Below, one piece after another: positions 1 through 64,000 of a DNA stretch of 64,000 nt. The notes under the pieces were generated by a model. The model was not told where the DNA came from and did no database searches. It worked only from the letters and a program-made list of their open reading frames with translations. Within the stretch, counting starts at the first letter, position 1; the number at the start of each line of letters is the position of its first letter. The translations under genes and the position numbers were made by a program. This DNA comes from Streptomyces aquilus (lineage in GTDB: Bacteria > Actinomycetota > Actinomycetes > Streptomycetales > Streptomycetaceae). The DNA lies in contig NZ_CP034463.1 in NCBI RefSeq assembly GCF_003955715.1, forward strand, positions 8,122,001 through 8,186,000, read 5' to 3'.

Positions 1-653
1 GACAGGCGGCGCGTCGCCCCAATCATGCCGGGCCGCATCATCGCCCGGTAGTACTTGATGGGCGCGGGCATGCTCGCCCGCAGGTCCTCGTGCAGCTCCG
101 CCTGGAGAGCTGGATCGAGCGAGAGGCCGGGCGACCACTGACGCCAGAGACGGTCGATGAAGGCGAGATCGCGGGCGCTGGCCACCCAGCCGCTTCCCGG
201 CAGTTGAAAGAGCCCCATGTACCAGATCCGGCGTAGCTGAGCCAGGCGCGGCCGGCTCAGGAACGTGACGGGGTGGGGGACTGCGAGCGTGACCGCGCGT
301 TCGATCCGCTCCGGCGCGGTAACGACGGCGTCGTAGGTGATCAGGGCGCCCCAGTCGTGGCCGACCAGCTCCACGGCTCGCCCCGGAGACCAGCGGTCGA
401 TCAGCGCGAGCACGTCGCCGGTGAGGGAGGCGAAGTCGAACGGCCCGGCCGTCGGGGACGGCGCGTAACCGCGAAGCCAGGGTGCGATGACGTGACGTCC
501 CTGGCGGGCGAGCTCGGCGAGGAAGGGCTTCGCGGTCGGCGGGTGGTCCGGGAAGCCGTGCAGGACGACCGTCGGCTGACCATCGGGGTCACCACCCTGC
601 AGCGCGTGAAAGGTGCCGTGCGGCAGGTCGAAGGTGACGTGTTCGAATTCCAT
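1..653 (-). CDS. alpha/beta hydrolase, epoxide-hydrolase-like (partial, 3' end beyond window)
   Basis: This is an alpha/beta-hydrolase-fold enzyme whose C-terminal part lies beyond position 1. About 217 residues are visible without a stop. The protein opens MEFEHVTFDLPHG. An oxyanion-type HGFPDHP motif lies near residue 33 and the nucleophile elbow GHDWGA near residue 100, with Asp as nucleophile in the G-H-D-W-G signature typical of epoxide hydrolases and haloalkane dehalogenases. The acid and His of the triad should be in the missing part. The ATG at 653 is the first start in an open frame. The next gene on the same strand is an SDR about 110 bp upstream, so the two may be co-transcribed. 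The substrate cannot be told from sequence. An esterase role is possible, but the DWG elbow favours epoxide hydrolase. Confidence 0.85.
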   Translation of the reverse strand, partial: MEFEHVTFDLPHGTFHALQGGDPDGQPTVVLHGFPDHPPTAKPFLAELARQGRHVIAPWLRGYAPSPTAGPFDFASLTGDVLALIDRWSPGRAVELVGHDWGALITYDAVVTAPERIERAVTLAVPHPVTFLSRPRLAQLRRIWYMGLFQLPGSGWVASARDLAFIDRLWRQWSPGLSLDPALQAELHEDLRASMPAPIKYYRAMMRPGMIGATRRL

Positions 654-761
654 GGGTGTCAGCCGTTTCCAAGAGCGGTCGGACGACAGAGGCTGATGCT
701 GGCTTCAGTGTCTCTGGTTTTGGACATGTGCGTCTTTTCGGGCGCCGGGTGTAGTGCGGGG

Positions 762-1577
762 TCAGCCGGCCAGTCGGTTGAGCTTGCGGATTTGTTGGTC
801 GAAGGCGCGCGAGGGCACGATCCGGCGCAGGAGGCTGACACGTCTGGCCATCGGGCCGGCGGTGTAACGGAGCTTGGGCTTGGAATCGGTGGCGGCCGCG
901 ACGATCACCTTCGCGACAACAGCCGGGGCGTCGGCGTTGCGCACGGCCGTGGCCAGCACGTCTCGGGAGACCTCTCGCTGTGCGGCGTAGACCGGCAGGG
1001 GCGAGTCGGGTGCCATGCTGCTCGCCTCGAAACTCGTGTTTGTGTAGGCCGGCTCGACCAGCAGCATCCGCACGCCGTGCTCGCGAAGCTCGTGGTCGAC
1101 GGATTCGGAGTAACCCTCGACCGCATGCTTGGTGGCGGCGTAGACGGCCATGAAGGGGGCCGGGATCAGACCGAGCACCGAGGAGACGTTGACCACCCGG
1201 CCACTGCGCTGGGCGCGCATCTGGGGCAGCACTGCGTTCGCCATCCGCATCAGGCCGAAGACGTTGATGTCGAAGACGTCCTTGGCCTGGTTGATGGAGC
1301 TCTCCTCGCCGGCGCCGACCGCGCCCACGCCTGCGTTGTTGACCAGGACGTCGATCCGGCCGAACCGATCGATCACCTCTCCGACCAGGGAGCGGACCGA
1401 CTCGTCGCTGGCCACGTCGAGATCGAGGAACGTCACCCCGGCGATCGGCTTGGCGTTCGCCGCGTTGCGGCTCGTGCCGACCACCGCGAAGCCGGCGCCC
1501 ACGAGGGCGAGCGCCGCCGCCCGCCCGATCCCGGAGGAGGCACCCGTCACGAGGGCCACTGGGGAAGCTGTCTGCAT
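762..1577 (-). CDS. short-chain dehydrogenase/reductase
   Basis: This is a classical NAD(P)-dependent SDR of 271 residues. The Rossmann motif TGASSGIG lies near residue 12, NNAG near residue 85, and the catalytic Ser with YAATK (Tyr-x-x-x-Lys) near residues 140-160. I chose the ATG at 1577 because AAGGA lies about eight bases upstream. Upstream starts in the same frame would add up to 26 poorly conserved residues. The gene is divergent from a TetR regulator at 1781. The intergenic region holds a repeated 15-bp element, so the SDR is probably the target of that repressor. The substrate is unknown. The family match is secure. Confidence 0.92.
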   Translation of the reverse strand: MQTASPVALVTGASSGIGRAAALALVGAGFAVVGTSRNAANAKPIAGVTFLDLDVASDESVRSLVGEVIDRFGRIDVLVNNAGVGAVGAGEESSINQAKDVFDINVFGLMRMANAVLPQMRAQRSGRVVNVSSVLGLIPAPFMAVYAATKHAVEGYSESVDHELREHGVRMLLVEPAYTNTSFEASSMAPDSPLPVYAAQREVSRDVLATAVRNADAPAVVAKVIVAAATDSKPKLRYTAGPMARRVSLLRRIVPSRAFDQQIRKLNRLAG

Positions 1578-1696
1578 ATCGGTTCCTTCGGTTGTGGACA
1601 TGACTTCGTCGTGCCCTGTGTGGGGTCGCCTGTGCTCAGGTCGACACATTCGCACCGGTCCTGCAAGCCCGGACCAAGCCTGTTCGGTGAGCTCAG

Positions 1697-1742
1697 GATG
1701 GTTGTGTACTGAACGGTAAGGAACCTAGATGGTTCTGTACTG
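1697..1742. promoter_or_regulatory. Candidate TetR operator: 15-bp direct repeat plus short palindrome
   Basis: GATGGTTgTGTACTG (1697-1711) recurs as GATGGTTcTGTACTG (1728-1742), differing at one base, with starts 31 bp apart (three helical turns). The second copy overlaps the palindrome GAACC-TAGAT-GGTTC (1721-1735). The element sits in the divergent promoter between the SDR and the TetR gene, where an autoregulated TetR dimer is expected to bind. The repeat is seen directly. Its role as operator is inferred. Confidence 0.5.
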
Positions 1743-1780
1743 GGTTGTCAAGAAGGGTGGGGCGGCTTTACCTTCGATGC

Positions 1781-2404
1781 ATGGCCAGACCACGAAGCTT
1801 CGACCCCGACCACGTCCTGCACGCCGCAGAGCGGCAGTTCCGCACCTCGGGCTACAACGGCACCAGCGTCGATGACATCAGCGCCGCCACCGGCCTGGGC
1901 CGCGGCAGCCTCTACGCCGCGTTCGACGGCAAACACGGCGTGCTGCTGCAGGCGATGGCCGGCTACTTCGCCCGGCTGGCGCAGGGTCCGCGCAAGATGC
2001 TCGACGGACCGGACGAGGGCGCCCTGGAACGACTGCACGCCTACCTGCTGCGCGCCGTCCACGGAGTGCCACTCGCCCCCGACGTACCCCCCGCCCCCGA
2101 CCGGACGGCCGCAGCCTGCTTCGCCGCCAAAATGGCCCTGGAGATCGGCGCCTCCGACCCCGAGGTCAAACGCCTGGCCAACGACTGCTTCTCCGTAGTC
2201 CGCACAGCGGTGGCCGACTGCCTACGAGCGGCCCAACGCAACGGCGACATCGACCCCGACGCGGATCCCGACGACCTCGCGTACCTTCTGCTGACCATCA
2301 TCCGGGGGAGCGATGTCGTGGGCGCGTACGGCCACACTCCCGACCGCCTGACCTCGATAGCGGAGAGCGCGTTCGCCTTGCTGCCTCGCCCCCGCCACCC
2401 CTGA
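1781..2404 (+). CDS. TetR/AcrR family transcriptional regulator
   Basis: This is a 207-residue TetR-family repressor. The N-terminal helix-turn-helix spans roughly residues 10-55 (ARPRSFDPDHVL, then TSVDDISAATGLGRGSLY, then the F-x-x-K-x-x-L stretch). It is followed by an all-helical ligand-binding domain without an identifiable ligand signature. The ATG at 1781 begins the conserved MARPRSF opening; upstream in-frame codons are not conserved in character. It is divergent from the SDR at 762-1577 and probably controls that gene and itself through the repeats at 1697-1742. The inducer is unknown. Confidence 0.9.
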   Translation: MARPRSFDPDHVLHAAERQFRTSGYNGTSVDDISAATGLGRGSLYAAFDGKHGVLLQAMAGYFARLAQGPRKMLDGPDEGALERLHAYLLRAVHGVPLAPDVPPAPDRTAAACFAAKMALEIGASDPEVKRLANDCFSVVRTAVADCLRAAQRNGDIDPDADPDDLAYLLLTIIRGSDVVGAYGHTPDRLTSIAESAFALLPRPRHP

Positions 2405-3266
2405 CAAGGACACAGCCGGGCCTCGTCGCACAGGCACCTGATGCGGCCGGCCCACTGCGACGCCGCCGAAGCACGGCCCGCAGGTTCACGCACCGCCGGG
2501 CGGTCACCTGGGCGGCCGAAGAGGAACTGCGCCCGCATCCAGCAGCGTTCCCCGGCGCTCGCGGCACACGACAACTGCCACCACAACCGCCCTGGTCCCC
2601 GCGACGCCAGTAGGCGGCGCGGGGACGCCCGGCTGCCGTACACCTCCACCCACTCCCGGGCCGGCGAGGGCGATCGCGCCTTGCCCCCGTGGAGAGCACT
2701 GCCCCCACGTTCAGCGACCCGCCCTCACATACCGACGGGTACCAACGCATCCACCATCTGCTCTGGACACCTGTCTCCGCGGACACAATCCCGCCGGGCC
2801 GCCTCATCGCACCGCACCCCCGGTCACCGGGGACCGGACATCCGCAGAAACGCCTCGAAGACGCAGCCCCGTCAGGTCCGCGACCTCCGTTTGAGGCATT
2901 CACTCTCATTTCCGCGTGCCACGTTCACGGGCGGCTGCCATCGCTGGGCGCGCTGTCCGCCTGCCCCGCCGTCAATCCCGAGCAGGGGTAATACGGGGTG
3001 CCGGCCTCATGTCCCGGTATGCCTCCTCGCCGACTGTCTCTGTGCCTGTCGCGGAGGCCCAGACGGGCAGAACCCGCTCGCCACGACGTACCGCGGAGGA
3101 CATGACGGCACCACAACCAACACCCATCCCTGTACTGCTGAGCCCTGCTATTTCCCCCGCCTTGCAGGCAAGGACGCCCCTCGGAATCGTCGCCATCCGT
3201 ACCCGCCTTCCTTGCATAGCCGTGTCTCCGTCGTCCGCCACCTACTGCGCGCCAAGGGGCGGTCCC
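2405..3266. other. Gene-poor stretch with no supportable coding sequence
   Basis: About 860 bp between the TetR gene and an IS481 remnant. All six frames contain open stretches, but their translations are Arg/Pro/Ala-rich and low in recognisable motifs, and none has a convincing ribosome-binding site. I see no RNA gene. The stretch may be decayed accessory DNA, since it ends at a CTAG adjoining an insertion-sequence end. Confidence 0.5.
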
Positions 3267-3270
3267 CTAG

Positions 3271-4023
3271 GTGTATTGATCACGAGCGTTGTTAACAGGG
3301 GCGGGGTCTTGATCATGGCGCGTGCTGTCCGGCCGGCCCGTCGCGCATGTGGCGGCTGAGATGGGCATATCGCGGCCCACCGCCCACAAGTGGATCCGCC
3401 GCTGGCGGGCCGAGGGCGAGGCCGGGCTGCACGACCGGCCCAGCAAGCCCCGCACCACACCCCACCGCACACCACCCGCGGTCGAGGCCCGAGTCTGCCG
3501 TCTGCGGACCGACCGCAAGCTCGACCCGGCCCGCATCGGACCGGTTCTGGGCCTGCCCGCTTCCACCCTGCACCGCATCCTGGCCCGCCACGGCCTCAAC
3601 CGCCTGGCCTGGCTGGACCGGCCCACCGGAGCGATCGTCCGCCGCTACGAACGCGCCCGGCCGGGCGAACTCGTCCACGTCGACATCAAAAAGCTCGGCA
3701 ACATTCCCGACGGCGGCGGCCACAAGGTCATGGAGCGCCGCCAGGCGATGGACGACAAACTCGCCACCACCGACCGACGCCGCAGTTGCAGCGAGGTCCT
3801 CACCGACGAGCGCAAAGAAACCGCCGCCGGCTTCTGGCAGCGGGCGAACGCCTTCTTCGCCGCCCCCGGCATCACCCGCAAGAAGATCCGGCCCTACCGG
3901 CCGCAGACCAACGGCAAGGTCGAACGCTTCAACCGCACCCTGCTCGACGAATGGGCCTACCAGCGGCCCTACCGGACGAACGACGAGCGAACCCAGGCCC
4001 TGGCAGACTTCCTCCACACCTGA
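3271..4023 (+). mobile_element. Degenerate IS481-family insertion sequence remnant
   Basis: The left boundary is placed next to CTAG (3267-3270), a common IS481-family target core, followed by TGTATTGATCACGAGCG and then GTTGTTAACA. The body encodes a broken IS481-type transposase. No matching right inverted repeat was found after 4023, so the right end appears lost and the element should be immobile. The end assignment is tentative; the transposase relationship is firm. Confidence 0.6.
3315..4023 (+). pseudogene. IS481-family transposase, internally deleted pseudogene
   Basis: The readable frame runs from a GTG at 3322 (VLSGRPVAHVAAEM, IS481-type HTH_Tnp region), but an out-of-frame ATG at 3315 looks like the original start, with roughly 19 codons deleted between them. 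The first catalytic Asp is kept in HVDIKKLGN, and the Glu region is kept in RPYRPQTNGKVERFNR. Two blocks usual in the family are missing: the stretch around AVDDHSR, replaced by unrelated sequence, and the TDNG block with the second Asp. The frame also stops at LADFLHT, before the usual C-terminal HHRGHTAL region. With the DDE triad broken it should not transpose. Confidence 0.8.
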
Positions 4024-4096
4024 TCGGTGACAGCGGTTGGCGTGCTGCCGCGGTCCGTTGGCGCCAACTTGCAGATGCCGTCTTGGCCGGGTGGGA

Positions 4097-4774
4097 TCAG
4101 TCGCTGTCCGGGGCGTCAGATTCTTCGAGGAGCCGGGTCGCGAGGTCGTCGGCCCACTCCACGGCCCAGGCGCGCAGGGCGGTGATGGTGGCATCGTCCA
4201 GGCCGTAGGCGGTGAAGGCATCGTCGTCGGTCCACTCGGCGCCGGTGAGGTTCGCTTGGAGGTCCTCGCGCTCGAAGCGGCCGCGGGCGTGGCGGCGGCC
4301 GAACTCTTCGAGCTCAGCGTTACTCCAGCGGTGGGAGGCCGCGTACACGTCGATCAGATCGCGTGGTGCTCCTCGGTCAGCCAGGGCGCGAACCTTGGTC
4401 CCGATCACGTCCTCCTCGGCGAGGACGGGTCCGTACGGGCTTTGGGCGACCGGCCGCCAGAAGATCTCTTTGAGGATGTCGACTTCGCATTCCTGCCCGG
4501 TGGCGGCGTCCGTCACGGTGAAGCGGGCAGACAGCGGGGCGGTCTCCAGCGCCTGCACCTCCCAGCCGCGGGCTGTCAGACCGCTGCAGAGTGCGGCCGC
4601 GATGTCGGCCATGGGCGCCGGGTTCTCGGTGGCGACATCGAGATCCTGGCTGGGGCGGTTCACGAGGCGGTGTGCCCTCACCGCATACCCGCCGGTGAGG
4701 ACCAGGGGATACGGCGAGCCAAGGGCGATCACATCCGCCAGGAGCCGCGTGTGCAGCTCCGGCATGTCCGTCAC
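4097..4774 (-). CDS. AbiEii-like nucleotidyltransferase (putative toxin)
   Basis: This 225-residue protein has the minimal nucleotidyltransferase core of AbiEii/AbiGii-type proteins. A Gly-Gly pair lies at residues 28-29 (VLTGGYAVRAH) and the metal-binding D-x-D at Asp44/Asp46 (SQDLDV). An EVDI strand and a Lys-rich segment (IGTKVRALADRGAPRDLIDV) follow. The GTG at 4774 overlaps the TGA of the upstream gene as GTGA, so translation is coupled. Known AbiEii proteins modify nucleic acids as toxins of type IV toxin-antitoxin or abortive-infection systems. The partner here is not a recognisable AbiEi antitoxin, so a toxin role is inferred. A housekeeping nucleotidyltransferase is the alternative. 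Confidence 0.8.
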   Translation of the reverse strand: MTDMPELHTRLLADVIALGSPYPLVLTGGYAVRAHRLVNRPSQDLDVATENPAPMADIAAALCSGLTARGWEVQALETAPLSARFTVTDAATGQECEVDILKEIFWRPVAQSPYGPVLAEEDVIGTKVRALADRGAPRDLIDVYAASHRWSNAELEEFGRRHARGRFEREDLQANLTGAEWTDDDAFTAYGLDDATITALRAWAVEWADDLATRLLEESDAPDSD

Positions 4775-5163
4775 GCGGCTGCCCGGGTGCGGGAGGCGAG
4801 CTCGGGGAAGGCGTCCTCCCACACGGTGCGCACGGTGCGACCGGCGAGGGTGCGCAGCACTGGCCACAGCTGGAGAAGCAGATCCCGGTTGAGGTAGCGG
4901 GGGAGGTCGTCGTGCAGGCCCTCGTGCAGGACGGTGCGGTACAGGCCCATGCGCTGGCGGGGTTTGTCCAGGTCGTACGAGGTCATCCCGGACCACGCCA
5001 GGTGCAGCGGCAGCTCCACGACGCCGTGGGTCGGTCCGTGCAGCTCGTCCAGTGACTCCGGTAGACGGCGCCGAAATTTTTCCCGGTACAGCGCGAGGTC
5101 CTCGGCGTCTGCGCCCGAGAGGTTGCTCGGCCCGGGTCCGGTGTGCTGCGGGTGGGAGGCCAT
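4771..5163 (-). CDS. Conserved protein coupled to AbiEii-like nucleotidyltransferase
   Basis: This is a 130-residue soluble protein with no domain I can name. It is mostly helical in character, with a run of Leu/Arg-rich segments (EKFRRRLPESLDELHG, LYRTVLHEGLHDDLPRYLN, LLLQLWPVLRTLAGR). It is the first gene of a two-gene unit: its TGA overlaps the GTG of the nucleotidyltransferase (4097-4774). That arrangement fits an antitoxin or accessory subunit made just before its partner, but nothing in the sequence resembles the winged-helix AbiEi antitoxins. The start ATG at 5163 is the natural frame opening. Gene call firm, function open. Confidence 0.75.
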   Translation of the reverse strand: MASHPQHTGPGPSNLSGADAEDLALYREKFRRRLPESLDELHGPTHGVVELPLHLAWSGMTSYDLDKPRQRMGLYRTVLHEGLHDDLPRYLNRDLLLQLWPVLRTLAGRTVRTVWEDAFPELASRTRAAA

Positions 5164-5515
5164 GCCTCCATTATGGCGGCCGCACAGGGGCGGGGGCTTG
5201 TGGCTTCAGCCAAGGAGTCAATGTCACTGTCTGTGTCCGTCGCAGATGGGCAACGGTGCTCGGTGACAGGCATGATGGGGAACGGGACAGAGATGGAGTC
5301 GCCGGCGCAGGGCCCGTGTCGTCGGCTGGTTCTCCCCGAATTCTCCCCAGCGGATCCCGGAGGGTGAAAAGTGCTGGTCAGAGGCGCAGCGCAGGAAGGT
5401 AGAAGAGATCGCCCGCATCACTTCTCCCCAGAGACTCCCCAGGGCTGATTTCGCCCCGACCCGTGACCGGTGCGAGAGCAAAGGCCGCACAAGAACTGAG
5501 CTCGGCAAGAGGGAC
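5164..5515. other. Intergenic, no gene recognised
   Basis: About 350 bp between the nucleotidyltransferase unit and corA. It holds several CTCCCCA-type words (near 5330 and 5420-5450) but no open frame with a believable start, no tRNA-like fold and no strong hairpin. It presumably contains the promoter of the 5163 unit and the corA 3' end. Confidence 0.4.
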
Positions 5516-6679
5516 TCAGAGCCAGTCCCGTCGCTTGAAAATCACGTACAAACTGACGCAAACCACCCCCATCAGGCCGATCGCGAAGGGGTATCCGAAA
5601 CTCCATCCCAACTCAGGCATGTGCTCGAAGTTCATGCCGTAAATAGTTCCGACCAGCGTGGGAGCAAACAGAATCGCAGCCCAGGATGAGATCTTCTTGA
5701 TCTCCTCGTTCTGCTCGAACCCCGCCTCCGCCAGCGCCCGCATCTCCGCGTTCTGCTGCTGGGTGACCAGCGTCGCGTTCACCGTGAGGATCTCGGTGAG
5801 GGCCTGCCGGAAGCCGTCGACGCGCTCGCTGGTGTGGGTGACGTGGTCGGCGACGTCCCGCAGATAGCGCTGCAACTCCTCGTCCGTGCCGTACTTGGAG
5901 AAGCCGGCCATCAGGCCGTGCAGCATGCCGACCAGGGGGCGGGTGGCGCGCTGGAACTCGACCATCTCGCGGGAGAGTTCGTAGATGCGGCGGGAGACCT
6001 CCGGCTCGCCGCGGAAGACCTCCGTCTCGATCTCGTCGATGTCGTTCTGGACGCCCGTCACGACCGGGAGATAGCCGTCGACCACCGCGTCGAGGATGGC
6101 GTACAGCACGGCCTCCGGGCCGAGCTTCAGCAGGTCCGGCGACGCCTCCATGCGGTTGCGGACCGCCGACAGGTCGGGGGCCGCGCCGTGCCGGACCGTG
6201 ATCACGAAGTCGGGGCCGACGAAGACGTGCAGCTCGCCGAAGTCGACCTCCTCGGGGGCGTCCAGATAGCGGGCCGCCCGCAGCACGACGAAGAGCGTCT
6301 CGCCGTACCGCTCCAGTTTGGGCCGCTGGTGGGCCTCCATCGCGTCCTCGACCGCCAGCGGATGCAGATCGAACTCGGCGGCCAGGGAGAGCAGTTCGGC
6401 CTCGGTGGGCCGGGCCAGTCCGATCCACGCCATACCGGAACGCTGGAGGCGCAGCTCGCGGAACGTTTCGGCGAGGGTCGCGGGGGAGGACACCCGCACG
6501 CCGTCCTGGTACAGGGCCGCCTGGACGATGCTCGCCGGTTCCGCCTCCGGGGGCGCCGGTTCCGCCTCGGGCGCCGGGCGCCGCTCCGGCGTCGGCGGGG
6601 TGGCCGCCGCGGCCAGGGACCGAAGCCAGGCGGACCTGCCCCGGCCCTTCCCGTTCGGTCGGGCACGTCGCTCGGACAT
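5516..6679 (-). CDS. corA: CorA-family magnesium/cobalt transporter
   Basis: A 387-residue CorA channel for Mg2+ or other divalent cations in the cytoplasmic membrane. The long N-terminal acidic/helical cytoplasmic domain precedes two C-terminal transmembrane helices. The family signature YGMN closes the first helix (near residue 353), followed by the FEHMPEL loop and a second helix ending in the basic tail FKRRDWL. The N-terminal 45 residues are Pro/Arg-rich and not conserved. GTG-ATG at 6682-6677 offers two adjacent starts; I use the ATG, which has GAGAGG a few bases upstream. It lies alone, divergent from the gene at 6826. Confidence 0.95.
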   Translation of the reverse strand: MSERRARPNGKGRGRSAWLRSLAAAATPPTPERRPAPEAEPAPPEAEPASIVQAALYQDGVRVSSPATLAETFRELRLQRSGMAWIGLARPTEAELLSLAAEFDLHPLAVEDAMEAHQRPKLERYGETLFVVLRAARYLDAPEEVDFGELHVFVGPDFVITVRHGAAPDLSAVRNRMEASPDLLKLGPEAVLYAILDAVVDGYLPVVTGVQNDIDEIETEVFRGEPEVSRRIYELSREMVEFQRATRPLVGMLHGLMAGFSKYGTDEELQRYLRDVADHVTHTSERVDGFRQALTEILTVNATLVTQQQNAEMRALAEAGFEQNEEIKKISSWAAILFAPTLVGTIYGMNFEHMPELGWSFGYPFAIGLMGVVCVSLYVIFKRRDWL

Positions 6680-6825
6680 CACGGCTGCCTCTCAGGTCGA
6701 GTCCATGGCTGCGTGATCACCGAGCAGGATATACGGGGCAAACGACGTCGGCGGGGGCGGGTGGCCGTGGATCCGGTGAGCCTTGCGGACAGAAGGTGTC
6801 CGCAACGGCGGCTACCGTGCGAAGC

Positions 6826-7926
6826 ATGACGAAGACGGACCCCGTGCTCGGCACCCGCGCACTCAACCGCGCGACCCTCGACCGGCAGCTGCTGCTGAAG
6901 CGCTCGCACCTCACGGCGCGGGCGGCCGTGGAGCATCTGCTCGGGCTCCAGGCACAGAACGTCAAGCCGCCGTACTACGCCCTCGCCGCCCGCCTCGACG
7001 GCTTCCGCACCGAGGCGCTGTCCACGCTGATGGCCGACCGCGAGGTGGTCCGGATCGTCACCATGCGCTCGACCATCCACACCCACACCGCCGACGACGC
7101 CCTCACCCTGCGCCCGCTCGTCCAGGCCGCCCGCGACCGCGAGCTCACCAACTTCCGCAAGGGGCTCGTCGGCGTCGACCTGGACCGGCTCGCCGCCGTC
7201 GCCCGCGACCTCGTCGAGGCCGAGCCGCGCACCATGAAGCAGCTGCGCGAGGCCCTGCTCGAAGAGTGGCCGGACGCCGACCCGCAGTCCCTCGCGATCG
7301 CCGCCCGCTGCCGCCTCCCCCTCGTCCAGGTCACCCCGCGCGGACTGTGGGGGCAGAGCGGCCAGGTCGCCCTCACCACCGCCGAGCACTGGCTCGGCCG
7401 CCCGGCCGAACCCGTCCCGGCGCCGGACGCCACCGTCCTGCGCTATCTCGCCGCCTTCGGCCCCGCCTCCGTCAAGGACATGCAGACCTGGTCCGGCCTG
7501 ACCCGCCTGCGCGAAGCCTTCGAGCGCCTGCGCCCTCGGCTGCTGACCTTCCGCGACGAGCACGGCGTCGAGCTCTTCGACCTCCCCGACGCCCCGCGCC
7601 CCGCCGCCGACACCCCGGCCCCGCCCCGCTTCCTCCCCGAGTTCGACAACCTCCTCCTCTCCCACGCCGACCGCACCCGCGTCATCCCGGCCGAGTACCG
7701 GGGCCGCAGCTGGGTCGGGAACATGGTGTACGCCACCTTCCTCGTCGACGGCTTCCTGGCGGGCGTGTGGAGGCTGGAGGAGGAGTCCCTGGTCATCGAG
7801 CCCTTCGGGAAGCTCACCAGGGCCCAGCGGGACGAGGTCACGGAAGAGGGGGCCCGCATGCTCGCCACCATGCACCCCGGGACCTCGTACGACATCCGGT
7901 TCGGGACCGTCGTACGCCCCTCCTAG
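6826..7926 (+). CDS. Winged-helix DNA-binding protein, AlkZ/YcaQ (HTH_42) family
   Basis: A 366-residue member of the HTH_42 family, whose studied members AlkZ and YcaQ/AlkX are DNA glycosylases that unhook bulky alkyl adducts and interstrand crosslinks. Near the N-terminus it has GLQAQ with Gln42-Ala-Gln44, the Q-x-Q form described for AlkZ rather than the Q-x-D form of YcaQ. The rest follows the family pattern (MRSTIHTHTADD, LPEFDNLLLSHADRTRV near the C-terminus). The ATG at 6826 was preferred over one ten codons upstream. It ends nine bases before a LysR gene, so co-transcription is likely. No biosynthetic cluster adjoins it, so a self-resistance role is not indicated. Confidence 0.85.
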   Translation: MTKTDPVLGTRALNRATLDRQLLLKRSHLTARAAVEHLLGLQAQNVKPPYYALAARLDGFRTEALSTLMADREVVRIVTMRSTIHTHTADDALTLRPLVQAARDRELTNFRKGLVGVDLDRLAAVARDLVEAEPRTMKQLREALLEEWPDADPQSLAIAARCRLPLVQVTPRGLWGQSGQVALTTAEHWLGRPAEPVPAPDATVLRYLAAFGPASVKDMQTWSGLTRLREAFERLRPRLLTFRDEHGVELFDLPDAPRPAADTPAPPRFLPEFDNLLLSHADRTRVIPAEYRGRSWVGNMVYATFLVDGFLAGVWRLEEESLVIEPFGKLTRAQRDEVTEEGARMLATMHPGTSYDIRFGTVVRPS

Positions 7927-7935
7927 AGTCCCCTC

Positions 7936-8802
7936 ATGGAACTGCGCCAGCTCACCTACTTCGTCACCGTCGCCGAGGAACTGCACTTCGGGCGGGCCGC
8001 CGAGCGGCTGCACATCGTGCAGTCGGCGGTGAGTCAGCAGATCCAGCGGCTGGAGCGGGAGTTGGGGGCCGGCCTGTTCGACCGCTCGCCCCGGCGGGTG
8101 CGGCTGACGGCGGCCGGGGAGCGGCTGCTGCCCGAGGCGCGGGCCGTGCTGGCGGCCGCCGAGCGGGCCCGGGCGGCCGTCGCCCCGCCGCCGGGCCTCA
8201 GGCTCGGCACCAGCACCGGGCTCGGCGAGCACCTGGACCGGGTCCTCGCCGCGTTCACCCGGCGGGCGCCGGACGTGCCGGTCGAGCTGGTGTCCCTGCC
8301 CGTCTCCGCGCGGCTGGCCCGGGTCGCCGGCGGGCAGCTCGACGCCGCGTTCGTACGAGCCGTCGAGCCCGTCCCCGGCGTACGCGTCCTGCCGCTGTGG
8401 TCCGACCCCCTGGTGGCCGCGCTGCCCGCCGCGCATCCGCTCGCCGCCCGCCCCGAGATCGGCGTCGGGGAACTCGCCGGACTGCCGCTGGCCCTCACCG
8501 AGCGGCGCCACAATCCCGCCCTGGTCGACCTCGTCGTCGGTGCCTGTCACCAGGCCGGGTTCGAGCCGCTGCCCGGACCGGTCAACGGCTCCCTCCAGGA
8601 CACCCTCGCCACGATCGGCACCCGCCCGCTGTGGACGGTCGTCTACGCCTCCCACGCGCGCGTGCTGCACACCCCGAGGGTGGCCTTCGTACCGTTCCGC
8701 GCGCCGGGGCTCGCCCTGTCCACGGGACTGGCCGTGCGGGCGTCGGAGCCCCCGCCGTATCTGGAGGAACTGCTCCTGGCCTGCGGCGATCACGAGAACT
8801 GA
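7936..8802 (+). CDS. LysR family transcriptional regulator
   Basis: A 288-residue LTTR. The N-terminal winged HTH (MELRQLTYFVTVAEELHFGRAAERLHIVQSA region, residues 1-60) is followed by a periplasmic-binding-like effector domain from about residue 90. It starts nine bases after the AlkZ-like gene and reads in the same direction, which is unusual because LysR genes are normally divergent from their targets. It may therefore be a downstream member of a small operon and act elsewhere. The effector is unknown. Confidence 0.92.
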   Translation: MELRQLTYFVTVAEELHFGRAAERLHIVQSAVSQQIQRLERELGAGLFDRSPRRVRLTAAGERLLPEARAVLAAAERARAAVAPPPGLRLGTSTGLGEHLDRVLAAFTRRAPDVPVELVSLPVSARLARVAGGQLDAAFVRAVEPVPGVRVLPLWSDPLVAALPAAHPLAARPEIGVGELAGLPLALTERRHNPALVDLVVGACHQAGFEPLPGPVNGSLQDTLATIGTRPLWTVVYASHARVLHTPRVAFVPFRAPGLALSTGLAVRASEPPPYLEELLLACGDHEN

Positions 8803-8894
8803 TCGCTGCGGTCGCGGGCTGCTTCTTGGTCACGGACGCCGGAAGCGATGGACTGGGACCACCGAAGAGGAAGACCACTCAAGGGAGTCCAGTC

Positions 8895-9077
8895 ATGCCG
8901 ATCGTCACCGTCCAGCAGGGCCCGCGCGACACCGAGCTCAAGCGGGACCTCGTCAAGCGGATCACCGACGCGTTCGTGGACGCGTACAAGATCCCCGCCG
9001 AGACCGTCCAGGTCTGGATCCACGAGGTGCCCACCGACAGCTGGGGCGCGGCCGGGAAGCTCACCGCCGACAAGTAG
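8895..9077 (+). CDS. 4-oxalocrotonate tautomerase-family small enzyme
   Basis: This 60-residue protein has the size and pattern of the 4-OT tautomerase family. It begins MPIVTVQQG, exposing the catalytic Pro after Met removal, and continues with the VKRITDAFVDAY helix and the ETVQVWIHEVPTDSWG strand. An AAGGGAG element lies about eight bases before the ATG at 8895. The real substrate is unknown; family members usually interconvert keto and enol acids and act as hexamers. It follows the LysR gene on the same strand, and a strong hairpin at 9094-9130 ends the unit. Confidence 0.88.
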   Translation: MPIVTVQQGPRDTELKRDLVKRITDAFVDAYKIPAETVQVWIHEVPTDSWGAAGKLTADK

Positions 9078-9093
9078 CGCACGCATGGATAGA

Positions 9094-9130
9094 GGGCGCT
9101 GCGGGCCGCTCGTGGAGGCCCGCAACGCCC
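9094..9130. terminator. Hairpin terminator between tautomerase and trypsin genes
   Basis: A 14-bp stem with one mismatch (GGGCGCTGCGGGCC at 9094-9107 with GGCCCGCAACGCCC at 9117-9130) and a nine-base loop lies between two convergent genes. It probably serves both strands. Confidence 0.7.
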
Positions 9131-9173
9131 CCTGGTACTTCACCTGAGGGGTGCTCAGGAGAACTTCTGGGAC

Positions 9174-9965
9174 CTATGAGTTGACCTGCGCGGTCACCAG
9201 GCTGGAGAAGGTGGTCAGCCGGGTGTAGACACCCGGGTAACCGGCCTCCGCGCAGCCCTCGCCCCAAGAAGTGATCCCTGCCAGGACGCCCCCGATGAGC
9301 AGGGGACCGCCGCTGTCGCCCTGGCAGGTGTCAACGCCGCCAGAGGTGTATCCGGCGCAAACCATGTCGGACTGGACGAAGTCCGAACCGTAGGAGCTCG
9401 CGCAGCTGGAGTCGGACACGATCGGCACGGTCGCGGTCCGCAGCTGGTTGGAGGAGCTGCCGTTCTCCGAGGTGGTGCCCCAGCCGAGGATGCGCGCGGT
9501 GGTGCCGGCCGCGTACACACTGGTCTGGGACGAGGAGACGTACGACGCCGGGGTGTACGACATCGCCGTCGAGAGGGTGAGGACGGCCACGTCGTCGCCG
9601 TTGGTGGCGTCGGTGTAGCCGGGGTTGATCCAGATCTTGCTGACCCGGCTGACCGTGCCGTTGGTGCCGTTGAGGTAGGTCCGGCCACCGACGACGCGGA
9701 CGCTGCTCGTGGTCTCGCCGACCATGCAGTGGGCCGCCGTCACGACCTTGGTCGAGGAGACCAGGGTGCCGCCGCAGAACTGGTTCTGGGAGGCGTCCGT
9801 GATCTGCATCATGAACGGGTACGAGGTGGTCGTGGTCGTGGAACCGCCGACGATGGGCTGGGGAGCGGCTACGGCGGTGGGGGCGCCGAGCAGCGCGGTC
9901 GCTGCGGCCGCAGCGCCGGCCGCGATGACGGCCGCGGTCTTTCTTGCGCGGTTGAGCCCGAACAT
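9174..9965 (-). CDS. Secreted trypsin-like serine protease
   Basis: A 263-residue S1 protease precursor resembling Streptomyces trypsins. The signal peptide (MFGLNRARK, then an Ala-rich core) ends near residue 36. A very short propeptide precedes the mature N-terminus IVGG. Catalytic residues are visible as TAAHC (His), DDVAVLTL (Asp) and CQGDSGGP (Ser). The Asp in VDTCQGDSGGP at the base of the S1 pocket predicts cleavage after Arg/Lys. Six cysteines allow the usual three disulfides. The ATG at 9965 has GAGGAGA upstream; earlier in-frame starts are ruled out by the signal-peptide position. It is probably regulated from the GGGAA array at 10085-10112. Confidence 0.95.
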   Translation of the reverse strand: MFGLNRARKTAAVIAAGAAAAATALLGAPTAVAAPQPIVGGSTTTTTSYPFMMQITDASQNQFCGGTLVSSTKVVTAAHCMVGETTSSVRVVGGRTYLNGTNGTVSRVSKIWINPGYTDATNGDDVAVLTLSTAMSYTPASYVSSSQTSVYAAGTTARILGWGTTSENGSSSNQLRTATVPIVSDSSCASSYGSDFVQSDMVCAGYTSGGVDTCQGDSGGPLLIGGVLAGITSWGEGCAEAGYPGVYTRLTTFSSLVTAQVNS

Positions 9966-10084
9966 GAGTCTCCTCAGTGGGGGGTTGCCGGTGGGGGGAC
10001 GCGCGGGTGTGGGGGGTTGAGCACGGGGGTCGCGGGACCGACCCCCGTATGCCCGGGCGAGCGGCACGTTCATAACCTAGAACC

Positions 10085-10112
10085 GGGAAGTTCCCCATCC
10101 CAATGAGGGAAC
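10085..10112. promoter_or_regulatory. GGGAA/TTCCC palindrome array upstream of trypsin gene
   Basis: GGGAA-G-TTCCC (10085-10095) is a perfect odd palindrome. TTCCC also pairs with a further GGGAAC (10107-10112) to give GTTCCC-11 bp-GGGAAC. Three half-sites thus lie about 120 bp before the protease start and could bind a dimeric regulator. Whether the LAL-type or another regulator binds is unknown. Confidence 0.4.
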
Positions 10113-10191
10113 CCCCTAGGGGAGTTGGGCAGGGAAAACCCTCGGTCGGCCGCAGGCGGACACCACGCGGGTCAGTAAAGCCCGCGCCCCC

Positions 10192-12996
10192 TCACTTCGT
10201 ACGGCGCCCCGCCGCCAGTCGGACGATGTCCACCCGCGAGCGGATCCCCAGCTTGCGGTAGACCCGGGTCAGCGTCGCCTCGACCGTCTTGACGCTGATG
10301 AACAGCCGGGCGGCGATCTCCCGGTTGGTGGCGCCCTCCATGACGAGCGCGGCGACCTGACGCTCCATCGCCGCGAGCCCTTCGAGGGCGTCGGACGCCG
10401 GCGCGGGCACGGCGGCCGGTTCCGGTTCGGCCGCCGGTACGACGCTCGCCGCGTCCACCTGCCGCAGCCAGGGCAGCGCCCGGCAGCGCCGGAAGAGCCG
10501 GGCCGCCTCGTCGTACGACGTCGGCCCCGGGCGCCGGGTGCGCAGCTGGGCCAGCGCGAAGGCGGTGCGGGCCTCCTCCAGGCCGTACCCGAGTTTGGCG
10601 AGCCGGTCCTGCACCGAGGTCAACTGGGCGAGCGCGGCCTCGTGTTCACCGCGCGCGGCGCGCAGCAGCCCCTCGGCGCGGTCCAGCACCGCGAGCACGC
10701 TCTCCCGGCCGAGCCGCAGCGCCTGTTCCCGGGTGACGTCGATGACGTCCTGGGCCTCGCGCAGCTCGCCGGTCCGGACGAGGGCCTCGGCGAGATCGCC
10801 CTGCCAGCGGCCGCGGGCCGGGTCGGTGATGCCGAGCCCGTGCTCCAGCTCGCGCACCCGGCGCAGCGAGCGGACGGCTCCCTCGGCGTCCCCGGCGACC
10901 AGCTGGGCGTAGCCGAGGGCGGTCAGCGCGCGGGAGACGTACATCTGGTCGCCGTCCTCCTCGGCGTGGGCGACGGCCTCCCGGGCCAGCTCCAGCGCCC
11001 GTTCCACATCGCCGCCCGAGGCCTCGCCGAGCGAGGTGAGGACCGCGGAGGCGACCTCACCGATGCCGGTGTCCCGGGCCATCATCAGGCTCTCCCGGGC
11101 GAGGTCGAGGGCGCGGCCGCAGTGCCCGGAGCGCAGTTCGGTCTCGGCCACCCCGCGCAGGAAGTGCACCTCGCTCTCGACGGCCCCGGTGCGCTGCACC
11201 TCGCGCAGCAGCGCGGTGACCGTCGTACGGGCCTCGGCCAGCTGGTCGCTCATGATCAGCCAGCGGAACCGGGAGTAGCCGGCGCCGTTGTGATGGCACG
11301 ACACCCGCGGGTCCTGGGGTTCCTTCAGGGCCTTCTTGATGGTCGCGGGGGCGTCCGGGTGGCCCATGAGGGTCTCGATCTGGGCCTGGAAGGCCAGCGC
11401 CATCAGCTCGTTGTAGCGGTCGCCGGCCTGCGCGGCGAGCGCCGCCGAGTGCGCCGCCTCCTCCCGGGCCCGGTCGAAGTCGCCGTCCACCAGCACGGCC
11501 CGCCAGGTCAGCTGGTAGTGGATCAGGGCGAGCAGCTGGGGGTCGTCGCCCGCGTCGGCGAGGGCCTGCGGGAAGACCGAGTCGACCTCGGTCATGGCGT
11601 GGCCCGCCGTGTCGATCACGATGATCCAGGCCCGCACCCGGTCCGCGGGCACGGTCGCCCGGGTCAGTACGTCCCGGGCGATGTCCCGGGCGAGGTCCAG
11701 CTCACCGGCGGTGATCGCGTCCTCGGCGGCCTGGAGGCGCCGTGCGTCGGGGTTGCCCTCGGCGGGGGTGTGGCGGGCGGCGAGCAGGCCGAGGGAGGCG
11801 GCGACCGAGGGGGCGCCGCGGTCCCGGGCGAGGGAGGCCGCCTCGGCGAGGCTGTCGGCGGTGTCCGGGTCGGTGCCGGTGGTGGCCAGGGCGAGATGCC
11901 GGGCCCGCTCGATGGGGTCGGAGGCGGCCTTCGACAGCGCCGCGTGCGCCGCCCTTCTCTCGTGCGCGGGCGCCTCCGCGTACAGCGCGGCCGAGATCAG
12001 CGGATGCGCGAACCGTACGGCGGGACCCTCGGGGTCGGTGGCCAGCAGGCCGAGGGCGGCGGCCTGGGCGGTCTCCGCCTCGGCGTTCTCCCGGCCGGCC
12101 GCGCGCAGCAGGGCGGGGGTGGGGCGGGCGCCGGCGCTCGCGACGAGGAGGGTGCGGCGGGCTTCGTCCGAGAGCATCTCCAGGCGGTTGAGGACCAGGG
12201 TGCGCAGCGAGGTGGGCACCGGGAGCGGCTCGCCGGGGCGGGGCGGGGTCGGGTTCTCGCTGAGGGCGCGGCCGAGTTCCAGGGCGAAGAGCGGGTTGCC
12301 GCCGCTGGTGCGGTGGATGTCCCGGACCGTGGAGCGGGGCAGGCCGGTGTAGCCGCGGTGGCCGAGCAGCTCGGAGACCTGGGTGCGGGAGAGCGGGTTG
12401 ACGCGCAGGGCGAGGGTGTCGGGGGGTGACGCGCGTAGGTGACGGTCGTACTCCTGGCCCTCGGTCCGCACCGCGCACAGCATCCGCACCGGGGTGCCGC
12501 CGAGGCGGCGGGCGGCGAAGCCGAGGAGTTCGGCGCTGGCCGAGTCCAGCCACTGCACGTCGTCGGCGACGATCAGCACCGGGCCCTCGGCGGCGAGCGC
12601 GCGCAGCGCCGACAGCACCGCGAGGCGCAGGGCGAGGCCGTCGCGCTGGAGGGTGGATTCGCCGCGGCCGGTGAGCGCCGACTCCAGCGCGGTGCGCTGG
12701 GCGACGGGCAGCTTGCCGGAGACCTCGTCGAGGACCAGACCGAGCAGGTCGGCGAGGGCGAGGAAGGGGAGATGCGATTCGGACTCGGTGGCCGAGCAGC
12801 GCAACACGGTGTGCGCCGAGCCGCCGTTATCGGCGGCCAATGCCCGCAGGACGGTGGATTTTCCTATTCCGGCGGGGCCGTGCAGCAGCACGCTGCCGCC
12901 CCGGGCGAGCTGCTCGCGGGCCTGGCCGAACACCTCCTCACGGCCGATCACCAGGTCAGGGCGGCATCTCGCAGGCTCCTGGAAGTCCCGTTGCAC
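10192..12996 (-). CDS. LuxR-family regulator of LAL type with AAA ATPase domain
   Basis: A 934-residue LAL (large ATP-binding LuxR) regulator. The order is an N-terminal P-loop NTPase with Walker A GPAGIGKST (residues 40-48) and a Walker B-like VLIVADDVQWLD, a long alpha-helical/TPR-like middle, and a C-terminal LuxR HTH (roughly the last 60 residues, with ATNREIAARLFISVKTVE). These proteins usually activate nearby metabolic operons in an ATP-dependent way. The GTG at 12996 has GAGGGGAG upstream; an earlier in-frame start lacks this. Neighbours are the secreted protease and a second LuxR-type gene, so the target is not obvious. Confidence 0.93.
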   Translation of the reverse strand: MQRDFQEPARCRPDLVIGREEVFGQAREQLARGGSVLLHGPAGIGKSTVLRALAADNGGSAHTVLRCSATESESHLPFLALADLLGLVLDEVSGKLPVAQRTALESALTGRGESTLQRDGLALRLAVLSALRALAAEGPVLIVADDVQWLDSASAELLGFAARRLGGTPVRMLCAVRTEGQEYDRHLRASPPDTLALRVNPLSRTQVSELLGHRGYTGLPRSTVRDIHRTSGGNPLFALELGRALSENPTPPRPGEPLPVPTSLRTLVLNRLEMLSDEARRTLLVASAGARPTPALLRAAGRENAEAETAQAAALGLLATDPEGPAVRFAHPLISAALYAEAPAHERRAAHAALSKAASDPIERARHLALATTGTDPDTADSLAEAASLARDRGAPSVAASLGLLAARHTPAEGNPDARRLQAAEDAITAGELDLARDIARDVLTRATVPADRVRAWIIVIDTAGHAMTEVDSVFPQALADAGDDPQLLALIHYQLTWRAVLVDGDFDRAREEAAHSAALAAQAGDRYNELMALAFQAQIETLMGHPDAPATIKKALKEPQDPRVSCHHNGAGYSRFRWLIMSDQLAEARTTVTALLREVQRTGAVESEVHFLRGVAETELRSGHCGRALDLARESLMMARDTGIGEVASAVLTSLGEASGGDVERALELAREAVAHAEEDGDQMYVSRALTALGYAQLVAGDAEGAVRSLRRVRELEHGLGITDPARGRWQGDLAEALVRTGELREAQDVIDVTREQALRLGRESVLAVLDRAEGLLRAARGEHEAALAQLTSVQDRLAKLGYGLEEARTAFALAQLRTRRPGPTSYDEAARLFRRCRALPWLRQVDAASVVPAAEPEPAAVPAPASDALEGLAAMERQVAALVMEGATNREIAARLFISVKTVEATLTRVYRKLGIRSRVDIVRLAAGRRTK

Positions 12997-13164
12997 GGTC
13001 GCCGCTCCCCTCGTGTCGTGTCCGGGCCAAATTCTAGGCAACGATTCTTTGAAATCCGGAGGGGAGACGCGGTGAGGGAAATAACAACCTCACAGCATGG
13101 GGAAATTCAAAGCACAGCTGAATGAATGGATGGCCAACGTTTCCGGGTCGTCCGGCCGGCCCGG

Positions 13165-13974
13165 CTAGGGCAGCAGCCCCGCCCGGCGCGCCGCCGCCAC
13201 CGCCTCTCCTCGGGTGTGCGCGCCGAGCCTGCGCATGGCCGACCGCAGGTATCCCTTGACCGTCTCCGGCCGCAGCCCCAGCCGCCGGGCGGCGGCCGCG
13301 TTCGTCGCCCCCGCGGCCACACAGGCGAGGACGTCCAGCTCCCGCGGGGTGAGCGTGGCCCGCTCCGGTTGCCGGGGCGTGAGCAGCCCGCAGGCGTCGA
13401 GGAGTTCGGCCCGCAGCTCCGGGTCGGTGATCCGCGGCGCCAGCGCGCGCAGCGCCGCGTGCGCCTCCCGGACCTGCTCCCGCGACACCGGGTCCACCTC
13501 GGCCGGCCCGGCCGCCGCCACCAGTTCCCGCGCCTCCTCGCGCACCACCAGCGCCTGCTCCACGTCCCGCGCCGCCTCCATCGCCGCGCTCAGCACCCGG
13601 TCACCGAGCGGCTGTACGGTGCGCAGCGCCCCGTACAGGACACCCCGCACCCGGCGCCGTACGACGACGGGCACCGCCACGATCGAGCGCAGGCCCTCGG
13701 CGGCGACCGGGGCGTCGTACTCGTGGCTGATCTGCCGTGAGGACGAGTAGTCGGTCACCGCGCAGGGCCGGGCGAGCGCGACGGCCTTGCCGCCCAGGCC
13801 GCTGCCCGAGACCACGGCGAGCGCGCGCAGCGCGACCGTCGAGGTACCGCTCAGTTCGCTGATGCGCATCTGCGGCCGGCCGGCCTCCACCAGCCCGCCG
13901 AAGGCGACCGGGAGCCCGGTCGTGCGCCGCAGCCGCACCAGCGCGTTCCGGATCTCCGCAGCGTCCGTGCTCAC
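13165..13974 (-). CDS. GAF-LuxR transcriptional regulator
   Basis: A 269-residue regulator with a GAF-like sensory domain (about residues 15-150) and a C-terminal LuxR-type HTH (LTPRELDVLACVAAGATNAAAARRLGL onward). The GTG at 13974 has AAAGGA upstream. It is divergent from a coupled pair of acyl-CoA ligases at 14090-17334, separated by 115 bp that contain the palindrome at 14001-14016. The simplest reading is that it controls those ligases in response to a small molecule bound by the GAF domain. The effector is unknown. Confidence 0.88.
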   Translation of the reverse strand: MSTDAAEIRNALVRLRRTTGLPVAFGGLVEAGRPQMRISELSGTSTVALRALAVVSGSGLGGKAVALARPCAVTDYSSSRQISHEYDAPVAAEGLRSIVAVPVVVRRRVRGVLYGALRTVQPLGDRVLSAAMEAARDVEQALVVREEARELVAAAGPAEVDPVSREQVREAHAALRALAPRITDPELRAELLDACGLLTPRQPERATLTPRELDVLACVAAGATNAAAARRLGLRPETVKGYLRSAMRRLGAHTRGEAVAAARRAGLLP

Positions 13975-14000
13975 CTGTTCGTCCTTTCGCCGCGGCGCAC

Positions 14001-14016
14001 ACCCCCGTTCGGGGGT
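14001..14016. promoter_or_regulatory. Palindrome in GAF-LuxR / acyl-CoA ligase divergent promoter
   Basis: ACCCCC-GTTC-GGGGGT is a perfect 6-4-6 inverted repeat midway between the divergent starts at 13974 and 14090. It is a candidate operator for the GAF-LuxR protein. Confidence 0.4.
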
Positions 14017-14089
14017 AGTGAGACCTGCATCACGGAGTAAACGATGACAGGGAGCCGCTCGGCAATGGTGCCGGTCACGAGGAGGACAG

Positions 14090-15754
14090 ATGACGACGGA
14101 GCTGTTCCGCGGTGCGCGGGACTTCCTGCTCGCCCACCGCGAGGACTACGCGACGGCCTACGAGGGCTTCGCCTGGCCGCGTCCCGAGCGCTTCAACTGG
14201 GCGCTCGACTGGTTCGACGTCATCGCGCACGGGAACGCCGCGACCGCGCTGCACATCGTCGAGGAGGACGGCCGGGAGACCAAGCTGTCCTTCGGGGAGC
14301 TGGCGGTCCGCTCCGACCAGGCCGCGAACTGGCTGCGGGAGCGGGGGGTGGCCGCCGAGGACCGCATCCTGGTGATGCTGGGCAACCAGGCCGAGCTGTG
14401 GATCACGGCGCTGGCCGCGATGAAGCTGCGCGCCGTCGTCATCCCGGCCACCCCGCTGCTCGGCCCGGCCGACCTGCGCGACCGTGTCGAGCGCGGGCGG
14501 GTGCGGCATGTGATCGTGCGCTCCGAGGACGCGGACAAGTTCGCGGAGGTGCCCGGCTCCTACACCCGGATCGCGGCGGGCGACCCGGTGGCGGGCTGGC
14601 TGGCGCTGGACGACCTGTACGAGGCCGACGCCTCGTTCACGCCCGACGGCCCCACCCGTGCCGACGACCCGCTGATGCTGTACTTCACCTCGGGCACCAC
14701 CGCCCGCCCCAAGCTGGTCGAGCACACCCACACCTCGTACCCGATCGGGCACCTGGCCACCATGTACTGGATCGGCCTCAAGCCCGGCGACGTGCATCTG
14801 AACATCTCCTCGCCCGGCTGGGCCAAGCACGCCTGGTCGAACCTGTTCGCGCCCTGGAACGCGGAAGCCACCGTCTTCATCCACAACTACACGCGCTTCG
14901 ACGCGGCCCGCCTGATGGCCGAGATGGACCGCGCGGGAGTCACCACCTTCTGCGCGCCGCCGACCGTGTGGCGGATGCTCATCCAGGCCGACCTGACCCA
15001 GCTGCGGACCCCGCCGCGGGAGGTGGTGGCGGCGGGCGAGCCGCTGAACCCCGAGGTCATCGAGCAGGTGCGGCGGGCGTGGGGCGTGACGATCCGGGAC
15101 GGCTTCGGGCAGACGGAGACGGCCGTGCAGGTCTCCAACAGCCCCGGTCAGCCCCTGAAGACCGGCTCCATGGGACGGCCCAGCCCCGGCTACCGGGTGG
15201 AGCTGCTCGACCCGGTGACGGGAGCGCCCGGCGCGGCCGAGGGCGAGATCGCACTCGACCTGTCCGCCCGTCCCGTCGGCCTGATGACCGGCTACCACGG
15301 CGACGCGGACCGTACGGCGGAGGCGATGGCCGGCGGCTACTACCGCACGGGCGACATCGGTTCGCGGGACGAGGACGGATACATCACGTATGTCGGCCGG
15401 GCCGACGACGTCTTCAAGGCCAGCGACTACAAGATCAGCCCCTTCGAGCTGGAGAGCGCGCTGCTGGAGCACGAGGCCGTCGCCGAGGCGGCCGTGGTGC
15501 CCGCGCCGGACGAGCTGCGGCTCGCGGTGCCGAAGGCGTACGTGGTGCTGGCGGAGGGCTGGGAGCCCGGCCCGGACACCGCGAAGGTCCTCTTCGAGCA
15601 CTCGCGGGAGGTGCTCGCCCCGTACAAGCGCATCCGCCGGCTGGAGTTCGCGCCGCTGCCCAAGACCGTCTCCGGCAAGATCCGCCGCATCGAGCTGCGC
15701 GAGGCCACGGCCGAGGGCTCGGACGCCGAGTACCGCGAGGAGGACTTCCGATGA
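14090..15754 (+). CDS. AMP-dependent acyl-CoA synthetase (acetyl/medium-chain type)
   Basis: A 554-residue ANL-superfamily ligase that should activate a carboxylic acid to its acyl-AMP and then the CoA thioester. The P-loop-like motif appears as [18 protein letters not shown] (near residue 205), followed by GFGQTE (motif A5), YRTGDIG and [18 protein letters not shown] (hinge). The catalytic Lys is in KTVSGKIRR near residue 530. The opening [17 protein letters not shown] resembles medium-chain/acetyl-CoA synthetase-like enzymes. Its TGA overlaps the ATG of a second ligase as ATGA, so both are made together. A GAG GAGG-type site precedes the ATG. Confidence 0.93.
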
Positions 15755-17334
15755 GCTCCTACAGCCATGGCACGAGCGGGACGTCACTGCTCGGGGACAC
15801 GATCGGCGCGAACCTCGACCGGGCGGTGGCCCGTTGGCCGGAGCGCGAGGCGCTGGTCGACGTACCGTCCGGGCGGCGCTGGACGTACGGTGAATTCGCC
15901 GCGGACGTCGAGGAGTTGGCGTACGCGCTGCTGGCGAGCGGGGTCGCCAAGGGCGACCGGGTGGGCATCTGGGCGGTCAACTGCCCCGAGTGGGTGCTGG
16001 TCCAGTACGCCACCGCCCGCATCGGCGCCATCATGGTGAACATCAACCCGGCGTACCGCACCCACGAGGTCGAGTACGTCCTCAACCAGGCCGGGATCTC
16101 CCTGCTGTTCGCGTCCGTCGGCCACAAGACCAGCGACTACCGGGCGATGGTCGGGGAAGTGCGGGGGAAGTGCCCGCAGTTGCGGGAGACCGTGTTCATC
16201 GGGGACCCGAGCTGGGACGCGCTGCTCGCCCGCGCGACCCCGGCGCCGTATCCGGAGCTGTCCTGCGACGACCCGATCAACATCCAGTACACGTCGGGGA
16301 CGACGGGCTTCCCGAAGGGGGCGACACTCTCCCACCACAACATCCTCAACAACGGCTACTTCGTAGGTGAGTTGATCGCCTACTCAGAGCAGGACCGGAT
16401 CTGTATCCCGGTCCCCTTCTACCACTGCTTCGGCATGGTGATGGGCAACCTGGCGGCGACCTCGCACGGCGCCTGCATGGTGATCCCGGCCCCGTCCTTC
16501 GACCCGAAGGCCACGCTGGAGGCGGTGCAGCAGGAGCGCTGCACCTCGTTGTACGGCGTACCGACCATGTTCATCGCGGAGTTGAACGACCCGGACTTCG
16601 CGACGTACGACCTCTCCTCCCTCCGCACCGGCATCATGGCCGGCTCGCCCTGCCCGGTGGAGGTGATGAAACGGGTGGTCGCCGAGATGCACATGGCGGA
16701 GGTCTCCATCTGCTACGGCATGACGGAGACGTCCCCCGTGTCCTTGCAGACGCGCCGCGACGACGACCTGGAACACCGCACCGGCACGGTCGGCCGGGTC
16801 CTGCCGCACATCGAGGTCAAGGTCGTCGACCCGGCGACCGGGGTGACCCAACCCCGGGGCACGGCAGGGGAGTTGTGCACCCGGGGCTACAGCGTGATGC
16901 TCGGCTACTGGAACGAGCCCGAGAAGACCGCCGAGTCGATCGACGCGGGACGCTGGATGCACACCGGCGACCTGGCCGTGATGCGTGAGGACGGCTACGT
17001 CGAGATCGTCGGCCGCATCAAGGACATGATCATCCGGGGTGGCGAGAACATCTACCCGCGCGAGATCGAGGAGTTCCTCTACGCCCACCCGAAGATCGCG
17101 GACGTGCAGGTCGTCGGCGTACCCCACGAGCGGTACGGCGAGGAGGTACTGGCCTGCGTCATCCCCCGCGACCCGGCCGACCCGCCGACCCTGGAGGAGG
17201 TACGCGCCTTCTGCGAGGGCCGGCTGGCGCACTACAAGGTGCCGAGCAGGCTCCAGGTGCTGGAGTCGTTCCCGATGACGGTGTCGGGGAAGGTACGCAA
17301 GGTGGAACTGCGGGAGACGTACGCGGCGGAATAG
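15751..17334 (+). CDS. AMP-dependent acyl-CoA synthetase (fatty-acid CoA ligase type)
   Basis: A 527-residue ANL-superfamily ligase of the fatty-acyl-CoA ligase branch. Motifs in order are [19 protein letters not shown] (near residue 180), [35 protein letters not shown] and the C-terminal MTVSGKVRK with the catalytic Lys. The same reading frame stays open upstream into the previous gene, but the true start is the ATG at 15751 within an ATGA overlap. The pair of ligases with different sequence types suggests sequential or alternative acid activation, for example short/medium and longer chains, under the divergent GAF-LuxR protein. Confidence 0.94.
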
Positions 17335-17365
17335 GGCGTCCTTGAGCCGCAGCGGAACAGGGGGT

Positions 17366-17869
17366 TCAGTCCCGGCGCATGCACACGCGCGGCCAGCGGT
17401 CGAGGCCGAGCTCGGCCTCATGGGCGCGGATCTTCCGCAGCCCGGGGGTGAGTTCGGCCTCGCCGAGCACGCGGAAGCCGAGGCGCTCGTAGTACGGGGC
17501 GTTCCAGGGCACCTCGGTGAAGGTGGTCAGGGTGAGACCGGTGAGGCCCTCGTCGCGGGCGCGTTCGGCGGCGTGGGCGAGGAGGGCCTCACCGATGCGC
17601 CGGTGCGCGAAGTCCGGGTGGACCGAGACCTGCTCGACGTGCAGGGCACCGTCGACGGGCTCACCGATCAGATAGCCGACGGGGCGATCCTCGTCGCCGA
17701 CCGCGACCCAGGCCCGCCCCTGGCTGCGGTACCCCTCCAGAACGTCCACCGGGAACGGCTCGTCCTCGGCGATCGCCGTCATGCCGACCGCGTGGAAGAC
17801 GGTACCGGCGGCGCGCTCGATGTCCTGGAGGGCGGTGAGTTCGTCGGCTGCGACGGGGCGGATGCGCAT
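17366..17869 (-). CDS. GNAT family N-acetyltransferase
   Basis: A 167-residue GNAT acetyltransferase. The acetyl-CoA binding motif A is visible as VEQVSVHPDFAHRRIGEALL (residues 78-97, in R-x-x-G-x-A form), and the C-terminal YYERLGFRVLGE strand is typical. The acceptor is unknown. It is convergent with the acyl-CoA ligase pair (32 bp apart) and stands next to a repeat-rich spacer. The ATG at 17869 opens MRIRPVAADE, the usual first strand of the fold. Confidence 0.9.
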   Translation of the reverse strand: MRIRPVAADELTALQDIERAAGTVFHAVGMTAIAEDEPFPVDVLEGYRSQGRAWVAVGDEDRPVGYLIGEPVDGALHVEQVSVHPDFAHRRIGEALLAHAAERARDEGLTGLTLTTFTEVPWNAPYYERLGFRVLGEAELTPGLRKIRAHEAELGLDRWPRVCMRRD

Positions 17870-17930
17870 CGGGCGAGTATGACGATCACGGCACCCGACC
17901 GCACCGGATTTCCGACGCCGGGGCGCGAGC

Positions 17931-18053
17931 CGTGCCGCGCTTCGGTGGGCCCTGGGGGCGAGCGGCGCCGTGCCTTGGTGGGCCTGGTCGTCGGCCGGCC
18001 CGTGCCTCGGTGGGCCCTGGGTGTCGGCCGCCCGTGCCTGGCTGGGCCCCGCC
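17931..18053. repeat. Imperfect tandem repeat, about 32-38 bp period
   Basis: CGTGCC(T/G) followed by a GGTGGGCC-like core recurs with starts at 17931, 17969, 18001 and 18033. Copies differ by several bases. They lie in a 540-bp spacer between the GNAT gene and the zinc-ribbon gene that contains no supportable coding sequence. Confidence 0.6.
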
Positions 18054-18136
18054 CCTCAGTCGCCTCGCGTCCGCTGCGCCCCGCGCGCCATCCGATCCGC
18101 GCCTCGGTGACCCTCATGCCCCGCTACCGCACCGGC

Positions 18137-18401
18137 CCATCGACCGTGTGCCTCGCCGCACCTCACCCCACCGCCCCAGCTCATAGACCGTGCGCCTCGC
18201 TGCACCTCACCTCGCGCCATCGCCACTGCCCCGGCCCATCGATCGCGCGCCCCGCCGCCACCGCCCTGGCCCATCGACCGCGCGCCTCACCTCACGCCAC
18301 CGCGCCCCGCCCCGGCTCATAGACCGCGCGCCTCACCTCACGCCACCGCGCCCCGCCCCGGCTCATAGACCGCGCGCCTCACCTCACGCCCCCGCACCCG
18401 G
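18137..18401. repeat. Tandem repeat array, about 46-bp unit, six copies
   Basis: Copies open with (T/C)CAT(A/C)GACCG at 18137, 18181, 18236, 18271, 18317 and 18363. The last two full units are separated by exactly 46 bp and are essentially identical; earlier ones differ in length (35-55 bp). The array ends about ten bases past the stop codon of the zinc-ribbon gene (18411), so it forms its 3' flank. A slippage-generated array is the simplest origin. Confidence 0.75.
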
Positions 18402-18410
18402 CGACCCCGC

Positions 18411-19109
18411 TCAACCGCCGGAGGCCTCCGCTCCGGTTGCGTCCAGTTCGTCCGCCCTGCTGTTCACCGGCTGGGGCGTGCCCGTGAGGTCGAGGACGAA
18501 CAGGGGGACGGCCAGGGAGTCGGCGACCGTCCGGGCGTCCGTGGCGTAGCCGGCCAGGGAGAAGTAGACGCAGTCCGCGGACTCCGTCATCGCCGTCAGC
18601 CACAGGCATTCGACGTCGCGGAGGGAGGCCGGGCGGACCGTGGGGTCGACCTGGGCCAGGAGGCCGCGGGCGGCGAGGCCGATGCCGTTCGGGGGGCGTT
18701 GGTCGGCGCGGCGGATGTCCGCGTAGCCGAGCCAGCGCAGATACAGGGCCGCGGCCGTCACCGCGTCGCGTGCCGTGCGGATCGTCACCGGCTGGAACGT
18801 GCGCCGCCGGGACTGCTCGACGCGGCGGGCCGTCGGGATGCCGACCGCCTCCGCCGCGACCGGGACCCGCAGCACCGTCCCGCACGCGCAGCCCACCTCC
18901 GGATGCGGCCACTCGCCCGTGCGCCCGCAGCGCGCGCACAGCACCGTCACCCAGTCGTCCTCCCAGGACCGGTGCGTCACCGCCGTCGCCCGCGCGCGCC
19001 GGTCCAGCGGCGGTGTCACCGGCGCCCCGCAGGCGCACGGATAGGACGGTGCCGCATAGAAGTGCTCGCGCCGGCAGACCGGGCAGCGCACCGACACGTT
19101 CTCGGACAT
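18411..19109 (-). CDS. Zinc-ribbon protein with degenerate Mrr-like restriction-endonuclease fold
   Basis: A 232-residue protein. The N-terminal half carries two Cys-rich ribbons: CPVCRREH with CACGAP, then CARCGRTG with CACGTV, fitting two zinc sites. The C-terminal half (about residues 115-215) has the strand pattern of the Mrr-type PD-(D/E)xK fold: LYLRWLGYADIR, NGIGLAARGLLAQVDPT, then FSLAGYATDARTVAD and PLFVLDL. Where active Mrr proteins have G-(I/V)-D and Q-V-K, this one reads G-I-G and Q-V-D, so the catalytic Asp and Lys look lost. It may bind DNA without cutting. The ATG at 19109 begins MSENVSVRC. The fold assignment is my reading, not a search result. Confidence 0.7.
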   Translation of the reverse strand: MSENVSVRCPVCRREHFYAAPSYPCACGAPVTPPLDRRARATAVTHRSWEDDWVTVLCARCGRTGEWPHPEVGCACGTVLRVPVAAEAVGIPTARRVEQSRRRTFQPVTIRTARDAVTAAALYLRWLGYADIRRADQRPPNGIGLAARGLLAQVDPTVRPASLRDVECLWLTAMTESADCVYFSLAGYATDARTVADSLAVPLFVLDLTGTPQPVNSRADELDATGAEASGG

Positions 19110-19214
19110 AGCCCACTCCAGAACGACCCCACGTCGGGACAGCGCTCCCATCGTCCTCCAGTCGACCCCCGCTTGTCCGTCTCTTGACGGCCTTCACCCC
19201 TCCACTTACATTGA

Positions 19215-19250
19215 TTCCAGATCGTAGAAGTTAGTTTCCGCAATGCGGAA
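19215..19250 (+). promoter_or_regulatory. gcl promoter: two AllR-type 6-3-6 palindromes
   Basis: TTCCGC-AAT-GCGGAA (19236-19250) is a perfect 15-bp palindrome. A weaker copy, TTCCAG-ATC-GTAGAA, lies at 19215-19229. Their centres are 21 bp apart, two turns of the helix. The same geometry recurs at hyi and allR. I infer these are binding sites of the IclR-type regulator AllR encoded at 48227-49021. Confidence 0.65.
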
Positions 19251-19323
19251 TATGGATACGGAAAGTGCTCGCCGCGGGGCGCGACGGGAGTACGAATCCG
19301 GCAGCCGAAGCAGGGAGTACTCG

Positions 19324-21111
19324 ATGGCACGTATGACCGCTGCCCGCGCGGCAGTTGAGATCCTCAAGCGCGAGGGCGTCACCAACGCGTTCGGGGTGCC
19401 CGGCGCGGCGATCAACCCCTTCTACCGCGCCCTCAAGGAGGGCGGCGGCATCGACCACACGCTCGCCCGGCACGTCGAGGGCGCCTCCCACATGGCCGAG
19501 GGCTACACCCGCGCCAACCCGGGCAACATCGGCGTCTGCATCGGCACCTCGGGCCCGGCCGGCACCGACATGATCACCGGCCTGTACTCGGCGATCGGCG
19601 ACTCGATCCCGATCCTGTGCATCACCGGCCAGGCGCCGGTCAGCGTCATCCACAAAGAGGACTTCCAGGCCGTCGACATCGCGTCGATCGCCAAGCCCGT
19701 CACCAAGGCGGCCACCACCGTCCTGGAGGCGGCCCAGGTCCCCGGCGTCTTCCAGCAGGCGTTCCACCTGATGCGCTCCGGCCGCCCCGGCCCGGTCCTC
19801 ATCGACCTGCCCATCGACGTCCAGCTCACCGAGATCGAGTTCGACCCGGAGACGTACGAGCCGCTCCCGGTCTACAAGCCGGCGGCCACCCGCGCCCAGA
19901 TCGAGAAGGCGATCGAGTTCCTGCTCGCCTCCGAGCGCCCGCTGATCGTCGCGGGCGGCGGCGTCATCAACGCCGACGCCTCTGACCTCCTCGTGGAGTT
20001 CGCCGAGCTCACCGGCACCCCGGTGATCCCGACCCTGATGGGCTGGGGCACCATCCCCGACGACCACGAGCTGAACGCCGGCATGGTCGGCCTCCAGACC
20101 TCGCACCGCTACGGCAACGCGACCTTCCTGGAGTCCGACTTCGTCCTCGGCATCGGCAACCGCTGGGCCAACCGGCACACCGGCTACAAGCTCGACGTCT
20201 ACCGCCGGGGCCGCAAGTTCGTCCACGTCGACATCGAGCCCACCCAGATCGGCAAGATCTTCCCGCCGGACTACGGCATCACCTCCGACGCCAAGGCCGC
20301 CCTGGAGCTCTTCGTCGAGGTCGCGCGCGAGCTGAAGGCCGCGGGCAGGCTCCCCGACCGCTCCGCGTGGATCGCCTCCCACCTGGAGCGCAAGGCCACG
20401 CTGCTGCGCCGTACGCACTTCGACGACGTGCCCCTGAAGCCGCAGCGGGTCTACGAGGAGATGAACAAGGCCTTCGGCCCCGAGACGCGGTACGTCACCA
20501 CGATCGGCCTGTCGCAGATCGCGGGCGCCCAGATGCTGCACGTCTACAAGCCGCGGCACTGGATCAACTGCGGCCAGGCCGGCCCGCTCGGCTGGACCAT
20601 CCCGGCCGCGCTCGGCGTCGCCAAGGCCGACCCGGAGGCCCAGGTCGTCGCGCTCTCCGGCGACTACGACTTCCAGTTCATGCTGGAGGAGCTGGCCGTC
20701 GGCGCGCAGCACAAGATCCCGTACGTCCATGTCCTCGTCAACAACGCCTACCTGGGCCTGATCCGGCAGGCGCAGATCGGTCTCGACATCAACTTCCAGG
20801 TCAACCTGGAGTTCGAGAACATCAACTCCCCGGAGCTGGGCGTCTACGGCGTCGACCACATCAAGGTCGTCGAGGGCCTCGGCTGCAAGGCCATCCGCGT
20901 CACCGAGCCCGACCAGCTGCTGCCGGCCTTCGAGGAGGCCAAGAAGCTGGCCGCCGAGTACCGGGTGCCGGTCGTGGTCGAGGCGATCCTGGAGCGGGTC
21001 ACCAACATCGCGATGAGCAAGACCGCCGACATCAGCGACGTCACCGAGTTCGAGGAGCTCGCGACCGAGCCGGGGCACGCGCCGACGGCGATCAGGACGC
21101 TGAAGGTCTGA
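19324..21111 (+). CDS. gcl: Glyoxylate carboligase (tartronate-semialdehyde synthase)
   Basis: A 595-residue ThDP-dependent enzyme that condenses two glyoxylates to tartronate semialdehyde with loss of CO2, feeding carbon from allantoin breakdown into glycerate. The N-terminal Pyr domain ([29 protein letters not shown]), central FAD-binding-like domain and C-terminal PP domain with the ThDP motif (SGDYDFQFM to [13 protein letters not shown]) are intact. Gcl lacks the usual catalytic Glu of ThDP enzymes, and a hydrophobic residue is expected there (GVPGAAIN region). The ATG at 19324 follows GGGAG. AllR-type palindromes lie about 75 bp upstream. Partners hyi and the tartronate semialdehyde reductase lie at 23.6-25.3 kb. 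Confidence 0.96.
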
Positions 21112-21130
21112 GGCAGCCGCACTGCTGAAG

Positions 21131-21163
21131 GGGCGGTCCATCCGGGGGGATGGGCCGCCCTTT
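21131..21163 (+). terminator. gcl terminator
   Basis: GGGCGGTCCATCC pairs with GGATGGGCCGCCC (one G-T pair) and is followed by TTT, about 20 bp after the gcl stop. Confidence 0.8.
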
Positions 21164-21216
21164 CGGCATGCCCCGTCCCCCCGGGTGTCCGTTCCCCCGT
21201 TTCCCCCGTTCCCCCC

Positions 21217-21261
21217 GTCACGCGGCGCCCGCCGCCCCCGTGCCGGCGGGCGCCGCGTGAC
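21217..21261. terminator. 18-bp perfect inverted repeat, probable bidirectional terminator
   Basis: An 18-bp perfect stem (21217-21234 with 21244-21261; arm begins GTCACGCGGCGCCC) and a nine-base loop lie between gcl and the convergent small gene at 21364. It is a second barrier after the gcl hairpin. Confidence 0.7.
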
Positions 21262-21363
21262 GACAATGTGCCCGTCCTCGGGGGCGGTTGAAGCCTCCGG
21301 GGACGGGTTCAGAGGTTGATTTGAGGGTTCCGTAGCCCGCGTACGCACACTGCTGTACGGGGC

Positions 21364-21609
21364 TCAGTGCTCGTGTTGCTCGTGGTGCTCGGACAGGCCC
21401 GGCCAGTCGTCCGGGCCGCCGCCCTGCCATTCCACGATGTCCTCGTCCTCCACCTCGATCCGGTCGAGATCGGCGAGGCGCAGCAGCTCCACGACGTCGT
21501 CCAGGTGGGAGGCGACGCCGAGGTTGTGGTCGTCCGCGGTGACCCGCCGGGAGCCGTCCAGGCCCGGCGAGTGCACCACGACATGCGGGTGGTGCGATGC
21601 GTGTGCCAT
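21364..21609 (-). CDS. Small conserved hypothetical protein, His/Asp-rich
   Basis: An 81-residue acidic protein (MAHASHHPHVVVHSPGLDG to EHHEQHEH). It has His clusters at both ends (HASHHPH, EHHEQHEH) that could bind metal, and an internal DDVVELLRLADLDRIEVED helix. No domain is recognised. It sits between gcl and the catalase gene and reads against gcl, with a 15-bp hairpin just before it. The frame's codon pattern and composition look protein-like, unlike the overlapping longer frame. Its position suggests a link to the purine block, but no function is evident. Confidence 0.6.
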   Translation of the reverse strand: MAHASHHPHVVVHSPGLDGSRRVTADDHNLGVASHLDDVVELLRLADLDRIEVEDEDIVEWQGGGPDDWPGLSEHHEQHEH

Positions 21610-21659
21610 GCCTTCAGCGTCCCGCCGGGAGACGCCGACCGCACCCCGGACACAGCGAG

Positions 21660-21695
21660 AAGCACCGGATACGGGACCGTCCGTATCCGGTGCTT
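21660..21695. terminator. 15-bp perfect hairpin downstream of catalase
   Basis: AAGCACCGGATACGG (21660-21674) pairs perfectly with CCGTATCCGGTGCTT (21681-21695) around a six-base loop. It lies about 225 bp past the catalase stop and just upstream of the 21609 start. Confidence 0.6.
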
Positions 21696-21919
21696 CGGGT
21701 GTTGCCGTCCTGCTGGGACCGCGGCGGCGGCGACGGAGCCCGAGAAGCCCTTCCCTCAGGTCGAGAAGAGGATCTCCGGTCCTTCACCACCGCACTGGCT
21801 CGCACGCCGCCGCGGTCCATCACCCTGCCCGTGCCCCGTACCGAGGGACCACCCCTCATCCGGGTCGCTCAGTGTTCGGGCGCGAACAGGGAGTCTTCGC
21901 CGGAAACCGGCTGCCCGGC

Positions 21920-23377
21920 TCAGTCCTCGCGCAGGGCGCGGACCGCCTCCTCCACGCGCTTGCCGTACTCAGGGTCGGCGGCGTGGAAGTGAGCCAGGTT
22001 CTTCTCGATCACGTCGTCGCGGGAGACCTGGGACAGGCCGCCGGCGATGTTCGCGACCAGACGCGCCTTCTCGTCCTCCGACATCAGCCGGTACAGCTCG
22101 CCGGCCTGGAAGAAGTCGTCGTCCTTGGTGTGCTGCGGGGCCTCGTGGGTGCCGGTCCAGCCGCTGACCGCCAGCGGGGCGGAGAGCGGGCGGCCGGTCT
22201 GAGCCGGGCCGTCGTAGGAGTTGGGCTCGTAGTTCTTCGCCGCGCGGCCCTGGGAGTTGGTGGCCATGAGGCCGTCCCGGCCGCAATTGCTGGCGACGGT
22301 CGCCTTGGGGGCGTTCACCGCGAGCTGGGTGTGGTTGACGCCCAGCCGGTAGCGGTGCGCGTCCGCGTAGGCGAACAGGCGGCCCTGGAGCATCTTGTCC
22401 GGCGACGGGCCGATGCCCGGCACGAAGTTGTTCGGGGAGAACGCGGCCTGCTCGACCTCGGCGAACACGTTGTCCGGGTTGCGGTCGAGGACCAGCCGGC
22501 CCACGCGCTGCAACGGGTAGTCCTGGTGCGGCCACACCTTGGTGAGGTCGAACGGGTTGAAGCGGTAGTCCGCCGCCTCGGCCGCCGGCATCAGCTGGAC
22601 GTAGAGGGTCCAGGACGGGTTCACCCCGCGCTCGATGGCCTGCAACAGGTCCGTCTGGTGCGAGTTGGGGTCCTTGCCGGCGAGCTCGGCACCCTGCTCG
22701 GCGGACAGGCAGCGGATGCCCTGGTTGGTCTTGAAGTGGTACTTGACGAAGAAGGCCTCGCCGTCGGCGTTCGTCCACTGGTAGGTGTGCGAGCCGTAGC
22801 CGTTCATGTGGCGGTACGACGCCGGGATGCCGCGGTCGCCCATCAGCCAGGTGATCTGGTGCGTGGCCTCGGGGGCGTGCGCCCAGAAGTCCCAGACGTT
22901 GTCCGGCTCCTGACGGCCCGTGAACGGGTCGCGCTTCTGCGAGTGGATGAAGTCGGGGAACTTGATCGGGTCCTTGATGAAGAACACCGGGGTGTTGTTG
23001 CCGACGAGGTCGTAGTTGCCCTCCTCGGTGTAGAACTTCACGGCGAAGCCGCGCGGGTCACGCACCGCGTCCGCGCCGCCGAGCGAGTCCGCCACGGTGG
23101 AGAAGCGCAGGAAGACCTCGGTGCGCTTGCCGACGCCGCTGAGGAAGTCGGCGTGCGTGAACCCGGTGACGTCGTCGGTCACCTCGAAGTAGCCGTACGC
23201 GCCGCTGCCACGGGCGTGCACCACGCGCTCCGGGATGCGCTCGCGGTTGAAGCGGGCGAGCTTCTCCAGCAGGTGCTGGTCCTGGAGGAGGAGCGGACCG
23301 CCGACACCGGCGGAGGCGGAATTCTGGTTGTCGGCGACCGGGGCGCCGGACTCGGTCGTCAGCACGCGCTTCGACAT
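21920..23377 (-). CDS. Monofunctional heme catalase (small-subunit type)
   Basis: A 485-residue heme catalase that dismutates H2O2. The active-site His lies in [18 protein letters not shown] (near residue 54), the distal Asn in [11 protein letters not shown], and the proximal Tyr in [14 protein letters not shown] (near residue 337). Length and the lack of a C-terminal flavodoxin-like domain put it with small-subunit clade 3 catalases. It lies inside the purine/glyoxylate block, and its promoter carries two TCAACA-type palindromes (23462-23499) of the same geometry as those at uraD and allB. A natural role is removal of H2O2 made by uricase (27108-28031). Confidence 0.95.
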
Positions 23378-23461
23378 CGGGGACCTTCCGTACGAGAGTC
23401 AGCGGAGGCTTCGGAAAAGGACTTCCGCTTCGTGGAGCCTAGGTTTGGGGCGATCTGGACG

Positions 23462-23499
23462 TCAACAGTTTGTTGAAGAGATGCTCAACGTGCCGTTGA
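23462..23499 (-). promoter_or_regulatory. Catalase promoter: two TCAACA-type 6-3-6 palindromes
   Basis: TCAACA-GTT-TGTTGA (23462-23476) and TCAACG-TGC-CGTTGA (23485-23499) are both perfect 6-3-6 palindromes, centres 23 bp apart, 85-120 bp before the catalase start. The same element occurs before uraD (26110) and in variant form before allB and aceB. The binding protein is unknown. Confidence 0.6.
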
Positions 23500-23582
23500 A
23501 GTGGATTCCGGGCGGCGCCGCCGCTTGGGCGCGACAGGACAGGTGTCAGCAGCGGCGCCGCCCGGGGTTCAGGTGCCGCGCG

Positions 23583-24473
23583 TCAGATCTGTGCGCCGGA
23601 GAGGCGCTCGACCGCGCGCAGCAGCGCGGAGTGGTCCAGGCCCCCGTCGCCCTGGGCGCGCAGCGACGCGACCAGCTGGGCGACCACGGCGCCGACGGGC
23701 AGGGCCGCGCCGACGTTGCGGGCGGCGTCGGTGACGATGCCCATGTCCTTGTGGTGGAGGTCGATGCGGAAGCCCGGCTTGAAGTCGCGCTGGAGGAAGT
23801 TGTCCTTCTTGCGCGTCAGCACGGTCGAGCCCGCGAGGCCGCCGTTGAGGACGTCGAGCGCGGCCTTCAGGTCCACGCCGGACTTCTCCAGGAAGACCAC
23901 GGCCTCGGCGCACGCCTGGATGTTCACGGCGACGATCAGCTGGTTGGCGGCCTTCACGGTCTGCCCCGAGCCGTGCGGACCGCACAGCACGATGGTCTTG
24001 CCGAGCGCCTCCAGGATCGGCTTGGCGGCGTCGAAGTCGGCCTGCTCACCGCCGACCATGATCGACAGCACGGCCTCGATGGCACCGGCCTCGCCGCCGG
24101 ACACCGGGGCGTCCAGGACGCGGATGCCCTTGTCCTTGGCGGCCTTCGCGAGGTCCACCGAGGTCTGCGGGGTGATCGAGGACATGTCGATCAGCAGGGC
24201 GCCGGACCTGGCGTTCTCCAGGATGCCGTCGGGGCCGTACGAGATGGCCTCGACCTGCGGGGAGGCCGGGACCATGGTGATGACGACATCGGCGTCCTTC
24301 ACGGCCTCGGCGATCGAGCCGGCGACGGTGCCGCCGGCGGCCGCCAGGCGGTCCAGCTTGTCCTGCTCCAGCGTGAAGCCGGTGACGTCGTAACCCGCCT
24401 TGATCAGGTTCTCGGACATGGGGGAGCCCATGATGCCGAGGCCTATCCACGCGATCTTGGGGAGGTTGCTCAT
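23583..24473 (-). CDS. garR: Tartronate semialdehyde reductase (2-hydroxy-3-oxopropionate reductase)
   Basis: A 296-residue beta-hydroxyacid dehydrogenase that reduces tartronate semialdehyde, the Gcl product, to glycerate with NAD(P)H. The Rossmann motif GLGIMG is at residues 11-16. The substrate-binding segment DAPVSGGEAGA and the catalytic Lys in GSGQTVKAANQLIVA are present. The ATG at 24473 starts MSNLPKIAWIG; an in-frame GTG six codons earlier is less likely. It follows hyi by 28 bp on the same strand, so the two form an operon driven from the AllR-type sites at 25355-25390. The order hyi-reductase with divergently placed gcl is the usual glyoxylate-to-glycerate set. Confidence 0.94.
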   Translation of the reverse strand: MSNLPKIAWIGLGIMGSPMSENLIKAGYDVTGFTLEQDKLDRLAAAGGTVAGSIAEAVKDADVVITMVPASPQVEAISYGPDGILENARSGALLIDMSSITPQTSVDLAKAAKDKGIRVLDAPVSGGEAGAIEAVLSIMVGGEQADFDAAKPILEALGKTIVLCGPHGSGQTVKAANQLIVAVNIQACAEAVVFLEKSGVDLKAALDVLNGGLAGSTVLTRKKDNFLQRDFKPGFRIDLHHKDMGIVTDAARNVGAALPVGAVVAQLVASLRAQGDGGLDHSALLRAVERLSGAQI

Positions 24474-24501
24474 GATGGGGGTGCCTTTCACGTAAAGGGG
24501 G

Positions 24502-25323
24502 TCAGCGGGGCAGCCAGTCGAAGGCCTCGGCGCTCGGGCGGTCGCCCGGCTTGTACTCGAGGCCGACCCAGCCGTCGTAACCCGCCTTCCTCAGCTGGTC
24601 GAGGAGGTCTTCGAGGGGCAGCGAGCCGGTCCCCGGAGCACCGCGGCCCGGGTTGTCGGCGATCTGCACATGGCCGGTCCTGGCGGCGTACTCCTCGATC
24701 ACCGCCGGCAGGTCCTCGCCGTTCATGGACAGGTGGTAGAGGTCCATGAGGAACTTGGCGTTGCCGAGGCCCGTCGCCTCGTTGACCTTGTCGACGATCC
24801 CGATCCCGGCGGGCGCCGACACCAGCGGGTACCGCGGCGACTCGGGCTTGTTCAGCGTCTCGATCAGCAGGATCGCGCCGATCCGGTCGGCCGCGCGGGC
24901 CGCGAGGACCAGGTTCTCCAGGGCGAGCGCGTCCTGCTCGGCCGGGTCGACGCCGTCGACGCGGTTGCCGTACAGGGCGTTGAGCGCCTTGCAGCCCAGC
25001 GACCGGGCGAAGTCCGCGGCCACCTCGATGTTGGCGCGGAACTTCTCCGACTCCTCGCCCGGGATCGACAGGGCGCCGCGGTCCGGGCCGGGCAGTTGGC
25101 CGGCGTAGAAGTTCAGGCCCGTGAGCTGGACGCCCGCGTCCTCGATCGCCTGCTTGAGGGCGTCGAGCTCGGACTGCTCGGGGGTGGGGGAGTCGACCCA
25201 GGGCCACCACAGCTCGACCGCGGTGAAGCCCGCCGCGGCGGCGGCCGCGGGGCGCTCCAGGAGCGGGAGTTCCGTGAAGAGGATCGACAGGTTGACGTTG
25301 AAGCGCTGGTCTGCGAATCCCAT
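24502..25323 (-). CDS. hyi: Hydroxypyruvate isomerase-like (TIM barrel)
   Basis: A 273-residue xylose-isomerase-like TIM barrel that interconverts hydroxypyruvate and tartronate semialdehyde. Metal and substrate residues appear in ILLIETLNKPESPRYPL (Glu), FLMDLYHLSMNGED (Asp/His), GHVQIADNPGRGAPGTG (His/Asp) and WVGLEYKP (Glu). The ATG at 25323 opens MGFADQRFNVNLSI. It is the first gene of the hyi-garR operon, and the AllR-type palindromes begin 32 bp upstream, close enough to block the promoter. Confidence 0.94.
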   Translation of the reverse strand: MGFADQRFNVNLSILFTELPLLERPAAAAAAGFTAVELWWPWVDSPTPEQSELDALKQAIEDAGVQLTGLNFYAGQLPGPDRGALSIPGEESEKFRANIEVAADFARSLGCKALNALYGNRVDGVDPAEQDALALENLVLAARAADRIGAILLIETLNKPESPRYPLVSAPAGIGIVDKVNEATGLGNAKFLMDLYHLSMNGEDLPAVIEEYAARTGHVQIADNPGRGAPGTGSLPLEDLLDQLRKAGYDGWVGLEYKPGDRPSAEAFDWLPR

Positions 25324-25354
25324 GGGCCGCCGCGCTCCCTTCCGTGTCGAGTGA

Positions 25355-25390
25355 TTCCGTATTGCGGAAGTTCGTTTCTGCTTAATGGAA
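25355..25390. promoter_or_regulatory. hyi divergent promoter: two AllR-type 6-3-6 palindromes
   Basis: TTCCGT-ATT-GCGGAA (25355-25369) and TTCTGC-TTA-ATGGAA (25376-25390), centres 21 bp apart, lie between hyi and the divergent small gene at 25462. Spacing and half-sites match those at gcl and allR. Confidence 0.65.
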
Positions 25391-25461
25391 GATTGCCGTC
25401 GGGTCTCGTCGCTTGTCAAGAGGGCTCGGCGGAAGTCGGCGCCGCGCGTTAGGTTGTGCGC

Positions 25462-25713
25462 GTGCGATTGAGAGTGGAGTTCACGACCGAGCCCTTCGAC
25501 CTGGACGAGGCGCCCGCGCACGCGGTCGCGGCCCGTGAGGTGGTCGAGGCGGCCGAGCTGGACGCGGTCGACGTCGGCCCGTTCGGCAACACCGCGGAAG
25601 GTGGTGCCGAGGCCGTGCTCTCCGCTGTCGACGCGCTGCTGCGGGGGAGTCTGGCGGCCGGTGCCACCCGTATCTCGCTTCAGGTCAACGTGATCGGGGA
25701 GGGCGAGAAGTGA
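25462..25713 (+). CDS. Small thiamine-binding-like (MTH1187/YkoF family) protein
   Basis: An 83-residue protein (RLRVEFTTEPFDLDEAPAHA to SLQVNVIGEGEK) with the alternating strand-helix pattern of small ferredoxin-like-fold proteins, resembling MTH1187/YkoF-type ligand binders. The family reading is tentative. GTG codons at 25456 and 25462 are both possible. No Shine-Dalgarno is visible and a TAGGTT -10-like word lies just upstream, so the mRNA may be leaderless. Its TGA overlaps the GTG of the next gene (GTGA), so the two are coupled. It is divergent from hyi and shares its operator region. Confidence 0.65.
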   Translation: MRLRVEFTTEPFDLDEAPAHAVAAREVVEAAELDAVDVGPFGNTAEGGAEAVLSAVDALLRGSLAAGATRISLQVNVIGEGEK

Positions 25714-26075
25714 CCGGCACCGGGGACGAACCCTTCATCACGGCCGTGAAGCCGCTGGTCGACGCCATGGGCGGGGAGATGGTGCCGCCGGACGAGGCCG
25801 GCCCCGACGATGTCGTGCTGGCCTGGGAGGGCGCCGACGTGGTCGCCGTACGCCTGCCGCAGCTCGCGGACTCCCTCGATCACATCCTCGCCGCCATGGA
25901 GCGCAAGCAGGGCAAGCCGCTGGCCGACCTGGACCGCAAGGCCAAGCAGGAGGTGGTGCGCATACTGGAGGCGCGTGGCGCCTTCTCCGTACGGCACGGC
26001 GTCGAGACCGTGGCGAGCGCCCTCGGGGTCAGCCGGTTCACGGTCTACAACTACTTGAACCGTGACAAGGGCTGA
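25710..26075 (+). CDS. Small helix-turn-helix protein in the purine block
   Basis: A 121-residue protein. The N-terminal 70 residues are acidic with no recognised domain. The C-terminal about 45 residues form an HTH (RGAFSVRHGVETVASALG, then VSRFTVYNYLNRD) like those of YheO/Fis-type DNA-binding tails. Its GTG overlaps the upstream stop codon. The gene ends 35 bp before the TCAACA palindrome at 26110, which precedes the urate-degradation operon. That makes it a candidate for the unknown factor reading TCAACA-type sites, though nothing proves it. Confidence 0.75.
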   Translation: MTGTGDEPFITAVKPLVDAMGGEMVPPDEAGPDDVVLAWEGADVVAVRLPQLADSLDHILAAMERKQGKPLADLDRKAKQEVVRILEARGAFSVRHGVETVASALGVSRFTVYNYLNRDKG

Positions 26076-26109
26076 TCCTTCAAGGCGGCGCTGTTGTAAC
26101 CCCGAATTT

Positions 26110-26124
26110 TCAACAAAGTGTTGA
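26110..26124 (+). promoter_or_regulatory. uraD operon promoter: TCAACA-type palindrome
   Basis: TCAACA-AAG-TGTTGA is a perfect 6-3-6 palindrome in the 113 bp before uraD. It matches the catalase sites at 23462-23499. Confidence 0.6.
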
Positions 26125-26188
26125 CGTGGTGTTTCGAAGGGCGTTAGCTAGCGGCAGCCCGTTCAGCAACATGGCCACGGAGGCTCCC

Positions 26189-26698
26189 GTGACTTCGACT
26201 TCCACGCCGCCGGGCCTGACCCGGTTCAACGCCCTGGAGGAGCACGCGGCCTTCGCCGCCCTCCACGAGGCGTGTGCCTCCACGGCATGGGCGCGGCGAC
26301 TGCTCGCCGCCCGCCCCTACACCACCAGCGACGAGCTCTACGCCGTCAGCGACGCCGCCATGGCCGAGCTGACCGCCGAGGACCTCGCCGAGGCGATGGC
26401 CGGACACCCGCCCATCGGCCGCCCCAAGGAGGGCGACCCGACCTCCGCCCGTGAACAGCGTGGCATGGCCGGCGCGACGGAGGAGCTCAAGGCCGAGATG
26501 CTGGAGCTGAACCTCGCCTACCAGGAGAAGTTCGGCCATGTCTTCCTGATCTGCGCCACCGGCCGGACCGGCGAGCAGATGCGGGACGCGGTCAAGGAGC
26601 GGATCGGGAACGCGCCGGAGCAGGAGCGGGAGATCGTCCGCACCGAGCTGGGCAAGATCAACCGCATCCGGCTCGCCCGACTCGTCGAAGAGGACTGA
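26189..26698 (+). CDS. uraD: 2-oxo-4-hydroxy-4-carboxy-5-ureidoimidazoline (OHCU) decarboxylase
   Basis: A 169-residue all-helical enzyme that decarboxylates OHCU to S-allantoin, the last step from urate. The conserved GHPPIG (catalytic His), SAREQRG (Glu) and KFGHVFLICATGRT segments are present. The GTG at 26189 has GGAGG six bases upstream and gives MTSTSTPPGLTRFNAL; longer frames from 26126 or 26171 lack such a site. The stop is seven bases from the next start. The order uraD-uraH-uricase forms one transcription unit covering all three steps from urate to allantoin. Confidence 0.94.
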   Translation: MTSTSTPPGLTRFNALEEHAAFAALHEACASTAWARRLLAARPYTTSDELYAVSDAAMAELTAEDLAEAMAGHPPIGRPKEGDPTSAREQRGMAGATEELKAEMLELNLAYQEKFGHVFLICATGRTGEQMRDAVKERIGNAPEQEREIVRTELGKINRIRLARLVEED

Positions 26699-26704
26699 CG
26701 CAGC

Positions 26705-27103
26705 ATGAGCACCAGCACCACCGCCTCGGTGTCCACCCACATCCTGGACACCAGCATCGGCCGCCCCGCCGAGGCAGTCGCCGTCCAGCTGTCCGCCCGA
26801 CAGGGTGCGGAGGCGGACTGGCAGGCGCTCGGCGGCAGCGCGACCGACGCGGACGGGCGGTGCAAGGACCTGCCGGCCCTGCCGGAGGGCACCACACACG
26901 TACGGCTCGACTTCGCGGTGGAGCCGTACTTCGAGAAGAAGCAAGCCGATGCGCAGCAGGACGCCCCCGCGAATCGGGACAGCGGTGCAGGGGCAGTGTT
27001 CTTCCCGGAGGTGGCGATCACCTTCGCCGTCGAGCCCGGGGAGCACTATCACGTACCGCTGCTGCTCAACCCGTTCGGCTACTCCGTTTACCGAGGGAGC
27101 TAG
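26705..27103 (+). CDS. uraH: 5-hydroxyisourate hydrolase (transthyretin-like)
   Basis: A 132-residue transthyretin-related enzyme that hydrolyses 5-hydroxyisourate, the uricase product, to OHCU. It has the N-terminal STHILDTSIGRPA (catalytic His), the internal HVRLDF strand, HYHVPLLLNPFGYSVYRGS and the C-terminal YRGS tetrapeptide that defines the hydrolase rather than the hormone carrier. An insertion of acidic and polar residues near 80-95 (KKQADAQQDAPANRDSG) is longer than usual. It sits between uraD and uricase with short gaps. Confidence 0.95.
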   Translation: MSTSTTASVSTHILDTSIGRPAEAVAVQLSARQGAEADWQALGGSATDADGRCKDLPALPEGTTHVRLDFAVEPYFEKKQADAQQDAPANRDSGAGAVFFPEVAITFAVEPGEHYHVPLLLNPFGYSVYRGS

Positions 27104-27107
27104 CTAA

Positions 27108-28031
27108 ATGCCCACGATTCTGGGACAGAACCAGTACGGCAAGGCCGAGAACCGAGTCGTAAAGATCACGCGGGACGGCGCCACCCACCACATCAAGGAC
27201 CTGAACGTGTCCGTCGCGCTGAGCGGCGACATGGACGAGGTCCACTACTCCGGCTCCAACGCCAACGTGCTGCCGACCGACACCACCAAGAACACGGTGT
27301 ACGCGTTCGCCAAGGAGCACGGCATCGAGTCGGCCGAGCAGTTCGGCATCCACCTCGCCCGGCACTTCGTGACCTCGCAGGAGCCGATCAAGGTCGCCCG
27401 GATCCGGATCGAGGAGTACGCGTGGGAGCGCATCGCCGCCTCCGACGCCAACTCCCAGTTCATCGGCGCGGACGAGGTCAAGCACTCGTTCGTGCGCAAG
27501 GGCCAGGAGACCCGGGTCACGCAGATCACCTATGACGGCTCGTCATGGGAGGTCATCTCGGGTCTGAAGGACCTGGTCGTGATGAACTCGACCAACTCCG
27601 AGTTCTGGGGCTACGTCAAGGACAAGTACACGACGCTCCAGGAGGCGTACGACCGCATCCTGGCGACCCAGGTCTCGGGCCGCTGGCGGTTCAACTGGAC
27701 CGACGACGAGCAGCGGATGCCCAACTGGGAGAAGTCCTACGAGCAGACCAGGAAGCACATGCTCCAGGCCTTCGCCGAGACCTACTCGCTCTCGCTCCAG
27801 CAGACCCTGTACCAGATGGGTTCGCGGATCATCAACAACCGCAGCGAGATCGACGAGGTCCGCTTCTCCCTCCCGAACAAGCACCACTTCCTGGTGGACC
27901 TGGAGCCGTTCGGGCTCAAGAACGACAACGAGGTGTACTTCGCCGCGGACCGGCCCTACGGCCTGATCGAGGCGACGATCCTGCGGGACGGCTGCGAGCC
28001 GAAGATCCCGGTGGACCTCACCAACCTCTGA
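27108..28031 (+). CDS. pucL: Uricase (urate oxidase)
   Basis: A 307-residue cofactor-free urate oxidase converting urate, O2 and water to 5-hydroxyisourate and H2O2. Family blocks are NQYGKAENRVVKITRDG at the N-terminus, VLPTDTTKNTVYAFAKEH (substrate Thr), the central SFVRKGQETRVTQ block and the C-terminal NKHHFLVDLEPFGLKNDNEVYFAADRPYG. It lies four bases after uraH. The H2O2 it makes explains a catalase in the same regulon. No peroxisomal-type tail or secretion signal is present, as expected for a bacterial cytosolic enzyme. Confidence 0.96.
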   Translation: MPTILGQNQYGKAENRVVKITRDGATHHIKDLNVSVALSGDMDEVHYSGSNANVLPTDTTKNTVYAFAKEHGIESAEQFGIHLARHFVTSQEPIKVARIRIEEYAWERIAASDANSQFIGADEVKHSFVRKGQETRVTQITYDGSSWEVISGLKDLVVMNSTNSEFWGYVKDKYTTLQEAYDRILATQVSGRWRFNWTDDEQRMPNWEKSYEQTRKHMLQAFAETYSLSLQQTLYQMGSRIINNRSEIDEVRFSLPNKHHFLVDLEPFGLKNDNEVYFAADRPYGLIEATILRDGCEPKIPVDLTNL

Positions 28032-28134
28032 TCAACTCCATTCGCGGCACCCGCGGCCCGCCTGTGCGGGCCGCGGCACTCAAATCTCCCGGGTCCTGCC
28101 GTGCCCTCTCCACCGAAGCGCAAAGGACGAAACC

Positions 28135-29517
28135 ATGGCAGCAGCAGCCCAGCGCATCGTCATCGAGAACTGTTCGATCGCGACCGTCGACGCCCACGAC
28201 ACCGAGTACGCGAGCGGATACGTCGTCATCGCCGGCAACCGCATCGAGGCGCTCGGCGCGGGCAAGGCCCCCGAGGGCCTGGAGAACGTCGTACGCCGCA
28301 TCGACGCCACCGGCCATCTCGTGACCCCCGGCCTGGTCAACACCCATCACCACTTCTACCAGTGGATCACCCGGGGCCTGGCCACCGACCACAACCTCTT
28401 CAACTGGCTCGTCGCGCTGTACCCGACCTGGGCGCGCATCGACGAGCGGATGACCTACTCGGCCGCGCAGGGCTCGCTGGCCATGATGGCCCGCGGCGGT
28501 GTCACCACCGCGATGGACCACCACTACGTCTTCCCGCAGAACTCCGGCGACCTGTCCGGCTCGATCATCCGCGCCGCCCGCGAGATGGGCGTCCGCTTCA
28601 CCCTCGCCCGCGGCTCGATGGACCGCAGCGAGAAGGACGGCGGCCTGCCCCCGGACTTCGCCGTCGAGACCCTCGAAGGCGCCCTCGCCGCGACCGAGGC
28701 CACCGTCAAGGAGCACCACGACGCCTCCTTCGACGCGATGACGCAGGTGGCCGTCGCCCCCTGCTCGCCCTTCTCCGTCTCCACCGAACTCCTGCGGGAG
28801 GGCGCCGAGTTGGCCCGCCGTCTCGGCGTGCGCCTGCACACCCACGGCTCGGAGACCGTCGAGGAGGAGCAGTTCTGCAAGGAACTGTTCGGGATGGGCC
28901 CGACCGACTACTTCGAGTCCACCGGCTGGCTCGGCGAGGACGTGTGGATGGCGCACTGCGTCCACATGAACGACTCCGACATCGCCGCCTTCGCCCGTAC
29001 CAAGACCGGTGTCGCCCACTGCCCGTCCTCCAACGCCCGCCTCGCCGCCGGCATCGCCCGCGTCCCCGACATGCTCGCCGCCGGCGTCCCGGTCGGCCTC
29101 GGCGTCGACGGCACCGCCTCCAACGAGTCCGGCGAACTCCACACCGAGCTGCGCAACGCCCTCCTCATCAACCGCCTCGGCGCCCACCGGGAAGCCGCGC
29201 TCAACGCCCGTCAGGCGCTGCGCCTGGGAACGTACGGCGGCGCCCAGGTCCTGGGCCGTGCCGCCGAGATCGGCTCCCTGGAGGCCGGCAAGCTCGCCGA
29301 CCTGGTGCTGTGGAAGCTGGACACGCTCGCCCACGCCTCCATCGCGGACCCGGTCACCGCACTGGTCTTCGGCGCGGCGGCCCCGGTCACGGCCTCCTTC
29401 GTGAACGGCCGTCAGATCGTCGAGGACAACCGCCTGTTGCACGTCGACGAGGACGCGATCGCGCGCTCCACGCGGGAGCAGGCGCAGCGGCTGGCGCGGA
29501 TCGCCGCGCAGAGCTGA
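28135..29517 (+). CDS. Amidohydrolase, 8-oxoguanine/guanine deaminase-like
   Basis: A 460-residue metal-dependent amidohydrolase of the cyclic deaminase type. Metal-binding segments appear as LVNTHHHFYQW (residues 69-79), RLHTHGSETVEEE, VWMAHCVHMND and GLGVDGTASNE (Asp). Close relatives include 8-oxoguanine deaminase and hydroxyatrazine-type ethylaminohydrolases. Next to uricase the purine reaction is the better guess: 8-oxoguanine to urate, which would feed the pathway directly. It follows uricase by about 100 bp and may share its transcript. An AAAGGA element precedes the ATG. Exact substrate unproven. Confidence 0.85.
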   Translation: MAAAAQRIVIENCSIATVDAHDTEYASGYVVIAGNRIEALGAGKAPEGLENVVRRIDATGHLVTPGLVNTHHHFYQWITRGLATDHNLFNWLVALYPTWARIDERMTYSAAQGSLAMMARGGVTTAMDHHYVFPQNSGDLSGSIIRAAREMGVRFTLARGSMDRSEKDGGLPPDFAVETLEGALAATEATVKEHHDASFDAMTQVAVAPCSPFSVSTELLREGAELARRLGVRLHTHGSETVEEEQFCKELFGMGPTDYFESTGWLGEDVWMAHCVHMNDSDIAAFARTKTGVAHCPSSNARLAAGIARVPDMLAAGVPVGLGVDGTASNESGELHTELRNALLINRLGAHREAALNARQALRLGTYGGAQVLGRAAEIGSLEAGKLADLVLWKLDTLAHASIADPVTALVFGAAAPVTASFVNGRQIVEDNRLLHVDEDAIARSTREQAQRLARIAAQS

Positions 29518-29539
29518 CCGGTTGACGATCTGAAGATCT

Positions 29540-29636
29540 CCGGTCGAGGGGGACGGCCCTCGACCGGTAGCCGTGAACCCGAGCGGGGTTCATGGCGGCC
29601 GTCTCCGGGGCGCATGCCACACGTGTGCGCCCCGGA
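29540..29636. terminator. Two hairpins between deaminase and NCS2 permease
   Basis: CCGGTCGAGGG (29540-29550) pairs perfectly with CCCTCGACCGG (29557-29567), and TCCGGGGCGCA (29604-29614) with TGCGCCCCGGA (29626-29636). The second loop contains the palindrome CACACGTGTG (29618-29627). The first is likely a terminator for the deaminase unit. The second may be part of the permease leader. No gene lies in this 237-bp gap. Confidence 0.55.
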
Positions 29637-29754
29637 ACGGTCACCGTGCATGTCCCCCATGCACCCCACCCGTCCTCCGGTCCCGCACGACCGCGCACCA
29701 CCTCCAAGAAACCCACGTCAGAGCCGACGTGTTAGCTGACCCGGAGGAACCGCC

Positions 29755-31140
29755 GTGACCGCCCAACGAGCCGACGACATACACCCCGTCGACGAAAAAC
29801 TCCCCGCAGTCAAAATGGCCACCACGGGCCTCCAACACGTGGCCGCCATGTACGCGGGAGTCGTGGCCCCGCCCCTGATAGTCGGGGCGGCCGTCGGCCT
29901 CTCCGGCACCGAACTGACCTTCCTGACCGGCGCCTGCCTCTTCACCGCGGGCCTCGCCACCTTCCTCCAGACGCTCGGCGTCTGGAAGATCGGCGCCCGG
30001 CTGCCCTTCGTCAACGGCGTCACCTTCGCGGGCGTGGCCCCGATGACGGCGATCGTCGCCTCCACCGACGACAAGTCCGACGCCCTGCCGATCATCTTCG
30101 GCGCGGTCATCGTCGCCGGTCTGCTCGGCTTCCTCGCCGCCCCCTTCTTCAGCAAGGCGGTCCGCTTCTTCCCGCCGGTCGTCACCGGCACGGTGATCAC
30201 GCTCATCGGCGTCTCCCTGCTGCCGGTCGCCTTCGGCTGGGCGCAAGGGCCCAACCCCGGGGCGGACGACTACGGTTCGACGACCTACCTGGGACTCGCC
30301 GCCACGACGCTCGTGATCGTGCTGCTGCTGCGCCGGTTCACCCGCGGCTTCGTCAAGCAGATCGCCGTGCTGCTCGGCCTGGTCATCGGCACGCTGGTCG
30401 CGATCCCCTTCGGCGTCACGGACTTCGGGCCGGTCGCGGACGCGGACGTGGTCGGCTTCCCGACGCCGTTCCACTTCGGTGCCCCGCAGTTCCAGGTCGC
30501 CGCGATCGTGTCGATGATCGTGGTGATGGTGGTCTCCATGACCGAATCGACCGCGGACATGCTGGCGTTGGGCGAGATCGTGGACCGCCCGGCCGACGAG
30601 CGGACCATCGCGGCGGGCCTGCGCGCCGACACCCTCGGCTCCGCGCTCAGCCCCCTCTTCAACGGCTTCATGTGCAGCGCCTTCGCCCAGAACATCGGCC
30701 TGGTCGCGATGACGAGGATCCGCAGCCGGTACGTCGTCGCCACCGGCGGCGCCTTCCTGGTCCTGATGGGCCTGTGCCCGATGGCCGCCTCGCTCATCGC
30801 CGTCGTACCGCGCCCGGTGCTCGGCGGCGCCGGCGTGGTCCTCTTCGGGTCGGTCGCGGCGAGCGGCATCCAGACCCTGGTGCGGGCCGGCCTCGACAAG
30901 GACAACAACGTCCTGATCGTCGCCGTCTCGCTGGCCGTCGGGATCATCCCCATCACGGCGCCGGAGTTCTACCACGCGTTCCCCGAGACGGCGAAGATCG
31001 TGCTCGACTCGGGGATCTCGACGGGCTGCGTGGCGGCCGTGGCGCTCAACCTGGTCTTCAACCATCTGGGCAAACAGCACGACGCCCAGGACGTGACGCA
31101 CCCGATGGAAGCGGGCGAGGAGATCGCCGCGGCGCACTGA
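29755..31140 (+). CDS. NCS2 family purine permease (uric acid/xanthine type)
   Basis: A 461-residue polytopic membrane protein of the nucleobase:cation symporter-2 family, with about 12-14 hydrophobic helices. The conserved N-terminal GLQHVAAMYAGVVAPPLIVG and the central VVSMTESTADMLALGE block, which carries the purine-specificity residues, are present, as is the NGFMCSAFAQNIGLV segment. The GTG at 29755 has GGAGGA upstream. Placed directly after uricase and the deaminase, it most likely imports urate or xanthine. It ends at a hairpin (31145-31170) shared with the convergent AraC gene. Confidence 0.93.
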   Translation: MTAQRADDIHPVDEKLPAVKMATTGLQHVAAMYAGVVAPPLIVGAAVGLSGTELTFLTGACLFTAGLATFLQTLGVWKIGARLPFVNGVTFAGVAPMTAIVASTDDKSDALPIIFGAVIVAGLLGFLAAPFFSKAVRFFPPVVTGTVITLIGVSLLPVAFGWAQGPNPGADDYGSTTYLGLAATTLVIVLLLRRFTRGFVKQIAVLLGLVIGTLVAIPFGVTDFGPVADADVVGFPTPFHFGAPQFQVAAIVSMIVVMVVSMTESTADMLALGEIVDRPADERTIAAGLRADTLGSALSPLFNGFMCSAFAQNIGLVAMTRIRSRYVVATGGAFLVLMGLCPMAASLIAVVPRPVLGGAGVVLFGSVAASGIQTLVRAGLDKDNNVLIVAVSLAVGIIPITAPEFYHAFPETAKIVLDSGISTGCVAAVALNLVFNHLGKQHDAQDVTHPMEAGEEIAAAH

Positions 31141-31144
31141 CGGA

Positions 31145-31170
31145 GGGGGTGGCTGTTGCCGGCCGCCCCC
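31145..31170. terminator. Bidirectional hairpin terminator
   Basis: GGGGGTGGC (31145-31153) pairs with GCCGCCCCC (31162-31170), one wobble pair, between the permease and the convergent AraC gene. Confidence 0.65.
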
Positions 31171-31184
31171 CACCTGCACCGAGT

Positions 31185-31964
31185 TCAGAGCCGGTCGAAG
31201 GCCTGGCAGGGGCGGGCCTCGGGGAGGCGGCCGGTGAAGAAGGAGCGCGGTGGGACGCCCATCAGGGTGCGGAAGTCGGACGTCATGTGGGCCTGGTCGT
31301 AGTACCCGGTGGTGGCCGCGAGATCGGCCCACTTGGCGGTCGGCGCCTGCGCCAGCACCGCGCGGACGCGGTCGATGCGCGCGTAGTGCTTGGGGGAGAG
31401 GCCGACGCCCTCCGCGAAGAGGTTCCGCAACTGCCGCTCGCTGACGGCGAGTTCCCGTGCCACGTCCTTCACCTGCGCGGGTGGCCGGTCGCCGCGCATC
31501 GACAGGGCGTCGACGGCCGCCCGCAGCAGCCTCCCCCGCGAGTCCGGGACCGGGAGCCGGCCCAGGGTGTGCGTCAGCCGGTCGATCAACGCGTCCGTCT
31601 CCAAGTCGGCGCTGTCGTACGCCAGTTGCCGTGCCGTACGCGTGGGCAGCTCACTCAGGGGCACCGCCCGGCCGACGAGGTCGGCCGCCGCCACCCCGAG
31701 CAGCGGACGTGCCGTCCCCGGCGCCAGATGCAGCTGCACACAGGACGCGAGGCGCTCGGTCCCGGCCCGGTGGTACGAGGCGCGGGTCCGCGGGCCGACG
31801 ACCAGGGCGTCGCGCCGACCGTCCTCGCCGACCCGCACGACCAGCTTCGTCGCGGTGTCCGGGGCGTGCGCGACCGACTCGCCGCCGGTCACCGTGGCGA
31901 TCTCGGCGATCCAGGGGCGCAGTGCGTCGGGCACCGCGCGTACTTCGTGGGCGATCGTCGTCAC
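31185..31964 (-). CDS. AraC family transcriptional regulator
   Basis: A 259-residue AraC-type regulator with a C-terminal double HTH (about residues 150-245: DVARELAVSERQLRNLFAEGVGLSPKHYAR, then WADLAATTGYYDQAHMTSDFR). The N-terminal half is a probable cupin-like sensing domain. It is divergent from the NmrA-like gene at 32061 with under 100 bp between starts, so that gene is its probable target. The GTG at 31964 has GGAGAA upstream. Confidence 0.9.
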   Translation of the reverse strand: MTTIAHEVRAVPDALRPWIAEIATVTGGESVAHAPDTATKLVVRVGEDGRRDALVVGPRTRASYHRAGTERLASCVQLHLAPGTARPLLGVAAADLVGRAVPLSELPTRTARQLAYDSADLETDALIDRLTHTLGRLPVPDSRGRLLRAAVDALSMRGDRPPAQVKDVARELAVSERQLRNLFAEGVGLSPKHYARIDRVRAVLAQAPTAKWADLAATTGYYDQAHMTSDFRTLMGVPPRSFFTGRLPEARPCQAFDRL

Positions 31965-32060
31965 TTCTCCACGGTAAGCGGGTGGCGTGGCCGAGTGGGC
32001 CGGCCAACCGTGCCGGAATTTCCAAGAGTTGCCGCCGGGCGGTCCGCCAGCGTGGAGGAC

Positions 32061-32918
32061 ATGATCCTAGTGACGGGTGCGACCGGCACCATCGGCAGTG
32101 AAGTCGTACGACAGCTCGCGGCACGCGGCGAGAAGGTCCGCGCCCTGACCCGCGACCCCGGGCGGGCGGTGGTGCCCGAGGGCGTGGAGGTGGTGCGCGG
32201 GGACTTCCTCGACCAGCCTTCCCTGGAGGCGGCGTTGGCGGGCGTCGACGCCGCGTTCCTGGTGGGGGTGCTCGGGCCGGAGGACGGCGGGCGGGACGTG
32301 CGGCTCATCGAGCTGACGCGGGCGGCGGGGGTGCGGCGGATCGTGAAGCTCTCCGCCATCGGCACCGGCGCGCCCGAGTTCGGCCCGTTCGGCAGGTGGC
32401 ACCTGCCCGGCGAACAGGCCCTGCGGGCCTCCTCCGGCCTGGAGTGGACGATCCTCCGCCCTTCGTCCTTCGCCTCGAACACCCTGGGCTGGGCGCGGGC
32501 CCTGGCGGCGGGCCAACCCGTGCCGAACATGACGGGGGAGGGGCGACAGGGCGTCGTCGACCCGCGTGACGTGGCCGAGGTGGCGGTGGCGGCCCTGACC
32601 GACGCCCGGCACGCGGGACGGACGTACACCTTGACCGGCCCCGAGGCGATCAGCGTCCACGACCAGGCCGCGGTGCTCGCCGAGGTGCTCGGCCGCCCGG
32701 TGGAGACGATCACCCCCTCGCGGGATCAGCTGCGGGAGCAATTGGCGGCGTCCGGGCTGACCGACCAGGCGGTGGAAGGCGTCCTCGGCGGCCTGGAGTT
32801 CGCCCGCGACAACGGGAACACGACCGTCACGGACGACGTGCGAGAGGCGCTGGGGCGACCGGCGCGGTCGTACCGGGAGTGGGCCGAGGATCACCAGGGG
32901 GTGTTCGCCGGGGGGTGA
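32061..32918 (+). CDS. NmrA-like NAD(P)-binding atypical SDR
   Basis: A 285-residue NmrA/HSCARG-type Rossmann protein. The nucleotide-binding motif TGATGTIG is at residues 5-12. The classical Tyr-x-x-x-Lys active site is not evident, which points to a redox sensor or a quinone/NADPH-binding oxidoreductase such as the QorB type. The ATG at 32061 has GGAGGA immediately upstream. It is divergent from the AraC gene and ends at a 26-bp perfect hairpin. Confidence 0.9.
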   Translation: MILVTGATGTIGSEVVRQLAARGEKVRALTRDPGRAVVPEGVEVVRGDFLDQPSLEAALAGVDAAFLVGVLGPEDGGRDVRLIELTRAAGVRRIVKLSAIGTGAPEFGPFGRWHLPGEQALRASSGLEWTILRPSSFASNTLGWARALAAGQPVPNMTGEGRQGVVDPRDVAEVAVAALTDARHAGRTYTLTGPEAISVHDQAAVLAEVLGRPVETITPSRDQLREQLAASGLTDQAVEGVLGGLEFARDNGNTTVTDDVREALGRPARSYREWAEDHQGVFAGG

Positions 32919-32951
32919 GACGCGGCGGTGTGGCGGCCGGCAACGGGGGCC

Positions 32952-33015
32952 GCGCGGTGGGGGTCACTCAGAACCCCGCGGCGCGCGGTGGGGTTCTGAG
33001 TGACCCCCACCGCGC
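32952..33015. terminator. 26-bp perfect inverted repeat between convergent genes
   Basis: Arms 32952-32977 and 32990-33015 (left arm begins GCGCGGTGGGGGTCACTCAG) pair without mismatch around a 12-base loop. It separates the NmrA-like gene from the convergent MFS transporter and should stop transcription from both sides. It is the longest perfect stem I found in the window. Confidence 0.75.
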
Positions 33016-33106
33016 TCCGCACCTTCAGCCGCCGTCGCGCCAAGCCTTCACCGCGCCCCGCCGCCCCTCACCCGTCGCATGGCCGCAAGGCGACCGCCGC
33101 CGCCCC

Positions 33107-34543
33107 TCACTCGCCCCGCGGCCGCAAGACGACCGCCGCCATGGCCAGGGCCGCGATCGCGATCCCGGCGCCCACCTGGAACGCCAGCTGGTATCCCTGC
33201 GCGGTCGCCGTCGTCAGGGTGGTGGCGCCGGCGTCCAGCAGAGCCTCCGTCCGGCTCGCCGCCAGGACCGACAGGACCGCCAGGCCGAGTGAACCTCCCA
33301 CCACCTGCGTGGTGTTGAAGACGCCCGACGCCAGCCCCGCGTCCTCCTCCCGGGCCCCCGACATGGCCAGCCCGGTCAACGCGGGCATCGCGGCGGCGAA
33401 CCCGGCGGAGAGGAGGAGCAGGGGCGGGAGGACGTCGGTGAGATAGGAACCGTCGGCCGGGGCGCGGCCCAGCAGGGCCATGCCGGCGACGATGAGGGCG
33501 AGCCCGGCGAGCAGCACCCGGTAGGCGCCGAAGCGGCCGATCGTCCGGGCCGACAGGCCGAGCATCAGCAGGCCGATCGCGATCGGCGCCGGCAGGAACG
33601 CGGTGCCGGTGAGCAACTCGCCGTAGCCCAGCACGCGTTGGAGATAGAGCGCGCCGATGAACTGGAAGCCGTACATCGTCGCGATCATCAGGATCTGCAC
33701 GGCGTTCGCGCCGCTGAGCAGCCGGGAGCGGAACAGGCGCAGCCGCAGCAGCGGGCGGGCGGCCCGGGCCTGGCGGAGGGTGAAGCCCGTGAAGAGCGCG
33801 AGCGCGAGGGCCGCCAGGAGCAAGGTGGCGGTCAGTTCCCGGTCGCCGGCGCCGACGATGACGTAGACCGTGAGCATCAGGGCCCCGGTGACGAGCGCGG
33901 CGCCCGGGTAGTCGGCGCCCTTGCCCAGTCCTTCCCCGGCCTCCCCCGCCAGCACCCGCACGGCCGCGAGCCACGCCACGATCCCGATCGGCAGGTTGAT
34001 CAGGAAGATCCAGTGCCAGCTCAGCGCCTCGGTCAGCGCCCCGCCGAGAAACGTGCCGAGCGCCCCGCCCGCCGCGCCGACCGCGCTGAACACCGCGATG
34101 GCACGGGCCTGTTCACGCGGCTCGGGGAACAACGCGACCAGCATGCCCAGCACCACGGCCGAGGTCATCGCCCCGCCCACGCCCTGCAACGCCCGCGCCG
34201 CGATCAGCACGCCCTGCCCGGTCGCCAGCCCGCACAGCACCGAGGCCGCGGTGAACACCACCAGCCCGGCGGTGAACATCCGCTTGCGCCCGACCAGGTC
34301 ACCCAGCCGCCCGGCGAGCAGCAACAGCCCGCCGAAGGGGATGAGATAGGCGTTCACGACCCAGGCCAGCCCCGGCGCCGTGAAGCCGAGGTCGCTCTGG
34401 ATGGCCGGCATGGCGACCGTGACGATGTTGCCGTCCAGGATCGTCATCAGCGTGCCCGCGCACAGGACGACGAGGGACGCCCAGCGGGAGTACGTTCGGG
34501 ACGACGGCCCCGCCTTCGTCGGTGACTCGATCGTGGTCGACAT
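33107..34543 (-). CDS. MFS drug-efflux transporter (DHA2-type, 14 TM)
   Basis: A 478-residue major facilitator with 13-14 hydrophobic helices, matching the DHA2/EmrB-type drug:H+ antiporters. The family motif LDGNIVTVAMPAIQSDLG lies in the first helix, WVVNAYLIPFGGLLLLAGRLGDLVGRK covers motif A, and a motif-C-like Gly-rich segment (GGALGTFLGGALTE) follows. The ATG at 34543 has GGAGAG upstream; the frame remains open to 34957, but that part overlaps the promoter. It is divergent from an HxlR regulator at 34626 and is probably induced by a compound that regulator senses. Confidence 0.92.
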   Translation of the reverse strand: MSTTIESPTKAGPSSRTYSRWASLVVLCAGTLMTILDGNIVTVAMPAIQSDLGFTAPGLAWVVNAYLIPFGGLLLLAGRLGDLVGRKRMFTAGLVVFTAASVLCGLATGQGVLIAARALQGVGGAMTSAVVLGMLVALFPEPREQARAIAVFSAVGAAGGALGTFLGGALTEALSWHWIFLINLPIGIVAWLAAVRVLAGEAGEGLGKGADYPGAALVTGALMLTVYVIVGAGDRELTATLLLAALALALFTGFTLRQARAARPLLRLRLFRSRLLSGANAVQILMIATMYGFQFIGALYLQRVLGYGELLTGTAFLPAPIAIGLLMLGLSARTIGRFGAYRVLLAGLALIVAGMALLGRAPADGSYLTDVLPPLLLLSAGFAAAMPALTGLAMSGAREEDAGLASGVFNTTQVVGGSLGLAVLSVLAASRTEALLDAGATTLTTATAQGYQLAFQVGAGIAIAALAMAAVVLRPRGE

Positions 34544-34562
34544 GACCTTCGCTCTCCTTAGG

Positions 34563-34585
34563 TGCACGACTTGTAACTGAGTGCA
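34563..34585. promoter_or_regulatory. Candidate HxlR operator at MFS/HxlR divergent promoter
   Basis: TGCAC (34563-34567) and GTGCA (34581-34585) form an inverted repeat around 13 bp in the 82-bp gap between the two starts. Short, so tentative. Confidence 0.35.
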
Positions 34586-34625
34586 TCCTGGGTGACCATG
34601 AGGAGAGCCGTAAGGAGGCAGTTCG

Positions 34626-35027
34626 ATGTCCCAGAGGAACACCGGTGTAACCATCGAGGCAGTGAACGCGCACGCGTGCCCGGTCCGGGAAGTTCTTGAC
34701 AGGGTCGCCGGGAAATGGAGCGTCCAGATCCTGGTCGCCGCCGCCCAGGGACCCATCCGGTTCACCGAGTTGGAGCGCAGCATCGAGGGCATCAGCCGCC
34801 GCATGCTCACCCTGACCCTGCGCAACCTGGAACGCGACGGCCTCGTGACGCGCACGGTCCACCCGACGGTCCCGCCGAAGGTCGAGTACGCCCTCACGCC
34901 CGTCGCCACGGAGCTGCACGAGACCCTGCAACGCCTGACCGACTGGGCCGAGCGCAACAGGGTCTACATCGCCGAGTCGCGCGCGGCCTACGACACCGAG
35001 CACCAGCCGGAGCTGGTCGACGTCTGA
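34626..35027 (+). CDS. HxlR family winged-helix regulator
   Basis: A 133-residue HxlR-type regulator: CPVREVLDRVAGKWSVQIL opens the winged helix, with RFTELERSIEGISRRMLTLTLRNLERDGLV as recognition helix and wing. The Cys at the start of the domain (HACP, residue 18) is typical and redox-reactive in some HxlR proteins. An AAGGAGG site precedes the ATG. It is divergent from the MFS transporter, the likely target. It is convergent with the thioesterase at 35047, only 19 bp away. Confidence 0.93.
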   Translation: MSQRNTGVTIEAVNAHACPVREVLDRVAGKWSVQILVAAAQGPIRFTELERSIEGISRRMLTLTLRNLERDGLVTRTVHPTVPPKVEYALTPVATELHETLQRLTDWAERNRVYIAESRAAYDTEHQPELVDV

Positions 35028-35046
35028 CCCGCGGGCCGGGGGCGCC

Positions 35047-35469
35047 TCACAGTCCGAACAGGGCCGGATCCGCCGCCAGTTCCTTGAAGTACTTCCGCGG
35101 GTCCGTGACCAGCCTGCGCTCCTTGAGGTCCATCAGCCCGCCGACGGCCGTGATCTCGGCCGCCACCGTGCCGTCCTTCTTGCGGATGGTCTGCTGGATG
35201 CGGAAGGTCTTCCCCTCGCCCCACTCGAAGCCGCAGCTCACCTCCACCTCGTCGCCCGCCAGCAGCTCCCGCCGGTAGCGGATCGTGGTCTCCAGGGCCA
35301 CCGGTCCCACGCCGCTGCCGATGAGGCCGGCCTGGGTGATCCCGGCCGCCCGCAGCAGCGACCAGCGGGCGTGCTCCGCGTAGTTGATGTAGACGCTCTG
35401 GTTCAGATGGCCCTGCACATCCGTCTCGTACCCGCGGACGGTCACCGGAACGGCGAACGGCTCGGTCAC
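35047..35469 (-). CDS. Acyl-CoA thioesterase (hotdog fold, 4HBT type)
   Basis: A 140-residue single hotdog-domain protein. The family motif YETDVQGHLNQSVYINYAEHARW (residues 15-37) contains the catalytic Asp and the helix that opens the fold. VALETTIRYRRELLAGDEVEVSC is the central strand pair. The GTG at 35469 has AGAGG about eight bases upstream; longer versions of this frame start in unlikely sequence. Substrate unknown, presumably an aromatic or short acyl-CoA. Confidence 0.88.
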   Translation of the reverse strand: MTEPFAVPVTVRGYETDVQGHLNQSVYINYAEHARWSLLRAAGITQAGLIGSGVGPVALETTIRYRRELLAGDEVEVSCGFEWGEGKTFRIQQTIRKKDGTVAAEITAVGGLMDLKERRLVTDPRKYFKELAADPALFGL

Positions 35470-35524
35470 GTCAATCACCTCTCGTGCCACGGCAGTTGAT
35501 GGACCAGATCCTGACACGTGCGCC

Positions 35525-36151
35525 TTACACGCGTCTCGGCGAGGCCAGCAGATAGCGATCTCTGGTCCGTGGCTCGGTGTACTCGCCGACCTGCCAGCCC
35601 GCCGCCTCCAGCGTGGCCGAGCAGGCCCGCAGCGCGGCGGCGTCGGGCTCGCGCACGGCGACGGCCTCGGGCTGCGGGGTCGCCCGCACCCGGTAGCCCC
35701 GCCCGCCGTCGGCCCCCGCCGGAACATGCCCGGCCGCCTCCAGGGCGAGCGCGGCGGCCTGCACCAGATGTGCCCGCTCCCAGCCGCACGGACGGTCCGT
35801 CGCCCCGTCCGGATTCGTCATCCGGCGCAGCTCCAGCAGCCCCTGCCAGGCACTGTGCACCTCCCGCACCCGGGCGGGACCCGCGGCCGGCGGATCCTCC
35901 TCACCGCCGATGCGGGCGGCGAACCCCCCGGACGCCGAGGGCGTCTCCGGCGCGGGCGGCACGGGCTCGGCGTCCCGCAGGCGATGCCCCGCCGGGGTGA
36001 GGAAGTGGTCGTGCGGCGGGCGCGCGTGCCGGAACGCCAGGCCGTGCCTGACCAGCGCCGCGAGCTGCGCCTCCGTACCCTTCAGCCGCCCGGTGACGTG
36101 ATCGGCGGCGTCGATGACGCGGCGCTGCGCGGCGGTGGGCGGACGAGTCAC
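35525..36151 (-). CDS. Hypothetical protein, winged-helix-like N-terminus
   Basis: A 208-residue protein I do not recognise. Residues 10-60 (AAQRRVIDAADHVTGRLKG, GLAFRHARPPHDHFLTPAG) have the helix-then-wing pattern of MarR-like domains, but the match is weak. The C-terminal about 50 residues (ALRACSATLEAAGWQVGEYTEPRTRDRYLLA) look like a small alpha/beta unit. The middle is Ala/Pro-rich. The GTG at 36151 has GGGGGAA upstream. Its upstream region carries the 16-bp repeats at 36195-36258. Confidence 0.7.
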   Translation of the reverse strand: MTRPPTAAQRRVIDAADHVTGRLKGTEAQLAALVRHGLAFRHARPPHDHFLTPAGHRLRDAEPVPPAPETPSASGGFAARIGGEEDPPAAGPARVREVHSAWQGLLELRRMTNPDGATDRPCGWERAHLVQAAALALEAAGHVPAGADGGRGYRVRATPQPEAVAVREPDAAALRACSATLEAAGWQVGEYTEPRTRDRYLLASPRRV

Positions 36152-36194
36152 GACGTTCCCCCTTCGTATCCCGAAGTCCCCCTCGGACTCTTGC

Positions 36195-36258
36195 GAGCCC
36201 GGACTGTTCCGAGCCCGGACTGTTCCGAGCCCGGAGTGTTCCGAGCCCGGACTGTTCC
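36195..36258. repeat. Four tandem 16-bp repeats
   Basis: GAGCCCGGACTGTTCC is repeated head to tail at 36195, 36211, 36227 and 36243. The third copy differs by one base (GGAGTG). The array begins 43 bp upstream of the 36151 start and ends four bases past the stop codon of the histidine phosphatase gene. It could be a slippage product or a multi-copy binding site. Confidence 0.85.
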
Positions 36259-36262
36259 GAGA

Positions 36263-36862
36263 CTAAGCCGGGGGTCTGACATTCCACCCGGCGATCACCG
36301 GCCGCCCGTGCTCCGTCCCCAGCCGGCACACCGTCCCCGTGGCCAGCTGGAACAGCGCTCCATGTGCCGCGGGCAGCCCCAGCCGCCGGGCCGTCAGCAC
36401 CCGCAGGAAGTGGCCGTGCGCCACCAGCAGCACCACGCCCTCGGTGTTGGCGAGGGCCGCGTCGACCTTGGCCAGGACCCGGTCGGCCCGCTCGCCCACC
36501 TCCTCCGGCGTCTCCCCGGGATGCTCCGGCGGACCGGGCGCGACCCCGTCCGTGAACAGGAACCAGCCGGGCCGGGTGCGCTGGATCTCGACGGTGGTGA
36601 TCCCCTCGTAGCCGCCGTAGTCCCACTCCCGCAGGTCGACGTCCACCTGGGCGTCCGGCACCCCGATCAGTTCGGCCGTCTCCCGCGCGCGCTGGAGCGG
36701 GCTGACGAACGCGGCGCCGATCCGATGGGACCGGATCAGCGGCACCAGCCGCCGCGCCTCCTCCCGCCCGTGCTCGGTCAGCGGAACGTCCGTCCACCCG
36801 GTGTGCCGCCCGGACCGCGACCACGCGGTCTCCCCGTGCCGAACGAGAAAGAGATCACCCAT
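36263..36862 (-). CDS. Histidine phosphatase family protein (phosphoglycerate mutase-like)
   Basis: A 199-residue branch-1 histidine phosphatase. The phospho-acceptor motif LVRHGETAWS is at residues 6-15 and the second His is in LVAHGHFLRVL (about residue 150). Conserved Arg (PLQRARETAEL) and Glu (LREWDYG) residues are in place. Members act on varied phospho-substrates; a true phosphoglycerate mutase is unlikely from length alone. The ATG at 36862 gives MGDLFLVRHGE. It stands 44 bp from the aminotransferase stop, on the same strand. Confidence 0.92.
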   Translation of the reverse strand: MGDLFLVRHGETAWSRSGRHTGWTDVPLTEHGREEARRLVPLIRSHRIGAAFVSPLQRARETAELIGVPDAQVDVDLREWDYGGYEGITTVEIQRTRPGWFLFTDGVAPGPPEHPGETPEEVGERADRVLAKVDAALANTEGVVLLVAHGHFLRVLTARRLGLPAAHGALFQLATGTVCRLGTEHGRPVIAGWNVRPPA

Positions 36863-36906
36863 GGCTCCAGGCTAGGAGCCCGGGCCGGACCGCGCCGCCG
36901 GTGCCG

Positions 36907-38115
36907 CTACTGCCGGTACCCGCTCAGGAACCGGCCGATCCGGCCGATCGCCGCCTCCAGGTCGTCCGCGTAGGGGAGGGTCAGGATGCGGAAGTGGTCG
37001 GGGGTCGGCCAGTTGAAGCCGGTGCCCTGGACCACCTGGATCTTCTCGCGCAGGAGGAGGTCCAGGACGAACTTCTCGTCGTCGTGGATCTTGTAGACCT
37101 TGGGGTCCAGGCGGGGGAAGGCGTAGAGGGAGCCCTTGGGCTTCACGCACGACACCCCGGGGATCTCGTTGAGCTTCTCCCAGGCCACGTTGCGCTGTTC
37201 GTGCAGCCTGCCGCCCGGCAGGGTGAGTTCCCGGATGGACTGGCGGCCGCCGAGTGCGGCCTGGATGGCGTACTGGGCCGGGGCGTTGGCGCACAGCCGC
37301 ATGGAGGCCAGCATGGTCAGGCCCTCCAGATAGTCCTTGGCGTGCTGCTTCGGGCCCGTCACCACCAGCCAGCCCGAGCGGAAGCCGGCCACGCGGTACG
37401 TCTTGGACAGCCCGCAGAACGTCAGCACGACGAGGTCCGGGGCGAGCGCGGCGGCCGAGTGGTGCACGGCGTCGTCGTACAGGATCTGGTCGTAGATCTC
37501 GTCGGCGAAGACCATCAGGCCGTGCCGGCGGGCGAGGTCGAGGATGCCCTCGACGATCTCCTTCGGGTAGACGGCGCCGGTGGGGTTGTTGGGGTTGATG
37601 ATCACGACGGCCTTCGTCCGGTCCGTGATCCTCGACTCCATGTCGGCGAGGTCCGGGTTCCAGTCGGCCTGTTCGTCACAGATGTAGTGGACGGCCTTGC
37701 CGCCCGCCAGCGTCGTCACCGCCGTCCACAGCGGGAAGTCGGGGGCCGGGATGAGGACCTCGTCGCCGTCCTCGATCAGCGCCTGTACGGCCATCGAGAT
37801 CAGCTCGGAGACGCCGTTGCCGAGGAAGACGTCGTCGACGTCGACCTCCAGGCCGAGCGTCTGGTAGCGCTGGGCGACGGCCCGGCGGGCGGAGAGGATG
37901 CCCTTGGAGTCCGTGTAGCCGTGCGCCTGCGGGAGCATCCGGATCATGTCCTGGACGATCTCCTCGGGCGCCTCGAAACCGAAGAGCGCCGGGTTGCCCG
38001 TGTTCAGGCGCAGCACGCTGTGGCCCGCCTCCTCCAGCGCGTTGGCGTGCTCGATCACCGGGCCGCGGATCTCGTAACAGACGTCGCTGAGCTTGCTGGA
38101 CTGCCGGAACTCCAT
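36907..38115 (-). CDS. PLP-dependent aminotransferase (AlaA-like)
   Basis: A 402-residue fold-type I class I/II aminotransferase. The PLP Lys is in CGLSKTYRVAGFRSGW (near residue 240), with NPNNPTGAVY and FADEIYDQ giving the cofactor-binding Asn, Asp and Tyr, and the C-terminal Arg in HFRILTLPY. The opening MEFRQSSKLSDVCYEIRGP resembles the alanine aminotransferase AlaA group, so a glutamate-pyruvate reaction is likely. It is divergent from an HxlR-type regulator, with the palindrome at 38146-38160 between them. Confidence 0.93.
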   Translation of the reverse strand: MEFRQSSKLSDVCYEIRGPVIEHANALEEAGHSVLRLNTGNPALFGFEAPEEIVQDMIRMLPQAHGYTDSKGILSARRAVAQRYQTLGLEVDVDDVFLGNGVSELISMAVQALIEDGDEVLIPAPDFPLWTAVTTLAGGKAVHYICDEQADWNPDLADMESRITDRTKAVVIINPNNPTGAVYPKEIVEGILDLARRHGLMVFADEIYDQILYDDAVHHSAAALAPDLVVLTFCGLSKTYRVAGFRSGWLVVTGPKQHAKDYLEGLTMLASMRLCANAPAQYAIQAALGGRQSIRELTLPGGRLHEQRNVAWEKLNEIPGVSCVKPKGSLYAFPRLDPKVYKIHDDEKFVLDLLLREKIQVVQGTGFNWPTPDHFRILTLPYADDLEAAIGRIGRFLSGYRQ

Positions 38116-38145
38116 GCGCTGCTGCCTCTCCGGTTTCGTGTGTTG

Positions 38146-38160
38146 CTTGGTTTTACCAAG
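38146..38160. promoter_or_regulatory. Palindrome between aminotransferase and HxlR genes
   Basis: CTTGGT-TTT-ACCAAG is a perfect 6-3-6 palindrome, with a weaker TTGG-AAAGT-CCAA repeat at about 38168-38180. It lies between the divergent starts at 38115 and 38203 and is a good operator candidate for the HxlR protein. Confidence 0.55.
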
Positions 38161-38202
38161 TGGCCGCTTGGAAAGTCCAACGACTTGTCTAGACTGCGTC
38201 GC

Positions 38203-38829
38203 ATGTCACCTCGCCGAAGCTACGACCAGTACTGCTCCGCCGCCCGCGCGCTGGACGCCGTGGGTGACCGCTGGACCCTGCTGATCGTCCGTGAGCTGCT
38301 CACCGGCCCGCGCCGCTACACGGACCTGCACGCGGACCTGCCGGGCGTCAGCACGGACGTACTCGCCTCCCGGCTGAAGGACATGGAGCGGGACGGCCTC
38401 GCGACCCGGCGCAGGCTGCCGCCGCCCGGTGCGGCGTACGTCTACGAACTCACCGGCCGTGGAAGGGAATTGCTGCCCGTGATCCAGGCGCTGGGGGCGT
38501 GGGGCGAGGCGGAGCTGGGGGAGCGGCGGCCCACCGACGCGGTACGGGCGCACTGGTTCGCGCTGCCGTTGCTTCGCGCGCTGGAGGGCGAGGGCGTGGT
38601 CGAAGTCCGGCTGGAGGAAGGGGACTTCCATCTGTACGTCGGCGCCGAGGACGGCCCGGTCTACGGCCACGGGCGCGCCCCTGGGGAGCCCGACGCCCGG
38701 CTCTCCATGGATGTCGACACCTGTACGGCCATCGGGCGCGGGGAGTTGAGCGTGGCCGACGCGGTGCGGGACGGGCGCATCGAGGTGGGCGGCGACGGGA
38801 CGCTGGCCAAGGGGCTCAGGAACGCGTGA
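38203..38829 (+). CDS. HxlR family regulator with C-terminal sterol-carrier-like domain
   Basis: A 208-residue regulator. The N-terminal about 100 residues are an HxlR winged helix (CSAARALDAVGDRWTLLIVRELLTGPRRYTDL, then SRLKDMERDGL). The rest (FHLYVGAEDGPVYGHGRAP, then LSMDVDTCTAIGRGELSVADAV) resembles an SCP2-like ligand-binding fold, a known combination in actinobacteria. That implies a hydrophobic effector. The ATG at 38203 begins MSPRRSYDQYCSAARA. The last codons and the stop lie inside a perfect 34-bp tandem duplication (38799-38866). Confidence 0.88.
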   Translation: MSPRRSYDQYCSAARALDAVGDRWTLLIVRELLTGPRRYTDLHADLPGVSTDVLASRLKDMERDGLATRRRLPPPGAAYVYELTGRGRELLPVIQALGAWGEAELGERRPTDAVRAHWFALPLLRALEGEGVVEVRLEEGDFHLYVGAEDGPVYGHGRAPGEPDARLSMDVDTCTAIGRGELSVADAVRDGRIEVGGDGTLAKGLRNA

Positions 38830-38866
38830 AAAGACGCTGGCCAAGGGGCTCAGGAACGCGTGAAAA
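38799..38866. repeat. Perfect 34-bp tandem duplication across a stop codon
   Basis: The 34 bases at 38799-38832 are repeated exactly at 38833-38866 (unit starts GACGCTGGCCAAGGGGCTC). Copy one holds the last codons and TGA of the HxlR gene; copy two is non-coding 3' sequence with a second in-frame-equivalent TGA. The terminator stem begins at the end of copy two. Confidence 0.95.
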
Positions 38867-38898
38867 AGGGCCCGCTGCCGTGACGCAGCGGGCCCTTT
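38865..38898. terminator. 14-bp hairpin terminator between HxlR and secreted protein genes
   Basis: AAAGGGCCCGCTGC (38865-38878) pairs perfectly with GCAGCGGGCCCTTT (38885-38898), six-base loop, between convergent genes. Confidence 0.85.
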
Positions 38899-38907
38899 GA
38901 TGAGGCG

Positions 38908-39714
38908 TCAGGCGCCCGGCGGCACCCGCGACGGCCGTCCCGCCCCGCGCGTCAGCGAGTACCCGCCGACGCCCGCGAGCGCGGCCAGCACACCGCCCAC
39001 CGCCGTCCACACCCAGCGGTCGGACCACCAGCCGCCGGACCAGCCGTCCTCCGGTTCGATGCTGGAGAGCACGGCCGAGGCGGACGAGTCGTCCTCCGAG
39101 GAGGCCTCCGACTTCATCGCGATGCCCGGCACCAGCGGCTTCGCCAGCGAGCCGTCCACCGCCGCCGCGCCGCCGATGTCCTTGGAGTTCACCTCGACCG
39201 TGGCGTCGACCGGCTGGCCGAGGTCGGCGGTCGTGAGGCCGACGGCCGTCAGCCGGACGTAGTACGTGCCCGGCAGCGGGTCGTTCGCCCACGGCTCCGA
39301 CCAGGCGCGCACCGTGCGCAGCACGCAGGCCAGCTCCACGGTCGTGGCGTCGGCCGCCGCGGTACGGGTCTGCGCCCCGTACTGGCAGGCCTGGCGGCGC
39401 CGCAGTCCGTCGTACACGTCGACCTGCCAGGTCTGCCCGGCATGCGTCTCGGGCAGCTTCACCGTCGCCTCGACGGTGGGGCGCTGACCGGCGTCCGCCG
39501 GGAACGACCAGTACAGGTAGTCGCCGGTGGAACCGCTCGCGGTGGCCTGCTGCCCCTGCTCGAACTCGGTCGCCGTACGGAAGGACGTACCGGCGGACGT
39601 CGGCGCCTCACCGTCGGAGGACGCCGACGGCGACGGCGAGGAGTCGGCCGCCGCGGGTGCCACGGCCAGCCCCAGCATCAGCAGCGCCGCACCCAACACT
39701 CGTGTGATCCGCAT
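38908..39714 (-). CDS. Secreted, C-terminally membrane-anchored protein
   Basis: A 268-residue exported protein. A signal peptide (MRITRVLGAALLMLGLAVAP, cleavage near AAA-DSS) is followed by a Ser/Pro/Ala linker. A beta-rich domain with a Cys pair (QACQYGAQ, ELACVLR) and WSFPADAGQRPTVEATV strands follows, then a second acidic Ser-rich linker and a single C-terminal transmembrane helix (WVWTAVGGVLAALAGVGGYSL) with a basic tail. It starts with the ATG overlapping the TGA of the vWA gene by one base (TGATG), so the two are co-translated. Both should face outward and may form a cell-surface complex. Function unknown. Confidence 0.82.
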   Translation of the reverse strand: MRITRVLGAALLMLGLAVAPAAADSSPSPSASSDGEAPTSAGTSFRTATEFEQGQQATASGSTGDYLYWSFPADAGQRPTVEATVKLPETHAGQTWQVDVYDGLRRRQACQYGAQTRTAAADATTVELACVLRTVRAWSEPWANDPLPGTYYVRLTAVGLTTADLGQPVDATVEVNSKDIGGAAAVDGSLAKPLVPGIAMKSEASSEDDSSASAVLSSIEPEDGWSGGWWSDRWVWTAVGGVLAALAGVGGYSLTRGAGRPSRVPPGA

Positions 39715-40979
39715 CAGTTGGTCCTCCAGACCGCGACCCGCCAGCGTGACACCCAGCCCCAGACGAGCCCGGCGAGGAACCCGACCAGTACGAGCAGACC
39801 GAGCAGCCACCAGCCGCGCCCGAGACCGAACGAGGCCACGTCGCTGGACGAGGACGGCGCGTCCACGACGTCCACCGTCAGCTCCAGCGGCATGCCCGGC
39901 GTGGTCTTCACCCCGGCGGCCGCCGAGAAGGAGTGGGTGACCTGGAGACACACGGTCTCGGCGGCCGGGTCGTCCTCGTCGCTGTCCGCCTTCGGGTAGC
40001 GCAGACCCGTCGAGATCACGTCCGTACGGCCGTTGCCCGACGCCTCGCCGCGCACGATCTCACGGCCGTGCACGGTCACCGCCCGCAGCAGCACCCCGTA
40101 GGAGGGGTTCACGGCCCGGTCGGCCGCCACGCTCACCGAGGCCCGCAGCTCCTGCCCGGGTTCGACGTCCACCCGGTACCAGCGCTGCTGCCCGAACTCC
40201 TCGCGGTCGGTGAAGAGTCCGGACTTCAGCGCGGGCGCGTCGGCGCACTGCCCGGCACCCTCGGTGGCCACCGGCGTCACCACCGGGTCGGCCGCGCGGT
40301 CCACCAACTGGTTGACCTTGTCGGTGAGTTCCTCGCTGTGCTCGACCGACGTGTAGGTGCCGCCGGTCGCCTCGGCGATGCAGCTCAGCTGCTGCCGCAT
40401 CTTGGTGTTCGGGACCAGGCCGAGCGTGTCGATGGTCAGGCCGATGCCCTTGGCCGCGATCTCCCGGGCCACCTCGCACGGGTCGAGCGGGGCGCAGGTG
40501 TCCTCGCCGTCGCTGATCAGCACGATCCGCTTGGAGGAGGCGCTGTCGGTGAAGTCGTCGGCGGCCTTCAGCAGCGCCGGGCCGATCGGCGTCCAGCCGG
40601 TGGGCGAGAGGGTCGCCACCTGCGTCTTGGCCTCGGTGCGGTCCAGCGTGCTCACCGGATAGAGCTGCGCGGTGTCCTTGCAGCCCGTCTTCTGGTTGTC
40701 GCCGGGGTAGTTGGCGCCCAGGGTCCGGATGCCGAGCTGCACTTCCTCCGGGGTCGCGTCCAGCACCTCGTTGAAGGCCTGCTTCGCCGCCGCCATGCGG
40801 GTGCCGCCGTCGATGTCCGCCGTCCGCATGGAGCCGCTCACGTCGAGGACGAGGTCGACCTGGGGCGCGGTCCCGCCCGTGGGCTCACCGGCGACCGCCG
40901 CGACCGGGAAGGCGATCCCGGCCGTCAGGGCGGCGAACAGGACGCACACTCCTGCCGCCAGCCGTTGTCTTGTGATCAT
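39714..40979 (-). CDS. Secreted/membrane-anchored von Willebrand factor A domain protein
   Basis: A 421-residue protein with an N-terminal signal peptide (MITRQRLAAGVCVLFAALTAG) and a vWA domain at about residues 38-215. The MIDAS motif is complete: DVSGS (D-x-S-x-S), a Thr in PTGWTPIG and an Asp in ISDGEDTC. A beta-rich region follows, then a C-terminal transmembrane helix (GWWLLGLLVLVGFLAGLVWGW) with basic tail. vWA/MIDAS domains bind proteins through a divalent cation. Coupling to the gene at 38908 suggests a two-protein surface assembly. Its promoter region faces the siderophore synthetase gene at 41005. Confidence 0.9.
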   Translation of the reverse strand: MITRQRLAAGVCVLFAALTAGIAFPVAAVAGEPTGGTAPQVDLVLDVSGSMRTADIDGGTRMAAAKQAFNEVLDATPEEVQLGIRTLGANYPGDNQKTGCKDTAQLYPVSTLDRTEAKTQVATLSPTGWTPIGPALLKAADDFTDSASSKRIVLISDGEDTCAPLDPCEVAREIAAKGIGLTIDTLGLVPNTKMRQQLSCIAEATGGTYTSVEHSEELTDKVNQLVDRAADPVVTPVATEGAGQCADAPALKSGLFTDREEFGQQRWYRVDVEPGQELRASVSVAADRAVNPSYGVLLRAVTVHGREIVRGEASGNGRTDVISTGLRYPKADSDEDDPAAETVCLQVTHSFSAAAGVKTTPGMPLELTVDVVDAPSSSSDVASFGLGRGWWLLGLLVLVGFLAGLVWGWVSRWRVAVWRTN

Positions 40980-41004
40980 CGGCGGATCCTATGGAACGGA
41001 GGTG

Positions 41005-42501
41005 TCAGCCTCCAAAACGAGCCGGGTTCGGCAGCTGTGCCCACTGGTCCCCGGGCGTCCCCGGCGACAGCCGCATCAGCGTCAACGCCTTGGTGGGCAG
41101 CGGGTTCTCACGGAGTGCCACGAGATCGGGGGTGGCCGGAAGGTCGCGTACGACCGTCTCCAGTGCCCGGCCCAACGCCGCCCCGGACCCCGCCGTCCCG
41201 GCCAGCGCTCCCCCCACCAGCGCCCCGAACAGCTTGCGCCGCAGGGCCGTTTCGTCGTCGGTGACGACCCGGCCGCTCAACTCCGGTACGGGGACCCCGT
41301 GTCGGGCCAGCCGGGCCGGGCTGACCCGGATGTCGGCCAGGTCGCGGTAGACGAGCCGCAGCGGCGCACCCGTCGCCGACAGCACGACCAGGAGATTCTG
41401 GCCGTGCGCCTCCAGGGCCACCCCGAGGTCCAGCAGCCGCAGCCCGACGGTGAGCGCCAGCCGCGTGAAGTCCGCCAGCCAGGAAGCGCTGGACGGCAGA
41501 TCGGTCGTGGCGAGCGCGGCCACCGGCACCACCCGCTCCCCGCTCCCCGCGTACACCTGCGGCGACTCGCGCACCACGGCGGCCAGGTCGGGGGAGTCGG
41601 CGGTGGCCGCGCCCAGGGTGCGGGTGAAGTGCAGCAGGCCGTCCGTGCGGGCCGCCAGCGACTCCGCGAAGGCCGACAACGTCGCCGACATGCCGATCGA
41701 GTACACCGAGATGTCCCGCACCGACGACGTCAGCCGAGCGCTCAACGCGGTCTTCACATGCGGCCCTTCGCCGGTCAGGGCCAGCGTGCGCAGGGACATC
41801 AGCGGATGCGCGGCCGGTCCCGCGTCGCCCGCCCGCTTCAGCACATGCGCCGCCTGCCACGGATGCACCGGGATCAACAGCCGTGCCCCGTCCCGCATCC
41901 CGGCCGGCCAGTCCCCGGTCACCAGGCACTCGTCCGCCCGGACCGGCATCAGCCGCAGCCCGACCAGCGGCCGGTGCTCGGGCCCGTACGCCAGCTGCTC
42001 CGGCACCGAGAAGCCGGGCCGGGAACGGCAGTTGGGGTGGAACGGATGCCCGTCCACGACCCGCTGCTCCCACTCCCAGTCGGTCGCGGGCCACGCGTCC
42101 GGGTCGGCCGCCGGCTGCCCGGCCCGCGACAGCGCCAGCGAGGCGACGCTGTGGCCGAGTTCGGCCGCGAGGCCGGTGCCGTGCGGCACGCCGAGGTCGG
42201 TCATGAGCCGCGCGGGATCGTCGTACGCGGTGCCGTCGAGCCGTACGACCGAGACGTACGCGGCCGTCGCGTAGGGGTCGGCCGCCGGGCCTTCGAGCCG
42301 GCGTCCGTCCTTGAGACGCAGGGTGAGACCGTCCCGACCGGTGATCCAGGGCAGCGGCTCGTACGCCAGCGCCCGCCACAACCGGGTCAGCACGGCAGCC
42401 CGGGCGCCCGGCAGCTCGGCCGCGTACCGCGACACCAGGTCGGGGCGCGCTTCGGCCAGCTCCTGGGCGACCTCGGCCTCGGCGGTGGGGGAACGGTGCA
42501 C
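41005..42501 (-). CDS. IucA/IucC family NIS siderophore synthetase
   Basis: A 498-residue NIS synthetase, an ATP-dependent enzyme that adenylates a carboxylate (usually citrate or succinyl-type) and joins it to an amine or alcohol during siderophore assembly. Family marks are the HPFHPNCRSRPGFS block (substrate His residues), LIPVHPWQAAH and KTALSARLTSSVRDIS, plus the C-terminal LALTVGLRLLDLGVALEAHGQN. The GTG at 42501 has GAGGAG upstream. It is divergent from a second NIS enzyme. No decarboxylase, N-hydroxylase, acyltransferase or exporter for a full pathway lies nearby. Confidence 0.92.
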   Translation of the reverse strand: MHRSPTAEAEVAQELAEARPDLVSRYAAELPGARAAVLTRLWRALAYEPLPWITGRDGLTLRLKDGRRLEGPAADPYATAAYVSVVRLDGTAYDDPARLMTDLGVPHGTGLAAELGHSVASLALSRAGQPAADPDAWPATDWEWEQRVVDGHPFHPNCRSRPGFSVPEQLAYGPEHRPLVGLRLMPVRADECLVTGDWPAGMRDGARLLIPVHPWQAAHVLKRAGDAGPAAHPLMSLRTLALTGEGPHVKTALSARLTSSVRDISVYSIGMSATLSAFAESLAARTDGLLHFTRTLGAATADSPDLAAVVRESPQVYAGSGERVVPVAALATTDLPSSASWLADFTRLALTVGLRLLDLGVALEAHGQNLLVVLSATGAPLRLVYRDLADIRVSPARLARHGVPVPELSGRVVTDDETALRRKLFGALVGGALAGTAGSGAALGRALETVVRDLPATPDLVALRENPLPTKALTLMRLSPGTPGDQWAQLPNPARFGG

Positions 42502-42588
42502 GGGTGGGCTCCTCGGGTACACATAGGTGGCACGGCGGGCGGCCGTCGACAGAGATACTGATCGTCTCCGCCCGCACGTAGAGAACGA

Positions 42589-44046
42589 GTGAAACGCGTG
42601 GACCTCATCCCCCCGGCCGCCGCCGACGCCTATGCTGCCGCGCCGCTGCTGAACTGCCTGCTGCGGGAGGTCGCCGAGGCGCTCCCGGGCTCCGGCGAGC
42701 CGCGCACGCACCGGCTGCCCAGCGGCCGCCTGCTGCGGGTGCGGGGCGAGCGGCGGCCCGCGGCACCCGAGGTGCACACCGGCGGCCGCTGGCACCGCAT
42801 CGGCCACACCGAACTCGTCAAGCTCGTCGCCGACGAGCTGACCCGCCACACCGGCCTGCCCAACCACGAGCTGCCGGCCGAGATGATCGACAGCCGGGAC
42901 GCGGTGGCCGCCCTGCTCACTGCACGCGCGCGGGCGACGCCGCCGACCGACCCGTATCTGCTCTCCGAGCAGTCCCTGCTCACCGGCCACCCCTACCACC
43001 CCGCCCCGAAGGCGCGCGGCGGCGGCCCGGCCGCCGGCTGGCTGCCCTACGCGCCCGAGGCGCACGCCCGCTTCCCGCTGACGCTGCTCGGCGTGCGCGA
43101 GGACACGGTCGTCGAGGAGGGCGACACCTCCGCCCTGGACGCCCTCGGCGAGGCCCCGCCCGGCTACCGGCTGCTGCCCGCGCACCCCTGGCAGCTCGAC
43201 CTCGTGGACCTCACGGACGCCTTCGCCGACGGCCGGCTGATCCGGCTGGGCACGACCGGCTTCGACGCCTGGCCCACGGCCGCGATCCGCACCCTGTACG
43301 CCCCTGAGCGCGACCTCTTCCTGAAGTTCAGCCTGGACGTGCGCATCACCAACGACATCCGGCGCCTGTGGCGTCACGACCTGGCCAAACTCCGGCGGAC
43401 CGACGCGGCCGCGTCCCGCGCCTTCGCGACCGGCCCCGCGGCCTGGCTGTCCGACCGCGGCTACCGCACCGCCGACTTCGCCTTCGAGGAACTGGCGGTC
43501 CTGGTCCGCGACGGCTTCCAGGGGCACCTCCGCCCCGGTGCCACCCCGCTGCTCGCCGCCGGGCTGGTGGAGGGCTTCGAGGGCGCCCCGTCCGGCGGTG
43601 CGGCCTGGTGGGAGGCGTATCTGCGAGCCGTCGTACCGCCCGCCCTCGCGGCCTTCGCCGACCACGGGGTCGTACTCGAAGCGCACCTGCAGAACACGCT
43701 GGTCGCCGTGGACGCCGACGGCATGCCCGTGCAGGCGCTGTTCCGGGACGCGGAGGGCGTGAAGCTGCTGGCCGACGTGGAGCGGGCGGCCGGGTGGGAG
43801 CGGCTGGTGTACACGCTCGTCGTGAACCACCTGTGCGAGGTCGCGGCCGTCCTCGCCGAGCGTCGGCCCGGCCTGGACCCCTGGCCTGCCGTACGCCGGG
43901 AACTGGCCCGGCACGACCTCCCCGAGATCACGGCCCTGCTCACCGCACCCACCCTCCCCGGCAAGACCAACCTGCTGCTGCGCTGGACCGAGGCGGACGG
44001 CGCGGACGCCCGCTACCTGCCGCTGCCCAACCCACTGGCACCGTGA
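42589..44046 (+). CDS. IucA/IucC family NIS siderophore synthetase
   Basis: A 485-residue NIS synthetase, clearly different in sequence from its divergent neighbour at 41005-42501. The motifs are GHPYHPAPKARGG, LLPAHPWQLDLVD, the FLKFSLDVRITNDIRRLW block and VLEAHLQNTLVAVDADGMP with FRDAEGVK. Two dissimilar synthetases together suggest two sequential condensations on one scaffold. The 87-bp gap between starts shows no DmdR/IdeR-like TTAGGTTAGGCTAACC element. GTG at 42589 or 42598 could start it. Followed after 22 bp by the HipA-like gene. Confidence 0.92.
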   Translation: MKRVDLIPPAAADAYAAAPLLNCLLREVAEALPGSGEPRTHRLPSGRLLRVRGERRPAAPEVHTGGRWHRIGHTELVKLVADELTRHTGLPNHELPAEMIDSRDAVAALLTARARATPPTDPYLLSEQSLLTGHPYHPAPKARGGGPAAGWLPYAPEAHARFPLTLLGVREDTVVEEGDTSALDALGEAPPGYRLLPAHPWQLDLVDLTDAFADGRLIRLGTTGFDAWPTAAIRTLYAPERDLFLKFSLDVRITNDIRRLWRHDLAKLRRTDAAASRAFATGPAAWLSDRGYRTADFAFEELAVLVRDGFQGHLRPGATPLLAAGLVEGFEGAPSGGAAWWEAYLRAVVPPALAAFADHGVVLEAHLQNTLVAVDADGMPVQALFRDAEGVKLLADVERAAGWERLVYTLVVNHLCEVAAVLAERRPGLDPWPAVRRELARHDLPEITALLTAPTLPGKTNLLLRWTEADGADARYLPLPNPLAP

Positions 44047-44068
44047 GCCCTGACATACCCTGGCGGGT

Positions 44069-44974
44069 GTGCTGCGCGAAGTGACTGCTGTTCGATACGT
44101 GACCCCGCTGCGGTCCGGCGGCTCCGTGCCCGGCGTCGTCGAGGCCGACGACCTGGGGACGTATGTCGTGAAGTTCACCGGCTCCGCGCAGGGCCGCAAG
44201 GCGCTGGTCGCCGAGGTGATCGTCGGCGAGCTGGCCCGCGCGCTCGGGCTGCGCTTCCCCGAACTGGTCCTGGTGCACTTCGACCCGGCGATCGCCGACA
44301 GCGAGCCCCACCAGGAGGTGCGCGAGCTGCACAGCGCCAGCGCGGGCCTCAACCTCGGCATGGACTATCTGCCGGGCGCCCGGGACTTCACCCCGGAGGT
44401 CGCCAAGAGCTTCCCGGTCGACTCCGTGGAGGCGGGCCGGATCGTCTGGCTCGACGCGCTGACCGTCAACGTGGACCGTACGGTGCACAGCTCGAACCTC
44501 ATGGTGTGGCCCACCCTCGGGGTCGCGCCGCCGCGCCTGTGGCTGATCGACCACGGCGCCGCACTCGTCTTCCACCACCGCTGGGACGGCACGGACCCCG
44601 CCAAGCGGTACGACTTCCGCCACCACGCCCTCGGCCACTACGCCCCCGACGTCCGGGCCGCCGACACGGAGCTGGTCCCCAAGGTGACGCTCGACCTGCT
44701 GCGCGAGGTCACCGCGGCCGTCCCCGACGCCTGGCTCACGGACCACGCCACCCCCGACGAGGCACGCGAGGCGTACGTGGCGTACCTCCACGCGCGCGTG
44801 CAGGCGTCGGCGGACTGGCTGCCCACCGATTTCCCCACCCGGGAGGAACTCGCCGCCGAGGAGGCCCTCCGGGCGGCGAAGAACCAGAGAGGACGTCCCG
44901 CGTGGCTCAAGCAGGTCCCCGATCTGCACGGCAAGCCCGCGGCGGAACAGGATTGGTCGGTGCACCTCGGATGA
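44069..44974 (+). CDS. HipA-like kinase family protein
   Basis: A 301-residue protein related to the HipA/phosphoinositide-kinase-like fold (the short HipA_2-type form). The N-terminal strand set TYVVKFTGSAQGRKALVAEVIVGELA carries the ATP-binding Lys, LDALTVNVDRTVHSSNLMVW the catalytic-loop Asp and Asn, and LWLIDHGAALVFH the metal-binding Asp. There is no adjacent HipB-type antitoxin. Its TGA overlaps the ATG of the next gene (ATGA). HipA proteins phosphorylate protein targets, often tRNA synthetases; the target here is unknown. Confidence 0.85.
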   Translation: MLREVTAVRYVTPLRSGGSVPGVVEADDLGTYVVKFTGSAQGRKALVAEVIVGELARALGLRFPELVLVHFDPAIADSEPHQEVRELHSASAGLNLGMDYLPGARDFTPEVAKSFPVDSVEAGRIVWLDALTVNVDRTVHSSNLMVWPTLGVAPPRLWLIDHGAALVFHHRWDGTDPAKRYDFRHHALGHYAPDVRAADTELVPKVTLDLLREVTAAVPDAWLTDHATPDEAREAYVAYLHARVQASADWLPTDFPTREELAAEEALRAAKNQRGRPAWLKQVPDLHGKPAAEQDWSVHLG

Positions 44975-45261
44975 GCCCCGCGAGCCCCGTCGTACAGATC
45001 GAGTACTGCACCCAGTGCCGTTGGCTGCCCCGCGCGGCCTGGCTGGCGCAGGAGCTGCTCACCACCTTCGAGCAGGAGCTGGGCGAGCTGTCCCTCAAGC
45101 CCGGCACCGGCGGCGTCTTCGTCGTCCGGGTGGACGACGAGGTGGTCTGGGACCGGCGCGAGCAGGGCTTCCCGGAGCCCACGGCCGTGAAGCAGGCCGT
45201 ACGCGACCGAGTGGCCCCGGGAAAGTCCCTGGGCCACTCGGACAAGGCGGTTCAGGAGTAG
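44971..45261 (+). CDS. SelT/SelW/SelH (Rdx) family thioredoxin-like protein
   Basis: A 96-residue selenoprotein-W-like protein in the Cys form. The redox motif is YCTQCRWLPRA (C-x-x-C, residues 13-16), followed by the LLTTFEQELGELSLKPGTGGVFVVRVDDEVVWDR core of the family. No TGA-decoded selenocysteine is needed. Its ATG overlaps the stop of the HipA-like gene, which implies linked production. It ends two bases before the convergent malate synthase stop. Function in bacteria is poorly known; redox signalling is a common suggestion. Confidence 0.9.
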   Translation: MSPASPVVQIEYCTQCRWLPRAAWLAQELLTTFEQELGELSLKPGTGGVFVVRVDDEVVWDRREQGFPEPTAVKQAVRDRVAPGKSLGHSDKAVQE

Positions 45262-45262
45262 G

Positions 45263-46888
45263 TCAGCCCTTGAGCTGCTCGTACGCGGGCAGCGTGAGGA
45301 AGTCCGCGTAGTCGTCGTCCAGCGACACTTCGAGCAGCAGGTCATGGGCCTGCTGCCAGTGGCCGGCGGCGAACGCCTCCTCGCCCAACTCCGCGCGGAT
45401 GTCGGCGAGTTCCTCGGCGGCGACCTTGCGGGCCAGCTCCGGGGTGGCGAGTTCACCGTTCTCGAACTCGACGCCCGCGTTGATCCACTGCCAGATCTGC
45501 GAGCGGGAGATCTCCGCGGTGGCCGCGTCCTCCATGAGGTTGAAGATGGCGACCGCGCCGAGCCCGCGCAGCCAGGCCTCGATGTAACGGATGCCGACCT
45601 GGACGGCGTTGACCAGTCCGTTGTACGACGGCTTGGCGTCCAGCGAGTCGATGGCGATGAGGTCGGCGGCCTCGACGTGGACGTCCTCGCGCAGCCGGTC
45701 CTTCTGATGGGGCTTGTCGCCGAGGACCTTGTCGAAGGACTCCATGGCGATCGGCACCAGGTCGGGGTGGGCGACCCAGGAGCCGTCGAAGCCGTCGGCG
45801 GCCTCGCGGTCCTTGTCGGCGCGGACCTTCTCGAAGGCCACCTTGTTGACCTCGGCGTCCCGGCGGGACGGGATGAACGCCGCCATGCCGCCGATCGCGT
45901 GCGCGCCGCGCTTATGGCAGGTGCGGACGAGGAGTTCGGTGTACGCGCGCATGAATGGGGCCGTCATCGTGACCAGGTTGCGGTCCGGGAGGACGAACTT
46001 GGCGCCGCCGTCACGGAAGTTCTTGACGATGGAGAAGAGGTAGTCCCAGCGGCCGGCGTTCAACCCGGAGGCGTGGTCGCGGAGTTCGTAGAGGATCTCC
46101 TCCATCTCGTACGCCGCCGTGATCGTCTCGATGAGGACGGTGGCGCGGATGGTGCCCTGCGGGATGCCGACGTAGTCCTGCGCGAAGACGAACACGTCGT
46201 TCCACAGCCGGGCTTCGAGGTGCGACTCGGTCTTCGGGAGGTAGAAGTACGGGCCCTTGCCGAGGTCGAGCAGCCGCTGCGCGTTGTGGAAGAAGTAGAG
46301 GCCGAAGTCGACGAAGGCGCCGGGGACCTGGGAGCCGCCGGCGTCGACGAGGTGGCGCTCGCCCAGGTGCCAGCCGCGCGGGCGCATGACGACCGTCGCG
46401 AGCTCCTCGTCCGGGCGCAGGGCGTACGACTTGCCGGACCTCTCGTCCGTGAAGTCGATGTTCCGGGTGTAGGCGTCGGCGAGGTTGACCTGGCCGAGGA
46501 CCACGTTCTCCCAGGTCGGTGCCGAGGCGTCCTCGAAGTCCGCGAGCCAGACCTTGGCGCCCGAGTTGAGGGCGTTGATGGTCATCTTGCGGTCGGTGGG
46601 GCCGGTGATCTCGACGCGGCGGTCGTTCAGGGCGGCGGGGGAGGGGGCGACCTTCCAGGAGTCGTCCGCACGGATCGCGGCCGTCTCCGGGAGGAAGTCG
46701 AGGGTGGAGGTGCGGGCGATCTCGGCGCGGCGCTCGGCACGGCGGGCGAGGAGTTCGTCACGCCGGGGCGTGAACCGGCGGTGCAGCTCGGCCACGAAGG
46801 CGAGGGCCGCGTCGGTGAGGACCTCCTCCTGCCGGGGCAGGGGCTCGGCGTCGACGATGGCCAGCGGGGACGGCGCTGGTGCGGACAT
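45263..46888 (-). CDS. aceB: Malate synthase A
   Basis: A 541-residue malate synthase of the A type, condensing glyoxylate and acetyl-CoA to malate and CoA. The family signature [18 protein letters not shown] is intact. The catalytic base Asp and general-acid Arg regions ([31 protein letters not shown]) are present. Isocitrate lyase is not in the window, so the enzyme is probably dedicated to glyoxylate from allantoin. The AllR-type palindrome at 46995-47009 supports that. The ATG at 46888 follows GAAGGAAG. Confidence 0.96.
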
Positions 46889-46994
46889 GAGCTGTCACTT
46901 CCTTCAGCGAGCGTGGCACCGGGTGCCAGTCGAACCGGGTACGGCGAGGAACGCCCCCGGAGCGGTAGGGCGCTTCTGATCTGTGGATACTAGT

Positions 46995-47026
46995 TTCCTC
47001 ATCGTGGAAGTTCAATGGTTTGTTGA
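46995..47026 (-). promoter_or_regulatory. aceB promoter: one AllR-type and one TCAACA-type site
   Basis: TTCCTC-ATC-GTGGAA (46995-47009) and TCAATG-GTT-TGTTGA (47012-47026) lie side by side about 110-140 bp before the aceB start. The second is imperfect (four of six paired bases). Confidence 0.55.
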
Positions 47027-47075
47027 TGTCGAGATTCTCCGAGTCGAGGAAACGTGGCGCTCAGTGCCACCCCGT

Positions 47076-47675
47076 TCACTCAAGGTGGTGCAGGTCCGCG
47101 ACGGTGTCGATGTCGTAGGGCCGGGCGATGTCACCGCACTCGACGAGCGCGACTTGTGCGGCGTGTTCCTTCAGATACGCGCGTGCCCCCCGGTCCCCGG
47201 TCGCAGTCGCGGCGATCCCCGCCCAGTGCGCGGACCCGAACAGCACGGGATGCCCGCGTACGCCGTCGTAGGCGGCCGAGACGAGCGCCGTCTCGCCGGT
47301 GTACGCGGCGCGCACCCGTGCGAACGCCTCCGCCCCGATACCGGGCTGGTCGACGAGCGACACCAGTGCCGCCCGCGCGCCCGTGCCGGAGAGCGACTCG
47401 AGACCGGCTCGAAGCGAGGACCCCATACCGCCGGCCCATTCCGGGTTCTCGACGAGCACGCACCCGTCGAGATCGGCCCGCCGCCGTACGTCGTCGGCGG
47501 CGGCCCCCAGCACCACGTGCACGCGCGTGCAGCCCGCCGCGCGCAGGACGCTCACCGCGTGTTCCACCAGTGGCCTGCCGCGATGATCCAGCAGCGCCTT
47601 GGGCCGCCCGCCGAGCCGACGCCCGCCGCCCGCGGCGAGCAGGAGTCCGGCGATCTGGTCCTCGTTGTCCGTCAT
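47076..47675 (-). CDS. MobA-like nucleotidyltransferase (MocA-type)
   Basis: A 199-residue NTP transferase of the MobA/GlmU-type fold. The nucleotide-binding signature LLLAAGGGRRLGGRPKAL lies at residues 10-27, followed by VVLGAAADD, LVSLVDQPGI and RGHPVLFG. The closest role is cytidylyltransfer in molybdopterin-cofactor maturation for xanthine-dehydrogenase-type enzymes (MocA). A xanthine dehydrogenase would supply urate to this pathway, but none is in the window. The ATG at 47675 begins MTDNEDQIAGLLL. It follows the aceB promoter region on the same strand. Confidence 0.88.
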   Translation of the reverse strand: MTDNEDQIAGLLLAAGGGRRLGGRPKALLDHRGRPLVEHAVSVLRAAGCTRVHVVLGAAADDVRRRADLDGCVLVENPEWAGGMGSSLRAGLESLSGTGARAALVSLVDQPGIGAEAFARVRAAYTGETALVSAAYDGVRGHPVLFGSAHWAGIAATATGDRGARAYLKEHAAQVALVECGDIARPYDIDTVADLHHLE

Positions 47676-47866
47676 GCGTCCTGCATACCCGACGCCCGGG
47701 GGAGTGGCCGGTTTCGAGGGGCTGAATTTCGGTCCGCGCAGTGGCGCGGCGCGCCCGGGGTGGCGTTTACTGACCCGCGTCCCCCGGCGCCCGACCAGCG
47801 TCACGGGGCTGTTTCGGGCGGGATCACGAGGTGGGGCGCACGACGGGGTGCGCCGGGGGGAGAGCT

Positions 47867-48184
47867 GTGTTGCGGAGCTTGGGGCAGAGGCCGGTGAGCG
47901 GCAGCGACGAGGACGATCCGAGAGTGGCGGGACTGCGCGCCGCGGTCTCCCGGCTGCGCCGCGAACTCGCCGCGCACCCGGCCGAGTTCCCCGACCGGGC
48001 GATCGCCGAGGACGAGCTGGCGGCACTGGCCGCGATGACGACCGACGGCGCCCCGGAGATCCCGCGACTGCGCCGCTCACTGCTGCTGATCGCGGGCGCG
48101 ATCGGCTCGGTCAGCGCGCTGTCGCGGGGGCTGGCGGAGGTGCGGGACGCGGTGGAGCTGTTCGGGGGGCCGGGGCGGGGCTGA
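47867..48184 (+). CDS. Small conserved actinobacterial protein (DUF5955-like)
   Basis: A 105-residue, Ala/Arg/Leu-rich, mostly helical protein (SDEDDPRVAGLRAAVSRLRREL, then IPRLRRSLLLIAGAIGSVSALSRGLAEVRDAVELFG). It resembles a short Streptomyces-specific family without known function. The helix from about residue 85 may be amphipathic or contact the membrane. The GTG at 47867 has GGGGAGAG upstream; another GTG at 47894 could also start it. It is convergent with allR. Confidence 0.65.
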   Translation: MLRSLGQRPVSGSDEDDPRVAGLRAAVSRLRRELAAHPAEFPDRAIAEDELAALAAMTTDGAPEIPRLRRSLLLIAGAIGSVSALSRGLAEVRDAVELFGGPGRG

Positions 48185-48192
48185 GGCTCGGC

Positions 48193-48250
48193 CGGATTCC
48201 CGCAGGGCTCTGGCTGGCCGGCGGATTCACGCAGGGCTCTGGCTGGCCAG
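48193..48250. repeat. 29-bp tandem duplication across the allR stop codon
   Basis: CGGATTC followed by a 22-base remainder occurs at 48193-48221 and 48222-48250, with two mismatches. The second copy contains the allR stop codon (complement of 48227-48229); in the other copy that triplet is altered from TCA to TCC. Confidence 0.85.
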
Positions 48251-49021
48251 TGCCTCCGAGAGTTCCGTCGCCACCTGCTGGAGCACCGGCACGATCTTGT
48301 CCGTGGCCGACTCGGTGACGCGGCCCGCCGGGCCTGAGATGGAAATCGCCGCTGCCGTGGGGGAGTTGGGCACGGACACCGCGAGGCAGCGGACGCCGAT
48401 CTCCTGCTCGTTGTCGTCGACCGCGTACCCGAGCTGCCGTACGTCGGCCAGCGCCGCGAGGAAGCCGTCCGGGGTGGTGATCGTCTTCTCCGTCGCGGCC
48501 GGCATGCCGGTACGGGAGAGCAGCGCGCGCACCTCGGCGTCCGGGACGTCGGCGAGGAGGGCCTTGCCGACGCCGGTGGAGTGCGGCAGGACACGGCGGC
48601 CGACCTCGGTGAACATGCGCATCGAGTGCTTGGACGGCACCTGGGCGACGTAGACGATCTCGTCGCCGTCGAGCAGGGCCATGTTCGCCGTCTCGCCGGT
48701 CTCCTCGACCAGCCGGGCGAGGTAGGGGCGGGCCCAGGTGCCGAGCAGCCGGGAGGCCGACTCGCCGAGGCGGATCAGGCGGGGGCCGAGGGCATAGCGG
48801 CGGTTGGGCTGCTGGCGGACGTATCCGCAGGCCACGAGCGTGCGCATGAGGCGGTGGATGGTGGGCAGTGGCAGCCCGCTGGTCGCGGAGAGCTCGCTGA
48901 GGCCGACCTCGCCGCCCGCGTCCGCCATCCGCTCCAGCAGATCGAAGGCGCGCTCGAGGGACTGGACCCCGCCGCCGGCGGACTTGGCGGAGTCGGTGGT
49001 GCTGGCGCTGGACGTCGGCAC
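48227..49021 (-). CDS. allR: IclR family regulator of allantoin/glyoxylate genes (AllR)
   Basis: A 264-residue IclR-type repressor. The N-terminal winged helix (VQSLERAFDLLERMADAGGEVGLSEL, then PLPTIHRLMRTLVACGYV) is at about residues 18-80, and the effector domain follows (LPHSTGVGKALLADVP, YAVDDNEQEIGVRCLAVSV, PVPNSPTAAAISISGPAGRV). In Streptomyces the IclR regulator at this locus, AllR, represses allantoin and glyoxylate genes. It is divergent from allantoinase, and both promoters carry TTCCGC-type palindromes, so it should also control itself. The GTG at 49021 has AAAGGAA upstream. Its effector is probably allantoin, allantoate or glyoxylate. Confidence 0.93.
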   Translation of the reverse strand: MPTSSASTTDSAKSAGGGVQSLERAFDLLERMADAGGEVGLSELSATSGLPLPTIHRLMRTLVACGYVRQQPNRRYALGPRLIRLGESASRLLGTWARPYLARLVEETGETANMALLDGDEIVYVAQVPSKHSMRMFTEVGRRVLPHSTGVGKALLADVPDAEVRALLSRTGMPAATEKTITTPDGFLAALADVRQLGYAVDDNEQEIGVRCLAVSVPNSPTAAAISISGPAGRVTESATDKIVPVLQQVATELSEALASQSPA

Positions 49022-49102
49022 GGCGCGTTCCTTTCGGGACCTGGCAGGAAGGGCAGAAGCCTACCCGGCAGTCGGTTGACTCCCTTGTTGTGCGTAGCTA
49101 CG

Positions 49103-49138
49103 TTCTGCCTGTCGGAATTCTAATTCCGCTTTATGGAA
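49103..49138 (-). promoter_or_regulatory. allR promoter: two AllR-type 6-3-6 palindromes
   Basis: TTCTGC-CTG-TCGGAA (49103-49117) and TTCCGC-TTT-ATGGAA (49124-49138), centres 21 bp apart, as at gcl and hyi. This fits autorepression. Confidence 0.6.
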
Positions 49139-49215
49139 ACGTCCAGAGTGTGGGCGCCAAGGGTGCTGTGGGGAAGTGTGCCCTTGACGGCGCGAGAACG
49201 GGAGTGAAGACTCCT

Positions 49216-49246
49216 TCAACAGAAAGTTGAATTCCGTTACGCGGAA
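49216..49246 (+). promoter_or_regulatory. allB promoter: adjacent TCAACA-type and AllR-type sites
   Basis: TCAACA-GAA-AGTTGA (49216-49230, one mismatch) abuts TTCCGT-TAC-GCGGAA (49232-49246, one mismatch), centres 16 bp apart, ending 28 bp before the allB start. Having both half-site types within one footprint suggests competition or joint binding. Confidence 0.6.
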
Positions 49247-49273
49247 GTAAACCGGTGTCAGAGAGGGGTTCGG

Positions 49274-50611
49274 GTGTCCGACGCTGAACTGGTGCTGCGC
49301 TCGACGCGCGTCATCACTCCGGAAGGGACGCGCGCCGCCTCGGTCGCGGTCGCCGCCGGCAAGATCACGGCCGTACTCCCGTACGACGCCGAAGTACCCG
49401 CCGGCGCCCGCCTGGAGGACGTCGGCGACCACGTCGTCCTGCCCGGCCTGGTCGACACCCACGTGCACGTCAACGACCCCGGCCGCACCGAGTGGGAGGG
49501 CTTCTGGACCGCCACGCGCGCGGCGGCGGCCGGCGGCATCACGACCCTCGTCGACATGCCCCTCAACTCCCTCCCGCCGACCACCACGGTCGACCACCTC
49601 CGCACCAAGAAGGACGTCGCCGCCGACAAGGCGCACATCGACGTCGGCTTCTGGGGTGGCGCCCTGCCGGACAACGTCAAGGACCTGCGGCCGCTGCACG
49701 AGGCCGGGGTCTTCGGCTTCAAGGCGTTCCTGTCGCCGTCCGGCGTGGACGAGTTCCCGCACCTGGACCAGGACCGGCTCGCCCAGTCCCTGGCCGAGAT
49801 CGCCTCCTTCGGCGGCCTGCTGATCGTGCACGCCGAGGACCCGCACCACCTGGAGGCGGCCCCGCAGCAGGGCGGCCCCAAGTACGCCGACTTCCTGGCC
49901 TCCCGCCCGCGCGACGCCGAGGACACGGCGATCGCCCAACTCATCGCCCAGGCCAAGCGGTTGGACGCGCGCGTGCACGTCCTGCACCTGTCGTCGAGCG
50001 ACGCCCTCCCGCTCGTCGCCGCGGCCAAGGCCGAAGGCGTCCGCCTGACGGTCGAGACCTGCCCCCACTATCTGACCCTGACGGCCGAGGAAGTCCCGGA
50101 CGGCGCCAGCGAGTTCAAGTGCTGTCCGCCCATCCGCGAGTCCGCCAACCAGGACCTGCTCTGGCAGGCGCTGGCCGACGGCACCATCGACTGCGTCGTC
50201 ACCGACCACTCCCCGTCCACGGCCGACCTGAAGACCGACGACTTCGCGACGGCGTGGGGCGGCATCTCGGGCCTCCAGCTGAGCCTGGCGGCGGTCTGGA
50301 CGGAGGCCCGCAAGCGCGGCCACGGGCTGGAGGACGTCGTCCGCTGGATGTCCACGCGCACCTCGGAGTTGGTCGGCCTGGACCAGAAGGGCGCCATCGA
50401 GGCCGGCCGCGACGCCGACTTCGCCGTCCTCGCACCCGACGAGACGTTCACCGTCGACCCGGCAGAACTCCAGCACCGCAACCGCGTGACGGCGTACGCG
50501 GGCAAGACCCTGTACGGCGTCGTGAAGTCGACCTGGCTGCGCGGCGAACGCATCGTCGCGGACGGCGAGTTCACGGACCCGAAGGGCCGACTCCTCACCC
50601 GCACCCCCTGA
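49274..50611 (+). CDS. allB: Allantoinase
   Basis: A 445-residue dinuclear-metal amidohydrolase that opens allantoin to allantoate. Metal sites are in [17 protein letters not shown] (His-x-His, near residue 60), the carboxylated Lys in [11 protein letters not shown], His in LIVHAEDPH and [10 protein letters not shown], and Asp in VTDHSPS. The GTG at 49274 gives [18 protein letters not shown]. It is divergent from allR and followed by allantoicase after 93 bp. The stop codon sits in the first of three 22-bp repeats (50601-50666). Confidence 0.96.
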
Positions 50612-50666
50612 CTCTCACCACCGCACCCCCTGGCTCTCACCACCGCAAACCCTGACTCTCACCACC
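50601..50666. repeat. Three 22-bp tandem repeats across the allB stop codon
   Basis: Units at 50601-50622, 50623-50644 and 50645-50666 (first starts GCACCCCCTGACTCTCACC) differ by one to three bases. The allB TGA (50609-50611) lies in unit one; unit two has TGG in its place and unit three again TGA. The array fills most of the gap to allantoicase. Confidence 0.9.
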
Positions 50667-50704
50667 GCACCCGCAGCGGCCGACTCTTCAGAAAGGCATT
50701 CTTC

Positions 50705-51820
50705 GTGACGGCGATTCCGAGTTTCACCGGCGATGCGCACCCGTACGGCGGCGGTGACCCGTACGCCGACTACCGCACCGCCGACTTCCCCTTCACCCAG
50801 TACGCCGACCTCGCCGCCCGGCAGCTCGGCGCCGGAGTCATCGCCGCCAACGACGAGTTCTTCGCCCAGCGCGAGAACCTGCTGCTGCCCGAGCGCGCCG
50901 AGTTCGACCCCGAGCACTTCGGGCACAAGGGCAAGATCATGGACGGCTGGGAGACGCGGCGCCGCCGCGGCGCGTCCGCCGAGCACCCGTGGCCGACGGC
51001 CGAGGACCACGACTGGGCACTGGTCCGCCTCGGCGCGCCCGGCGTGATCCGCGGGATCGTCGTCGACACGGCCCACTTCCGCGGCAACTACCCGCAGGCG
51101 GTGTCGGTCGAGGGCACGTCGGTGGCGGGTTCGCCCTCCCCGGAGGAACTCCTCGGCGACGACGTGAAGTGGACGACGCTGGTCCCGCGCACGCCGGTGG
51201 GCGGCCACGCGGCCAACGGCTTCGAGGTGGCGGTCGAGCAGCGCTTCACGCACCTGCGCGTCAACCAGCACCCGGACGGCGGCATCGCGCGCCTGCGCGT
51301 GTACGGCGAGGTCGTCCCCGACCCCGAGTGGCTGTCGGTCCTCGGCACCTTCGACGTGGTCGCCCTGGAGAACGGCGGCCGGGCCGAGGACGCCTCCAAC
51401 CTCTTCTACTCCCCGGCGTCGAACACCATCCAGCCGGGCCGCTCCCGCAAGATGGACGACGGCTGGGAGACCCGCCGCCGCCGCGACCAGGGCAACGACT
51501 GGATCCGCTACCGCCTGGTGGCCCAGTCCCAGATCCGCGCGATCGAGATCGACACGGCGTATCTGAAGGGCAACAGCGCGGGCTGGGCGTCGGTGTCGGT
51601 CCAGGACGGCGAGACGGGTGCCTGGCAGGAGATCCTGCCCCGCACCCGCCTCCAGCCCGACACCAACCACCGTTTCGTCCTCCCGGCCCCGGCGATCGGC
51701 ACCCACGCGCGCGTGGACATCTTCCCGGACGGCGGCATCTCGCGGCTGCGGTTGTTCGGGTCGCTGACGGAGACCGGCGCGGCGACGCTGCGGGCGAGGC
51801 ATCAGGAGCTGGGCGGCTGA
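50705..51820 (+). CDS. alc: Allantoicase
   Basis: A 371-residue allantoicase that hydrolyses allantoate to ureidoglycolate and urea. Two tandem jelly-roll repeats are visible: repeat one with KGKIMDGWETRRRRG and IVVDTAHFRGNYP (residues 77-135), repeat two with SRKMDDGWETRRRRDQGNDW and IEIDTAYLKGNSAGW (from about residue 250). The GTG at 50705 has AGAAAGG upstream. It shares the allB transcript, although the 22-bp repeats separate the two. Ureidoglycolate lyase, needed to release glyoxylate, is not in the window. Confidence 0.96.
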   Translation: MTAIPSFTGDAHPYGGGDPYADYRTADFPFTQYADLAARQLGAGVIAANDEFFAQRENLLLPERAEFDPEHFGHKGKIMDGWETRRRRGASAEHPWPTAEDHDWALVRLGAPGVIRGIVVDTAHFRGNYPQAVSVEGTSVAGSPSPEELLGDDVKWTTLVPRTPVGGHAANGFEVAVEQRFTHLRVNQHPDGGIARLRVYGEVVPDPEWLSVLGTFDVVALENGGRAEDASNLFYSPASNTIQPGRSRKMDDGWETRRRRDQGNDWIRYRLVAQSQIRAIEIDTAYLKGNSAGWASVSVQDGETGAWQEILPRTRLQPDTNHRFVLPAPAIGTHARVDIFPDGGISRLRLFGSLTETGAATLRARHQELGG

Positions 51821-51841
51821 CCCGCTGCTCTTCTCTGTGTG

Positions 51842-51880
51842 AACGCCGGACGGTCCGACTCACTCAGCCCGTCCGGCGTT
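51842..51880. terminator. Terminator after allantoicase
   Basis: AACGCCGGACGG (51842-51853) pairs perfectly with CCGTCCGGCGTT (51869-51880). It lies between convergent alc and the SDR gene at 51888. Confidence 0.85.
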
Positions 51881-51887
51881 TGCGGCC

Positions 51888-52637
51888 TCACGCCGCATGC
51901 CCCCCGTCCACAGCGAACTCCGCACCGGTCACGTACTCCGCCCCCGCCAGATACGCGACCGTCCCCGCCACTTCCTCCGCCGTCCCGAACCGCCCCAGCG
52001 CCGTCATCGCCGCCTGCCCCGCCGCATACGGCCCGTCCGCCGGGTTCATGTCGGTGTCCGTCGGCCCGGGATGCACGATGTTCGCCGTGATCCCCCGCCC
52101 GCCCAGCTCCCTGGCCAGCGCCTTCGTCAGCCCGACCAGCGCCGACTTGCTCATCGCGTAGAGCGTGCCGCCGGGCCCCGGCACCCGCTGGGTCATGCAG
52201 GTACCGATCGTGATGATCCGCCCGCCGGCCCCCATCACCGCTGCCGCTGCCTGCGAGGCCAGGAACACCCCGCGCACATTCACGGCCAGCACCCGGTCCA
52301 CGTCGGCGAGCGACAGCCCTTCCAGCGGCCCCAGCACCCCCACACCCACGTTGTTCACCAGCACGTCCAGGCGACCGCCGAGCGCCTCCGCCGCACCCGC
52401 CACGGCCCCCGCCGCCTCCTGCGGGTCCGCCGAGTCCGCCCGCAGGGCGACCGCACGCCGCCCCAGCGCTTCGACACGCCGTACGACGTCCTCCGCCGCC
52501 TCCTTGCCGTTCGCGTACGTCAGCGCCACGTCCGCGCCCTCCCGCGCGAGCCGCAGTACCGTCGCCGCCCCGATCCCCCGGCTCCCACCGGTGACGAGGG
52601 CGACCTTGCCGTGCAGAGTTCCGTCAGTCGTTGTCAT
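51888..52637 (-). CDS. SDR family oxidoreductase, catalytic Ser replaced
   Basis: A 249-residue classical SDR with TGGSRGIG at residues 16-23, NNVGVG and the Tyr-x-x-x-Lys pair in LYAMSKSAL (about residues 150-160). Where the catalytic Ser is expected, the segment reads IITIGTCMTQ, so a Thr (or nearby Cys) stands in its place. Activity may be reduced or altered. The C-terminal motif GAEYVTGAEFAVDGGHAA is typical. The ATG at 52637 starts MTTTDGTLHGK. It is divergent from an AIM24 gene. Substrate unknown. Confidence 0.92.
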   Translation of the reverse strand: MTTTDGTLHGKVALVTGGSRGIGAATVLRLAREGADVALTYANGKEAAEDVVRRVEALGRRAVALRADSADPQEAAGAVAGAAEALGGRLDVLVNNVGVGVLGPLEGLSLADVDRVLAVNVRGVFLASQAAAAVMGAGGRIITIGTCMTQRVPGPGGTLYAMSKSALVGLTKALARELGGRGITANIVHPGPTDTDMNPADGPYAAGQAAMTALGRFGTAEEVAGTVAYLAGAEYVTGAEFAVDGGHAA

Positions 52638-52749
52638 GCCTCCATCTCAGCGGTGCGCACCCGCGCGTGCTGGCGGCGAACGGACACCGAACTCGCACCC
52701 CGGAACCCGAACCCGGAACTCTTCCCTCCGCCTCCCGCGTTCTCCTCCC

Positions 52750-53565
52750 GTGACCCTTCAGCAAGACATCGTCGGCAACGCCATGCAGATGGCGGTCGTC
52801 AGCCTCCAGCCCGGCCAGACCGTGTACTGCGAGGCCGGAAAGTTCCTGTTCAAGACCACGAACGTCACCATGGAGACCCGCCTGAGCGGCCCGTCGAACC
52901 CCGGCGGACAGCAGCCCCAGGGCGGCGCCGGCGGCATGGGCGGCATGCTCCGCCAGGCCATGGGCACCGCCATGCAGGTGGGCCAGCGCGCCCTCGCGGG
53001 CGAGTCCCTGGCGTTCCAGTACTTCACGTCCACCGGCGGCGAGGGCACCGTCGGCTTCGCGGGCGTCCTGCCCGGCGAGATGCGCGCCCTGGAGCTGGAC
53101 GGCACGCGCGCGTGGTTCGCGGAGAAGGACGCGTTCGTCGCCGCCGAGTCCACCGTCGACTTCGGTATCGCCTTCCAGGGCGGCCGGACCGGCCGCAGCG
53201 GCGGCGAGGGCTTCATCCTGGAGAAGTTCACCGGCCGCGGCACCGTGATCATCGCCGGCGCCGGAAACTTCATCGACCTCAACCCGGCCGACTTCGGCGG
53301 CCGCATCGAGGTCGACACCGGCTGCGTCGTCGCCTTCGAGGAGGGCATCCAGTACGGCGTCCAGCGCGTCGGCGGCCTCAACCGCCAGGGCCTGATGAAC
53401 GCCGTGTTCGGCGGCGAGGGCCTCTCCCTGGCCACCCTGGAGGGCAACGGACGCGTCATCCTCCAGTCCCTGACCATCGAGAGCCTCGCCAACGCCCTGA
53501 AGAAGGCGCAGGGCGGCGACAAGCAGGGCCCGACGGGCGGCCTGTTCTCCACGCACGCGGGCTGA
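52750..53565 (+). CDS. AIM24/TerD-associated beta-prism family protein
   Basis: A 271-residue AIM24-family protein built of repeated beta strands (VVSLQPGQTVYCEAGKFLFKT, GTVGFAGVLPGEMRALELDG, FILEKFTGRGTVIIAGAGNF). A Gly/Gln/Met-rich flexible loop lies at residues 55-80 (GGQQPQGGAGGMGGMLRQ). The GTG at 52750 gives MTLQQDIVGNAMQM, the normal opening of these proteins, but no good ribosome-binding site precedes it. Function in bacteria is unknown; some relatives lie near tellurium-resistance genes. Confidence 0.85.
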   Translation: MTLQQDIVGNAMQMAVVSLQPGQTVYCEAGKFLFKTTNVTMETRLSGPSNPGGQQPQGGAGGMGGMLRQAMGTAMQVGQRALAGESLAFQYFTSTGGEGTVGFAGVLPGEMRALELDGTRAWFAEKDAFVAAESTVDFGIAFQGGRTGRSGGEGFILEKFTGRGTVIIAGAGNFIDLNPADFGGRIEVDTGCVVAFEEGIQYGVQRVGGLNRQGLMNAVFGGEGLSLATLEGNGRVILQSLTIESLANALKKAQGGDKQGPTGGLFSTHAG

Positions 53566-53653
53566 GGCCGCGCGGCGCCACCGATGAGTTGCGGGTGCCG
53601 GTGGGGTCTGAGCTGATGACAACAGACCCCACCCACGAGAGAAGGCACCCGCC

Positions 53654-54280
53654 ATGGGCAAGCTCGTCTCCCAGATCTTCGTCAGCCTCGACGGCGTCTA
53701 CCAGGCCCCCGGCGGCCCCGAGGAGGACCCCAGGGGCGGCTTCGAGCAGGGCGGCTGGATGGTCCCGTACGACGACGAGGACTTCGGCCGCTTCGTCACC
53801 GAGGTCTTCGGCCAGGTCGGCGCGTTCCTCCTCGGCCGTCGTACGTACGACATCTTCGCCGCGTACTGGCCGAAGGTGACCGACCCCGACAACCTCATCG
53901 CCGACCGGCTCAACGCCCTGCCGAAGTATGTCCCCTCGGCCACGCTCACCGCCCCCGAGTGGCACAACACCACCGTGATCGGCGGCGACCTCGCCAAGGA
54001 GATCACCGCCCTCAAGGAGCGCACCGACGGCGAGCTCCAGGTCCACGGCAGCGGAGCCCTCGTGCAGTCCCTGCTGAACCTGGACCTGATCGACACCTTC
54101 CACGTGATCACCGTCCCGGTCGTCCTGGGCGCCGGCCGCCGCCTCTTCGCCGAGGGCAGCCTCCCGACCGCCTTCGCGCACCGCGGCGGGCTCATCACCT
54201 CCAAGGGCGTCTCCATCCAGACGTACGACAAGGCGGGCCGCCCCGAGTACGGCACGTTCGACCTCCCGGAAAACGCCTAG
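53654..54280 (+). CDS. Dihydrofolate reductase-like (RibD C-terminal domain) protein
   Basis: A 208-residue protein of the RibD_C/DHFR-like fold: MGKLVSQIFVSLDGVYQAPGG opens the Rossmann-like strand, LLGRRTYDIFAAYWP and LQVHGSGALVQSLLNLDLID are family segments, and VLGAGRRLFAEG ends the NADPH site. An AGAAGG site precedes the ATG. Its substrate is unknown; it is one of many paralogues found in Streptomyces. Confidence 0.9.
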   Translation: MGKLVSQIFVSLDGVYQAPGGPEEDPRGGFEQGGWMVPYDDEDFGRFVTEVFGQVGAFLLGRRTYDIFAAYWPKVTDPDNLIADRLNALPKYVPSATLTAPEWHNTTVIGGDLAKEITALKERTDGELQVHGSGALVQSLLNLDLIDTFHVITVPVVLGAGRRLFAEGSLPTAFAHRGGLITSKGVSIQTYDKAGRPEYGTFDLPENA

Positions 54281-54371
54281 CCCCAGTTCAGCCACGCGGG
54301 TACGGTGATCGCTCCACGTGCGAGCCACCGACGTCTCCACACCCCAGACGGAGACCGGGAGAGCCGCACCG

Positions 54372-55277
54372 ATGTCCTCGATCGCCGTACCCGGCGCCCT
54401 CGCGCCGCGCCGCACCTGGCTGACCGACCTGCCGGTCCTGCTCGTGGCGGTCGTGTGGGGCGCGAGCTATCTCGCCGCCAAGGACATCACCACCGCGCGG
54501 ACCGTGATCGCGGTCCTGGTGCTGCGCTTCGCGATCGTCCTGCCGGTCCTGGCCGTCGCCGGACGGCGCGCGCTGCGCGCCCTGAGCGCCGCCCAGTGGC
54601 GGGGTGCCGGGGTGCTCGGGCTGATCCTCAGCGGGATCTTCCTGCTGGAGACGTACGGCGTCGTCCACACCTCGGCGACCAACGCCGGCCTCATCATCAG
54701 CCTCACCATGATCTTCACGCCGCTCGCCGAGGCCGCCGTCACCCGCACCCGCCCCTCGCGGGCCTTCCTCGGCGCCGCCGCCCTCTCCGTGCTCGGCGTC
54801 GTCCTGCTCACCCAGGGCGGCGGCTTCACCCCGCCCTCCCTCGGCGACCTGCTCATGCTGCTCGCCGCGCTCGCCCGGACCGTCCACGTGCTCGCCATGT
54901 CCCGTATCAAGGCGGTGGAGGGCGCCGACGCCCTGTCCCTGACCACCGTCCAACTCGGCGCCGCCGTGGCGGTGTTCGCGCTGCTGTCGACCGGCGCCGA
55001 CGCCACGCCGTGGGGGACGGCCGCGGACTTCGGGCCGCGGGAGTGGGCCGGGCTGCTGTTCCTGTCCGCGTTCTGCACGCTCTTCGCGTTCTTCGTGCAG
55101 ATGTGGGCGGTCCGCCGCACCTCCCCGTCCCGGGTCAGCCTGCTGCTCGGCACCGAGCCCCTGTGGGCCGCCCTCGCGGGCATCGCCCTGGGCGGCGAAC
55201 ACCTCGGCGCGCTCGGTCTCGCGGGCGGTGCGCTGGTGCTTGTGGGGACCGCGTGGGGGCGCAGGGCCGCAAGTTAA
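54372..55277 (+). CDS. EamA-family (DMT) transporter
   Basis: A 301-residue membrane protein with ten hydrophobic helices in two EamA repeats: WLTDLPVLLVAVVWGASYLAAK begins repeat one, and the second starts near residue 145 with TPPSLGDLLMLLAALARTVHV. It belongs to the drug/metabolite exporter superfamily. The ATG at 54372 starts MSSIAVPG; a GTG at 54318 would add 18 hydrophilic residues. Substrate unknown. Confidence 0.9.
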   Translation: MSSIAVPGALAPRRTWLTDLPVLLVAVVWGASYLAAKDITTARTVIAVLVLRFAIVLPVLAVAGRRALRALSAAQWRGAGVLGLILSGIFLLETYGVVHTSATNAGLIISLTMIFTPLAEAAVTRTRPSRAFLGAAALSVLGVVLLTQGGGFTPPSLGDLLMLLAALARTVHVLAMSRIKAVEGADALSLTTVQLGAAVAVFALLSTGADATPWGTAADFGPREWAGLLFLSAFCTLFAFFVQMWAVRRTSPSRVSLLLGTEPLWAALAGIALGGEHLGALGLAGGALVLVGTAWGRRAAS

Positions 55278-55362
55278 CTCCCGGAAAACTCATCGGACTT
55301 GACGGGAAAATCTCCGGAGTTGTCATTGACATGCCACTGTCTACGCGCGTCATCATGAGCGC

Positions 55363-55752
55363 ATGAGATTCCCCCCACGAATCACTCGCATCGGCGCCGC
55401 AGCCGCCGTCCTGTCCGCTCTCCTCGTCGGCGGAACCGTCGCCACGGCTTCCCCCGCGGCCGCAGCGGTCGGCAGCATCTGTTACGGCGACCTGCCCTCC
55501 CAGGCGTACGACACCCTGAGGCTGATCGACCAGGGCGGCCCCTACCCGTACTCCCAGGACGGCGCCGTCTTCCAGAACCGGGAAGGCGTCCTGCCCTCGC
55601 AGTCCACCGGGTACTACCACGAGTACACGGTCAAGACGCCCGGCTCCTCCACGCGCGGCGCGCGCCGCATCGTGACGGGTGAGGAGTACCAGGAGGACTA
55701 CTACACCGCGGACCACTACGCCACGTTCGACCTGATCGACTACGGCTGCTGA
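55363..55752 (+). CDS. Secreted guanyl-specific ribonuclease (RNase Sa type)
   Basis: A 129-residue secreted endoribonuclease. A signal peptide (MRFPPRITRIGAAAAVLSAL to SPAAAA) precedes a mature domain of about 95 residues matching Streptomyces RNase Sa: the Cys pair at SICYGDLP and IDYGC, PYSQDGAVFQNRE, GYYHEYTVKTPG (catalytic Glu), ARRIVTGE (catalytic Arg) and DHYATFDLID (catalytic His). It should cleave after G. No barstar-type inhibitor gene is near. The upstream region (55320-55350) has a TTGACA word at 55326-55331, a possible -35 box. Confidence 0.93.
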   Translation: MRFPPRITRIGAAAAVLSALLVGGTVATASPAAAAVGSICYGDLPSQAYDTLRLIDQGGPYPYSQDGAVFQNREGVLPSQSTGYYHEYTVKTPGSSTRGARRIVTGEEYQEDYYTADHYATFDLIDYGC

Positions 55753-55820
55753 GCCGACGGGTCGAAACCCCCACCGAGGCGTCGAGGAACAGTGCGACCA
55801 GCCGGAGGTCCGGTCCGCGT

Positions 55821-56021
55821 TCAGCCGGACTTCCGGCTCTCCGCGGCGGCGAACAGCGCGATCGCCAGCACCACCAGGGCGATGCTCGCGTAGAGCTCGT
55901 GGCCGTCGAGGAAGCCCAGCTTCTGCACGAGTCCCCAGTGCCAGTCGGTGAACTCGTTCACGAGGCCGGCGACGCCCTGCACCAGGGCGAGAAATCCGAT
56001 CAGTTCCAGCAAGTGCTTCAT
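55821..56021 (-). CDS. Small membrane protein
   Basis: A 66-residue protein with two transmembrane segments (MKHLLELIGFLALVQGVAGL and HELYASIALVVLAIALFAA) and a short Trp-rich loop (FTDWHWGLVQKLG). The ATG at 56021 (MKHLLEL) is favoured over an earlier in-frame start at 56057, whose extra residues are Gly/Arg-rich. Related short proteins are common in Streptomyces but uncharacterised. It is divergent from the histidine kinase at 56201. Confidence 0.7.
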   Translation of the reverse strand: MKHLLELIGFLALVQGVAGLVNEFTDWHWGLVQKLGFLDGHELYASIALVVLAIALFAAAESRKSG

Positions 56022-56200
56022 GGCACGACCCTCGCCCCGCGGTCCCCCCACAGTCATCGGCCGCGGGGCGAGCCACGTCCGCCGGAAGTACCCGGAGCGC
56101 GCGACCCCGCCACGCCGAAAGTCGCCTCTCCCGCGACTTTGGTAGGTGATGCCGTCCGCGTGGAGGTGCCGCCGGGATTCCGTGCGTAGATTTGTCGACC

Positions 56201-57451
56201 GTGAGCGGTGACAAGCAGACGGCGGTGCCCCAGTTCTTCGCGGGCCGGCGCTGGCTGCTGCCCTCAGCCGTCCTGAACGAACTCGACCCGGACGCCGACC
56301 GCGCCGGCCGCCGGCCCCGGCGCACCGCCCGCGACTGGCTCGTCGACTTCAGCTGCTTCGTCGTCGCCGTGACCATCGGCCTGATCGGCGCGGACAGCCT
56401 GGCCCGCAACCCCCACGTCTCCGAGAACCTCGCCCATCTCGACCAGCTGATCGGCGCGGTCGCCTGCGGCGCGGTCTGGCTGCGCCGCCGCTGGCCGCTC
56501 GGCCTCGCCGTCGCGACGGTCCCCGTGGGGCTGGTCTCGGACACCGCGGGCGGCGCCTGTCTGATCGCCCTGTTCACCCTCGCCGTGCACCGGCCCTTCC
56601 GGTACGTGGCCTGGCTGGGCGGCATCAACATCGCGCTGATCCCGCTCTACTACTGGATGCGCCCCGACGTCGACCTGCCGTACCTCGCCTCGGTCGTCAT
56701 GACCGTGCTGATGGTCGCGGTGGTGGTCGCCTGCGGTCTGGTCGTGCGCTCCAAGCGGCAGCTCATGCTGAGCCTCCGGGACCGCGCCCGGCGCGCCGAG
56801 ACCGAGGCCCGGTTGCGCGCCGAGCAGGCGCAGCGGCTGGCCCGCGAGGCCATCGCCCGCGAGATGCACGACGTCCTCGCCCACCGGCTGACCCTGCTCA
56901 GCGTGCACGCGGGCGCGCTGGAGTTCCGGCCCGACGCACCCCAGGAGGAGGTCGCCCGGGCGGCCGGCGTGATCCGGGAGAGCGCCCACGAGGCCCTCCA
57001 GGACCTGCGGGAGATCATCGGCGTCCTGCGGGCGGGCGACCAGGACGACACGGGCCGCCCGCAGCCCACCCTCGCCGCCCTCGACGCGCTGGTCGCCGAG
57101 TCCCGCGAGGCCGGCATGAAGGTCGTCCTCGACACCCGCGTCACCGACCCCGCGGTCGTCCCCGCCTCCGTCGGCCGCACCGCCTACCGCATCGCCCAGG
57201 AGGGCCTCACCAACGCCCGCAAACACGCCCCCGGCACCGAGGTCACCGTCTCCGTCGAAGGCGCCCCCGGAGAGGGCCTCACCATCTCCGTCCACAACCC
57301 GGCACCCGACGGCGAGGTGGCCCCCGTACCCGGCTCCGGCCAGGGCCTGATCGGCCTGACCGAACGAGCCACCCTGGCCGGCGGCCGACTGGAACACGGC
57401 CCGGAGGGGGACGGGGGCTTCGGGGTACGGGCCTGGCTGCCCTGGGGGTGA
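56201..57451 (+). CDS. NarL-type sensor histidine kinase
   Basis: A 416-residue HisKA_3-type kinase. Several transmembrane helices (about residues 40-190) precede a coiled linker (RARRAETEARLRAEQAQRLA). The phospho-accepting His is in AREMHDVLAHRLTLLSVHAG (near residue 225). The HATPase_c domain has AYRIAQEGLTNARKHA and GQGLIGLTERATLAGG. The GTG at 56201 has no ribosome-binding site, and TAGATT lies 10 bp upstream, so the mRNA may be leaderless. Its probable partner regulator is at 63799, separated by the CHAT/caspase module; normally such genes adjoin. Confidence 0.9.
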   Translation: MSGDKQTAVPQFFAGRRWLLPSAVLNELDPDADRAGRRPRRTARDWLVDFSCFVVAVTIGLIGADSLARNPHVSENLAHLDQLIGAVACGAVWLRRRWPLGLAVATVPVGLVSDTAGGACLIALFTLAVHRPFRYVAWLGGINIALIPLYYWMRPDVDLPYLASVVMTVLMVAVVVACGLVVRSKRQLMLSLRDRARRAETEARLRAEQAQRLAREAIAREMHDVLAHRLTLLSVHAGALEFRPDAPQEEVARAAGVIRESAHEALQDLREIIGVLRAGDQDDTGRPQPTLAALDALVAESREAGMKVVLDTRVTDPAVVPASVGRTAYRIAQEGLTNARKHAPGTEVTVSVEGAPGEGLTISVHNPAPDGEVAPVPGSGQGLIGLTERATLAGGRLEHGPEGDGGFGVRAWLPWG

Positions 57452-57648
57452 GGGAGGAGCCGGTGACACTCTGCCGACGCCTCGTTCCCGCTCCCCGGGC
57501 TCGCCTCGTGCCGCACCGACCAGCCCCGATGCGCCCCAACTCCGCCCCGTCCACGACCAGGTGACGTCCCATCAACACCCCCTTCGCCGCCCTTCGAACC
57601 CGCTAGCGTGGTCCGCTGTGCGGTACTTGGGGCCGATGCGGCGGGCCG

Positions 57649-57768
57649 GTGATCACAGGGGTGCTGTCGGTCGGCTCCGGGACCGAGGAGGGCGAGCGTC
57701 GGCTCAACGGCGTCCTCGCGTCGTACTGGACTCAGGCCGCGCCACGGCGGCCGGAACGGACGATCTGA
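57649..57768 (+). CDS. Candidate 39-residue ORF before the CHAT gene
   Basis: A short frame from GTG 57649 reads VITGVLSVGSGTEEGERRLN and continues to a TGA one base before the CHAT start. The composition is protein-like, but there is no good ribosome-binding site or homology I can name. It may be a coupled leader peptide. Otherwise the 318-bp gap 57452-57769 holds only a TAGCGT -10-like word near 57604. Confidence 0.25.
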   Translation: MITGVLSVGSGTEEGERRLNGVLASYWTQAAPRRPERTI

Positions 57769-57769
57769 A

Positions 57770-60649
57770 GTGCCGCAGCACGCCTATGACTTGCACGCAC
57801 TGATCTACGAGGTCCAGCAGAGCGCGCGCCAGGGGCTGAACGACGCCCAGGACATGGTCCGGCTCACCTCCCTGGTGCTCGACCATCTGGGCTGCGCCTC
57901 GGGCCGCGAGGCGTACGACATGCTGTACGAGGACTGGAAGGCGCTGCCCCGGGGCACCACGATGTCCGGTCTGCGCGCGGGGCAGATCATCAGCATCCTT
58001 CCCCACCTGATGTTCGACCGGCCGGTCGCCGACGCGGGGCGGCACCGGGAACTCCTGGACGAGGCACGGAAGTACGGGCCGCAGGAACAGGCCTGGCAGG
58101 CCGGCGTCCTGGGGGCGAGCGGCATGCAGGCGATGCAGCACCTGGGCGATCCCGCGGAGTTGGAGGCGTCGCTGGCCCGTCTGGAGGCGTCCCGCGACAT
58201 GCTGCCGCCCGGCAGCCCCCAGCGGGACGCGGTCGAGGTGTCCCATGCCGCAGCCCGTATCCACCTGGCCCAACTCGGCGGCGGCGAGGACGACTTCGAC
58301 TCCGCCGTCGAGGACCTGGCCCGGCTCGCCGACTCCCCGGCCTTAGGCGAACAGCAGCGCGTGGTCCTGGCCGTGCAGCTGGCCGGATACCGCGCCCACC
58401 AGGCCACCCGGCGCGAGGACGAGGACGAACTCGCCCTGCGAATCAGGGAGATGGAGTCCACCCTGGCGCAACTGTCGCCGAACCAGATGGACCGGCCCAA
58501 CCTGGAGGCCTACCTCGACGCCGCCCGCGGCAACCTGCTGGTCCTCCGTGCCCGCCGTACCGGCGAAGACCTCACCGCGGCGGACTTCCCGCCCGCGACT
58601 CCCCTGGACGAGGTGCGACGGCAACTCGGACCGGTCCCGGAGAACACGCGGATCGACCGGCTCGGCGACGTCGGTCTCACCCGTGCGACGCGCGCCATGC
58701 TCGCCGGCGACCACCGGGGCACCGTCGAGGCGCTCGCCCTGGTCGAGGAGGCCATGGACCTGCTGGAGCCCGACGACGAACGGTGGCTGCGCAACGCCGG
58801 CACCCTCGGCATGGCCCACTGCATGCTCGCCATGAACGCCATCGCCCCCCGCGCCGACTGCCCCCACCTCCTGGACCAGGGCATCTCCTGGCTGCGGCAC
58901 ACCCACAAGCTGACCGGCGGACCGGATCACCCGATCTGGGGGAACACCGGGATGGCGCTCGCCATGGCGTACCGGGTGCGCGGCGACTACCTGCATCCAC
59001 GCGACCGCCACGCCAAGCGCCGCAACCACGAGGAGTCCCGGCGCGTCGGCCTCGACGCGCTGCGGTCCGCGGCCTGGCAGGGCATCCTCCAGTCCGGTAC
59101 CGCCCACGCCGCCCAGACCGCCCGGCGGGCCGGCGAGAACGCGCTCGACGTGGCCCGCTGGTGCATCGCCGACGGCGCCCACGCCGACGCCGTCCGCGCC
59201 CTCGACGCCGGACGCGGACTCGCCCTGCATGCCGCGACGGTGGCGACCACCGTGCCCGACCTGCTGGCCGCCGCGGGGCAGCCGGAACTCGCCGACGAAT
59301 GGCGCCGTGCCGGGGCCGTGGTCGCACCCCAGCCGGAGGCCGGGCTGACCCTCGCGGGGCAGCTGCCCGTCTCCGGCCCGTCCAGCCGGTTACGCCGCCG
59401 GGTCCTTAAGGTGCTCTCCGCGTCCCCGCTGCGGCAGCGGCTGCTGGACGCGCCCTCCCCCGAGGAGATCGGCGCGGCCCTGCGCGCCATGGGGGCGACC
59501 GCTCTCGTCTACCTCGTCCCCGGCAGCGCGGAGGACGTGAGCCTGACGGACCGGGTGGTCTTCGGCCGGTACGCCGACGAAGGTCAGGCGCTCATCGTCT
59601 CGGCCGACGGCAGCACCCGGGCCCTGCCCTTGCCCCGACTCCTCGTCGAGGCACCGGAGTTGGCCTCCTACCGTGCCACCGGCACCCCCGGCCGCGACGC
59701 CGGCGGCCCGCCCACCGACCCCACCCCCACCCTCACCCCGCCGCCCCGCCCGGAGGTGAGCCGGGCCGCCCTGGAACGGCTCTGCGACTGGGCCGGTACG
59801 GCGGTGATGGAACCGCTCCTCAAGCACCTCCCGCGCGGCTACGGCCGGGTCCCCTCCGTCGTGCTGGTGCCCATGGCGGAACTCGGCGCCGTGCCCTGGC
59901 ACGCGGCCCGGATGCCCGGGAGGCACGGCCGTCGCGCCTGTCACGAGGCGGACATCTCCTATCTGCCCTCGGCCCGGCTGCTGTGCGAGGTGGCCGCCCG
60001 GCCCGCCACCCGGGTCAGGCAGGCCCTCGTCGTCGGCAACCCCACCCGCGACCTGCACCACGCGGGCGAGGAGGCCGAGGCCATCCACCGCGCCTTCCAC
60101 CCGAAGGGCGAACTGCTGGGCCCCGGCCGGGCCACGCCTGCCGCCGTCACCGACTGGCTGCGCGGGCAGCGCGGCGGACTGCTGCATCTCGCCTGCCACG
60201 GCGTGGTGCGCCAGGGCGAGCGGCACAGCGCCTATCTCGCCCTGTCCGGCGGCGAGTTGGCGGCCGAGGAACTCACCGAGGGCAGCAGCCGCTTCCGGGA
60301 GCTGGAGCTGGTCGTCCTCGCCGCGTGCCGCACCAACGTGTCGGGGCGCGGCTACGACGAGGCGTACAGCCTGTCCACCGCGTTCCTCGTGGCCGGTGCC
60401 CGCTCGGTGATCGGCTCGCTGTGGCCGGTGCCCGACGAGGCGACCTCCCTGCTGATGTACATGACCCACCACTTCATGAGCCGCGACGGCCTCGCGCCCG
60501 GACCCGCCCTGCGCAGCGCGCAGTTGTGGATGCTGGACGACCACCGCACGGCCCCGCCCGGCATGCCGGCCCAACTCCAGGGCCGCGTCCGCCGGATCAG
60601 CGGAGCCGACCTGACCGCCTGGGCCGGCTTCACCCACCTGGGCTGGTGA
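57770..60649 (+). CDS. CHAT-domain (caspase-HetF-associated) protease with TPR-like N-terminus
   Basis: A 959-residue protein. The first about 560 residues are helical repeats of TPR character (DAVRALDAGRGLALHAATVATTV near residue 490). A Pro-rich linker at about 645-665 leads into the CHAT protease domain. Its catalytic dyad is His810 (LLHLACHGVVRQGE) and Cys853 (VVLAACRTNVSG). The end AWAGFTHLGW is typical of the family. CHAT proteases act on partner proteins, sometimes in defence. The gene carries two in-frame TTA codons (58343-58345, Leu192; 59390-59392, Leu541), so translation should need bldA tRNA. It is convergent with a caspase gene, seven bases between stops. Confidence 0.93.
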   Translation: MPQHAYDLHALIYEVQQSARQGLNDAQDMVRLTSLVLDHLGCASGREAYDMLYEDWKALPRGTTMSGLRAGQIISILPHLMFDRPVADAGRHRELLDEARKYGPQEQAWQAGVLGASGMQAMQHLGDPAELEASLARLEASRDMLPPGSPQRDAVEVSHAAARIHLAQLGGGEDDFDSAVEDLARLADSPALGEQQRVVLAVQLAGYRAHQATRREDEDELALRIREMESTLAQLSPNQMDRPNLEAYLDAARGNLLVLRARRTGEDLTAADFPPATPLDEVRRQLGPVPENTRIDRLGDVGLTRATRAMLAGDHRGTVEALALVEEAMDLLEPDDERWLRNAGTLGMAHCMLAMNAIAPRADCPHLLDQGISWLRHTHKLTGGPDHPIWGNTGMALAMAYRVRGDYLHPRDRHAKRRNHEESRRVGLDALRSAAWQGILQSGTAHAAQTARRAGENALDVARWCIADGAHADAVRALDAGRGLALHAATVATTVPDLLAAAGQPELADEWRRAGAVVAPQPEAGLTLAGQLPVSGPSSRLRRRVLKVLSASPLRQRLLDAPSPEEIGAALRAMGATALVYLVPGSAEDVSLTDRVVFGRYADEGQALIVSADGSTRALPLPRLLVEAPELASYRATGTPGRDAGGPPTDPTPTLTPPPRPEVSRAALERLCDWAGTAVMEPLLKHLPRGYGRVPSVVLVPMAELGAVPWHAARMPGRHGRRACHEADISYLPSARLLCEVAARPATRVRQALVVGNPTRDLHHAGEEAEAIHRAFHPKGELLGPGRATPAAVTDWLRGQRGGLLHLACHGVVRQGERHSAYLALSGGELAAEELTEGSSRFRELELVVLAACRTNVSGRGYDEAYSLSTAFLVAGARSVIGSLWPVPDEATSLLMYMTHHFMSRDGLAPGPALRSAQLWMLDDHRTAPPGMPAQLQGRVRRISGADLTAWAGFTHLGW

Positions 60650-60656
60650 ACCGGGT

Positions 60657-62504
60657 TCAGGTGACCTGGGTGCGCACCACGACCTGGGCCGTTCCCCAGC
60701 GGCCCACATGGCCCGCCGGCCCGCCCGCGTCCCGCCTGTGCACCGGCGAAGTGAGCCGCAACAGGCCGCCGTCACCGCCCGCTTCGCTCTCGCGGGGCCC
60801 CGCGGCGGGGCCGGTGGGAGGCCAGGCGGGCAGCCGGAACGGGGCGAGGTTCAGCTCATTCTCGGTCACGATCACCTTCAGCCAGTCCCGCGCGAAGGCT
60901 CCCCGAAGCAACGCCCGCCCCGGCGGCAGCCGCAGCCACACCGGTTCTCCGTGCCGCGCTGAACCGGCCTTGCCGGGCGCGACGAACTCACCCTCGTACA
61001 GATGCGGCGAGCACGCGTAACCATCCGTCAGATCCAGTAATACGCACCACAGTTGACGGTGGGAGTCGTTGTGGACGCGGACCATCACCTGCGGCTCCCG
61101 GCCGTCCGGGGTGTACCCGCAGACGATCTCGCCGTCCGCGCAGTGCTCCACCCGCCCCGCGGAAGTGCCCTCGACGGTCACCCGGACCAGCGACGACAGC
61201 AGGGCGTCGGGATTGTGCAGCTCCAGGATGTGATGCCAACGGGCCAGATGTGCCAGGCAGTCGACGACCCGCTCCGCGTCCGCCCGCGTCCGCAACGGCA
61301 GATCGGGCACCGGATACCCGGCTCCGCCCGACACCCGAGCCCATCCGCCCGCCACGTCCACCCGCAAGGGCAGCCCCTCCCCGCCGTCGGCGAGCACCGG
61401 CACCGGCGCCATGGCCGCCGACAGCAGCCGTACGGCCCCGGCGTCCCCGGCGAGCGTCACGGCGGCGGGCGTGAACGCGAGCGCGGTCGGTGTCACCGGA
61501 TGCGCCAAGTGCCGGTCGCGCGGCCCGGGTTGCCAGCCGTCCGGGTCCACCAGACAGGACTCGGGCAGCACATGGCGTACGACAACCTTGCGTGACGCGA
61601 GCCCGCCCATCAGAGTGAACTCCGCGCCGGCCGCCCGCAGCCCGTGCGCCCGGCCGCAGTTGACCTCCCAGCCGGACGTCGTGTGCCGCAGCAGGAACGG
61701 CCCGGCCGAGACCGGATCCCCCGACAGGAAGCCGCCGTTCTCCGGGCCACGCAGCTGGGGATGCTGGAACGGCGTCCTCGCGCGCACCCCCTCCTCTGCC
61801 AGCGCGTGCAGCGCGCCGTACGCGGCGGCGGGCCCCAGCCGGTCGAGCGCGCCCAGCAGCGCGTGACTGAAGTAGCCGCGGTACCGTCCGTCGATGTCGT
61901 TCTCGTGCGCGCGCTCGTCCGGACGGCAGGCCGCGAGCAGCACATGCCGCGCCGCCTCGGCATCCGCGCCGCCGGCCTCACGGACCCGGGCCGGGATCCG
62001 CCACCACGGTTGCCAGTCGACTCCCCGCCCCGTCCCGCCGGGCGGCCCGAAGCCGAGGTCGCGGGTGGCGCCGCCCGCGTGGCAGCAGTCGAGGACCGCG
62101 AGGACATGGCTGCCGTGCGCCGCGATGCCGTCGAGCAGCGCGCCGAGCTCGCTGTCCTGGAGCATCGGCCGGCCGCCCGGCCCCAGACTGTCCTGGCACA
62201 CCAGCGCCTGCGCCCAGCCGGTCGCCTCGCGCGGATCGTCGGTGCGGTACTCGCTGCCGTGCCCGCTGAACCAGAACAGCGCGGTGTCGTCCCGCCCGCA
62301 CTGCCCGAGATGCCGCTCCACGGCCGCCAGCACGGCCGCCCTGGAGGCCTCCTTGTCGTGCAGGGCCTTGACCACGGGCGTCAGCGCCCCGGTCTGCCGC
62401 CGCAGCCAACGCTCCGCTTCTCTCGCGTCGTTGACGCAGCCCCGCAGCCGATGGCGTCCGGGATAGTCGTCGATGCCCACGAACAAGGCGTACACGGTGC
62501 GCAT
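60657..62504 (-). CDS. Caspase-family (peptidase C14) protein
   Basis: A 615-residue protein with an N-terminal caspase-like domain of about 270 residues. The opening RTVYALFVGIDDYPGRH is typical. The catalytic dyad is His82 (WFSGHGSEYR) and Cys141 (LDCCHAGG). The C-terminal half is beta-rich, with WLRLPPGRALLRGAFARDWLKV close to the end, resembling the DUF4384-type domains that follow bacterial caspases. It has one in-frame TTA codon (complement of 61038-61040, residue 489). The ATG at 62504 gives MRTVYALFVG; the frame runs further upstream without support. It faces the CHAT gene tail to tail. Confidence 0.92.
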   Translation of the reverse strand: MRTVYALFVGIDDYPGRHRLRGCVNDAREAERWLRRQTGALTPVVKALHDKEASRAAVLAAVERHLGQCGRDDTALFWFSGHGSEYRTDDPREATGWAQALVCQDSLGPGGRPMLQDSELGALLDGIAAHGSHVLAVLDCCHAGGATRDLGFGPPGGTGRGVDWQPWWRIPARVREAGGADAEAARHVLLAACRPDERAHENDIDGRYRGYFSHALLGALDRLGPAAAYGALHALAEEGVRARTPFQHPQLRGPENGGFLSGDPVSAGPFLLRHTTSGWEVNCGRAHGLRAAGAEFTLMGGLASRKVVVRHVLPESCLVDPDGWQPGPRDRHLAHPVTPTALAFTPAAVTLAGDAGAVRLLSAAMAPVPVLADGGEGLPLRVDVAGGWARVSGGAGYPVPDLPLRTRADAERVVDCLAHLARWHHILELHNPDALLSSLVRVTVEGTSAGRVEHCADGEIVCGYTPDGREPQVMVRVHNDSHRQLWCVLLDLTDGYACSPHLYEGEFVAPGKAGSARHGEPVWLRLPPGRALLRGAFARDWLKVIVTENELNLAPFRLPAWPPTGPAAGPRESEAGGDGGLLRLTSPVHRRDAGGPAGHVGRWGTAQVVVRTQVT

Positions 62505-62673
62505 ACGGCGATCTTGCCAGCAATGACAGGGCGCATACGGGGCGTTCACGGGGCGTGAGCGGGTCGGATCCGCGCAACCCCCTGACCCGGCGGCGCGAAG
62601 CGAGTTGACTGGAGCGCACCGCTCGGCCGCCTCGCGCGGGCGCGGCACCGCGAACACCGGAAGGAACAGCAGC

Positions 62674-63753
62674 GTGAGCTTCGGGGGACCCAACAATCCG
62701 TACCAGCCGCCGTATCAACCACCACCGACGAACCCGTACCAGCCACCACCTCCCAACCCCGGTCCGTACGGCCCGCCTCCACCACCCCCGAACACCGGGC
62801 CCTACGTCCCGCCCCAGCCGTATCCGTACCCCAACCCCTACCCGTACCCCAATCCTTTCCCGCCGTACGTCCCGCGGCCGCGCCCGGGTGGCCTGCTGGG
62901 CGGTCTGCGCGGCGCCGAATGGCCGCCCCTGCGCGACCTGTTGCGCAGCGGACGGCAGCGGATGCACGGCTGCGCATGGCTGTTCCTGTTGCTGCCGTGC
63001 ACCTGGTTCGTGGTGCCCGGCCTGATGGTGGCGTACGTGTTCGCCCGCTCGGCCCGCGTCAGGGCGCACCGCCTCTTCCCGCCGCGCGCCCACCGCCTCT
63101 ACCACGACCCGCAGGTGACACGCCTTCAGAAGGCGCGGGCCCTGAGCGCGGCCGCCATGACCCTCGCCCTGCTCGTTGCCTACGGCAAGCCGGAGGACTT
63201 CGGCGAGGTCGAGCAGCAGTACGTGATTCGGCTCATGGTCACCCCGCCGCTGCTGCTCCTGAGCGCCCCCCTGGTGATCGCGGTGGTGTACCGCTGGGCG
63301 CCGCCGCACGCCAGGCCGTACATGGGTCAGCGGGTGCGCGCCGCGGGCAAGGCCGCCCTGTGGTACGTCGGCGCGGTGACGGCGATTTCCTTGATCATCA
63401 GCATATTCGCGCTGCTCGAATGGAAGGGACTGGCCACCGACGACGTGCCCTGGCTCGTCATCCCGTTCATGGTGTCCTTGTTCTGGCTGCTGTTCTTCCT
63501 GGCGTTCGCCACCGGCCCCGCCGTGCGCAGCGGTTTCAACTCCGCCGAGGTGCACGCGGCGCTGCCCGCCCTGCTCACCTGCGTGCTGGTCTGGGAGTTC
63601 GCGATCATCAGCCTGGCCGCGGGCGGACCGCCGCCCGGACCGCCCCTCGTCTCGGTCCTGGCGTTCGTCGGCGGCCCGGCCTCGGTGTGCGCGGTGGCCT
63701 GGTGGGAGGTTCACCGGCTCCAGACCCGGCACGGAGTGCGGCTGCGCGGCTGA
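62674..63753 (+). CDS. Proline-rich polytopic membrane protein
   Basis: A 359-residue protein. The first about 80 residues are a Pro/Tyr/Asn-rich disordered tail with repeated PYQPP and PYPNP words. Six or seven hydrophobic segments follow, from WLFLLLPCTWFVVPGLMVAYVF to SVLAFVGGPASVCAVAWW. It is divergent from the caspase gene, with about 170 bp between starts. The GTG at 62674 has AAGGAA upstream. It could be a membrane target or effector of the two proteases, or unrelated. No signal peptide. Confidence 0.75.
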   Translation: MSFGGPNNPYQPPYQPPPTNPYQPPPPNPGPYGPPPPPPNTGPYVPPQPYPYPNPYPYPNPFPPYVPRPRPGGLLGGLRGAEWPPLRDLLRSGRQRMHGCAWLFLLLPCTWFVVPGLMVAYVFARSARVRAHRLFPPRAHRLYHDPQVTRLQKARALSAAAMTLALLVAYGKPEDFGEVEQQYVIRLMVTPPLLLLSAPLVIAVVYRWAPPHARPYMGQRVRAAGKAALWYVGAVTAISLIISIFALLEWKGLATDDVPWLVIPFMVSLFWLLFFLAFATGPAVRSGFNSAEVHAALPALLTCVLVWEFAIISLAAGGPPPGPPLVSVLAFVGGPASVCAVAWWEVHRLQTRHGVRLRG

Positions 63754-63798
63754 CGGCATGGCAAGTGCGCCCCTCGAAACCGTGATTACGTAAGCCCC

Positions 63799-64000
63799 AT
63801 GACCGCGATCAGACTGCTCCTCGTCGACGACGATCCGCTGGTGCGGGCCGGCCTGTCCCTGATGATCGGTGGTGCCGACGGCATCGAGATCGTCGGGGAG
63901 GCCGCCGACGGAAGCGATGTCGAGGCGCTCGTCGACCGCAGCCGCCCGGACGTCGTCCTCATGGACATCCGGATGCCGTCCATGGACGGCCTGACCGCCA
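63799..64000 (+). CDS. NarL/FixJ family response regulator (partial, cut by window end)
   Basis: The visible 67 residues are a receiver domain: IRLLLVDDDPLVRAGL gives the acidic pair, and the phospho-accepting Asp is in VVLMDIRMPSMDGLTA (residue 55 or so). The C-terminal LuxR-type HTH should follow beyond position 64000. The kinase at 56201-57451 is of the matching NarL type and strand, so they are a probable pair split by about 6.3 kb. Confidence 0.88.
   Translation, partial: MTAIRLLLVDDDPLVRAGLSLMIGGADGIEIVGEAADGSDVEALVDRSRPDVVLMDIRMPSMDGLTA

Follow-up and report, generated by a model that had tools for sequence, protein, structure and literature searches.

In the RES-Xre, MbcT-MbcA and NatT-NatR modules, the gene for the RES protein (PF08808) is directly preceded by that of a partner, an arrangement that recurs in the Streptomyces unit described here, where the partner is a protein of about 220 residues, C16. 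The C-terminus of C16 is remotely related to the partners of plasmid RES genes, but C16 itself shows no Xre/MbcA/ParS match, and the pair is extended by a macrodomain protein and by one caspase-clan protease or two. In type III-B CRISPR systems, PCaspase is the caspase-like protease of a SAVED-CHAT cascade, and this pairing of a CHAT protease with a separate caspase-like protease has a counterpart in our unit. The differences are that our CHAT protein has no Pfam SAVED domain at E ≤ 0.1, a threshold that a highly diverged domain could escape, that no CRISPR gene lies within the unit, and that the candidate output is an NAD+ toxin. In Craspase, the comparison is with the TPR-CHAT protease Csx29: about 96 residues of the CHAT core can be aligned with solved chains named 'CHAT domain protein' (8d9f, for instance; E 1.4e-6), which we take to be Csx29, but the NCBIfam Csx29 model scores 36.8 bits against a cut-off of 300, Cas7-11 is missing among the unit genes, and a separate caspase is present. 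At the level of sequence, the membrane protein of our locus, with six hydrophobic segments and without a hit at E ≤ 0.1 in Pfam, PADLOC or NCBIfam, is unlike the soluble gasdermins of bacteria. As a precedent for how such proteases may work together, the available text of PMC11229360 describes a cascade of proteolytic activity for SAVED-CHAT. Canu loci likewise couple a caspase to a toxic partner enzyme activated by proteolysis (available part of PMC12799240), but that partner is a nuclease, whereas here we find RES, macrodomain and CHAT proteins. Finally, the two-gene systems with an EACC1-associated caspase contain an actinobacterial caspase-domain protein with extra C-terminal sequence (PMC7159879, as far as its accessible text goes), from which ours is set apart by model score (NCBIfam caspase_w_EACC1, 40.5 bits against a cut-off of 140). 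Our literature search found no description of the combination of macrodomain protein, C16, RES, CHAT and caspase.

The window, that is, the whole stretch of 64,000 nucleotides analysed, contains one half of this unit, and Pfam matches and open reading frames confirm the gene content that an earlier note had described between a sensor kinase and a response regulator. On the plus strand, a gene at 57770-60649 encodes a CHAT-domain protease of 959 residues (PF12770, E 1.1e-53), facing a convergent gene on the minus strand (60657-62504) for a caspase/metacaspase-like C14 protease of 615 residues (PF00656, E 1.2e-16). The catalytic dyads, His810/Cys853 in CHAT and His82/Cys141 in the caspase, lie where the note had placed them; they do not vary in either ten-row alignment (A4, A5) and are present in every copy with a readable region across 39 loci, except in the patchy caspase of L019. 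Family matches and dyads place both proteins in clan CD, as CHAT and caspase C14 members with predicted activity. CHAT is the only domain matched by Pfam in its protein at E ≤ 0.1, and since the N-terminal part of about 670 residues is without a Pfam match, the label 'TPR-CHAT' stands for the CHAT part, while its TPR part is unconfirmed. For the caspase, the nearest solved structures by sequence are metacaspases, and PADLOC matched its caspase model at E 8.5e-32, with weak BovA matches; the predicted structure is of low quality (pLDDT 51.3) and unreliable in its C-terminal part. Downstream, on the plus strand at about 62674-63753 (GTG start; an upstream TTG at 62605 is possible), follows the gene for a polytopic membrane protein, with six hydrophobic segments by the Kyte-Doolittle method and an N-terminus rich in proline (47% of residues 1-75). 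It belongs to subtype A of two diverged subtypes, A and B.

The flanking genes, both NarL-type and on the plus strand, lie outside the unit: a sensor histidine kinase at 56201-57451 (HisKA_3, E 2.6e-15) and a response regulator that begins at 63799, runs to the window end at 64000 and on to C1:8186479 (L009 11799-12479). The kinase frame could also start from a TTG at 56192; the GTG at 56201 is the start given in the earlier note. That note proposed that the protease genes were inserted into, or controlled by, this two-component system, and the first alternative agrees with what relatives show. In 54 of the 64 sampled genomes with kinase and regulator on one contig, the two are separated by no more than 400 bp; only two gaps exceed 2.5 kb, and both are filled by this module, so that the unit appears, from these comparisons, to have been inserted between genes that adjoin in most relatives. 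Comparison of the regulator leader CCGTGATTACGTA across sites places the right border of the insertion at the conserved element CCGTGATTACGTAAG (63780-63794, plus strand); the leader is present at all eight filled sites compared and at five of seven sites without the unit. The second alternative, control by the pair, is not supported, in view of the gap counts, the retained regulator leader, the occurrence of the unit elsewhere without the pair (L016/L035, L018, L036, L093 and L054 on plasmid pSCL4), and L017/L089, where the unit is kept between mere fragments of kinase and regulator. Kinase and regulator thus look like bystanders.

The neighbourhood search that the note had called for shows that the CHAT-caspase pairing is real, recurrent and beyond chance. 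Across 101 Streptomyces genomes, six of seven loci with a caspase of this type (E ≤ 1e-40) are adjoined by a convergent CHAT gene of the same type, and six of nine CHAT loci (E ≤ 1e-60) are accompanied by such a caspase; two of the three exceptions lie in G091 and one in G096. Beyond the genus, full-length caspase relatives with 27-33% identity are encoded on plasmids of Nostoc, Deinococcus and Rhizobium, beside other genes; RES, macrodomain and C16 queries gave nothing in these regions at E ≤ 1e-4. The Rhizobium relative has a CHAT gene nearby. Our phage collection yielded one distant caspase match, of 24% identity over 41% of the query.

In its full form, the unit comprises six genes, for the macrodomain protein, C16, the RES-domain protein, CHAT, the convergent caspase and the membrane protein, in that order. 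In a survey of 343 Streptomyces genomes, which yielded 22 strong RES places in 22 genomes (34 weaker ones were left out), C16 and the caspase accompany RES at all 22 places and CHAT at 21; the macrodomain gene lies directly upstream at 20, is displaced beyond the caspase in G120 and was not found in G075. The module occupies several chromosomal sites, and on plasmid pSCL4 (NZ_CP016560.1) the six genes stand in the same order. A single base separates the RES stop from the CHAT start in eight of ten loci compared, the exceptions being L016 and L054. CHAT is not obligatory, because three genomes (G000 at a second locus, G645 and G579) carry the macrodomain, C16, RES and caspase genes without CHAT between RES and caspase.

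Within this cassette, RES, a predicted NAD+ phosphorylase, scores 64 bits in the full unit against a cut-off of 23.2. The macrodomain match is close to its cut-off (23.7 against 22 bits) and falls below it in L091 (17.9 bits). C16 has no match of note in Pfam, NCBIfam or PADLOC, and the toxin-binding Xre/MbcA/ParS domain was not matched in any of nine C16 proteins searched against Pfam. By profile comparison, its C-terminus resembles proteins that accompany stand-alone RES genes on plasmids, both in Rhodococcus (probability 98, E 2e-13) and in proteobacteria (probability 96, E 4e-9); two of four proteobacterial partners match the Xre/MbcA/ParS domain (PF09722) weakly and below the cut-off (E 0.013 and 0.033). 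The predicted structure of C16 is poor (pLDDT 49.6). Searches of solved structures with C16, RES and macrodomain profiles gave nothing significant, and the corresponding proteins of L013 and L039 had no PADLOC match. The best structure matches of the macrodomain profile include macrodomains at E 0.14-0.45, which we do not count as evidence.

The window copy has no macrodomain, C16 or RES gene; what it retains of them is a scar at 57655-57768 (plus strand), which consists of the C-terminal 37 codons and the stop of a RES gene, with a single base between its TGA and the CHAT GTG. When the whole window was searched by tblastn, this remnant stood out with 76% identity over 37 residues (E 6e-11), and its frame was checked. 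In addition, an alignment of 12 upstream regions revealed a relic of the macrodomain-gene leader (CTTGnGGCC...GATCA...) at 57625-57668 on the plus strand, which now precedes CHAT and reads CTG at the position of the macrodomain start codon. The window copy hence looks like a deletion derivative in which half of the six genes survive. With the deletion of the cassette in the window lineage, the ancestral leader has come to run directly into CHAT, and the genes for both proteases and the membrane protein have intact frames and low dN/dS. RES scars are found at four loci, the window, L010, L011 and L015, and in the genomes of the latter three, some of them drafts, we found no RES match at E ≤ 1e-30. 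The trees of CHAT and caspase, which left out the fragmentary L019 and L020, each group the window with L010, L011, L013, L091 and L012, with conflicting placements of L011 and L013, and the kinase-regulator tree, in which L015 and L050 sit on long branches owing to their frame-broken kinases, places the filled L091 with sites that lack the unit. Because of these conflicts we claim a minimum of two losses only, so that, judged from these sequences, the cassette was lost at least twice, in L015 and in the window group. The window genome has a second locus, L039 (C1:6679980-6684380), with macrodomain, C16, RES and caspase genes, and the two loci together hold the full gene set. We rejected the idea that such a second locus completes the set as a general rule, as the L010, L011 and L015 genomes have no cassette or RES match (E ≤ 1e-30).

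We favour, at about even chances, a reading in which the full unit is a protease-controlled growth-arrest system that depletes NAD+; its protease arm and membrane protein would be what remains in the window. The putative NAD+ phosphorylase RES would be held silent by C16, an antidote-like protein encoded immediately upstream. CHAT might use its N-terminal part to sense stress or an invader, upon which CHAT, the caspase or both could cut C16, or one protease could activate the other, which then cuts C16; the freed RES would lower NAD+ and growth would stop. The available text of PMC11535050 gives ADP-ribose-1''-phosphate (ADPR-1''-P) as the RES product and that of PMC9503650 describes macrodomains acting on ADPr-1''P, and the macrodomain protein may accordingly bind or remove it. 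RES cannot be the sole output, because L010, L011 and L015, with no RES match at E ≤ 1e-30 in their genomes, and the subtype B locus L038 (G033), with no cassette match at E ≤ 0.01, all have the CHAT-caspase pair; where the toxin is gone, candidate outputs are the membrane protein and further proteins of the cell. Between the cassette and the membrane protein, we regard the cassette as the likelier protease output.

It is also conceivable, if fairly unlikely in our estimate, that RES acts as a source of signal: the ADP-ribose-1''-phosphate it makes would serve as a messenger, which the macrodomain protein reads or erases and which switches on the caspase, with or without CHAT, as effector. The presence of the caspase at every strong RES place examined and the variants without CHAT are in line with this, and so is the nature of the RES product, according to the accessible texts a distinct small molecule on which macrodomains act. 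TIR signalling has been reported to activate caspase-like immunity, going by the title of a reference in PMC12799240, and would be a precedent. On the other hand, CHAT-caspase pairs persist in genomes without a RES match, and no ligand site was identified in the caspase, with the C-terminal part of its model being unreliable.

We consider it improbable that the unit acts along the lines of the earlier note, as a two-protease cascade under two-component control with the membrane protein as cleaved target, which would here be a pore-like effector. Among the strong RES places, the membrane gene lies next to the caspase at all nine of subtype A and at none of the 12 of subtype B (the contig of L098 stops within the caspase gene, so that its neighbour is not visible in this count), and it is absent from L015. 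Its retention in the window, L010 and L011 after loss of the cassette, and its dN/dS of 0.32-0.45 in four pairs (window-L010 left out), speak for this model; against it, relatives of the membrane protein (E ≤ 1e-3) are found in 42 of the 101 genomes, mostly without the unit, and the unit itself occurs without kinase or regulator.

Nor do we think it likely that the genes left after loss of the cassette are a functionless remnant in the course of being lost. The repeated loss would fit, as would the missing membrane gene of L015 and the broken-up CHAT and/or caspase matches of L019 and L020, draft assemblies in which sequencing errors are possible; in the window, L010, L011 and L015, however, CHAT and caspase have full-length frames and neither has lost its dyad, and their dN/dS lies at 0.19-0.45 in five pairs with a cassette-less member, averages that include the time before the loss (window against L010, whole gene: 0.22 for CHAT, 0.27 for the caspase). 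The frame into CHAT is open in all four scars, which likewise speaks against decay. By chance, an in-frame scar is expected in one of three independent losses, and with only two losses certain, it is a weak sign. That the genes are mere passengers, together through drift and without joint function, is very improbable: variants that miss one part or another do exist, but gene order is constant at several chromosomal sites, on a plasmid and in two diverged subtypes.

According to the available text of PMC11535050, the physiological role of RES NAD+ phosphorylases remained unclear, and the known NAD-targeting immune systems employ TIR and SIR2 enzymes. A conserved unit of RES, possible antidote, macrodomain protein and proteases makes the question of what sets off RES-type NAD+ phosphorylase toxins directly testable, and the natural variants that have lost RES, CHAT or the membrane protein are ready-made comparisons. 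The unit is a hint at a bacterial growth-arrest switch under protease control, and the window suggests a route by which a suicide-type module can drop its toxin and yet retain its protease core. More tentatively, and short of calling it probable, we propose that macrodomain protein, C16, RES, CHAT and caspase form an unrecognised modular system of immunity or altruistic arrest, which wires caspase-clan proteases to an NAD+ phosphorylase, either through destruction of an antidote or through ADPR-1''-P as a messenger that both macrodomain protein and caspase would read. If so, RES enzymes would gain both a trigger and an immune role, and where the toxin is missing, as in the window, L010, L011 and L015, the unit would have been tamed and its proteases turned to a new output.

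The CHAT and caspase genes of the window belong to a deletion derivative of a larger, six-gene unit. In the 10.39-Mb, single-contig S. aquilus genome (G000), every gene described in the earlier note was found in place: the kinase gene to 57451, the CHAT gene at 57770-60649, the convergent caspase gene on the minus strand at 60657-62504, the gene for a proline-rich, polytopic membrane protein at about 62674-63753, and the regulator gene from 63799, extending past the window end. Both catalytic dyads, His810/Cys853 of CHAT and His82/Cys141 of the caspase, were confirmed; they are invariant in ten-row alignments and, among 39 loci checked, every copy with readable sequence at these positions has them, apart from the patchy L019 caspase (unreadable or absent were the CHAT His of L020, the CHAT of L039, and the caspases of L098, at a contig edge, and L105-L107). 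Directly upstream of the kinase, a Barnase-type ribonuclease gene (PF00545, 55363-55752) is kept in most loci of this site and inverted in some (L010, L011). A paralogue of the membrane protein (37%) is encoded ~11 kb beyond the window end (G000:C1:8197358-8198101; L040 7392-8102), adjoining a SWIM zinc-finger gene; L050 shows a similar arrangement.

Gene calls around CHAT relatives revealed three further genes directly upstream of CHAT. They encode a ~377-aa protein with a C-terminal macrodomain (PF01661, 23.7 bits against a cut-off of 22), a ~218-aa protein without assigned family (C16), and a 224-aa RES protein (PF08808, 64 bits against a cut-off of 23.2), a predicted NAD+ phosphorylase. 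In eight of the ten loci displayed, a single base separates the RES stop from the CHAT start; in L016 the two genes overlap in the gene call, and in plasmid pSCL4 the spacing is wider. Searching 343 Streptomyces genomes with the RES alignment, with eight candidates scored per genome so that weak copies may be missed, gave 59 places in 52 genomes. Of these, 22, in 22 genomes, score 321-469 bits; the remaining 37 do not exceed 195 bits. Viewed for gene content, all 22 strong places hold C16, directly upstream of RES, and the caspase, and 21 hold CHAT. The protease pair of the earlier note is real. The macro gene is directly upstream in 20; it lies past the caspase in G120 (L104, at a contig edge) and was not found at the strong place of G075. 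A class-wide sample of 394 genomes contained six matches above 350 bits, all in Streptomyces, and four genomes of other genera at 146-187 bits.

The unit occurs in two subtypes. In subtype A (9 places), a CHAT protein of ~950 aa is accompanied by the membrane protein; in subtype B (12 places), CHAT measures ~1370 aa and no match to the membrane protein was found, leaving its proposed role as a common partner unsupported. A ~590-aa protein, coiled-coil and membrane-spanning as judged by eye, is encoded 3' of the caspase in nine of the 12 subtype B places. The long CHAT and the ~590-aa protein are listed for L094-L097, L099-L102, L037 and L038. The last two loci carry an additional AAA ATPase gene, whose product in L037 has IetA as best PADLOC match; L038, the subtype B CHAT-caspase locus of G033, lacks the macro-C16-RES cassette.

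The same cassette is missing from the window copy and from L010, L011 and L015, where remnants of the RES gene persist in front of CHAT. When the RES protein of L013 was compared with the whole window, its only match was 57655-57765, comprising 37 C-terminal codons at 76% identity (E 6e-11) and ending in a TGA one base ahead of the CHAT GTG. The leader of the macro gene is retained upstream, with CTG at the position of the macro start codon; starting at a GTG, the window's reading frame stays open over 39 codons. From macro ATG to RES stop, the scars of L010, L011 and L015 are open in frame for 53, 91 and 20 codons, respectively. Since L015 falls into a different clade of the tree from the window, L010 and L011, the cassette was lost at least twice. 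No RES match at E<=1e-30 was found in the genomes of L010, L011 and L015. Whole-gene dN/dS values, averages that also cover the time preceding cassette loss, are 0.22 for CHAT and 0.27 for the caspase (window versus L010), and 0.45 and 0.25 (L015 versus L014); two intact RES pairs gave 0.13 and 0.16.

In most relatives, the kinase gene adjoins the regulator gene. A survey of 101 Streptomyces genomes, counting G000, detected the kinase in 67, the regulator in 71 and both in 66; in 64 they share contig and strand within 20 kb. Their gap is at most 400 bp in 54 of these, 0.4-1.5 kb in eight and above 2.5 kb in two, G000 and G009, both of which contain the unit. The regulator leader CCGTGATTACGTA is present in all eight filled sites displayed and in five of seven unit-less sites, being absent from L053 and L049. 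Two of the gaps of intermediate size contain other genes, an alcohol dehydrogenase-like gene (zinc-binding dehydrogenase) in L049 (7708-8610) and an aldo/keto reductase gene in L051 (5621-6655), and the gap thus looks insertion-tolerant. While the insertion suspected in the earlier note is apparent, control by the two-component system is not supported, as the unit is also present at loci without a kinase or regulator match (L036 of G035, L018, L093). In G075 the unit lies on contig 1 and the adjacent kinase-regulator pair on contig 6, and in L017 (identical to L089) the whole unit is flanked by mere fragments of both genes. Duplicate loci, likewise L012/L090, L016/L035 and L018/L092, were counted once. 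The unit is also carried by S. clavuligerus plasmid pSCL4 (gene order viewed in NZ_CP016560.1); the PLSDB records that match RES, CHAT and macro at 60-80% number sixteen and all belong to S. clavuligerus, and in some of them (e.g. NZ_CP065249.1) the top CHAT place is far from that of RES. An Embleya plasmid holds a convergent CHAT-caspase pair in another genus (L138, 9001-12846); the 20 kb searched there gave no match to RES, macro or C16.

C16 is a candidate antidote of RES. Nine members gave no relevant Pfam match. A C16 profile including L105-L107 was compared by pairwise hhalign with the upstream partners of stand-alone plasmid RES genes; its C-terminal 63-74 columns matched the partners from Rhodococcus with a probability of 98 (E 2e-13) and those from Proteobacteria with one of 96 (E 4e-9). 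Among four proteobacterial partners, matches below the cut-off were seen to the toxin-binding domain Xre/MbcA/ParS in two (E 0.013, 0.033) and to a related middle domain in another (E 0.046). These similarities are at most suggestive of such a role. RES units of two genes, in which the upstream partner is unannotated and, as a profile, matches the C16 C-terminus, occur on plasmids of Rhodococcus, Pantoea, Enterobacter, Sphingobium, Aeromonas and Caulobacter (L108-L115).

In comparison with known systems, the window CHAT protein does not reach the cut-off of the model for Csx29 of Craspase (36.8 against 300), nor does the caspase reach that of the EACC1-type model (40.5 against 140). No SAVED domain was found in the window CHAT protein; in SAVED-CHAT systems, the partner protease is named PCaspase. 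PADLOC matched the window caspase (E 8.5e-32) and otherwise gave only weak BovA matches; it returned none for macro, C16 or RES. Our literature search, with most subscription papers and bioRxiv preprints outside its scope, found no description of this gene combination among the papers listed, and none that names both a RES domain and a CHAT domain, or a RES domain along with a macro domain and a caspase; one paper, on ADP-ribosyl cyclase toxins (PMC12356396), mentions CHAT, caspase and RES domain. NatT, a RES enzyme, has been described as an NAD+ phosphorylase producing ADP-ribose-1''-phosphate (PMC11535050), a compound on which macrodomains act (PMC9503650), making the macro-RES neighbourhood a good chemical fit. 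Proteolytic cascades are described for SAVED-CHAT, with its CHAT protease (PMC11229360), and for the caspase-nuclease Canu (PMC12799240).

In the simplest joint model, C16 would be cleaved and RES thereby released. Alternatively, ADP-ribose-1''-phosphate made by RES could act as a messenger that activates the caspase, which we consider unlikely. Variants without CHAT and variants without RES show that what the strong and the cassette-less places viewed share is the caspase, and that both CHAT and RES can be absent. A second G000 locus outside the window (L039 3981-8381; C1:6679980-6684380), a diverged macro-C16-RES-caspase subtype, is missing CHAT and would form a full set together with the window pair; CHAT-less loci of this kind also occur in G645 (L127) and G579 (L129) of the class-wide sample. 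The CHAT-less and RES-less variants keep the messenger alternative alive and limit our confidence in the release of RES. Three of the 37 weaker RES places were viewed (L105-L107) and hold C16-like, macro and CHAT genes, with no caspase of the unit's type in the 18 kb viewed. Together with L134, where none was found near the pair in 3.7 kb of sequence, they represent a wider family of C16-like and RES pairs near CHAT and macro genes. All functions given here for the unit are inferred. The broader result is the existence of the six-gene unit, together with its toxin-less derivatives.
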